IMG/VR virus record: IMGVR_UViG_3300013126_000229
Span: 1 to 24,771 of that record
Reading direction: 5' to 3' (one strand)
From: a virus
DNA: 24,771 bases
Notes under the pieces: generated by a model
Databases searched by the model: none
What the model saw: the letters and a program-made list of their open reading frames with translations, nothing else
Told to the model about the DNA's origin: nothing
Program-made: the position numbers and the translations under genes
In this document: in pieces, positions 1 to 24,771 of the stretch
Position numbering within the stretch: the first letter of the stretch is position 1
Layout: every line of letters begins with the position of its first letter

Positions 1-156
1 ACCAATGCATCATGCTGTGTCGTAATCTCGCTTGCTTCTACGTCCACCATCGCTATGCGGGGAGCGGCAAGCGTGGCATCAAGGACGGTGAAATATCAAA
101 GTAACGTCGGCGGTTTGTCGAATGCAACTGGCTTGGTAGCCATGAGGATCGGATGA
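1..156 (+). CDS. C-terminal end of an upstream late/structural gene (partial)
   Basis: Frame 1 is open from the first base to a TGA at 154-156, giving 51 residues with no visible start. The stop overlaps the ATG at 153 of the next gene in an ATGA junction, the spacing used throughout this block, so this is probably the 3' end of a real gene. The peptide has no recognisable motif; it is rich in Ser, Val and Gly, as structural phage proteins often are. Function is unknown. It should be the gene just before the lysis-type cluster, possibly a tail or baseplate component, but that is inferred from position only. Confidence 0.5.
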   Translation, partial: TNASCCVVISLASTSTIAMRGAASVASRTVKYQSNVGGLSNATGLVAMRIG

Positions 157-422
157 ACGACCAACAGAAAAACGCGCAGCAGCTCGTAGCCACATGGGCA
201 TCCTTTGTGGCTATCTGCGTTGGAATCGGAACCATGCTTATGCAGATGGGTAGGCGGGACGCGCAACTCGTCTCGACCGTCGAGCAGGTGCGCGAACTTG
301 GGAGCATCGTTAGTGATCTTGCCAAGGCTCAGGTTGCGTTTACTCTTACAGACAAGCAGACGGAGGAACGTCTGCGGGAACTTACAGCGAGGCTTGAACG
401 CCTCGAAAGGAACGGCAAATGA
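153..422 (+). CDS. Small membrane-anchored coiled-coil protein (possible lysis accessory)
   Basis: 89 residues. One hydrophobic segment at about residues 11-33 is followed by a charged, heptad-like helix (residues 35-88) rich in Glu, Arg and Leu. Small phage proteins of this shape (one membrane helix plus a coiled coil, in either order, as in XhlA-like proteins) are often found in lysis cassettes. It overlaps the end of the preceding gene and the start of the holin-like gene by 4 nt each, so translation is probably coupled. The function as holin partner or tail-associated membrane protein is inferred from position and topology; no specific family was recognised. Confidence 0.65.
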   Translation: MNDQQKNAQQLVATWASFVAICVGIGTMLMQMGRRDAQLVSTVEQVRELGSIVSDLAKAQVAFTLTDKQTEERLRELTARLERLERNGK

Positions 423-619
423 AAGCATCTTGGCGCACAACTTCCGCAGGTATCGCAGCCATTCTTGTAGCTGTCGGTGCCGCGCTTACCGCACTCACGG
501 ACTCTGACCCTGTGACCGTTCCCGATTGGGGCGCAGTTGTGGCTGCGGTCATCGCAGGCATCGGCCTGCTCTTTGCGCGTGATGCGAGGGTGAGCAGCCA
601 GCAGGAGGGAATCCGGTGA
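419..619 (+). CDS. Holin-like two-helix membrane protein
   Basis: 66 residues with two hydrophobic segments (about 8-26 and 37-53) joined by a short polar, Asp-containing loop, and a charged C-terminal tail. That is the size and topology of many class II-type phage holins, which form inner-membrane lesions at the time of lysis. The ATG overlaps the upstream stop by 4 nt. Next come a small overlapping gene pair that includes a lipoprotein, which fits a lysis cassette, although no endolysin is visible in the window. Holin assignment rests on topology and context only. Confidence 0.6.
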   Translation: MKASWRTTSAGIAAILVAVGAALTALTDSDPVTVPDWGAVVAAVIAGIGLLFARDARVSSQQEGIR

Positions 620-620
620 A

Positions 621-866
621 ATGCTCGATCGAATCATCGCGCAACTGGCGCTTGCTCTGTTTTCGTATTTGGAACGCCGCATTGAACGCGGTCGAGTCGC
701 GGTCGATGCCGATTTGGATCGTGACCGTCTTATTCTTGCTGGCTCTCGGATTCGCAAGTGGATGCAGCAGAACGGTGCTGGTCAAGGAGGGAAGTCCGAT
801 CCGAATGGGTCCGGATGCCAAGGCAAAGGTGTATGCGCTTGTCGAAGGCGAATGGACTCTGAGTAG
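621..866 (+). CDS. Small phage protein overlapping a lipoprotein gene (spanin-like arrangement)
   Basis: 81 residues in the frame of the ATG at 621. The N-terminal half is an amphipathic Leu/Ala segment followed by Arg/Asp-rich helix (to about residue 50), which resembles small phage proteins that precede a lipoprotein gene. The C-terminal third looks less protein-like and overlaps the lipoprotein frame. A good Shine-Dalgarno (GGAGGG near 604) lies closer to an alternative GTG at 616, which is in the lipoprotein frame, so the start is uncertain. A role like an inner-membrane spanin partner is possible, but there is no strong transmembrane helix, so this is tentative. Confidence 0.5.
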   Translation: MLDRIIAQLALALFSYLERRIERGRVAVDADLDRDRLILAGSRIRKWMQQNGAGQGGKSDPNGSGCQGKGVCACRRRMDSE

Positions 867-945
867 CAACGCCGTCCAAATCCCTGAAGGCTGGTATCTC
901 GTCTCTCCGGAATGGGTTGACATGGAAGACGTCGGCACGAATTGA
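706..945 (+). CDS. Small phage lipoprotein (o-spanin-like)
   Basis: 79 residues from the ATG at 706. A hydrophobic signal (residues 3-16) runs into Ala-Ser-Gly-Cys at 17-20, an acceptable lipobox with Cys20 as the acylated residue. The mature part has a short beta-rich domain ending in a Pro-Glu-Gly-Trp-Tyr segment, a pattern I associate with small phage lipoproteins found next to lysis or tail genes. The frame is open back to a GTG at 616, which has the best ribosome site and would add 30 residues before the signal. It lies inside or overlapping the preceding gene in a different frame, like Rz/Rz1 pairs. Outer-membrane location is inferred. Confidence 0.6.
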   Translation: MPIWIVTVLFLLALGFASGCSRTVLVKEGSPIRMGPDAKAKVYALVEGEWTLSSNAVQIPEGWYLVSPEWVDMEDVGTN

Positions 946-948
946 CGA

Positions 949-1200
949 ATGGCGAAGGCTCGAAACAAGATCCGGGTTGATGTCGGAGCGCCTGGGAAGC
1001 TCGGTATCAAATGGCTAACGACCGGGCAGATTTCCAATCGACTTGGTGTGGCGCAAAAAACCGTGACCAAGTGGATCGATGACGGTCGGTTGATCGGGAT
1101 CAAGTTGCCAGGATCCCGTGATAGGCGGGTACACCCGGATGCCTTGGAGGAATTTGAGAGACACTACGGATTCGATCGTGCAAGAGGAATAAGGGAATGA
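949..1200 (+). CDS. Excisionase/MerR-type helix-turn-helix protein
   Basis: 83 residues. After a basic N-terminus, residues about 21-70 read as a MerR/excisionase-like HTH: a 'WLTTGQISNRLGVAQKTV' first helix-turn-helix, then Trp-Ile-Asp-Asp-Gly-Arg-Leu and a Pro-Gly-Ser-Arg-Asp-Arg-Arg-Val-His wing, and an 'ALEEFERHYG' tail. This is the usual 'helix-turn-helix domain 17' architecture that binds DNA. It is 3 nt downstream of the lipoprotein stop and 3 nt upstream of the phosphoesterase start, so it is in the late operon. The target is unknown; it could be a regulator or, less likely, a packaging-related DNA-binding protein. Confidence 0.75.
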   Translation: MAKARNKIRVDVGAPGKLGIKWLTTGQISNRLGVAQKTVTKWIDDGRLIGIKLPGSRDRRVHPDALEEFERHYGFDRARGIRE

Positions 1201-1203
1201 TGA

Positions 1204-2076
1204 ATGGGCGCATTGAATCACGTTCAAATCTATAAGGCCGACAAGTCGATCCTGAGAATCGACTACAAGCCCAAGAAGGGAACGGATCACATCGATCTGC
1301 TTCTACGATCCGACGCCCACCACGACAACGCGCACACCGACATCGACATGGAACGCCGCCATCTGGAAGAGGCGCGCAAACGCGATGCGCTAGTACTCGA
1401 CAACGGAGACTGCCATTGCGCCATGCAGGGTAAATGGGACCGCCGCGCGGATCGGTCTGCCCTGCGTCCCGAATACCAGTTCGGAAACTACCTTGACCGC
1501 CTAGTCGATGAGGCAGTCAAGTTCTACACCCCCTACGCTCGCAATTGGTGCATGATGGGTCTCGGCAACCACGAGACTTCAATCCTGAAGCACCATGAGA
1601 GCAACCTGACCGAGCGGACGGTCGAGAAGCTGAAGACGCTTGGGGCCGTCAATTTGCAGTCCTGCGGCTATGCCGGCTGGATTCGGCTTGTTATCCATGC
1701 GCCGAATACCCGGCGGATTGGAAGCCTGTGGGTGTACTATCACCACGGGTACGGCGGCGGTGGCCCTGTGACTCGTGGGACGATCCAAACGGCCCGTATG
1801 GCCGTCTATCTTCCTGATGCAGACATTGTATGGACAGGACACACTCACGATCAATGGATTGTGCCGATCGAGCGGTATAGAATTACCACCGGGGATAGGA
1901 CGTATTTGGATCGCCAAACTCACGTTCGCACTCCCGGATACAAGGACGAATTCAGCCCCCAAGAGGGTTGGCATACAGAGAGAGGCGGTGCGCCCAAGCC
2001 ACGAGGCGCACTTTGGCTGAGAGCGTGGCTCACCAACAAAGGCATCGTTGAATACGAATTGACGGAAGCGAGGTAA
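1204..2076 (+). CDS. Calcineurin-like metallophosphoesterase
   Basis: 290 residues carrying the full set of metallophosphoesterase metal-binding motifs in order: Asp37-x-His39, Gly68-Asp69, Gly-Asn-His-Glu at 121-124, His180-His181 and Gly-His-Thr-His at 212-215. The family binds two metal ions and cleaves phosphomono- or phosphodiester bonds; the substrate of phage members is rarely known. The ATG at 1204 follows the HTH gene by 3 nt. Position between lysis-type genes and tail genes is common for phage phosphoesterases. All catalytic residues appear intact, so an active enzyme is likely, but whether it acts on nucleic acid, nucleotides or a surface polymer cannot be told. Confidence 0.85.
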   Translation: MGALNHVQIYKADKSILRIDYKPKKGTDHIDLLLRSDAHHDNAHTDIDMERRHLEEARKRDALVLDNGDCHCAMQGKWDRRADRSALRPEYQFGNYLDRLVDEAVKFYTPYARNWCMMGLGNHETSILKHHESNLTERTVEKLKTLGAVNLQSCGYAGWIRLVIHAPNTRRIGSLWVYYHHGYGGGGPVTRGTIQTARMAVYLPDADIVWTGHTHDQWIVPIERYRITTGDRTYLDRQTHVRTPGYKDEFSPQEGWHTERGGAPKPRGALWLRAWLTNKGIVEYELTEAR

Positions 2077-2078
2077 TC

Positions 2079-2429
2079 ATGGCAGCACCCACATACAACT
2101 TTGAGATCGAGCAGGGAACCACAACGGTCAAGGTTCTTCAGTACACCGACAGCAGCGGCAATCCAATTCCGCTGACAGGATATAGCGCGCGTATGCAAAT
2201 GCGCCCGACCGTTGGAAGCCTGATCAAGTACCTTGATTTGGCGACTTCGCCTGGTACTGGAATTGTCATTACCGCTTTGACAGGCGTGATCACGATCACA
2301 ATCAGCGCGGCTACGTCGGCGACGATTCCGACCGATGGCGTTTATGACCTTGAGATTGAATCAGGTTCTGGAGTTGTCACGCGCCTTCTTCAAGGCGCAA
2401 TTAGCATCTCGCAGGAGGTGACGCGATGA
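2079..2429 (+). CDS. Phage baseplate/neck-type beta-sandwich protein
   Basis: 116 residues, beta-rich. The N-terminal 'FEIEQGTT' start, 'PIPLTGYSARMQMR' segment, the Thr/Ile-rich repeat and the C-terminal 'VYDLEIESGSGVVTRLLQGAISISQEVTR'-type ending match a widespread small phage structural protein, similar to the N-terminal domain of BppU-like baseplate proteins. Structural location in the virion is inferred from resemblance and from the next gene being tail-fibre-like. It starts 2 nt after the phosphoesterase and its TGA overlaps the ATG of the fibre gene by 4 nt. Confidence 0.65.
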   Translation: MAAPTYNFEIEQGTTTVKVLQYTDSSGNPIPLTGYSARMQMRPTVGSLIKYLDLATSPGTGIVITALTGVITITISAATSATIPTDGVYDLEIESGSGVVTRLLQGAISISQEVTR

Positions 2430-3232
2430 GTTTGGTCATCACAGAAGTGGTCAACACCGTCACGGTCACAGGTACTGTGACGAATCTAACCGTGCAAGAC
2501 ACGCTCGCAGTTCCTGCCGGCGGCGATCTGAGCGGCACATATCCCAATCCGACCGTGGTCAAGATCAATGGTGTTGCTGCTGGCGATTACGTCAGCAAGA
2601 ACGTCGATCAATCAAAGATTTTCACTTTGTTCACCGACTGTACGGACCGTGGAGGGTTTGTTGAAACAACTACCAATGGCGGATCCATCGCTTATTCTGC
2701 CAACTATAGTGGCCTAAGTGCGTGGTCAGCTGCCTTATCTATCCCCCCCGGAGCAACTGTTCCTTCGCGTGCTGAATTGACTGATGCGGCAATCGGCGTT
2801 ATGTCCACAAGTCAAGGTGTTGCTTTTGAATTTGATTGCGTCGCTGCTTACTCATTAGTAGATCCTGCTTCGCGCGCACATCTCGGATTTTGGTCGAACA
2901 CCACTACCTCTGCGTTAAATCTTGCTTGCTTTGTTGTTGATAACACTAGTGCAAGTTGGCAATGTGTTGTGAACAATGTTACAACCCCAACGGTTATAGA
3001 TACTGGCATCTCTTACAGCACACCTAACACCAAATTGTCTGTATCAATCAATTCAGCCGGAACGCAGGTCGTATTTAAAATTGACGGCACAGTTGTTCAT
3101 ACGGCGACTACGAACATTCCAACTGGTGGAATGAGATGTGGAATTGGAATTCGAGCTCATTCTGCATCGCCAAGTAATCAAGCCACAATGTTGCTTGAAT
3201 ACGCTCAGCTCCGCTACTACCTCAATCGCTGA
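2426..3232 (+). CDS. Tail-fibre-like protein with lectin-like C-terminal domain
   Basis: 268 residues. Residues 1-30 are Thr/Val-rich; residues 32-44 hold the Gly-Asp-Leu-Ser-Gly-x-Tyr-Pro-Asn-Pro-Thr-Val motif typical of phage tail fibres and short adhesins. Residues about 70-268 form a Ser/Thr/Asn-rich beta domain resembling LamG/concanavalin-type jelly rolls, a likely receptor- or glycan-binding head. From about 2630 to 3230 the DNA is clearly more A+T rich and uses codons such as ttt, gtt, aat and act that its neighbours avoid, as if the binding domain came from elsewhere. Host-range function is inferred. Confidence 0.65.
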   Translation: MSLVITEVVNTVTVTGTVTNLTVQDTLAVPAGGDLSGTYPNPTVVKINGVAAGDYVSKNVDQSKIFTLFTDCTDRGGFVETTTNGGSIAYSANYSGLSAWSAALSIPPGATVPSRAELTDAAIGVMSTSQGVAFEFDCVAAYSLVDPASRAHLGFWSNTTTSALNLACFVVDNTSASWQCVVNNVTTPTVIDTGISYSTPNTKLSVSINSAGTQVVFKIDGTVVHTATTNIPTGGMRCGIGIRAHSASPSNQATMLLEYAQLRYYLNR

Positions 3233-3474
3233 TGCCTCCTGCGCGCGATGACATCGGCCCTTTGTTCGTGGCTGAAAAAGCCGCGCGTCTCCTTATCGAG
3301 GAGGCAGGGGCCGATGCCGTCGTTATTCTGTGGACAACACAGAAGAGGCGCAGCACGAGGTTTTGGCGACATCAAATTGGCAACGCGATGTTGTGCAACG
3401 CGATGGTGGTGAAGTCTTCTGAGGATCAAGAGGCCGTTCAAGAAGAGGAAGAAGAAGAGGAGGAGGAGGACTAA
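3232..3474 (+). CDS. Small protein with poly-glutamate tail
   Basis: 80 residues, not recognised. It starts at an ATG overlapping the stop of the fibre gene by 1 nt. The N-terminal half contains an Ala/Glu-rich helix and a Val-Val-Ile-Leu strand; the C-terminus is almost entirely acidic, ending in a run of nine Glu and one Asp. The acidic run is encoded by a purine tract of GAR repeats (3440-3472) that also provides a very strong Shine-Dalgarno for the next gene, whose ATG overlaps this stop. Likely a minor tail or assembly factor by position; function unknown. Confidence 0.6.
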   Translation: MPPARDDIGPLFVAEKAARLLIEEAGADAVVILWTTQKRRSTRFWRHQIGNAMLCNAMVVKSSEDQEAVQEEEEEEEEED

Positions 3475-5480
3475 TGACCCTTTCCCGAGGCTGCTGCTGC
3501 GGTCCACGCTGTATTCGTGACTGCATCTTCAACACCGAGATTGACAGCGGTTGTTGCCATCACGCCGATACGCTCCTGCTTTGGAGCGAGCGCCCAGGAT
3601 ATACGGTGTCGCAGCATTTCCGTCAGGCCGGGGTCAATCCCGGAGATCCTGTGTGCGAAATCTGCTACTCGCACACGCAGGGCGCAATGTTGCCCGTGCA
3701 GTCGATCTACAAGTTCCACAGTTGCCGATTCGTCCTGCGTTACGCGCAGCTCGATGATCCGGTCAATCTGATCGAGCTGCCGACGTACAACAACATTTTC
3801 ATGCAAGGAGAAGCTTGCAAGAATCCTTGCTGCCATCCCGAGTACGACCCAGATCAATGCTGCTACACGGTGTTCCCACCGGCTCCGGGAGAGCAGCCGT
3901 GCCTATGCGACACTTGGTTTGGCACAGGTCGTGGTGGCCTGTCAAACTCGCGCAAGGACGATCTTGCGAACGACGCCACGACTTCGTGGTTCATCGACAT
4001 GACCTGTCACAAGGATGGTCTTCCGCTCGGCGCAGGAGTTCCAAGGCTATATGACCAGTTCCTGTGCCTCGTCTTCTATGAGCGTTGGTGGCGCATCTCA
4101 GATTGCCCGGATGGCGTTCGCATTCGCGTCCCCGGTTGCACACAGGGCGCGGGAAGCAATTGTGGCGGCGTTCCGTTCCAGACCGACGATCTCGTTCCAA
4201 AGTGGTGGGTATTCGCCTGTTCCGGAATCCCGCTCTATCAATGCGATCTTGATGATGCGCTCTCAAACGATGTGATCGACGCAGCTGAGTACGCGCAACT
4301 CCTTGCCGATATCGCAGTCGATGGTCAGCCGACGAGCCAAGAGACGCTGAATAAGCTCGCCGATGCCGGGTATATCGCGGCCAAGGATTGGCGACCTGAG
4401 CAGCGTCAGGGATTCATTGATTTGGATGCCAAATTCCCGACCGCTGGTTACGACTTATGCATCGAGGATGTTGAGGACATGGCCGAACTTGGCCCGTTCC
4501 GCAAGCGGTTCTGCGATCAGGATGTCGGCGTGACGAACAGGCCGTATCTGCACAAGGACGATGTGTACGTCGATCAGGCTCCATTGCAGGCGATCTGCAT
4601 GAAGGACTATCCAGGCAATCCGGCGAGTCAGGCAGACTACGACTACTGGCGAGAGCGTCAATGGGTCTACTTCCGAGGCATTCCCGGTGGATGGGCATGG
4701 GTCGATTGGGACGCAGCCGCTGGCACGGGATTGACCGAGGAGCAGGCCATCGCAGCCGGATATGGGCGCAACGGCGGCATCGGTGGCCCCAACGTGCTAG
4801 ACGCGCCAATCCTGTCGTTCCGTGGCGAGCCGCGCCCCCCGGTCAATTGCTCGGCCTGTCCGCAAATCTGTCCGGACACGGTGTACTGCAATCAATGTGA
4901 GGATGACTGTTCGTGGTGCGGCACGGCTCCTCTCGCCGGATGCGATCCGCCGACGAATTGCCGCAAGTTCGCGATCCGGGCGACCTGCGAGGGAGTGCGC
5001 TTCGTCTACAGCCAGTACTACCTCAAGAACGATCTTTCGCTCGTAGAGGGCGTGTGCGAGGCCGATCAGGAGTACGTCTGCCTGTTCACGGTCAACTCGT
5101 ATTTGGTCGAGGCTCGACGCTCGCGCGATTCGTGGCTGGACGAGATTCCATTTACCTGTCGCACGGAGACCCCACCGCTTCCGTCGTATAACGTGTGGCC
5201 GGCGGTGGCTGTCGGTCACCGACCCCCTGCGGCCATGTGTAACGAGATCACGGAACCCGTCAATCCGGCGAGTCCCAAGTACGACGTATCCGACCTGTGC
5301 TGTGGTGGAGGCTGCATTGTGTATACGGAGTGCTTCTACGGAGGCACCAACTTTGGATGTCCAGAGGAAGGTCCGGGCAATCCATGTCCTCCAAACAATG
5401 ACTGCGCTGCGGATGTGTTCGTGGTTCCGGCACAGATTACCTGCATCGGCCACGCGCTCGATTGCGAGGTCATCGAATGA
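3474..5480 (+). CDS. Large cysteine-rich probable virion protein
   Basis: 668 residues with about 50 cysteines by hand count (about 7.5%). These include the N-terminal CCC at 7-9, several CC pairs, and dense clusters around residues 455-500 (repeated Cys-x2/3-Cys spacing) and 610-650. Trp and Tyr are also frequent. No transmembrane helix, signal peptide or enzymatic motif was seen and I do not recognise the family. Size, Cys content and position after the fibre gene suggest a structural appendage held by disulfides or metal, but that is inference. The start is secure: the ATG follows GGAGGAGGA and overlaps the previous stop. The next gene overlaps by 4 nt and is itself a zinc-ribbon protein. 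Confidence 0.7.
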   Translation: MTLSRGCCCGPRCIRDCIFNTEIDSGCCHHADTLLLWSERPGYTVSQHFRQAGVNPGDPVCEICYSHTQGAMLPVQSIYKFHSCRFVLRYAQLDDPVNLIELPTYNNIFMQGEACKNPCCHPEYDPDQCCYTVFPPAPGEQPCLCDTWFGTGRGGLSNSRKDDLANDATTSWFIDMTCHKDGLPLGAGVPRLYDQFLCLVFYERWWRISDCPDGVRIRVPGCTQGAGSNCGGVPFQTDDLVPKWWVFACSGIPLYQCDLDDALSNDVIDAAEYAQLLADIAVDGQPTSQETLNKLADAGYIAAKDWRPEQRQGFIDLDAKFPTAGYDLCIEDVEDMAELGPFRKRFCDQDVGVTNRPYLHKDDVYVDQAPLQAICMKDYPGNPASQADYDYWRERQWVYFRGIPGGWAWVDWDAAAGTGLTEEQAIAAGYGRNGGIGGPNVLDAPILSFRGEPRPPVNCSACPQICPDTVYCNQCEDDCSWCGTAPLAGCDPPTNCRKFAIRATCEGVRFVYSQYYLKNDLSLVEGVCEADQEYVCLFTVNSYLVEARRSRDSWLDEIPFTCRTETPPLPSYNVWPAVAVGHRPPAAMCNEITEPVNPASPKYDVSDLCCGGGCIVYTECFYGGTNFGCPEEGPGNPCPPNNDCAADVFVVPAQITCIGHALDCEVIE

Positions 5481-5905
5481 GAAAGATGTATTTTCGACAA
5501 GGCAAGTCCTACAGCACGGATGATTTGCCAAAGGCGACTGTCCGAGAAATCAATGCTGCATCTGAGACTGTGCCTGAGCGCGAGGTGACGGTTTCTAATG
5601 TCAAGAAGTACCTGACTGCGGAAGCGTCCTTGCAGCTCTATGGGCCTGTGACCGATGCGGTATACGAGGAGCGCAAGGCACAATGCATTGCTTGTCCGAA
5701 GCGCATGGTTACCGACAAGCTTCCTGACGAGATTGGATTCTGCGCCGGGTGCGGGTGTGGCGTATCGCAGCGCAGCCGACTCACAGTCAAACTGACTATG
5801 CCTGAGCAGAAGTGTCCGTTGGGCAAGTGGGGTCCATCGCCAGGTCGCCATCGCAAACTGCGCGATCGAATCAGGGCATGGTTTGCTCAACTCACAATTG
5901 GCTGA
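5477..5905 (+). CDS. Zinc-ribbon phage protein (CxxC...CxxCxC...CPLGKW)
   Basis: 142 residues from the ATG at 5477, chosen over an in-frame ATG at 5462 because it makes the ATGA overlap seen across this operon. Cys70-x2-Cys73, Cys89-x2-Cys92-Gly-Cys94 and Cys113-Pro-Leu-Gly-Lys-Trp form a metal-binding module that I recognise as a recurrent ending of phage proteins near tail genes. The first 65 residues are polar and helical. It closes the left-hand late operon and is translationally coupled to the Cys-rich protein, so it may help assemble or load metal into it. The function is not established. Confidence 0.65.
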   Translation: MRKMYFRQGKSYSTDDLPKATVREINAASETVPEREVTVSNVKKYLTAEASLQLYGPVTDAVYEERKAQCIACPKRMVTDKLPDEIGFCAGCGCGVSQRSRLTVKLTMPEQKCPLGKWGPSPGRHRKLRDRIRAWFAQLTIG

Positions 5906-5924
5906 TCGCAAGAAAATTTGCGAT
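5905..5924 (+). promoter_or_regulatory. Palindromic operator, site 1
   Basis: ATCGCAAGAAAATTTGCGAT: 7-bp arms ATCGCAA/TTGCGAT around a 6-nt A/T-rich centre. Its last T is the first base of a consensus -35 box, so a bound protein would cover RNA polymerase. Two further copies occur at 19373 and 21633, each in a control region. Interpretation as a repressor operator is inference. Confidence 0.65.
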
Positions 5925-5952
5925 TGACAACCGTCTAACAAGCCGATAGAGT
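5924..5952 (+). promoter_or_regulatory. Sigma70-type promoter of the recombination operon
   Basis: TTGACA (5924-5929) and TAGAGT (5947-5952) are separated by 17 bp. This is the best consensus promoter in the window. Transcription would start near 5958-5960, exactly where the interleaved inverted repeats of the leader begin. The overlapping palindrome suggests repression in lysogeny or late infection. Confidence 0.7.
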
Positions 5953-5958
5953 GTCTGC

Positions 5959-6031
5959 GCCACCAAGACGAACACCCGATCCCCCTGCTGCCTCCGGCCT
6001 TGGTGGCTCCGATTCGGCGGCAGCAGGGGGA
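5959..6031 (+). ncRNA. Structured mRNA leader with interleaved stems (pseudoknot or switch candidate)
   Basis: Stem 1 pairs GCCACCAAG (5959-5967) with CTTGGTGGC (5999-6007), 9 perfect pairs. Stem 2 pairs 5980-5992 with 6019-6031, 13 perfect pairs (core CCCCCTGCTGCC/GGCAGCAGGGGG). The arms are interleaved, so the RNA could form an H-type pseudoknot or two mutually exclusive hairpins. It starts at the predicted transcription start and ends a few bases before the AAGGAG ribosome site (6035-6040) of the exonuclease gene, so it could control translation. It has no following T-run, so it is not a simple terminator. I do not match it to a known riboswitch class. Confidence 0.55.
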
Positions 6032-6048
6032 CTTAAAGGAGCCTGATA

Positions 6049-6870
6049 ATGGTAGAAATCAGACGAGATATGCCCTCGCGGGATTATCACGCAATCGTGG
6101 CCGCATCGGCATCGCGACTCAAGGAGTTCATGCGATCGCCAGCGCACCTGAGAGCGATGGACGGCTATCCGAAGCAATCGTCGGCGTTTGCGCTCGGTGA
6201 GGCGTTCCACGCCTGCGTCCTTGAGCCGCAGCGGTTTCGATCTGAGTTCACGACCGCTCCTGATATTGATCGCCGCACTACCGCTGGCAAGGCGCATTGG
6301 GCTGCGTTTGTCGAGGAGAATCAGGGCAAGACGATTCTGTCTGCGGATGACTACGCGACAACGTGGGAGATGGCCGAGTCGGCTAGACGGCACTCGACCG
6401 CTGGCGAACTGCTTGGCGGGTTGACGGAGCGCGAATTGTCGATCCTGTGGACGGCGACTTGGCCGAACGGCACGATTCCCTGCAAGGCTCGTATTGACGG
6501 TTACAACCTTGAACAGCGTTGCATCGTGGATTTGAAGTCAACTACCGACGCAAGTCGCGCTGGTTTCACAAAATCCGTTGCCAACTTCTCATATCACATT
6601 CAAGCCGTGTGGTACATCACCGCGATGAAGAACGCCGGGTTCGATGTCGAGAGCATGGTGTTCGTCGCCGTCGAGAAGGAGCGCCCTTGGGGCGTTGCCT
6701 GCTACACGCTCGACCACGATGCGATCATGGAAGGCGCGATGGCGATCGCCCACGCGCTGCCGAGACTGATTGATTGCGTGACGCGCAACACTTGGCCGGC
6801 ATACACGGAGCTCATCGAGACCATTTCCCTTCCGCGCTGGAAGGTCGCCAAAGCGGAGGAGACGCTGTGA
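6049..6870 (+). CDS. PD-(D/E)XK exonuclease, RecE-C/DUF3799-like
   Basis: 273 residues. N-terminal 'YHAIVAASASRLKEFMRSP' and 'FALGEAFHACVLEP' (about 47-60) are the usual opening of phage PDDEXK_12/RecE C-terminal-type nucleases. The core is Asp150, then Asp161-Leu-Lys163 (the D...DxK catalytic triad arrangement) and a Tyr-His-Ile-Gln motif at 182-185. Such enzymes resect double-stranded ends to give 3' single strands for an annealing protein, here encoded two genes downstream. AAGGAG lies 8 nt before the ATG. It is the first gene of the operon driven from 5924 and follows the structured leader, so its translation may be controlled. Confidence 0.85.
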   Translation: MVEIRRDMPSRDYHAIVAASASRLKEFMRSPAHLRAMDGYPKQSSAFALGEAFHACVLEPQRFRSEFTTAPDIDRRTTAGKAHWAAFVEENQGKTILSADDYATTWEMAESARRHSTAGELLGGLTERELSILWTATWPNGTIPCKARIDGYNLEQRCIVDLKSTTDASRAGFTKSVANFSYHIQAVWYITAMKNAGFDVESMVFVAVEKERPWGVACYTLDHDAIMEGAMAIAHALPRLIDCVTRNTWPAYTELIETISLPRWKVAKAEETL

Positions 6871-7187
6871 AAGAGATCATCGAACCAGTTCACTTGATTC
6901 CGAAGTTCAGCATTGGGGTTCAAATCCATGAGAACCACGACGAGTGCGTCGATCATATGATCGAGGACTTGGGGGATATGCTGTCCCGCCTTGACAAGGT
7001 GTATGAGCGTTTCGACCGCAAGTACGGCGACGATATGGACAGCAACCATGTGCGTTTGCCTGGAGACCTGTTCTGCAAGGTCTTCTTCGAGATGCAGGAC
7101 ATGGTCGAGTACCTGAGATGGATCCGCCAGCAGAAGGGCATTTCGCAGTTCAACTACAACTGCATCGAGCAAGGAGAGACCGAATGA
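6867..7187 (+). CDS. Unknown small protein of the recombination operon
   Basis: 106 residues from a GTG at 6867 that overlaps the exonuclease stop (GTGA), preceded by GGAGGAG. Longer upstream reading in this frame is a shadow of the exonuclease gene. The protein is acidic and helical with several His/Asp/Met residues ('[18 protein letters not shown]', '[13 protein letters not shown]'). Not recognised. It sits between exonuclease and annealing protein, a slot where phages often place a small helper or inhibitor of host nucleases, but nothing in the sequence proves this. Its stop overlaps the next ATG by 4 nt. Confidence 0.7.
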
Positions 7188-8086
7188 CGCAGCTTGCCAT
7201 TCGACAACTTGATAGCGACAAGGTTGGATTGATCGCCCGGACGATCGCCAAAGGTGCTTCCAACGACGAGCTCGAACTGTTCGTCGCCATCTGCAACCGC
7301 ACCGGACTCGATCCGTTCGCTCGTCAGATATTCGCCATCAAGCGGTGGGACAGTCGTGAGCGGCGCGAGGTCATGCAGACTCAAGTCAGCATCGACGGCG
7401 CGCGGCTCGTGGCGCAGCGCAGCGGTGAGTACGCAGGACAGGACGGCCCATACTGGTGCGGCGAGGACGGCGTATGGAAGGATGTGTGGCTGGCGAAGAC
7501 CCCGCCTGTGGCTGCTCGCGTGGGAGTCGCGCGGCGGGGCTTCGTCCAACCGCTCTATGCGGTCGCGCTGTGGAGCGAATACTGCCAGCGGAACAAGGAG
7601 GGTCAGCCGACAGGGCAATGGCCGAAGATGCCTGCGCTCATGCTCGCCAAGTGCGCTGAAATGCTTGCGCTTCGCAAGGCATTTCCTGCCGAGCTGAGTG
7701 GCCTGTACAGCCCGGAGGAGATGTCTCAGGCCGATGTTCCCGCTCCTGCGTTTCATCTGGCGCAGCAGGAGCCTCGCCAAGGCAATCCTGCCGTCGATCA
7801 GGCCGAAGAGGAGGCTATTCGCTCCGAGGCCGCAGAGGTCAATCACGCTGCTCTTTCGACAGCTCAGAAGACAATCTCGTCGGCGGAAGCCAAGGCACTT
7901 GCCAAGGCTTTGGCTGGCAAGGGATTGACAATCGAGGATCTGAAGGCGACAATGTTCAAGGCGGGATTGGCTGGAGGAGATGACATCACCGCATGGCCTG
8001 CGGAGTGGCTTCCAAGAATCCAATCATGGATCAAGGCGCAGCGCAGCCGAAAGGTTGCAGCCGCATCCACCGACGTTTCAGCATGA
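7184..8086 (+). CDS. bet: RecT/Bet family single-strand annealing protein
   Basis: 300 residues from the ATG at 7184, which overlaps the previous stop and follows AAGGAGAG. Residues about 20-190 carry the Bet/RecT family signature: '[28 protein letters not shown]', '[26 protein letters not shown]', then the Trp-Pro-x-Met-Pro-x-Leu-Met-Leu-x-Lys-Cys-Ala-Glu segment and the '[18 protein letters not shown]' ending. The C-terminal 110 residues are Ala/Glu-rich and variable, as is normal. It should anneal complementary single strands made by the exonuclease for recombination-dependent replication or repair. The operon ends in the terminators that follow. Confidence 0.9.
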
Positions 8087-8098
8087 CTTCTACCTTTC

Positions 8099-8136
8099 GG
8101 GGGGACCGGGACCGCAAGGTTCCGGCCCCCTTTCTT
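8099..8136 (+). terminator. Rho-independent terminator after the recombination operon (T1)
   Basis: A GGGGG...CCCCC outer stem (8099-8130) encloses GGGACC/GGTTCC (one G-T pair) with a GCAA tetraloop, followed by TTTCTT. It lies 13 nt after the RecT-like gene stop. The internal stem has a bulge and the T-run is interrupted, so efficiency is uncertain. Confidence 0.6.
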
Positions 8137-8162
8137 GATCCCATGCCATGCGTGGCTACAAT
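8135..8162 (+). promoter_or_regulatory. Candidate promoter between two terminators
   Basis: TTGATC (8135-8140) and TACAAT (8157-8162) lie 16 bp apart. It would start RNA near 8169, upstream of hairpin T2, so the transcript toward the next gene must pass T2. That makes T2 either an attenuator or the end of a roughly 50-nt RNA. Confidence 0.4.
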
Positions 8163-8186
8163 CCCGACATCTTTTTCCCCATGCGA

Positions 8187-8218
8187 CCCTGTGGCTATGT
8201 AGCCGCAGGGTTGTTTTT
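8187..8218 (+). terminator. Strong rho-independent terminator or attenuator (T2)
   Basis: CCCTGTGGCT (8187-8196) pairs with AGCCGCAGGG (8201-8210), 10 pairs with one G-T, loop ATGT, then TTGTTTTT. The T-run ends only about 11 nt before the ATG at 8230, leaving no clear Shine-Dalgarno for that gene. Confidence 0.75.
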
Positions 8219-8229
8219 GATCGACACCA

Positions 8230-8937
8230 ATGAGCCAGCTCACCACAACCGAAGTGCATCGCCTAGAGCATCTTGAACACCTGATCAACAAGGGAATGAA
8301 GGCGTTCCTTGAGGTCGGGTCTGCTCTCGCCGAGATCCAATCGAATCGCCTGTACCGAGCGCAGTACCTGACGTTCGAGGACTACTGTCAGACGCGGTGG
8401 GGCTTCACGGCCTCTCGTGGCCGGCAGTTGATCAGCGCCGTTGAGGCGATTGCGTCCTTGCCCGAGGATCTTCCGAAGCCCGACAACGCCGCGCAGGCCG
8501 AGGCTCTCGCGCGTGTGGACGAGGAAGATCGCCAAGATGTTTGGCGCGATGCACTTGAGGAAGCTGAGATCGAGGATCGCAGCGTGACGGCGCGTGATGT
8601 GCGCGAGGCAGCAGCGCGCGCCAATGAGCGTCACGAGATTGAGAAGTCGATGGGAGAAGGAAACATCGATGAGATCAAAGGGCTGTTTAAGGATCTTCTC
8701 GCGCAACTCGACACCTGTGCAGACATGGCGCAGCGCCTGTCAAAAACTAGCGCCGAGGCTTGGTTACTGACGAGCGGAAGCGCGTTGCTCAAGCATATTC
8801 GAGATGCTCGCGACCATGTATCGGCAGCGCGGCCAGCGGCTGTATGCCCAGAATGCGGAGGCGATGGATGCAGGAAGTGCCATCAGACGGGCTGGGTCAA
8901 CAGGGCGCGATTGAGCAGCTTGAAGCCATCACGATGA
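8230..8937 (+). CDS. HTH-type phage protein with C-terminal zinc finger
   Basis: 235 residues. Residues 10-70 ('FLEVGSALAEIQSNRLYRAQYLTFEDYCQTRWGFTASRGRQLISA') are a motif I recognise from phage and mobile-element DNA-binding proteins of unknown role, where the Phe-Glu-x-Tyr-Cys...Trp-Gly-x-Ser/Thr-Arg stretch precedes an HTH. Residues 75-150 are acidic and coiled. The C-terminus holds Cys206-x2-Cys209-x4-Cys214-x2-Cys217-x2-Thr-Gly-Trp, a DnaJ-like zinc site. It opens the second plus-strand operon after terminator T2 and is coupled by a 4-nt overlap to the next gene. Likely nucleic-acid binding, perhaps in replication; not proven. Confidence 0.7.
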   Translation: MSQLTTTEVHRLEHLEHLINKGMKAFLEVGSALAEIQSNRLYRAQYLTFEDYCQTRWGFTASRGRQLISAVEAIASLPEDLPKPDNAAQAEALARVDEEDRQDVWRDALEEAEIEDRSVTARDVREAAARANERHEIEKSMGEGNIDEIKGLFKDLLAQLDTCADMAQRLSKTSAEAWLLTSGSALLKHIRDARDHVSAARPAAVCPECGGDGCRKCHQTGWVNRARLSSLKPSR

Positions 8938-9176
8938 CCACGCTATCTATACTCGCCAAGGTCAATCGGCAGTTCAACATGGCATCGTCTGTCTTGGAGA
9001 TTCACGAGTTTCGGCGCATGGTCGTGATCGGCATCTGTCACGAACGCTTGCATACTGGTTTCAATATGCTCGCTCGGGTTACTTGCGAGACACCGGAGTC
9101 GGCAAGCAACCTGTATCAGAAGTGGAAGAGATTGCCTCCCGATGTTCGGGATGCATGGCACAAACTCTGCCAATGA
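8934..9176 (+). CDS. Small unknown protein
   Basis: 80 residues from the ATG at 8934 (ATGA overlap). The same frame is open further upstream, but that part is a shadow of the preceding gene. The sequence is helical with Phe/Met/Arg-rich stretches and a C-terminal 'LYQKWKRLPPDVRDAWHKL' segment of amphipathic type. Not recognised. It precedes the helicase gene by 16 nt and may be a helicase-associated factor, but this is guesswork from position. Confidence 0.6.
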   Translation: MTTLSILAKVNRQFNMASSVLEIHEFRRMVVIGICHERLHTGFNMLARVTCETPESASNLYQKWKRLPPDVRDAWHKLCQ

Positions 9177-9192
9177 ACTACATGGAGCCACC

Positions 9193-10857
9193 ATGCAACT
9201 CAGGCCATATCAGAATGATGCCGTCAAAGGCATCTGCGACAAACTGTCGCTCAACCGAAGCACCGTAGCCGTCCTTGCGACGGGGCTTGGTAAGACTGTC
9301 GTATTCTCCGAGGTGATTCGTCGCGCGCTCCAGCGCGAGGGTCGCAGGGCGATCGTCTTGGCGCATCGCGAAGAACTCATCACGCAGGCGGCTGACAAGA
9401 TTCGTCAGGTGACGGGCCTTGAGGCCGCGATTGAGATGGGCGATCTGCGGTCGAACGAGCAATCAATGTACGGAGTCTCGTCCGTAGTCGTGTCCTCAAT
9501 TCAAACGCAAGTTGCTGGCAAGGGCGATCGCAAGCGTATGCACCGCTTCCGCAACGACAACCCTTGGCTCGTCGTGGTCGATGAATGCCATCACGCGCCG
9601 AGCGCGTCGTACAAGAAGGTGATCGAGCATTACATGATGCACCCGGCATCAAAGTTGCTCGGCGTGACTGCGACTCCCGACCGCCTCGACAGGCGCGCGC
9701 TCGCGCAGGTGTTTGAGACTGTCGCCTACCAGTACGACGTGGCCGATGGCATCAGGGATGGATGGCTTGTACCCGTGCGACAGCGATTCGTTCAATGCGA
9801 AAGACTTGACCTATCGAATGCTCGGAAGAACGGAGCGGACTTCCAGTTGAATGACTTGGAAACGGCTCTTGAGACATCGCTGCTTGAGATGGTCGCTCCA
9901 ATGGTGGAGATTGTCGGGGATCGTCGGACGCTTGTGTTTGCCGCCACGGTCAAACACGCTGATCGCATCGCCGAGCAGTTGAACCGTCCGGGCATGAACA
10001 CCGGACCTGCGGCCATCGTTCACGGCGGAACGCCCAAGGATGTTCGACGCGACCTGTTTCGCCAGTTCTCCGATGGCAAGCTTCAGTACCTCGTGAACGT
10101 CGCCGTCGCCACCGAGGGCTGGGACGATCCAGCCAACGATGGCAAGGGTGTGCAAGTGATTGCGATGATGCGCCCGACGCAGAGCCGCGCACTCTATGTG
10201 CAGATGCTCGGGCGCGGCACAAGAACATTGCCTGGTGTCATCAATGGTTTGAACACCCCGGAGGAGCGTTGCGCCGCGATTGCCGCTTCTCCAAAGAGTC
10301 ATATCCTCGCATTGGACTTTCTCGGCAACTCGGGTCGGCACACGCTCGTTCACGCCGGTGATGTACTTGGTGGAAGCATGGACTGCGGAACGTCTCGCGG
10401 AAAGCGGGAGAAGGCGCAGCGCGAGAAGGCTGGTGTCGGCGACGAGTTCGATGTGCTTGAGATGTTGACCCATCAGGAGCGCGAGCATCAGAAGAAACTT
10501 GAGGCTCAGACCCGGCAGCACATCATTGGAAAGGCGACGTTCAAGAGCCAAGAGATTGATCCGTTTGAGGCGCTTGGCATCGTCCCGAAGAGCGTCCCGT
10601 GGTGGCAGAGAAACATTCCCGCGACTACGAAGCAGAAGGCAATGCTAGAGCGCGTCGGCATCCGCACGAACGATCTTGATACGGGCAGAGCATCGCAGCT
10701 CATTGAGGCGATCATGCAACGACCAAGCGACAAGCAAGCTTTCGTTCTGCGTCGAGCCGGGATCGACCCGTCCAAGGTTGATCGTCGCCGTGCGAGTCAA
10801 CTCATCGATCTAATCAAGAACGGCAAATCCGCAGAAGCGCGATCGATGATCGGTTGA
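9193..10857 (+). CDS. Superfamily 2 DNA/RNA helicase (RAD3/ResIII type)
   Basis: 554 residues from the ATG at 9193, preferred over an upstream in-frame ATG at 9142 that lies in the previous gene. Motifs: 'LRPYQ' at 3-7, Walker A Ala-Thr-Gly-Leu-Gly-Lys-Thr at 29-35, Asp-Glu-Cys-His-His at 130-134, Thr-Ala-Thr-Pro-Asp-Arg at 159-164, and Gly-Arg-Gly-Thr-Arg-Thr (motif VI) in the second RecA domain. The C-terminus has two related helical units (480-510 and 514-544), each with Lys-Gln, a Gly-Ile and Ala-Ser-Gln-Leu-Ile. ATP-driven strand separation for phage replication or recombination is the likely role. A promoter for the next operon overlaps its stop codon. Confidence 0.9.
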   Translation: MQLRPYQNDAVKGICDKLSLNRSTVAVLATGLGKTVVFSEVIRRALQREGRRAIVLAHREELITQAADKIRQVTGLEAAIEMGDLRSNEQSMYGVSSVVVSSIQTQVAGKGDRKRMHRFRNDNPWLVVVDECHHAPSASYKKVIEHYMMHPASKLLGVTATPDRLDRRALAQVFETVAYQYDVADGIRDGWLVPVRQRFVQCERLDLSNARKNGADFQLNDLETALETSLLEMVAPMVEIVGDRRTLVFAATVKHADRIAEQLNRPGMNTGPAAIVHGGTPKDVRRDLFRQFSDGKLQYLVNVAVATEGWDDPANDGKGVQVIAMMRPTQSRALYVQMLGRGTRTLPGVINGLNTPEERCAAIAASPKSHILALDFLGNSGRHTLVHAGDVLGGSMDCGTSRGKREKAQREKAGVGDEFDVLEMLTHQEREHQKKLEAQTRQHIIGKATFKSQEIDPFEALGIVPKSVPWWQRNIPATTKQKAMLERVGIRTNDLDTGRASQLIEAIMQRPSDKQAFVLRRAGIDPSKVDRRRASQLIDLIKNGKSAEARSMIG

Positions 10858-10882
10858 CACCATCGAACACTCGTCATACATT
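10854..10882 (+). promoter_or_regulatory. Sigma70-type promoter at the end of the helicase gene
   Basis: TTGACA (10854-10859) overlaps the helicase TGA, and TACATT (10877-10882) follows after 17 bp. It would start RNA near 10889, just before the AAGGAG of the next small gene. It probably gives the tiny-gene/methyltransferase block its own expression. Confidence 0.55.
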
Positions 10883-10903
10883 CATTGAACAAGGAGAAGC
10901 AGA

Positions 10904-11077
10904 ATGCCGATGAAACAGAAGAGTGTGCGTCGGACGATCGTGATCAGCGACTCAACCAAGAAGATCCTTGATCGTCTGTGCAAGCAGAAGAGCCGTCAAT
11001 ACAAGTTTCGATTCACGAACCGCCTGATGGCGGAGCTTGCGATCCGAATGCTTGATTCCGAGTGGAGGAGCAAATGA
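10904..11077 (+). CDS. 57-aa basic protein, possible ribbon-helix-helix type
   Basis: Begins ATG at 10904 with AAGGAG 9 nt upstream and ends TGA at 11077, overlapping the next ATG by 4 nt. The product is basic (many Lys and Arg). An N-terminal 'RRTIVISDSTKKILDRLC' strand-helix start is followed by a second helix, 'RLMAELAIRMLDSEW'. The strand followed by two helices recalls small ribbon-helix-helix DNA-binding proteins, but this is only a shape match. It is the first gene after the promoter at 10854. Confidence 0.6.
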   Translation: MPMKQKSVRRTIVISDSTKKILDRLCKQKSRQYKFRFTNRLMAELAIRMLDSEWRSK

Positions 11078-11256
11078 CCGCAGTCAAGCCAGAGAAGCAC
11101 CATCCGTGGCATGAGGACATTCAGAGCGATGTTGATCGCGCGAAACTCCGCGCTCGGATTGTCGGCATTCGTAAGCGCATTGATGATCTCAAGTCAGAAC
11201 TGAGGATTCTTGAAGGGAGACTCTCAAGTGGAACAAAGCGAAAGCCTCGAAAGTGA
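11074..11256 (+). CDS. 60-aa charged coiled-coil protein
   Basis: Starts at ATG 11074 (ATGA overlap; GGAGGAG upstream). Residues about 22-50 form a continuous Arg/Lys/Glu/Leu heptad-like helix ('RARIVGIRKRIDDLKSELRI'), with a basic tail rich in Lys and Arg. Not recognised. Tiny charged coiled-coil products are common in early phage operons and often bind host proteins. The next gene starts at a GTG inside its 3' end in a different frame. Confidence 0.6.
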   Translation: MTAVKPEKHHPWHEDIQSDVDRAKLRARIVGIRKRIDDLKSELRILEGRLSSGTKRKPRK

Positions 11257-11341
11257 CATTCGGTTCTATTCGATCATGGCATTGATCGGATGGGGTCTAT
11301 TCTTGTTTGCATTTGGCTTCATCATCGGGAGGATGACATGA
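11228..11341 (+). CDS. 37-aa single-pass membrane protein
   Basis: GTG at 11228 lies inside the end of the preceding gene, about 6 nt after GGGAGA (11216-11221); the stop TGA at 11339 overlaps the next ATG by 4 nt. After a polar, acidic N-terminus of about 15 residues comes one strongly hydrophobic helix ('IMALIGWGLFLFAFGFIIG', about 16-34). The overlaps on both sides favour translation. Function is unknown; a membrane-acting small protein (for example, superinfection or lysis timing) is only a possibility. Confidence 0.5.
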   Translation: MEQSESLESDIRFYSIMALIGWGLFLFAFGFIIGRMT

Positions 11342-11589
11342 CCAATGACATCGTGGCGCGCCTGCGCGGTTCTTTGCTACCGGACGATACGGTAAGCTCG
11401 ATTAGAGATGAAGCCGCCGCCGAGATCGAGCGGCTGCGGAAGGAACGCGACGAAGCGAGGTGTGAAGTCTGCGAGTGGGTATCGCTGCACATTCGATCGA
11501 ACGAGAAGTCGCCAAGGTTAATCGCGATTCAGCGCGGCTGGAATTGTTTCAGCGACTCAAATGATGAATGCCAGCGGGAGGCGTTGTGA
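11338..11589 (+). CDS. Phage Ead/Ea22-like small protein
   Basis: 83 residues from the ATG at 11338. The opening 'MTNDIVARLRG' followed by a helix 'RDEAAAEIERLRKERDEAR' is a recurring pattern in Ead/Ea22-like and other nonessential early phage proteins. The C-terminal part has three Cys and one Trp without clear metal spacing. It overlaps neighbours on both sides by 4 nt (ATGA and GTGA). No defined function. Confidence 0.6.
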   Translation: MTNDIVARLRGSLLPDDTVSSIRDEAAAEIERLRKERDEARCEVCEWVSLHIRSNEKSPRLIAIQRGWNCFSDSNDECQREAL

Positions 11590-11834
11590 ATCCATACGAG
11601 ATAGATCCGCCATTCATGGTGTCGTTTAGCGGAGGCAGAACGAGCGCGTTCATGCTTCGCAACATTCTTGATGCTTATGGAGGATCTCTTCCCGATGGTG
11701 GATATGTCTTGTTTGCCAACACGGGCAAGGACATCCCGACATACGCGCAGATGCTTCATCAAATCAAGATCCAGCCGGAACTTTTCAACGGAGATGACGA
11801 TGAGCCAATTATCCCATGCACCTGTACTGACTAA
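11586..11834 (+). CDS. Shortened PAPS-reductase-like (PP-loop) protein
   Basis: 82 residues from a GTG at 11586 (GTGA overlap, GGGAGG upstream). Residues 10-23 carry the PP-loop Ser-Phe-Ser-Gly-Gly-Arg-Thr-Ser-Ala, followed by 'LRNILDAYGG' and 'VLFANTGKDIPTY', the exact opening of phage phosphoadenosine phosphosulfate reductase-family proteins. Full-length members are about 250-300 residues; here the reading passes directly into 'QPELFNGDDDEPIIPCTCTD', which resembles the usual C-terminus. The middle, with most substrate-binding residues, is missing, so this looks like an internally deleted gene that kept its frame. It overlaps the methyltransferase start by 35 nt. Enzyme activity is doubtful. 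Confidence 0.65.
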   Translation: MNPYEIDPPFMVSFSGGRTSAFMLRNILDAYGGSLPDGGYVLFANTGKDIPTYAQMLHQIKIQPELFNGDDDEPIIPCTCTD

Positions 11835-13281
11835 CCAAGTTCTGACTGTTGGCTCAATGTTTGCAGGCATTGGCGGTTTTGATCTAGGCTTTGAACGTGC
11901 CGGATTTCATGTGTCTTGGTGCATCGAATGGGACAAACACGCTCAAGCTGTTCTGCGTAAGCGATTCCCTTATGCGACGATCTACGGTGATATTCGCGAA
12001 GTTGATCCCGCGCAACTCGCGCCAGTCGATGTCGTGTGTGGTGGCTTCCCTTGTCAAGATTTGAGCGTGGCAGGTAAACGAGCTGGCTTGGCCGGCGAAA
12101 GGTCAGGTCTGTTCCATGACGCAATGCGACTTATTCGGAAACTTAACCCCAAACTCCTCGTACTCGAAAATGTCCCCGGACTGCATTCGAGCAATCGAGG
12201 CCTTGACTTCGCCACCGTCCTCCGTGAAGTGGGCGAAGGGTGGGATTGTCAGGAGGTCGCGTGGAGAATACTGGACAGTCAGTTCTTCGGAGTCGCCCAA
12301 AGACGCCGTCGTGTGTTCGTTGCGGCAAGTCATGCTCTTGGATGCGCCGAGCAAGTATTGGCTCTCGCAGAAGGCGTGCGTTGGAATCCTGCGCCGCGCA
12401 ACGAAGCGCGGGAAGACGCTGCCGGCGATGCTCGCGAAGGCGCTGACGGCGGTGGCGGAAGGTGGCCTGCCGAAGTAGCGCCGACGCTGAACTGCGCCTA
12501 CGCCGACAAGATGGGCTTGGAGGATCAGCACGCACTTGGCGGCGCGAGGCATTTCGTGCCGTCTTGGTGGGATGGCGGCGACACCGCCGCAAGCATGACC
12601 ACGCGATGTCACGCGCAGTCGATGCCCGACAAGGCGAACTTCGCAGCGGTGATAGACACCGTGCCGTTCAGCCCACACGGCCACTACAACTACCAAGAAA
12701 GCGATGAGGCGGCGACCCTACAAGATCGCGAGAACCGCATCAACGGATCGACGCATCTCGTTGCTTTCCGCAAGTCGAAGCGCGCGCAGACCACGACCGA
12801 CGATGAGACATGGGTCGATGACGGGGTCGCGAACACGCTGAACGGATTCGACACGGGGGACACGCGGACGACACACGCGATAGCAGTCAATCTCTACAAC
12901 CAAACAATCGACGGAAATCAAACGGCGATCGTGACATCTGCGACTGGCGGCACAAACACTAGCGATCCGAAGATTGTCGCCTTCGCATCGAACCTCGGAT
13001 CGCAGGGGGGCGATGTGTACGAGGACATCAGTCCGACCGTCCGCACAGGCAGCAGCGTAAACATTCCAAGTCCGCCGGCTGTGGCGACCGGCATGATCGT
13101 CCGTCGCCTCACTCCCATCGAGTGCGAACGTCTGCAAGGATTCCCTGACGGCTGGACGCAGATTGGCACGGCTGAGAAGCCGACAGCAGACTCGCACCGA
13201 TACAAGCAACTTGGCAACGCGGTGACCGTCAATGTCGCCGAATGGATTGCGAGGAACTCATGGAAGAACCTGTCAAAGTAA
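11800..13281 (+). CDS. DNA (cytosine-5) methyltransferase
   Basis: 493 residues from the ATG at 11800 (GGAG 6 nt upstream; an ATG 6 nt earlier is also possible). C5-methyltransferase motifs in order: I at 20-28 (Met-Phe-Ala-Gly-Ile-Gly-Gly-Phe-Asp), IV Pro84-Cys85-Gln86 with the catalytic Cys, VI Glu-Asn-Val at 123-125, VIII Gln-Arg-Arg-Arg-Arg at 167-171, a long variable target-recognition region (about 200-410), then IX 'RRLTPIECERLQGFP' and X 'YKQLGNAV'. It should methylate cytosine in phage DNA to evade restriction; the recognition site cannot be read. A second ORF lies inside it in the +1 frame at 12116-12478. Longer and TRD-rich compared with minimal M.HhaI-type enzymes. Confidence 0.92.
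   Translation: MSQLSHAPVLTNQVLTVGSMFAGIGGFDLGFERAGFHVSWCIEWDKHAQAVLRKRFPYATIYGDIREVDPAQLAPVDVVCGGFPCQDLSVAGKRAGLAGERSGLFHDAMRLIRKLNPKLLVLENVPGLHSSNRGLDFATVLREVGEGWDCQEVAWRILDSQFFGVAQRRRRVFVAASHALGCAEQVLALAEGVRWNPAPRNEAREDAAGDAREGADGGGGRWPAEVAPTLNCAYADKMGLEDQHALGGARHFVPSWWDGGDTAASMTTRCHAQSMPDKANFAAVIDTVPFSPHGHYNYQESDEAATLQDRENRINGSTHLVAFRKSKRAQTTTDDETWVDDGVANTLNGFDTGDTRTTHAIAVNLYNQTIDGNQTAIVTSATGGTNTSDPKIVAFASNLGSQGGDVYEDISPTVRTGSSVNIPSPPAVATGMIVRRLTPIECERLQGFPDGWTQIGTAEKPTADSHRYKQLGNAVTVNVAEWIARNSWKNLSK
12116..12478 (+). CDS. ORF nested in the methyltransferase, matching a recurrent phage protein family
   Basis: 120 residues in the +1 frame relative to the methyltransferase. The stretch 'SSESPKDAVVCSL' followed by 'KYWLSQKACVGILRRATKRG' and 'KTLPAMLAKAL' matches, from memory, a phage protein family (xSESPxDAxVCSLSxVLE...YxLSPKACAGILRRAEKRGKxLP). 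The same DNA encodes methyltransferase motif VIII and the downstream Glu-Gly-Val-Arg-Trp-Asn-Pro-Ala-Pro-Arg segment, so both frames look meaningful. No clear ribosome site precedes the ATG at 12116. It may be a true overprinted gene, a relic of a fusion in another frame, or a family created by gene-calling over a conserved methyltransferase segment. Confidence 0.4.
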   Translation: MTQCDLFGNLTPNSSYSKMSPDCIRAIEALTSPPSSVKWAKGGIVRRSRGEYWTVSSSESPKDAVVCSLRQVMLLDAPSKYWLSQKACVGILRRATKRGKTLPAMLAKALTAVAEGGLPK

Positions 13282-13487
13282 AGACTGATGACATCGTCTA
13301 CTTCCGCGCTCGCGTTTGCGGAAGAGAAACATTTGAAATGGCAGGACGCGAGTGTGTTCTTGTCGAACCTGTTGACAAGCAGGGAAATTCCATGAAGACA
13401 GGAGGCTGGGTCTTCGGCATTCCTGTCGAGTGGCTTATCCCGGTCGAAGAGATGCGCGCAAAGATTAGGAGGTCACGCGATGTTTAA
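13260..13487 (+). CDS. Small unknown protein
   Basis: 75 residues from the ATG at 13260, chosen over an ATG at 13242 because GAGGA lies 4 nt upstream. It overlaps the methyltransferase end by 22 nt. The sequence is mixed alpha/beta with 'VKTDDIVYFRARV' and 'GGWVFGIPVEWLIPVEEM', like small beta-barrel phage proteins of unknown function. Not recognised. It overlaps the next gene by 8 nt. Confidence 0.6.
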   Translation: MEEPVKVKTDDIVYFRARVCGRETFEMAGRECVLVEPVDKQGNSMKTGGWVFGIPVEWLIPVEEMRAKIRRSRDV

Positions 13488-13788
13488 GGTGCAGATTGAA
13501 TCTGATTGTGCATTCGGTCATGTTTCGAGCACGATGATCCCGGAGGTCAAGAGGATCCTTGAAGAGAAGCACGGCGTGAATGATTTCGAGGATCTGTGGA
13601 CGGTCACCGAACTTGAGATTTGCGATAACAACCCAAACTTCATCGAGGTCAACACATGGGTAAACAACGGACAACCGGAGGACAGGCTGTATCTGACATC
13701 GTTCATCGTGAGCGCGATGGAGCTAGACGCACTGTTGGCGGCAGCAAAGGTTCTTCGTCAGGGCTACGACGGCCAAGCTTCTCCCTGA
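13480..13788 (+). CDS. Small acidic protein of unknown function
   Basis: 102 residues, ATG at 13480 with GGAGG 8 nt upstream. Acidic, alpha/beta ('SSTMIPEVKRILEEKHGV', 'LWTVTELEICDNNPNFIEV', 'LTSFIVSAMELDALLAAAKVL'). No motif recognised. It sits between the methyltransferase and primase in the accessory segment. Confidence 0.65.
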   Translation: MFKVQIESDCAFGHVSSTMIPEVKRILEEKHGVNDFEDLWTVTELEICDNNPNFIEVNTWVNNGQPEDRLYLTSFIVSAMELDALLAAAKVLRQGYDGQASP

Positions 13789-13943
13789 GCGTCAGATGTG
13801 GATTGCGATCTCTACTGTCTCGCGTTGAGCCACAGGATGACTTCGAGCGTAAGGCGGTCGCGTGGTTTGAAGCAATGTCAAAGTTCCGTCACGCTAAGAC
13901 GATCGATGACTACTCGAAGAGGGTGAAGAGTTGTTTACGTTGA
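13656..13943 (+). CDS. Doubtful ORF; only its C-terminal part looks coding
   Basis: 95 residues if read from ATG 13656, which has GAGG 7-8 nt upstream but lies inside the previous gene; residues 1-45 are Arg/Ser/Gly-rich and look like a frame shadow. From about 13800 on the peptide ('EPQDDFERKAVAWFEAMSKFRHAKTIDDYSKRVKSCLR') is protein-like and fills the gap before the primase, overlapping its TTG by 13 nt. The true start could be a non-ATG codon near 13800. Not recognised. Confidence 0.35.
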   Translation: MGKQRTTGGQAVSDIVHRERDGARRTVGGSKGSSSGLRRPSFSLSVRCGLRSLLSRVEPQDDFERKAVAWFEAMSKFRHAKTIDDYSKRVKSCLR

Positions 13944-14791
13944 TCGACAGCAGATCCGGTCAGATTGCCTTTGAGGGCAGGCGTTGCACGAAGAACCATC
14001 CGTGTCCAATCTGTCGCCATGATTCATGGTGTCTCGTGGATTACGACCGTGGGCTGGCGATATGCCCCCGGACTGAGGGAGGGCGCAAGGTTGGCGATGC
14101 TGGATGGATGCATCCGATCAGGAATGACGCGGAGGCTCCTACCGCGAGTCGATGGCAGCGTCCATCGGAGGAGATTCAGCCTTTGCCCGACGCGGAGAAG
14201 ATGCAATCGAAGTTCATTCGACAGGGTGAATCTCGCATCGGTCTACTTGCGCTCGCGCTTGGTCTGTCTCGCGAATCTCTGATGCGGATTGGAACCGGAT
14301 GGAACGGCAGCGCGTGGACGTTTCCGATGCGGAACCATAACGGCAACATCGTTGGATTTAGAACTCGACTTGAGAACGGACAGAAGCTGGCGATTCGGGG
14401 TTCGCGCGCTGGCTTGTTCATTCCATCGGGTATTGCGAGGGATGACATCATTTGGATTGTTGAGGGACCGTCCGATGTCGCGGCTATGCTCGACATGGGT
14501 TTGAACGCAATTGGTCGGCCATCGTGCCGAGGAAGTGAACTGGAGATACAACGATGGGTGAAGGGTCATCGGGTAGTGATCGTTTCCGACAACGATGGGG
14601 CAGGGATTGGAGGCGCAGAAAGCCTGGAGAGGACGCTGCGTGGGTCGGTGAGCAGCGTGGAAACGATCCTCCCACCGTGGGGGATGAAGGACTCGCGGGA
14701 AGTGGCGAATCACGGTGGCAAGAAAGACGATTGGCTGATACTGATCAGCGATTTAAACGACCGGAGGAATTCCAATGGCCGGCAAGCGTAA
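13931..14791 (+). CDS. Phage DNA primase with zinc-binding and TOPRIM domains
   Basis: 286 residues from a TTG at 13931. The N-terminus holds a zinc site (Cys19, Cys25, Cys28, Cys34, possibly Cys45) of the primase type. Residues about 172-260 are a TOPRIM domain with Glu178-Gly-Pro-Ser-Asp182 and Asp220-Asn-Asp222, the metal-binding acidic residues. It should make RNA primers for lagging-strand synthesis. No DnaB-like helicase domain is fused; the SF2 helicase at 9193 is the only helicase here, so the replicative helicase is host-supplied or outside the window. The start codon is weakly supported. Confidence 0.8.
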   Translation: MFTLIDSRSGQIAFEGRRCTKNHPCPICRHDSWCLVDYDRGLAICPRTEGGRKVGDAGWMHPIRNDAEAPTASRWQRPSEEIQPLPDAEKMQSKFIRQGESRIGLLALALGLSRESLMRIGTGWNGSAWTFPMRNHNGNIVGFRTRLENGQKLAIRGSRAGLFIPSGIARDDIIWIVEGPSDVAAMLDMGLNAIGRPSCRGSELEIQRWVKGHRVVIVSDNDGAGIGGAESLERTLRGSVSSVETILPPWGMKDSREVANHGGKKDDWLILISDLNDRRNSNGRQA

Positions 14792-14802
14792 AACTGACGG
14801 GG

Positions 14803-14997
14803 ATGGAGACTCCGAGGGACTTGGAGTACCTCCATTACATCGCATCGGCGGGGCAGATAGACGAGGTCATCGCCCGGTGCAGGTTCGGGAAAACTTGCGC
14901 CCCAGGAATGTGGGCGTTGATTCACATGGGCCATCCGATCATGGAGAAGCCATCGAAGGACGGTCGCCAATGGATATGGCTCCCGAGTCTAGAGTGA
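14803..14997 (+). CDS. Small unknown protein with uncertain start
   Basis: 64 residues from ATG 14803. The peptide ('METPRDLEYLHYIASAGQIDEVIARCRFGKTCAPGMWALIH') looks coding. However, the strong ribosome site GGAGG at 14763 points to ATG 14775, which is in another frame. Removing one base from the AAAA at 14791-14794 would join that start to this frame. So either the start is weak, or a frameshift (programmed or an assembly error) fuses 14775 to this gene. The frame is open far upstream, but that part is a shadow of the primase. Function unknown. Confidence 0.5.
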   Translation: METPRDLEYLHYIASAGQIDEVIARCRFGKTCAPGMWALIHMGHPIMEKPSKDGRQWIWLPSLE

Positions 14998-15425
14998 AAG
15001 AACTGTGGATGCCACAGAGCGGTTCGGATCTAAGCATCTACAAGCAGATGCTTCGACTCGGCGCGATCAAGCCATATGAGATGCCGCAGGGCATGGAGCG
15101 TCTCGCGCATCATGTCATGGGCATGATGGAGATGGCACAAGCCAGCGGACGAATGCGCGATGCCATCAAGTGCGTCGAGATCCTGCGAATGCTGCAAGCG
15201 GACAATCGTGCGATGGCTGTCGAGATGGACAAGATCGAACGGCTTGACGCTGGCAAGCCTACGACGATCACGGGACAGGTCAGTCCCGAGGTTGCCGATC
15301 GAATCAAGCGCATCGTTTCGACACAGAGATCGCGTTCTGTGCCGGCGAATACGGAGGACACCAATGTCGGAAGCACGAGCGAAGACGGTACTCCGCGCCC
15401 TGATAGCAGCGCAGGACGGGATTGA
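14970..15425 (+). CDS. Helical protein of unknown function
   Basis: 151 residues from ATG 14970 (AAGGACGG upstream). The frame is open from ATG 14775, but the first 65 residues of that reading look like a shadow of the preceding gene. The body is Met-rich and helical ('LRLGAIKPYEMPQGMERLAHHVMGMM', 'MRDAIKCVEILRMLQADNRAM'); the last 35 residues are polar and low-complexity. Not recognised. The motif GAATACGG at 15347 falls in this 3' end and doubles as part of the ribosome site of the next gene. Confidence 0.6.
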   Translation: MDMAPESRVKELWMPQSGSDLSIYKQMLRLGAIKPYEMPQGMERLAHHVMGMMEMAQASGRMRDAIKCVEILRMLQADNRAMAVEMDKIERLDAGKPTTITGQVSPEVADRIKRIVSTQRSRSVPANTEDTNVGSTSEDGTPRPDSSAGRD

Positions 15426-15642
15426 CGCAAACAGGGCCATCAAGCCGGCATTCGTCCGTGTTCTGATGGATGAGATCATCAGGCTGCGTCGGTTATTGCA
15501 GGCTCAGGACAACCGCATCAGGAAACTGGAGGGCAGCGATGGAATGGATCTTCACGGCTCAGGCGGTCCCGAAGGGTCAGCCTCGCGCGAGGGCCGCTTC
15601 GTTCGGGGGCAAGGCGAGGATGTGGACTCCCTCGACGGCTGA
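15364..15642 (+). CDS. Small coiled-coil protein overlapping rusA
   Basis: 92 residues from ATG 15364, with GGAGG 8 nt upstream; it lies inside the 3' end of the preceding gene in another frame. The first 58 residues are a convincing helix-rich protein ('LIAAQDGIDANRAIKPAFVRVLMDEIIRLRRLL'). The last third, which overlaps the RusA gene by 104 nt, is Gly/Ser/Arg-rich and may be unselected read-through. Function unknown; possibly a partner of the resolvase. Confidence 0.55.
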   Translation: MSEARAKTVLRALIAAQDGIDANRAIKPAFVRVLMDEIIRLRRLLQAQDNRIRKLEGSDGMDLHGSGGPEGSASREGRFVRGQGEDVDSLDG

Positions 15643-15976
15643 TGCATTCAAGACTGCCGTGGCCTTAGCAGCTCGCGAGGCCATCCCCCCGGAAGTCACG
15701 CCGATGCGTGGATTGATCTCCGTGCATTGGGTTGCGTATCTGCCGCGCCCAAAGCGCCTGATGGGACGCAAGGCCGGCGCGGGACCGCTCCCGGCGATGT
15801 GCAAGCCTGATCGTGACAACATCGACAAGGCGATCTGCGATGCGCTTGTGGATGCTGGGATCATCGGAGACGATAAGGACATTTGGTCGGGCAGTCAGAA
15901 GAAGTTCTACGCAGAGAAAGACGGCGCACCACGCGCAGAGATCATGGTCTGCTACGCGAATACGGAGAGCGATTGA
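15539..15976 (+). CDS. rusA: RusA-family Holliday junction resolvase
   Basis: 145 residues from ATG 15539 (GGAGG about 9 nt upstream). It has 'PKGQPRARA' at 11-19 and the RusA core Lys-Pro-Asp91-x-Asp93-Asn-Ile-Asp-Lys-x2-x-Asp101-Ala-Leu ... Asp111-Asp112, the acidic metal-binding set. RusA dimers cut four-way junctions, clearing recombination intermediates before packaging. This fits the exonuclease/annealase pair in the same genome. It shares one base with the next gene (TGATG). Confidence 0.88.
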   Translation: MEWIFTAQAVPKGQPRARAASFGGKARMWTPSTADAFKTAVALAAREAIPPEVTPMRGLISVHWVAYLPRPKRLMGRKAGAGPLPAMCKPDRDNIDKAICDALVDAGIIGDDKDIWSGSQKKFYAEKDGAPRAEIMVCYANTESD

Positions 15977-16251
15977 TGGCACGGTTCACAGAGACACTTC
16001 GTCAGGTTCTTGTCCGCTATGCAAAGCCTAGTGCGGTCGAATTGACTCAAAGCGATATTGCGGAGGAGCTCGGTCGCAATCGGGCGACGATTCACTCGCA
16101 TTGCTCCCGGCTGATTACGCTTGGCTATCTGCGCCGTCTATCGCATGGACAGTACGAGATCACACCCGAAGGGCGAGCCGTGCTGGATCGAAAGGGGACG
16201 GCCTCACGAACGATCCGCTGCCCCAGCTGCGGCCACAAGATCATGGCCTGA
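15976..16251 (+). CDS. Winged-helix DNA-binding protein with terminal zinc-like motif
   Basis: 91 residues from ATG 15976, overlapping the RusA stop. Residues about 8-75 read as a MarR/ArsR-like winged helix: 'QSDIAEELGRNRATIHSHCSRLITLGYLRRL' is the HTH, followed by a wing 'HGQYEITPEGRAVL'. The end has Cys-Pro-x-Cys-Gly-His-Lys, a half zinc knuckle. A transcriptional regulator is likely and it is one candidate to bind the palindromes in this window. Its last 48 nt overlap the 3' end of the opposite-strand recombinase gene. GAATACGGAGAG at 15958 lies just before its start. Confidence 0.75.
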   Translation: MARFTETLRQVLVRYAKPSAVELTQSDIAEELGRNRATIHSHCSRLITLGYLRRLSHGQYEITPEGRAVLDRKGTASRTIRCPSCGHKIMA

Positions 16252-16938
16252 CAGGATCCGCCGGATCGTCGTGTGCGCCAAGACTGAGCAGTTCCGGCCA
16301 CGAACGCCCTCTGCCGCCAGCCGCTGCGCGATGAGCCGGAATCCCAAGCCTGTCGCCCGGAGCTCTTGGGCGCGACGGATAGCCGTCTGCTCGTGCGCGT
16401 CGGCCACGAGGATCTTGCGCTCCTTGCCGTCGCAGACTTCCGTACAGGCCACGCGATAGCCGAAGGGGACCACGCCGCCCGTCTTCTCGCCACGGGCGCG
16501 CTTGGCCTTTAACGCCGCCGCTGTGCGCGCACGGATCATGTCCCGTTCGTACTGCGCGAATGCGTCCACGATGACCCGCATGACGCGGGACATGGGATCG
16601 TCGGAATCGGTTCCCTCTCCGGCGGCGGACGCGAGCCTCGCGCCTTTCCTGGCGACCTCAAGATCCACCCATCCGGCCATCATGTAGTCGCGCGCGATCC
16701 GGTCGCGCTTCGCCACAACGAGAATGTCGCCGCGTTCGAGGGCTTCGAGACAGGCGGTCAGCTGTGGACGATCCGCGACGGGGGTTGAACCACTCACCCC
16801 TTCGTCAGCGAATACGGAGACAGATGTCGCGCCTAGCGCACGGGCCTTTGCCTCACAGGCGGCGCGCTGGGCCTCAAGGCCTAGCCCGCTGTGCGCTTGC
16901 TCGTCGGTGGATACCCGAAGATAGATGACCGCGTTCAC
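16204..16938 (-). CDS. Serine site-specific recombinase
   Basis: 244 residues, GTG start at 16938 overlapping the upstream stop (GTGA). The resolvase/invertase catalytic domain opens 'YLRVSTDEQ' with nucleophile Ser10, continues with 'FADEGVSGSTPVADRPQL', 'VVAKRDRIARD' (catalytic Arg residues), and the long E-helix 'VMRVIVDAFAQYERDMIRART'. The C-terminal half ('GGVVPFGYRV', 'IRRAQELRATGLGFRLIAQRLAAEGV') is a short Recombinase-type DNA-binding region. It is larger than Tn3 resolvase but far shorter than phiC31-type integrases (about 500-600 aa), so it could resolve, invert or integrate. No attP core could be identified near it. It is the last gene of the minus-strand operon. Confidence 0.9.
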   Translation of the reverse strand: MNAVIYLRVSTDEQAHSGLGLEAQRAACEAKARALGATSVSVFADEGVSGSTPVADRPQLTACLEALERGDILVVAKRDRIARDYMMAGWVDLEVARKGARLASAAGEGTDSDDPMSRVMRVIVDAFAQYERDMIRARTAAALKAKRARGEKTGGVVPFGYRVACTEVCDGKERKILVADAHEQTAIRRAQELRATGLGFRLIAQRLAAEGVRGRNCSVLAHTTIRRILSGHDLVAAAGAADRS

Positions 16939-17237
16939 GCTCCACCGTCCTTCAAGTAATTCCCGAGGAGATCGACCCGGTCAAGGCTCTTGAAGAGAGG
17001 GTGCGCCTTCTGATCGGCGCACCACTCATCGAATGGCGTGGAATCGCCATCCGACTGCGCGATGCCGACGTATACATATCCATCATCGTCTTCATATAAG
17101 GCGTAGAAGTTGCCTCCAACATCGCCCGGGATGCGCTTCATTCGCACCACATCCCCTGCGGTGTTGATGATGTCGTGCATGATGTTGAAACGAACCCTAG
17201 GGTCGATCATCATAAAGCAATCCTTCAGCCCGCTCAT
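16935..17237 (-). CDS. Unknown 100-aa protein of the minus-strand operon
   Basis: 100 residues from ATG 17237, chosen over an upstream in-frame start because it makes the 4-nt ATGA overlap used by its neighbours. Sequence features are 'MIDPRVRFNIMHDIINTAGDVVRMKRIPGDVGGNFYAL', an acidic 'YEDDDGYVYVGIAQSDGD' and a C-terminal 'DRVDLLGNYLKDGGA'. A small alpha/beta fold is plausible. Not recognised. Directly upstream of and coupled to the recombinase. Confidence 0.65.
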   Translation of the reverse strand: MSGLKDCFMMIDPRVRFNIMHDIINTAGDVVRMKRIPGDVGGNFYALYEDDDGYVYVGIAQSDGDSTPFDEWCADQKAHPLFKSLDRVDLLGNYLKDGGA

Positions 17238-17509
17238 GCTTCCTCCCTGCGAATACGGACAGGGGACTTCATGCGAGCCTCCTCCGCGTCGAGAATGTCC
17301 ACCAGGGCGTGATACACACCGCACCCGACCTGCTGAACGCGACCGTTACTCCAATGGGTGATGGTTGCGATGCAGGCGATGCCGTTCGCTTCGGCTTGCT
17401 TCCCAAGCCAGTTCCACGTTCTACCCAACTTGAGAATTCTAGCGTCGATTCCCTCGCGGACGCTGGCGTTGTATCGGTCCAGCTGCTTGCGATTCTGCTT
17501 GCGGTTCAC
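17234..17509 (-). CDS. Probable XRE/Cro-type DNA-binding protein
   Basis: 91 residues, GTG start at 17509 (GTGA overlap; AAAGGAAAG upstream). After a basic, Asn/Gln-rich N-terminus, residues about 24-72 fit a Cro/C1-like five-helix fold: 'ARILKLGRTWNWLGKQAEANGI', a recognition-like 'ATITHWSNGRVQQV', then 'YHALVDILDAEEARM'. This is the only likely regulator in the minus-strand operon, so it is a candidate repressor for the GAATACGG or ATCGCAA palindromes. The fit is by eye and the HTH is not canonical. Confidence 0.55.
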   Translation of the reverse strand: MNRKQNRKQLDRYNASVREGIDARILKLGRTWNWLGKQAEANGIACIATITHWSNGRVQQVGCGVYHALVDILDAEEARMKSPVRIRREEA

Positions 17510-17739
17510 TTGTTCTTTCCTTTCAGCTCTGCGTTGAAATGATGTGCGCTCAGGCGAACGGCACGTTCAAAGTCGATACCTGCCAGCAGGCAGGCATGGC
17601 GCATATCGGACAATGTGTCGGTCAGATGTTCGGCTGCAACGTCGATATTGCCTTCCTTGGCATTGCGTCGGAATCCCTCAGAGTACTGTTCAACGCATTG
17701 CAGCGCGACGTCGAGACTGTCGTAGATTTCGTCTTTCAT
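17506..17739 (-). CDS. Small acidic helical protein
   Basis: 77 residues from ATG 17739 (ATGA overlap). Almost entirely helical and acidic ('LDVALQCVEQYSEGFRRNAKEGNIDVAAEHLTDTLSDM'), ending in Lys-Gly-Lys-Asn-Lys. Not recognised. Tightly coupled to the probable XRE-type gene that follows. Confidence 0.6.
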   Translation of the reverse strand: MKDEIYDSLDVALQCVEQYSEGFRRNAKEGNIDVAAEHLTDTLSDMRHACLLAGIDFERAVRLSAHHFNAELKGKNK

Positions 17740-18074
17740 CGTGTGGCTCCCGCGAACTCAATCGCGATGGAATTGCGAACGTCAACTTGGCGAAGGTTAA
17801 TGTCTCCAACCCTGATCGGGTACATAAACTTGAGATCGTGAATACGGATATCCACGACCCAGCCGCTCACCACACCCTGGTGATCAATCGCGATGGCGGT
17901 CACGCACCGCATGAGATCGTTATCGAAGTCACTGGGAAGCACAGAACCGCCTTTCGCGCTCTCGTTAAAGAGAACGTAGACGGACTGCCCTTCGGGAATG
18001 ATCATGCCATCGTCGATGAATCCCTTGGTAAGGCGCGCGATAGCAACGGTGCGACTATTCAAATCTTGGCTCAT
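17736..18074 (-). CDS. Unknown beta-rich protein
   Basis: 112 residues from ATG 18074, with AGGAG 7 nt upstream on the minus strand; an in-frame start at 18200 would run through a hairpin-rich leader and is less likely. Alternating Val/Ile/Asp segments suggest beta strands ('VYVLFNESAKGGSVL', 'VVSGWVVDIRIHDLKFMYPI'). The near-palindrome GAATACGGTCCGTTTC (18087-18102) lies directly upstream of its ribosome site, so its translation or transcription may be controlled separately. Function unknown. Confidence 0.65.
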   Translation of the reverse strand: MSQDLNSRTVAIARLTKGFIDDGMIIPEGQSVYVLFNESAKGGSVLPSDFDNDLMRCVTAIAIDHQGVVSGWVVDIRIHDLKFMYPIRVGDINLRQVDVRNSIAIEFAGATR

Positions 18075-18086
18075 TGTGTGACTCCT

Positions 18087-18148
18087 GAATACGGTCCGTT
18101 TCGATGGGGCGACGATCGCCCGATTCGCTCCCCCGTCGCATGGGGGAG
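18087..18148 (-). promoter_or_regulatory. Leader with hairpins and a GAATACGG near-palindrome
   Basis: This is the only sizeable gap inside the minus operon. It holds GAATACGGTCCGTTTC (18087-18102), a 6-bp hairpin GGGCGA/TCGCCC (18107-18121) and an 8-bp hairpin GCTCCCCC/GGGGGAGC (centre about 18138). No T-run follows on either strand, so these are not terminators; a regulatory leader for the gene starting at 18074 is likely. No clear -35/-10 was found here. Confidence 0.45.
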
Positions 18149-18166
18149 CTGTCGGAGGATCGGCGA

Positions 18167-18394
18167 TCATGCGCGCCAAGTGAGGCTGTCGAGGCCGCAC
18201 GAACGCGCGCAGGCGTCTTCATAGGCGAGGTCAAGCGCATCTGGGCGCTGCGAGTCGCGCCATTCCGCTATACGCTGCGAGCAGGCGGTCAGGACGCGCC
18301 GCGTCGTGCCGCACCAAAGAATGTCGCGGCCTCGGTGAATGGTCGTGCCGTCGATGGCAACGCCGGGGTATCGGGCTTGGATGATGCGAGTCAT
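18167..18394 (-). CDS. Small unknown protein of the minus-strand operon
   Basis: 75 residues from ATG 18394 (ATGA overlap with the upstream gene). The opening 'MTRIIQARYPGVAIDGTTIHRGRDILWCG' followed by a helical, Cys-containing C-terminus ('LAYEDACARSCG') vaguely recalls small phage proteins with a Tyr-Pro-Gly motif and a possible metal site. Not firmly recognised. Function unknown. Confidence 0.55.
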   Translation of the reverse strand: MTRIIQARYPGVAIDGTTIHRGRDILWCGTTRRVLTACSQRIAEWRDSQRPDALDLAYEDACARSCGLDSLTWRA

Positions 18395-18600
18395 CGTGCC
18401 ATCCTCCGATTGTAGATCGGCTGGCGCTCCATGATCGGCGTTCGATCAATAAGCACCGCAACGCGATCCAGTAAAAGGCCATACGCTCCCCGGGGGCGGA
18501 TGCCCCGGCCTCCGCGCGAGATCATGCCGTGCAAACCCGCTCGGTCCACGATGTACGTTTCAAGCTGAAAAAGTCGTTCAGCGGATCGAATGCGCTTCAC
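18391..18600 (-). CDS. Small basic unknown protein
   Basis: 69 residues from a GTG at 18600, which overlaps the upstream TGA (GTGA); a longer reading from 18630 is possible but breaks the operon pattern. Basic, with 'LFQLETYIVDRAGLHGMISRGGRGIRPRGAYGLLLDRVAVLID'. Not recognised. Overlaps the next gene by 4 nt. Confidence 0.5.
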   Translation of the reverse strand: MKRIRSAERLFQLETYIVDRAGLHGMISRGGRGIRPRGAYGLLLDRVAVLIDRTPIMERQPIYNRRMAR

Positions 18601-19232
18601 GCTGCACCCCCTTCCATCGATTCCCCCCAAGCTTCCATCGCAGTCGCGCGCTCGGCGCGCGCGCTCGCCGCAGCGCGCTTATACGAATCGCATTGCAAAA
18701 GCCACATCGCATACTCTCCAGCGTATGGCATCGCGCCAGCAACGCCTGCCGCCCGGCGCTTGCGCCCGTTTGCTTCGACCATCGGTGAGGACTTGAACGT
18801 GCAACGTGCAGCGCGCGCGCAGGCCTTCGCGTTCAAGTCTGCGATCCACTCGCAAGCTGCGGCCTTCGCTGCGGCCTTCGCCGCGTCAAGAACCGGATGC
18901 CAGCCATCGCGAATGCATTCGGCTTCGACCGCGACCATCACCGTGACGTGTTCGCGATTGTGGCGAAATGTCGCCCACAGCGATCCGTCACCGTGGAAAA
19001 GCAGACCGCACCGCTGTCTGCGATCCTGCGACTGATACCAGCCATCGGCAGCGAGATCGCGAGCGCGAGCCATTAGCGCGCGCTCCAGCTGCTTGCGATA
19101 CTTGTCAGAGACTTTCCAGGCAACGCGCGAAATGATCGCAAGATCGTGCGGAATGAAGTCCTCGCAATGCGGGAACTCGCGATTCAGAGTCTCCAGCGTC
19201 TCAGTCTCAAACGGGTCGATACCAATCAGCAT
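18597..19232 (-). CDS. Unknown 211-aa protein, first gene of the minus-strand operon
   Basis: 211 residues from ATG 19232, with AAGG about 11 nt upstream. Residues 1-60 are acidic ('FETETLETLNREFPHCEDFIPHDLAIISRVAW'); the middle carries 'LLFHGDGSLWATFRHNREHVTVMVAVEAECIRDGWHPVL'; residues about 115-145 are a strongly Ala-rich helix. No known domain was recognised. It is the first gene downstream of the divergent control region and of the minus-strand promoter at 19273-19300, so it is expressed first. Candidate immunity or establishment protein by position only. Confidence 0.65.
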   Translation of the reverse strand: MLIGIDPFETETLETLNREFPHCEDFIPHDLAIISRVAWKVSDKYRKQLERALMARARDLAADGWYQSQDRRQRCGLLFHGDGSLWATFRHNREHVTVMVAVEAECIRDGWHPVLDAAKAAAKAAACEWIADLNAKACARAARCTFKSSPMVEANGRKRRAAGVAGAMPYAGEYAMWLLQCDSYKRAAASARAERATAMEAWGESMEGGAA

Positions 19233-19272
19233 GATGTTTCTGCCTTTCTGCGGCGTTCACCGCGATAGTGGG

Positions 19273-19300
19273 ATACTAGCGTGTGTATCGGCGAAGTCAA
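19273..19300 (-). promoter_or_regulatory. Sigma70-type promoter for the minus-strand operon
   Basis: On the minus strand TTGACT (plus 19295-19300) is followed after 16 bp by TAGTAT (plus 19273-19278). The RNA would start near 19266 and reach the ATG at 19232 after a short leader. The palindrome at 19325-19343 lies about 25 bp upstream of the -35, a position suited to an activator or to looping. Confidence 0.6.
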
Positions 19301-19324
19301 GCCCCCGACTACAATATTTCCCTA

Positions 19325-19343
19325 CGAATACGGTCCGTATTCG
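19325..19343. promoter_or_regulatory. 19-bp palindrome CGAATACGG-T-CCGTATTCG
   Basis: Perfect 9-bp arms around one T. A near copy lies at 18087-18102 and the half-site GAATACGG recurs five more times between 15347 and 17847. The symmetry and its place upstream of the minus-strand promoter suggest a dimeric regulator site. Confidence 0.6.
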
Positions 19344-19372
19344 CGTATGTGTGCGCGAGAGCGGGGTTTGCG

Positions 19373-19392
19373 ATCGAAAGAAAATTTGCGAT
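19373..19392. promoter_or_regulatory. Palindromic operator, site 2
   Basis: ATCGAAAGAAAATTTGCGAT, one mismatch from site 1 (5905), including the same A/T-rich centre and the following TTG. A second TTTGCGAT lies 18 bp upstream (19367-19374), giving a direct repeat. It sits between the divergent operons. Confidence 0.6.
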
Positions 19393-19544
19393 TGGCTTGC
19401 GCGGAATCCCCCCCGCGTTGCGTCAAGCTTGCGGAGGCGCGGCCCCGGTTCCCCAAGATCTACGCGGCCCCGTGCCGCTTCCGCAGTCATCATCGGCGCA
19501 CATAAGCACCCGCGAGCCTTTGAGGCGGCGTTCCAGCGCCCCAG

Positions 19545-19618
19545 GCTGCGGCCCCGCGCGCGAATCTTGGCCGGCGGCCTGGCCGAGCTGCGGCCCCGCG
19601 CCCGAATCCTGGCCGGCG
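19545..19618. repeat. Two imperfect 32-bp direct repeats, 42-bp period
   Basis: GCTGCGGCCCCGCGC...GGCCGGCG occurs at 19545-19576 and 19587-19618 with two mismatches, separated by 10 bp. GGCCGGCGCGC recurs again at 19638. Iterons, an attachment site or a duplication remnant are possible. Confidence 0.6.
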
Positions 19619-19773
19619 CGCGTTCGGTGCCTGTTAGGGCCGGCGCGCACCGAACGGAACCCGAACAAAAAACCTCGACAATCTCGCGAAAAAACTCGCG
19701 AACGGTTCCACCTTCACCCGATATAGCAGTACAATCCTAGCGCGGGAAACAACCCGCAGAAAGTAGGTAAACT

Positions 19774-20106
19774 ATGCTAGACCGATTCACTACACCAGAG
19801 ATTCTCGCGAATGAAACGGGGGAAGACGCGCGCGATATTCGCGAATCGATCGGGTGCCCGAACGTCGGTAGTATCGTATGGGTTTCGGATTCCGGAGAGG
19901 CCCGATATATTCCGAGACTTGCGCGTCTCTACTCCGAAATGCTCGACTTGGTCGAAGCGGACCGCGCGGGAGAGGAGGGCGACTACCGATCCGCGCGATA
20001 TTCCGCGCTCGATTCTATCGTAGAGATGGAATCGATCGGAGTGTGCGAAGAATATACTAAAGCGTTCCGAGAGATTCTCGCGAAGATCGAGCGGGGGGAA
20101 GCATGA
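19774..20106 (+). CDS. Unknown acidic protein, first gene of a GCGC-rich cassette
   Basis: 110 residues, ATG 19774 preceded by a modest AGG and a 5-bp hairpin GCGGG/CCCGC (19742-19757). Acidic; N-terminus 'FTTPEILANETGEDARDIRESIG' could be a short HTH-like or helical start, followed by 'VWVSDSGEARYIPRLARLYSEMLDLVEADRAG'. Not recognised. From here to 21219 the DNA is markedly richer in CGCG/GCGC than the rest. The stop overlaps the next ATG by 4 nt. Confidence 0.6.
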   Translation: MLDRFTTPEILANETGEDARDIRESIGCPNVGSIVWVSDSGEARYIPRLARLYSEMLDLVEADRAGEEGDYRSARYSALDSIVEMESIGVCEEYTKAFREILAKIERGEA

Positions 20107-20219
20107 AACGTCGCACCTTTCGTGACGCGCAACGCGAACGGGAAACCGTATCGGCGCTCGCCTTCGCGATTCTCATTCTCGCGACCCTGGCAACCCTCGC
20201 CACCATCGCAGGATTCTAA
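20103..20219 (+). CDS. 38-aa single-pass membrane peptide
   Basis: ATG 20103 overlaps the upstream stop (ATGA) and the ORF ends TAA at 20217-20219, 4 nt before the next ATG. The N-terminal 16 residues are basic and charged (many Arg); residues about 17-37 are one hydrophobic helix of Ala, Leu, Ile and Thr. The overlap and near-contiguity with both neighbours favour a real gene. Function unknown. Confidence 0.5.
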   Translation: MKRRTFRDAQRERETVSALAFAILILATLATLATIAGF

Positions 20220-20223
20220 ACCG

Positions 20224-21219
20224 ATGAAACTATCCCTCCCTCAACTACCGACCGTCGCGCGCGCTGCGCTTGCGCTTGAACCATTCGAAACTCCACAATG
20301 GCGGGAAGACTTCGCGCGCGGGATCCGCGCGGGAATGACTGCGACAGGGAACCCGCGATACCTTCGGCGTGCGCTTGCGCGTATGCGCGATGCCTTGCAA
20401 GGAACCGACTTGTTCGAAGTCGCAGCGCCAAACGCGAGCGGAAATACTAAACTAGCGAAGAACGCGAGCGTAACCGTGTCTTTCACGGGGGCGAGCGGGG
20501 CCGACTCCGCGAAGTACAACCCGTGCCCCGCGATCGGCGCCTGTGGCGGAATGTGCGTTCTAGGGCCGACTTGTGGCCGCGCGCGCATGAATCCCGAAGC
20601 GATAATCGGAGCGCGCGCGCGTCGACTTATCGCGATGCGGGAACACCCCGTAGCAGCGGGGGTCGAGATTGTGCGCGCTTGCGCGCGTGCGGCGCGCCTA
20701 GCGGGCGCCCTGGGGGGCGCGCGGATTGTGGCACGGTGGAACGTCGCTACCGATATTGCCTTCGAGGGTATCGCGGAGCTTCAATCCCTCCAGCGCGCGT
20801 ACGGCATCGAAGCGTACGCCTATTCGAAACGACCCGCAGCCGTTCGACTCGCGATGAAGGGCGGAGGGTACGCCGGAAGTACGCGTATTGTGTTCTCATG
20901 GTCAGAACGAGCCTCAGAAGAACTCGCGTCGGCATACCTTGCGGAGGGAGGAACCGTCGCAGCCGTGGTCGGGGGAATCGGACGCGCCGAGCCTACCGAC
21001 GTAGTCGAGTCGATTCGCTTCGGGGAAACCTGGTTCCCCGTAGTCAACGGAGACGAAACGGACGACCGTACCCTTGATCCCGCGGGGTGCGTCGTGCTCC
21101 TCCGAGGGAAAGGACCGCTTGCGAACCCCGCGACGCTTGACGTGAACGACCCGCGCGGATTCGCGCTGCGCTTGACGGATGAAAGGGTGCGCCGGAAATC
21201 GTACGAAATGGTTACTTGA
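20224..21219 (+). CDS. GP88/DUF7227-like phage protein
   Basis: 331 residues from ATG 20224; an in-frame ATG at 20122 is rejected because it would overlap the membrane peptide. A Cys cluster, Asn-Pro-Cys101-Pro-x4-Cys107-x3-Cys111-x5-Cys117, is followed by Arg-rich 'ARARRLIAMREHP' and an Arg-x-Asn-x3-Asp segment ('VARWNVATDIAFE'), then 'AYAYSKRPAAV'. I recognise this order of motifs from actinophage gene product 88/DUF7227-type proteins, which have no settled function, though a metal-dependent nucleic-acid role is suspected. Recognition is from memory, moderate. The cassette ends in the hairpin at 21314. Confidence 0.55.
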   Translation: MKLSLPQLPTVARAALALEPFETPQWREDFARGIRAGMTATGNPRYLRRALARMRDALQGTDLFEVAAPNASGNTKLAKNASVTVSFTGASGADSAKYNPCPAIGACGGMCVLGPTCGRARMNPEAIIGARARRLIAMREHPVAAGVEIVRACARAARLAGALGGARIVARWNVATDIAFEGIAELQSLQRAYGIEAYAYSKRPAAVRLAMKGGGYAGSTRIVFSWSERASEELASAYLAEGGTVAAVVGGIGRAEPTDVVESIRFGETWFPVVNGDETDDRTLDPAGCVVLLRGKGPLANPATLDVNDPRGFALRLTDERVRRKSYEMVT

Positions 21220-21313
21220 CTTCGCGCGAGTCGCTGCATAACCTCAAACGTGGAAAGGGCGAGAGACGGAGACGAGATAGAAGCGAACACCGAGAGAACC
21301 GAACGAGAACACC

Positions 21314-21359
21314 GAACCCCCGACGTAGGCCGATGCGCCCGCGTCGGGGGTTCTCGTTT
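21314..21359 (+). terminator. Hairpin terminator after the GP88-like gene
   Basis: GAACCCCCGACG (21314-21325) pairs perfectly with CGTCGGGGGTTC (21342-21353), 12 pairs and a 16-nt loop, followed by TCGTTT. The T-run is weak but the stem is very strong. It separates the GCGC-rich cassette from the packaging operon. Confidence 0.65.
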
Positions 21360-21527
21360 CGACGTAGTCGATCGGTCGATCCGCACCGCTTGACGCGGGA
21401 CCGCGATCGCACCGGCACCGGAGCCATGGGGGGGAGGGGTCGAACAAACCCCCCTCCTACCGCATAGACCTTCTGGGAACTTCGGTTAGGCGAAAACCCG
21501 AACGCTCTAACACACCCCCCGTGTGTG

Positions 21528-21547
21528 CGAAATTTCGGTTTCCGAAA
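21528..21547. repeat. Two overlapping palindromes
   Basis: CGAAATTTCG (21528-21537) is a perfect 10-bp palindrome, and TTTCGG-TTT-CCGAAA (21533-21547) overlaps it. They precede the phased GTTG repeats, so the whole segment looks like stacked protein-binding sites. Confidence 0.55.
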
Positions 21548-21553
21548 CTTGCC

Positions 21554-21631
21554 GTTGCAGACTTGTTGCACAACTGTTGTCGAAATGTTGTTGACAAACA
21601 GGCGATGTTGCACACAAGTTGCAGACTGTTG
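21554..21631 (+). repeat. Helically phased GTTG repeats (about 11-bp period)
   Basis: GTTG begins at 21554, 21565, 21576, 21587, 21607, 21618 and 21628. Steps are 11, 11, 11, 20, 11 and 10 bp; four of the seven read GTTGCA. Such phasing puts every copy on the same face of the helix. Iterons or a multi-site activator are the leading readings. A TTGACA (21591-21596) lies inside but lacks a matching -10. Confidence 0.6.
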
Positions 21632-21632
21632 G

Positions 21633-21652
21633 ATCGCAAGTTTTCTTGCGAT
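21633..21652. promoter_or_regulatory. Palindromic operator, site 3
   Basis: ATCGCAAGTTTTCTTGCGAT, 8-bp arms ATCGCAAG/CTTGCGAT with a TTTT centre, 17 bp before the ATG of the sigma-like gene. It shares the outer arms with sites at 5905 and 19373. So close to the start codon, binding would block transcription or, in RNA, form a hairpin near the ribosome site. Confidence 0.65.
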
Positions 21653-21669
21653 CTGTATTGTTGACGGTC

Positions 21670-22170
21670 ATGGAAGTGACGCAGGATCATTGGAACCGCG
21701 ATTTCGCGACGGCCTGTAGGGTGTTGCGGACGAAGTCTATTGGGATTTTGGACGCGGATGACTTGGTTCAGGATGCCTGGTTGAGTTTTCTGCGGAACGG
21801 GCATGATGGCCGGCACATGGCTCGGAAGCTGGGGTTTCTGTATCGGACGGCGTGTCGGGACAACCGACGTGCGAAGCGGTTCGTGGAGATGGATGTGGAG
21901 CCTGCCTGGAAGCCGCGTGTGGGGGCTGGCGAGGCTTTGGAGTCTCTAAGGACGTGTGGGTTGTCCAAGGTTTCTGAGTCTGTCTTTGAGGGTTTGCTGA
22001 TGGGGTTGACTCGCATGGAGATCGCGCGACGATTGGATCTGACCATTGCCACGGTGAACTGGATCGTGGCTCGGTGGAGGAATCGCGTTGCTGCGGGGGT
22101 ATGCCATGCTGGACGATCTCGAAGGGGTGATCCGGGTGACTCGCGAGAACATGACGGAGGACGAGGATGA
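21670..22170 (+). CDS. ECF-like RNA polymerase sigma factor
   Basis: 166 residues from ATG 21670. Residues 28-42 ('DADDLVQDAWLSFLRN') match sigma70 region 2 (core-binding/-10 recognition helix), and residues about 112-138 ('GLTRMEIARRLDLTIATVNWIVARWRNR') match the region 4 HTH. No region 3 or 1, so the ECF layout. Phage sigma factors redirect host polymerase to late genes; here it heads the terminase/portal operon, which fits. The last 25 residues look less protein-like, and the +1 frame there ('MLDDLEGVIRVTRENM') looks better, so a frameshift near 22085 is possible. Ribosome site is weak. Stop overlaps the terminase ATG by 4 nt. Confidence 0.7.
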   Translation: MEVTQDHWNRDFATACRVLRTKSIGILDADDLVQDAWLSFLRNGHDGRHMARKLGFLYRTACRDNRRAKRFVEMDVEPAWKPRVGAGEALESLRTCGLSKVSESVFEGLLMGLTRMEIARRLDLTIATVNWIVARWRNRVAAGVCHAGRSRRGDPGDSREHDGGRG

Positions 22171-23600
22171 GTGGCGTGGAGGATCTCACGCCGCAGGAGT
22201 TTTGGCACGGTTGTCGGGAGGCCGCGCATTGGTTTGTCCCGTATGTGTTGGGCTTCGAGAATGCGGGGCTACACGACGAGCTGCAATGGCATCTTGATCA
22301 GCATGGGAATGCGTACTGCGAGATGCCTCGTGGGCATGGGAAGACGAATCAGATGGTTGGCCGGGTGTGTTGGGAGATTGGGCGGAACCCGCATATCCGG
22401 GTGAAGATTGTTGGTTCGTCTGATGACGAGGCGACGAAGACTGTGACGTTGATCCGGAAGGTGATTCAGTCTGATGAGTACCGGAGCGTGTTTCCGGAGA
22501 TTGAGCCTGACAAGGATTCGTCTTGGGGGAACACGGCTTTCACGGTGAAGCGCAGTCGGTTCATGCGTGACCCGACTGTGGAGGCTGTGTCTGTGTTTGG
22601 TCGTGCGGGTGGTCGATCGGATTTGTTGATCGCTGATGACATCTGCGATTTGCGAAATGCGGTGCAGCAGCCGGCCATGCGCGAGCAGGTGAAGGAGGCG
22701 TGGACAACGATTTGGTTGCCGACGTTGGATCGGTCTGGGGACAACCCGCGCGTATGGAAGTTCGGTACGCCGTATCACGTTGCTGACATCACGGCAGAGT
22801 GGCGGGCGTACCACGAGGACTGTGGCGGGATGTTTCGCCGGCCTGTGAGGGGCTATGACAGCCCTTGGCATGAGGTGTACACGCCGACGATGATGCAGGA
22901 TCTGAGAGCGCAGTACGGGCCGATTGCGTATGCGCGCGCATATGAGCTGTCGCCTGTGTCGAGTGATCAACTCGTCTTCGACCATTGGTGGTTGGATCGG
23001 TCGTTCTACGAGGGCGAAGTGCCTGACTTTGTGCGCGTGACGGGGCAGGCGATTGCTGCGACGGACTTTGCATTCAGCGACCGGACGGTGAGGAAGGGCG
23101 ATCCTGACTACTCGGTGTTGGTGACCGGATGGCGATCGATGGATGGGTTTTGCTACATCGATAAGGTCATTCGAGCGCGTGTGCCGTTTCCCGAGTGGCA
23201 GCGAATCTGCGCTCGCGAGTGCCGAGCGGCTGGGATCAGCGTGTTGATGGCTGAGGGTAATGGACCGCAAGCGGGTCTCGTGCAGCAGTTGTCGATGGCT
23301 TGCGAGACGGCTAGCGTTGTCCCGCTCGTCCGAACGAAGGACAAGCTTTCGCGCGCGAGCGAGAAGCAGTCTTTCGTGGAGACGGGGAAGTTGCGGCTGC
23401 GCGGCGAGAAGGGGAAGGTGTCGCGCGAACACGCGATCCTGTACGAGGAGATGACTACGTTCCCGGCAGGGGATCACGATGACTGCGTGGACGCTGTTGT
23501 TGATCTGATGGAAGCTTGCATGAGGGCCGGATATGGCTTGACTGCAAAGCCCGAACTGACCAAATCAAGCAAGAACAGGTTATGGAGGCTTTATGGATGA
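22167..23600 (+). CDS. terL: Terminase large subunit
   Basis: 477 residues. The N-terminal ATPase has Walker A Met-Pro-Arg-Gly-His-Gly-Lys-Thr at 53-60, Walker B Leu-Leu-Ile-Ala-Asp-Asp at 153-158 and 'KFGTPYHVAD' (198-207) as the coupling segment. The C-terminal RNase H-like nuclease shows Asp300 in 'AATDFAFS' and the terminal acidic cluster 'DHDDCVDAVVD' from 436. It packages DNA into the prohead and cuts concatemers. No separate small-subunit gene is seen directly upstream; the sigma-like gene occupies that slot. It overlaps the portal gene by 8 nt. Confidence 0.93.
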   Translation: MSGVEDLTPQEFWHGCREAAHWFVPYVLGFENAGLHDELQWHLDQHGNAYCEMPRGHGKTNQMVGRVCWEIGRNPHIRVKIVGSSDDEATKTVTLIRKVIQSDEYRSVFPEIEPDKDSSWGNTAFTVKRSRFMRDPTVEAVSVFGRAGGRSDLLIADDICDLRNAVQQPAMREQVKEAWTTIWLPTLDRSGDNPRVWKFGTPYHVADITAEWRAYHEDCGGMFRRPVRGYDSPWHEVYTPTMMQDLRAQYGPIAYARAYELSPVSSDQLVFDHWWLDRSFYEGEVPDFVRVTGQAIAATDFAFSDRTVRKGDPDYSVLVTGWRSMDGFCYIDKVIRARVPFPEWQRICARECRAAGISVLMAEGNGPQAGLVQQLSMACETASVVPLVRTKDKLSRASEKQSFVETGKLRLRGEKGKVSREHAILYEEMTTFPAGDHDDCVDAVVDLMEACMRAGYGLTAKPELTKSSKNRLWRLYG

Positions 23601-24771
23601 GCTTTTGGATATCCCTTCCGGCGACGAGAGCAAGGGTCTGCCCGTTGCGATGAGGCGACCCGTCGCGTTGCCGATTGAAATGCAGCGGACGTATTTCGCG
23701 AGCGTTGCGAAGATGCTGCGAAATCCGTCTTTGGCGTACCGCAAGGACCGCCAGCTGATGAAGCAGATGAGGAACGACCCCGACTGCATGGGGCCGCTGA
23801 CTCAGTTGCAAGTATCGATTGCTGGACTTGAATGGCAGATTAAGCCGTTTGATTCGCGTGATTCAATGCAGGAGGAGATTGCAGAGCGGACGCAAGAAAT
23901 CTTCTCACGCATTCCTCGCTTCGCAGATTTGGTTCGTCACTTGCTTGACGCTGTGTGGTACGGATCGAGCGCGGCGAATCTGATCTACGCTCGGAAGCCG
24001 GATGGCAGCGTGACGGTGAGCGATTGGCTTCCATTCCATCCTGACACGATCACGGTCAATCTTGAGGGCGATCCTGCAATTCGTGTTGGCCCACGGTACT
24101 ACGCAGATATGGATGGCACGGGTGGCGAAACGCAGCAGGGCTTCGACTCGCGCGTTCACGTTCTCACGCCTATTGAGCGCCGCGCTGTCGTGTGGCATCG
24201 CTACATGGTGCAGGGACCGGACTTCGATGATCCGTTCGAGACCGCGTATGCGTACTTAGGCAAGGGCGTTCGCGACACCGTGTGGTGGTACTGGAATCTG
24301 AAGCAAGCTGTGCTTCAGAACTGGGCGACGTATGCGGAGCGTTACGCGCAAGGCATCCGGGTTGGTTATTACCCGATGGCGCAGAAGGGCGGCAAGGAAG
24401 AGATGGAGGAGATCCTCCGCAATCTTGTCGGCGACGTGAGTGCCGTTGTCCCGCGCTCGACTCCTGGGCAGAAGGACTACGAGATCGAGATTAAGGAGCC
24501 TGGTGCAGCGCGCGCTCAGGTGTTTGCTGATCTCTGCGAATGGCTTGCCAAGAACATCAAAGAACTGATTGTCGGTCAGAGCGCGACGAGCGAAGCGGTG
24601 TCATCAGGCATCGGATCGAACGTCGCGAGTCAGCATCAGAAGACGTTTACGCGACAGATGAAGTTTGTCGCCGATTGCCTGAGTGAAACGATCACGCATC
24701 AACTTGTGCGCGAGATCGTGGACATGAACTTCGGGCCGCAAGAGAACTATCCGAAGTTTGAGTTCTCCGTC
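23593..24771 (+). CDS. Portal protein, DUF935/Mu gp29 type (partial, runs off the window)
   Basis: At least 393 residues from ATG 23593 (GGAGG 4 nt upstream) to the last base with no stop. Features of Mu gp29-like DUF935 portals: 'YRKDRQLMKQMRNDPDCMGPLTQL' near the N-terminus, 'VRHLLDAVWYGSSAANLIY' and 'WLPFHPDTI', 'VWHRYM', 'LGKGVRDTVWWYWNLKQAVLQNWATYAERYAQG', and 'LIVGQSATSEAVSSGIGSNVASQHQ'. Twelve copies would form the channel at the capsid vertex through which DNA is packaged. Capsid and protease genes should follow beyond the window. Confidence 0.88.
   Translation, partial: MDELLDIPSGDESKGLPVAMRRPVALPIEMQRTYFASVAKMLRNPSLAYRKDRQLMKQMRNDPDCMGPLTQLQVSIAGLEWQIKPFDSRDSMQEEIAERTQEIFSRIPRFADLVRHLLDAVWYGSSAANLIYARKPDGSVTVSDWLPFHPDTITVNLEGDPAIRVGPRYYADMDGTGGETQQGFDSRVHVLTPIERRAVVWHRYMVQGPDFDDPFETAYAYLGKGVRDTVWWYWNLKQAVLQNWATYAERYAQGIRVGYYPMAQKGGKEEMEEILRNLVGDVSAVVPRSTPGQKDYEIEIKEPGAARAQVFADLCEWLAKNIKELIVGQSATSEAVSSGIGSNVASQHQKTFTRQMKFVADCLSETITHQLVREIVDMNFGPQENYPKFEFSV

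Follow-up and report, generated by a model that had tools for sequence, protein, structure and literature searches.

A 5'-terminal pseudoknot RNA predicted by covariation in the leader of a phage recombination operon

Judging from comparative sequence analysis, the leader in front of a RecE-like exonuclease gene in an IMG/VR viral record contains a real, apparently undescribed phage RNA, namely a pseudoknot located at the 5' terminus of the transcript. This conclusion follows from the covariation across seven leaders, the fixed register with respect to the predicted transcription start, the polarity of the G-U pairs and the lack of a match in Rfam. Given that the fold is preserved among related phages although the sequence has almost wholly changed, the leader is very probably a genuine control element of the recombination operon, and it probably serves as a brake on the synthesis of the recombination enzymes.

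Two interleaved stems in front of the exonuclease gene

The window, i.e., the whole stretch of DNA that was analyzed, is a record of 24,771 bp (57.7% G+C) with a phage-type gene set that includes a RecE-like exonuclease (DUF3799), RecT, a helicase, a C5 DNA methylase, RusA, an integrase and the large terminase. The exonuclease gene heads a series of genes downstream of a TTGACA-17-TAGAGT promoter, the sole promoter-like site detected in the leader region. Between this promoter and the ribosome site of the exonuclease gene lie two perfect stems, P1 (9 bp) and P2 (13 bp), in the order a-b-a'-b'. The features are as follows (L numbers denote the related leaders introduced in the next section):

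5905-5924 (+): palindrome ATCGCAAGAAAATTTGCGAT, a probable operator, which ends at the -35 box of the exonuclease promoter
5924-5929 and 5947-5952 (+): -35 and -10 boxes of a sigma-70-type promoter, TTGACA-17 nt-TAGAGT (10 of 12 matches, 0.2 expected)
5959-5967 (+): 5' strand of P1 (a), GCCACCAAG, starting at the predicted +1; GCCACC is invariant in 7/7 leaders and the inner 3 bp covary
5968-5979 (+): loop 1, with the semi-conserved GAACACCC; CACC is present in 6/7 leaders and absent from L252
5980-5992 (+): 5' strand of P2 (b), TCCCCCTGCTGCC
5993-5998 (+): loop 2, TCCGGC
5999-6007 (+): 3' strand of P1 (a'), CTTGGTGGC
6002-6010 (+): GGTGGCTCC, which is longer than any other invariant block in the leader and extends past P1
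6008-6018 (+): loop 3, which pairs with loop 1 in L254, L255 and L257 in a probable third interleaved helix
6019-6031 (+): 3' strand of P2 (b'), GGCAGCAGGGGGA
6036-6041 (+): Shine-Dalgarno sequence AAGGAG, 4 nt past P2, with the ATG at 6049
6049-6870 (+): RecE-like exonuclease, DUF3799, PHROG 412 exonuclease VIII, the gene directly behind the element in 7/7 phages
7118-8086 (+): RecT-family single-strand annealing protein, a candidate regulator, with the true start perhaps at 7184

A pair of perfect interleaved stems this long (at least 9 and at least 13 bp, within 100 nt) is unique in the 24.8-kb window and never arose when the whole window was shuffled 60 times with its dinucleotides preserved; together with the covariation in seven leaders, this result rules out a chance origin of the stems. 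The first-pass annotation of this DNA had reported the two perfect stems and their interleaved order, considered them very unlikely to arise by chance, and described them as extending from the predicted transcription start to a point just before the ribosome site of a DUF3799/RecE-like exonuclease gene that is followed by recT. All these observations hold: the predicted +1 (~5958-5960) corresponds to the first base of P1, and P2 ends at 6031.

In nested folding of the leaders, P1 belongs to the best fold before b' is transcribed and P2 replaces it afterwards, with P2 alone contributing -26 to -36 kcal/mol; the Shine-Dalgarno sequence is directly paired in neither nested conformation.

Covariation across seven leaders

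When the exonuclease and RecT proteins were used as queries, seven relatives were identified which, one near-duplicate being set aside, make up with the window a set of seven distinct leaders. The relatives, with the identity of their exonucleases to that of the window, are:

L004/L251: 77%
L008/L252 and the near-duplicate L009/L253: 52%
L006/L254: 51%
L007/L255: 51%
L256: 50%
L005/L257: 44%

The same architecture is found directly upstream of the exonuclease gene in all seven distinct leaders, i.e., in the window and in six relatives whose exonucleases are 44-77% identical to that of the window. The sequence of P2 differs among the leaders (TCCCCCTGCTGCC in the window, GCTCCCGACAGACGCG in L252, CGCCTCTGTCACCGC in L254 and CCCCCGTCCCGCGCG in L255), and in each of them the 5' strand has a perfect or G-U complement downstream, such that all 91 cells of P2 (100%) are paired and 12 of its 13 pairs show double compensatory changes. 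P1 consists of an invariant 6-bp core, GCCACC/GGTGGC, and three pairs with compensatory changes; these inner pairs covary in the window, L251, L252 and L256 (A-U, U-A, C-G, G-C and G-U), whereas in L254, L255 and L257 the helix is instead lengthened outward by GA:TC. P2 comprises 13-16 bp and the complete element 73-112 nt, with loops of 12-33 (loop 1), 2-18 (loop 2) and 8-18 nt (loop 3); the distance from the end of P2 to the ATG, 13-21 nt, is short and fairly constant.

For the whole set of 7 sequences and 24 pairs, 92.9% of the cells are paired, compared with 68.9 +/- 2.3% in shuffles and 41-48% when the partner strands are slid; double changes are present at 15 pairs, and the covariation score is 0.694, against 0.162 in shuffles and at most 0.125 with slid partners. 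The pairs were counted on hand-picked strands of equal length because the MAFFT alignment of the full leaders misplaces P2. Such picking biases the count in favor of the structure; the count is nevertheless safe given the slid controls and a P2 sequence that has turned over completely. The covariation search across homologous leaders that had been suggested in the first-pass annotation as a check of its pseudoknot or RNA switch has thus come out in favor of this proposal, with both stems kept through compensatory changes in the six other distinct leaders.

Several lines of evidence tie the element to the transcript and to the exonuclease gene. In each of the seven leaders, a -35/-10 pair can be read at a matching register (weakly in L252, TTGCAT/TACGCT), and the first base of P1 lies 7-8 nt past the -10 box throughout despite the varying loop lengths, so that the transcript is expected to start inside P1 irrespective of loop size. 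A transcription start downstream of 6007, which according to the earlier annotation would speak against the structure, is therefore unlikely. G-U pairs on the plus strand (A-C on the other strand) occur in P2 of L251 and L257 and in P1 of L256, and there are zero A-C cells in P2, which favors the plus strand as the structured transcript. In L256, the gene just upstream is different, yet the leader and the exonuclease gene are still together, indicating that the element belongs to the latter. There is one copy of the element per genome according to a pattern scan of the records, except that in L255, where the P1 spacing exceeds the pattern, the element was examined at its leader. Comparative evidence demonstrates, on the level of sequence, both predicted helices, their fixed register with the predicted promoter, the strict link to the exonuclease gene and the polarity of an RNA strand.

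The first-pass annotation left a choice between an H-type pseudoknot and two alternative hairpins. The latter, with P1 forming first and then giving way to P2, accords with the order in which the two stems appear in nested folding, but both helices covary in the same molecules, which favors the pseudoknot and makes a simple choice between hairpins less likely. Since P1 is conserved and covarying, P2 probably does not simply abolish it, and the interleaved helices with covariation support have the arrangement of an H-type pseudoknot. We infer that both helices form simultaneously in one molecule; the loops of 12, 6 and 11 nt in the window seem long enough for this, judging from general pseudoknot geometry.

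Additional pairing was detected in some of the leaders. Loops 1 and 3 can form a helix in L254 (2367-2471; GAACGCA/TGCGTTC, p 0.016), L255 (2368-2479; GAGAACC/GGTTCTC, p 0.023) and L257 (2382-2480; GAACCG/CGGTTC, p 0.054), the leaders with the longer loops, but not significantly in the window, L251, L252 and L256 (Fisher statistic for all seven leaders, 29.2 on 14 d.f.). Thus, an a-c-b-a'-c'-b' arrangement is probable in these three sequences. In addition, a small hairpin is present in loop 2 of L254 and L257 and, weakly, of L255, which also has a hairpin in loop 1. A hairpin within P2, GG[UGGCU]CC, was rejected, its pairing being not above that in shuffles (combined z -0.38).

Searches for known families and additional members

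The Rfam 15 covariance models, including riboswitches, STAXI, ribozymes and leaders, produced no matches to the whole window at the gathering score, consistent with the earlier statement that the leader resembles no known riboswitch, and at a lax threshold the leader and its six relatives gave chance-level matches only. STAXI (RF01728) is similar to the present element in being a pseudoknot near genes for DNA-handling proteins but differs in forming tandem pseudoknot repeats and in its occurrence in Enterobacteriales. An HDV-like ribozyme was dropped because loop 2 can be as short as 2 nt, which leaves no room for the P3 hairpin, and because the 5' end is set by the promoter.

Three pattern scans of IMG/VR revealed no new member, and none was present among the matches listed from a fourth IMG/VR scan and from a pattern scan of a part of the bacterial genome collection. 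As a control, the best interleaved second stem was scored in unrelated GCCACC...GGTGGCTCC matches from viral contigs (90 of 91 listed): the scores are mostly 4-8 and at most 11.6 among these listed matches, compared with 13-16 in the members of the family. Apart from the relatives described above, the exonuclease searches of viral contigs, phage records and 757 sampled bacterial genomes yielded proteins with no more than ~40% identity, and the element is absent from the examined leaders of these; in several of them, the exonuclease gene starts near the preceding gene or overlaps it. In the open-access literature, no paper was recognized as describing such an element.

Possible functions of the element and its surroundings

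Tentatively, we consider the element to be an RNA that acts in cis from the very 5' end of the exo-recT mRNA and that would function, most likely, as a translational operator, similarly to the T4 gene 32 pseudoknot, although homology is not claimed. In T4, T2 and RB69, gp32 binds a 5' pseudoknot and represses translation (PMC535899, PMC3014915). As in gene 32, a leader pseudoknot is located upstream of the Shine-Dalgarno sequence of a phage mRNA for a DNA-recombination/replication protein, and the topology is kept while the sequence diverges (PMC535899, PMC3014915). The differences are that the gene 32 element spans ~28 nt and lies ~67 nt from the start codon, as opposed to 73-112 nt and 13-21 nt here; that it is followed by an A/U-rich stretch of 40 or more nt, which is missing here, where P2 reaches 13-16 bp; and that gene 32 encodes an SSB whereas the genes here are those of RecE and RecT. 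Of the UUAAA repeats along which gp32 spreads, a single UUAAA is found in the window (6033-6037) and none in the other leaders; as it lacks such a region for spreading, the element is not assigned to the gene 32 class.

The rpsO (S15) operator differs from the phage element in belonging to a ribosomal-protein gene and in its unrelated sequence and helix sizes. What the two have in common is a pseudoknot, in rpsO as part of the translational operator of a bacterial mRNA under autogenous control (PMC3014915).

Under the operator model, P1 would form first during transcription, when the 5' end of the mRNA pairs with the invariant GGTGGC; once b' emerges, P2 would be added, resulting in a compact pseudoknot. 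The first nucleotide of the mRNA would then be buried in P1, and the 3' edge of the knot would lie 13-21 nt before the start codon, beside the Shine-Dalgarno sequence, where it could hinder loading of the 30S subunit on the exonuclease gene and the coupled downstream genes. A protein recognizing the invariant face formed by P1, GGTGGCTCC and ACACC might stabilize or melt the knot; the first-pass annotation had suggested that the leader could respond to a ligand, a protein or replication state. RecT, encoded in the same operon, belongs to a single-stranded DNA-binding protein family too and is the obvious candidate; the most economical scenario, by analogy with T4 gene 32, would be that it acts as an autogenous repressor when its DNA substrate is scarce. 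With considerably less confidence, one could envisage a new family of phage RNAs, promoter-proximal 5'-terminal pseudoknots in which the P1/GGTGGCTCC face is invariant and P2 is very long and free to vary in sequence (with a third interleaved helix, a-c-b-a'-c'-b', in one subgroup); through such RNAs, a phage recombinase might sense how much of it is present, or how much single-stranded DNA is available, and control RecE/RecT synthesis.

Pseudoknot leaders that control phage genes for DNA metabolism are scarcely known outside the T4-type gene 32, and an additional, unrelated example from a RecE/RecT operon, if true, would show how phages dose their recombinases. RecE/RecT-type pairs are widely used as genetic tools, and the alignment provides seven natural variants with compensatory changes as a ready test set. 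A 2010 review noted that gene 32 may be the sole viral pseudoknot used in translational autoregulation (PMC3014915).

Among the alternatives, all of which appear unlikely, the one that fares best is antitermination of the Put type, whereby the nascent fold would bind RNA polymerase and cause read-through of terminators in a long early operon. Like HK022 putL, the element (~73 nt in the window, 5959-6031) is structured from the first bases of an early-type phage transcript, starting at the promoter +1; putRNA needs no phage proteins (PMC9378689), and an invariant core with freely varying stems would suit an RNA that contacts the polymerase. However, putRNA, which acts on RNA polymerase, consists of two consecutive stem-loops (PMC9378689), whereas the stems here are interleaved, and the put sites of HK022 are present in both early operons as opposed to the single copy per genome. 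Next in rank, and likewise unlikely, is protection of the mRNA, with the paired first nucleotide and the stable knot blocking 5'-end-dependent decay so that the recombination enzymes are made for longer: the location of P1 at the predicted +1 in 7/7 leaders would indeed bury the 5' end, but a plain hairpin would be enough for this, and neither the interleaving of the stems nor the invariant core nor the TCC that follows P1 would be accounted for.

A two-state switch, in which the GGTGGCTCC segment in the loop of P2 would pair either with the 5' end (P1, leaving the Shine-Dalgarno sequence free) or with the Shine-Dalgarno sequence (off), is quite improbable. Significant complementarity was detected in the window (GGCTCC at 6005-6010 with GGAGCC at 6038-6043, p 0.027), L252 (2396-2503; TGGCTCC:GGAGCCA, p 0.024) and L256 (2394-2503; GTGGCTCCA:TGGAGCCAC, 9 bp, p 0.0003), but not in L251, L254, L255 and L257, i.e., in 3/7 leaders only; moreover, the 6-nt link from P2 in the window is short for spanning 13 bp, and any Shine-Dalgarno sequence is expected to show some complementarity to CUCC.

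A compact pseudoknot with variable stems around an invariant core is the fold of several riboswitches, and the invariant GCCACC/GGTGGCTCC and nearly invariant ACACC could by the same logic be residues of an aptamer that bind a metabolite. Such a small-molecule riboswitch is nevertheless improbable, and ranks behind the two-state switch, considering that there is little conserved unpaired sequence, that the element is restricted to one phage clade and one gene, and that even lax thresholds gave no Rfam match.

Transcription attenuation with P2 as an intrinsic terminator and P1 as the antiterminator is very improbable: P2 is rich in G and C, and in 7/7 leaders a short run (e.g., CTT or TTT) comes next, but the 8 bases after the stem contain only 2-5 T (5 in L255 alone), and a terminator scan (GC-rich stem, then at least 5 T in 8 bases) found none on the plus strand of the leader region. 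We give equally little credence to a single-stranded DNA structure, an origin or recombination signal, which had been considered for STAXI (PMC2864571) and would fit the adjacent recombination genes, since a transcript is indicated by the register fixed to the promoter +1, the position right before the ribosome site and the single polarity of the G-U pairs.

The putative RNA operator is probably complemented by control at the DNA level, with the palindrome ATCGCAAGAAAATTTGCGAT as the operator of a phage regulator. Three copies with at most one mismatch are present in the window (5905-5924, 19373-19392 and, on the minus strand, 21633-21652), whereas 100 shuffles contained no copy even when 3 mismatches were allowed, and related copies were also identified in records G001, G002, G005 and G006.

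The ORF that precedes the leader in the window (5462-5905) codes for a protein of 147 aa that has two CxxC pairs and no Pfam match; in all relatives, this gene is conserved upstream of the element, separated from it by other genes in L256. A 183-aa ORF (21619-22170), which had no match to PHROG and Pfam families, adjoins the terminase gene, contains a sigma-70 region-2-like stretch, DADDLVQDAWLSFLRNG, and carries one of the palindrome copies at its start. On the contig of a RecT relative, L371, positions 5767-6000 are occupied by a dense array of TGTGACGTCACA-type palindromes.
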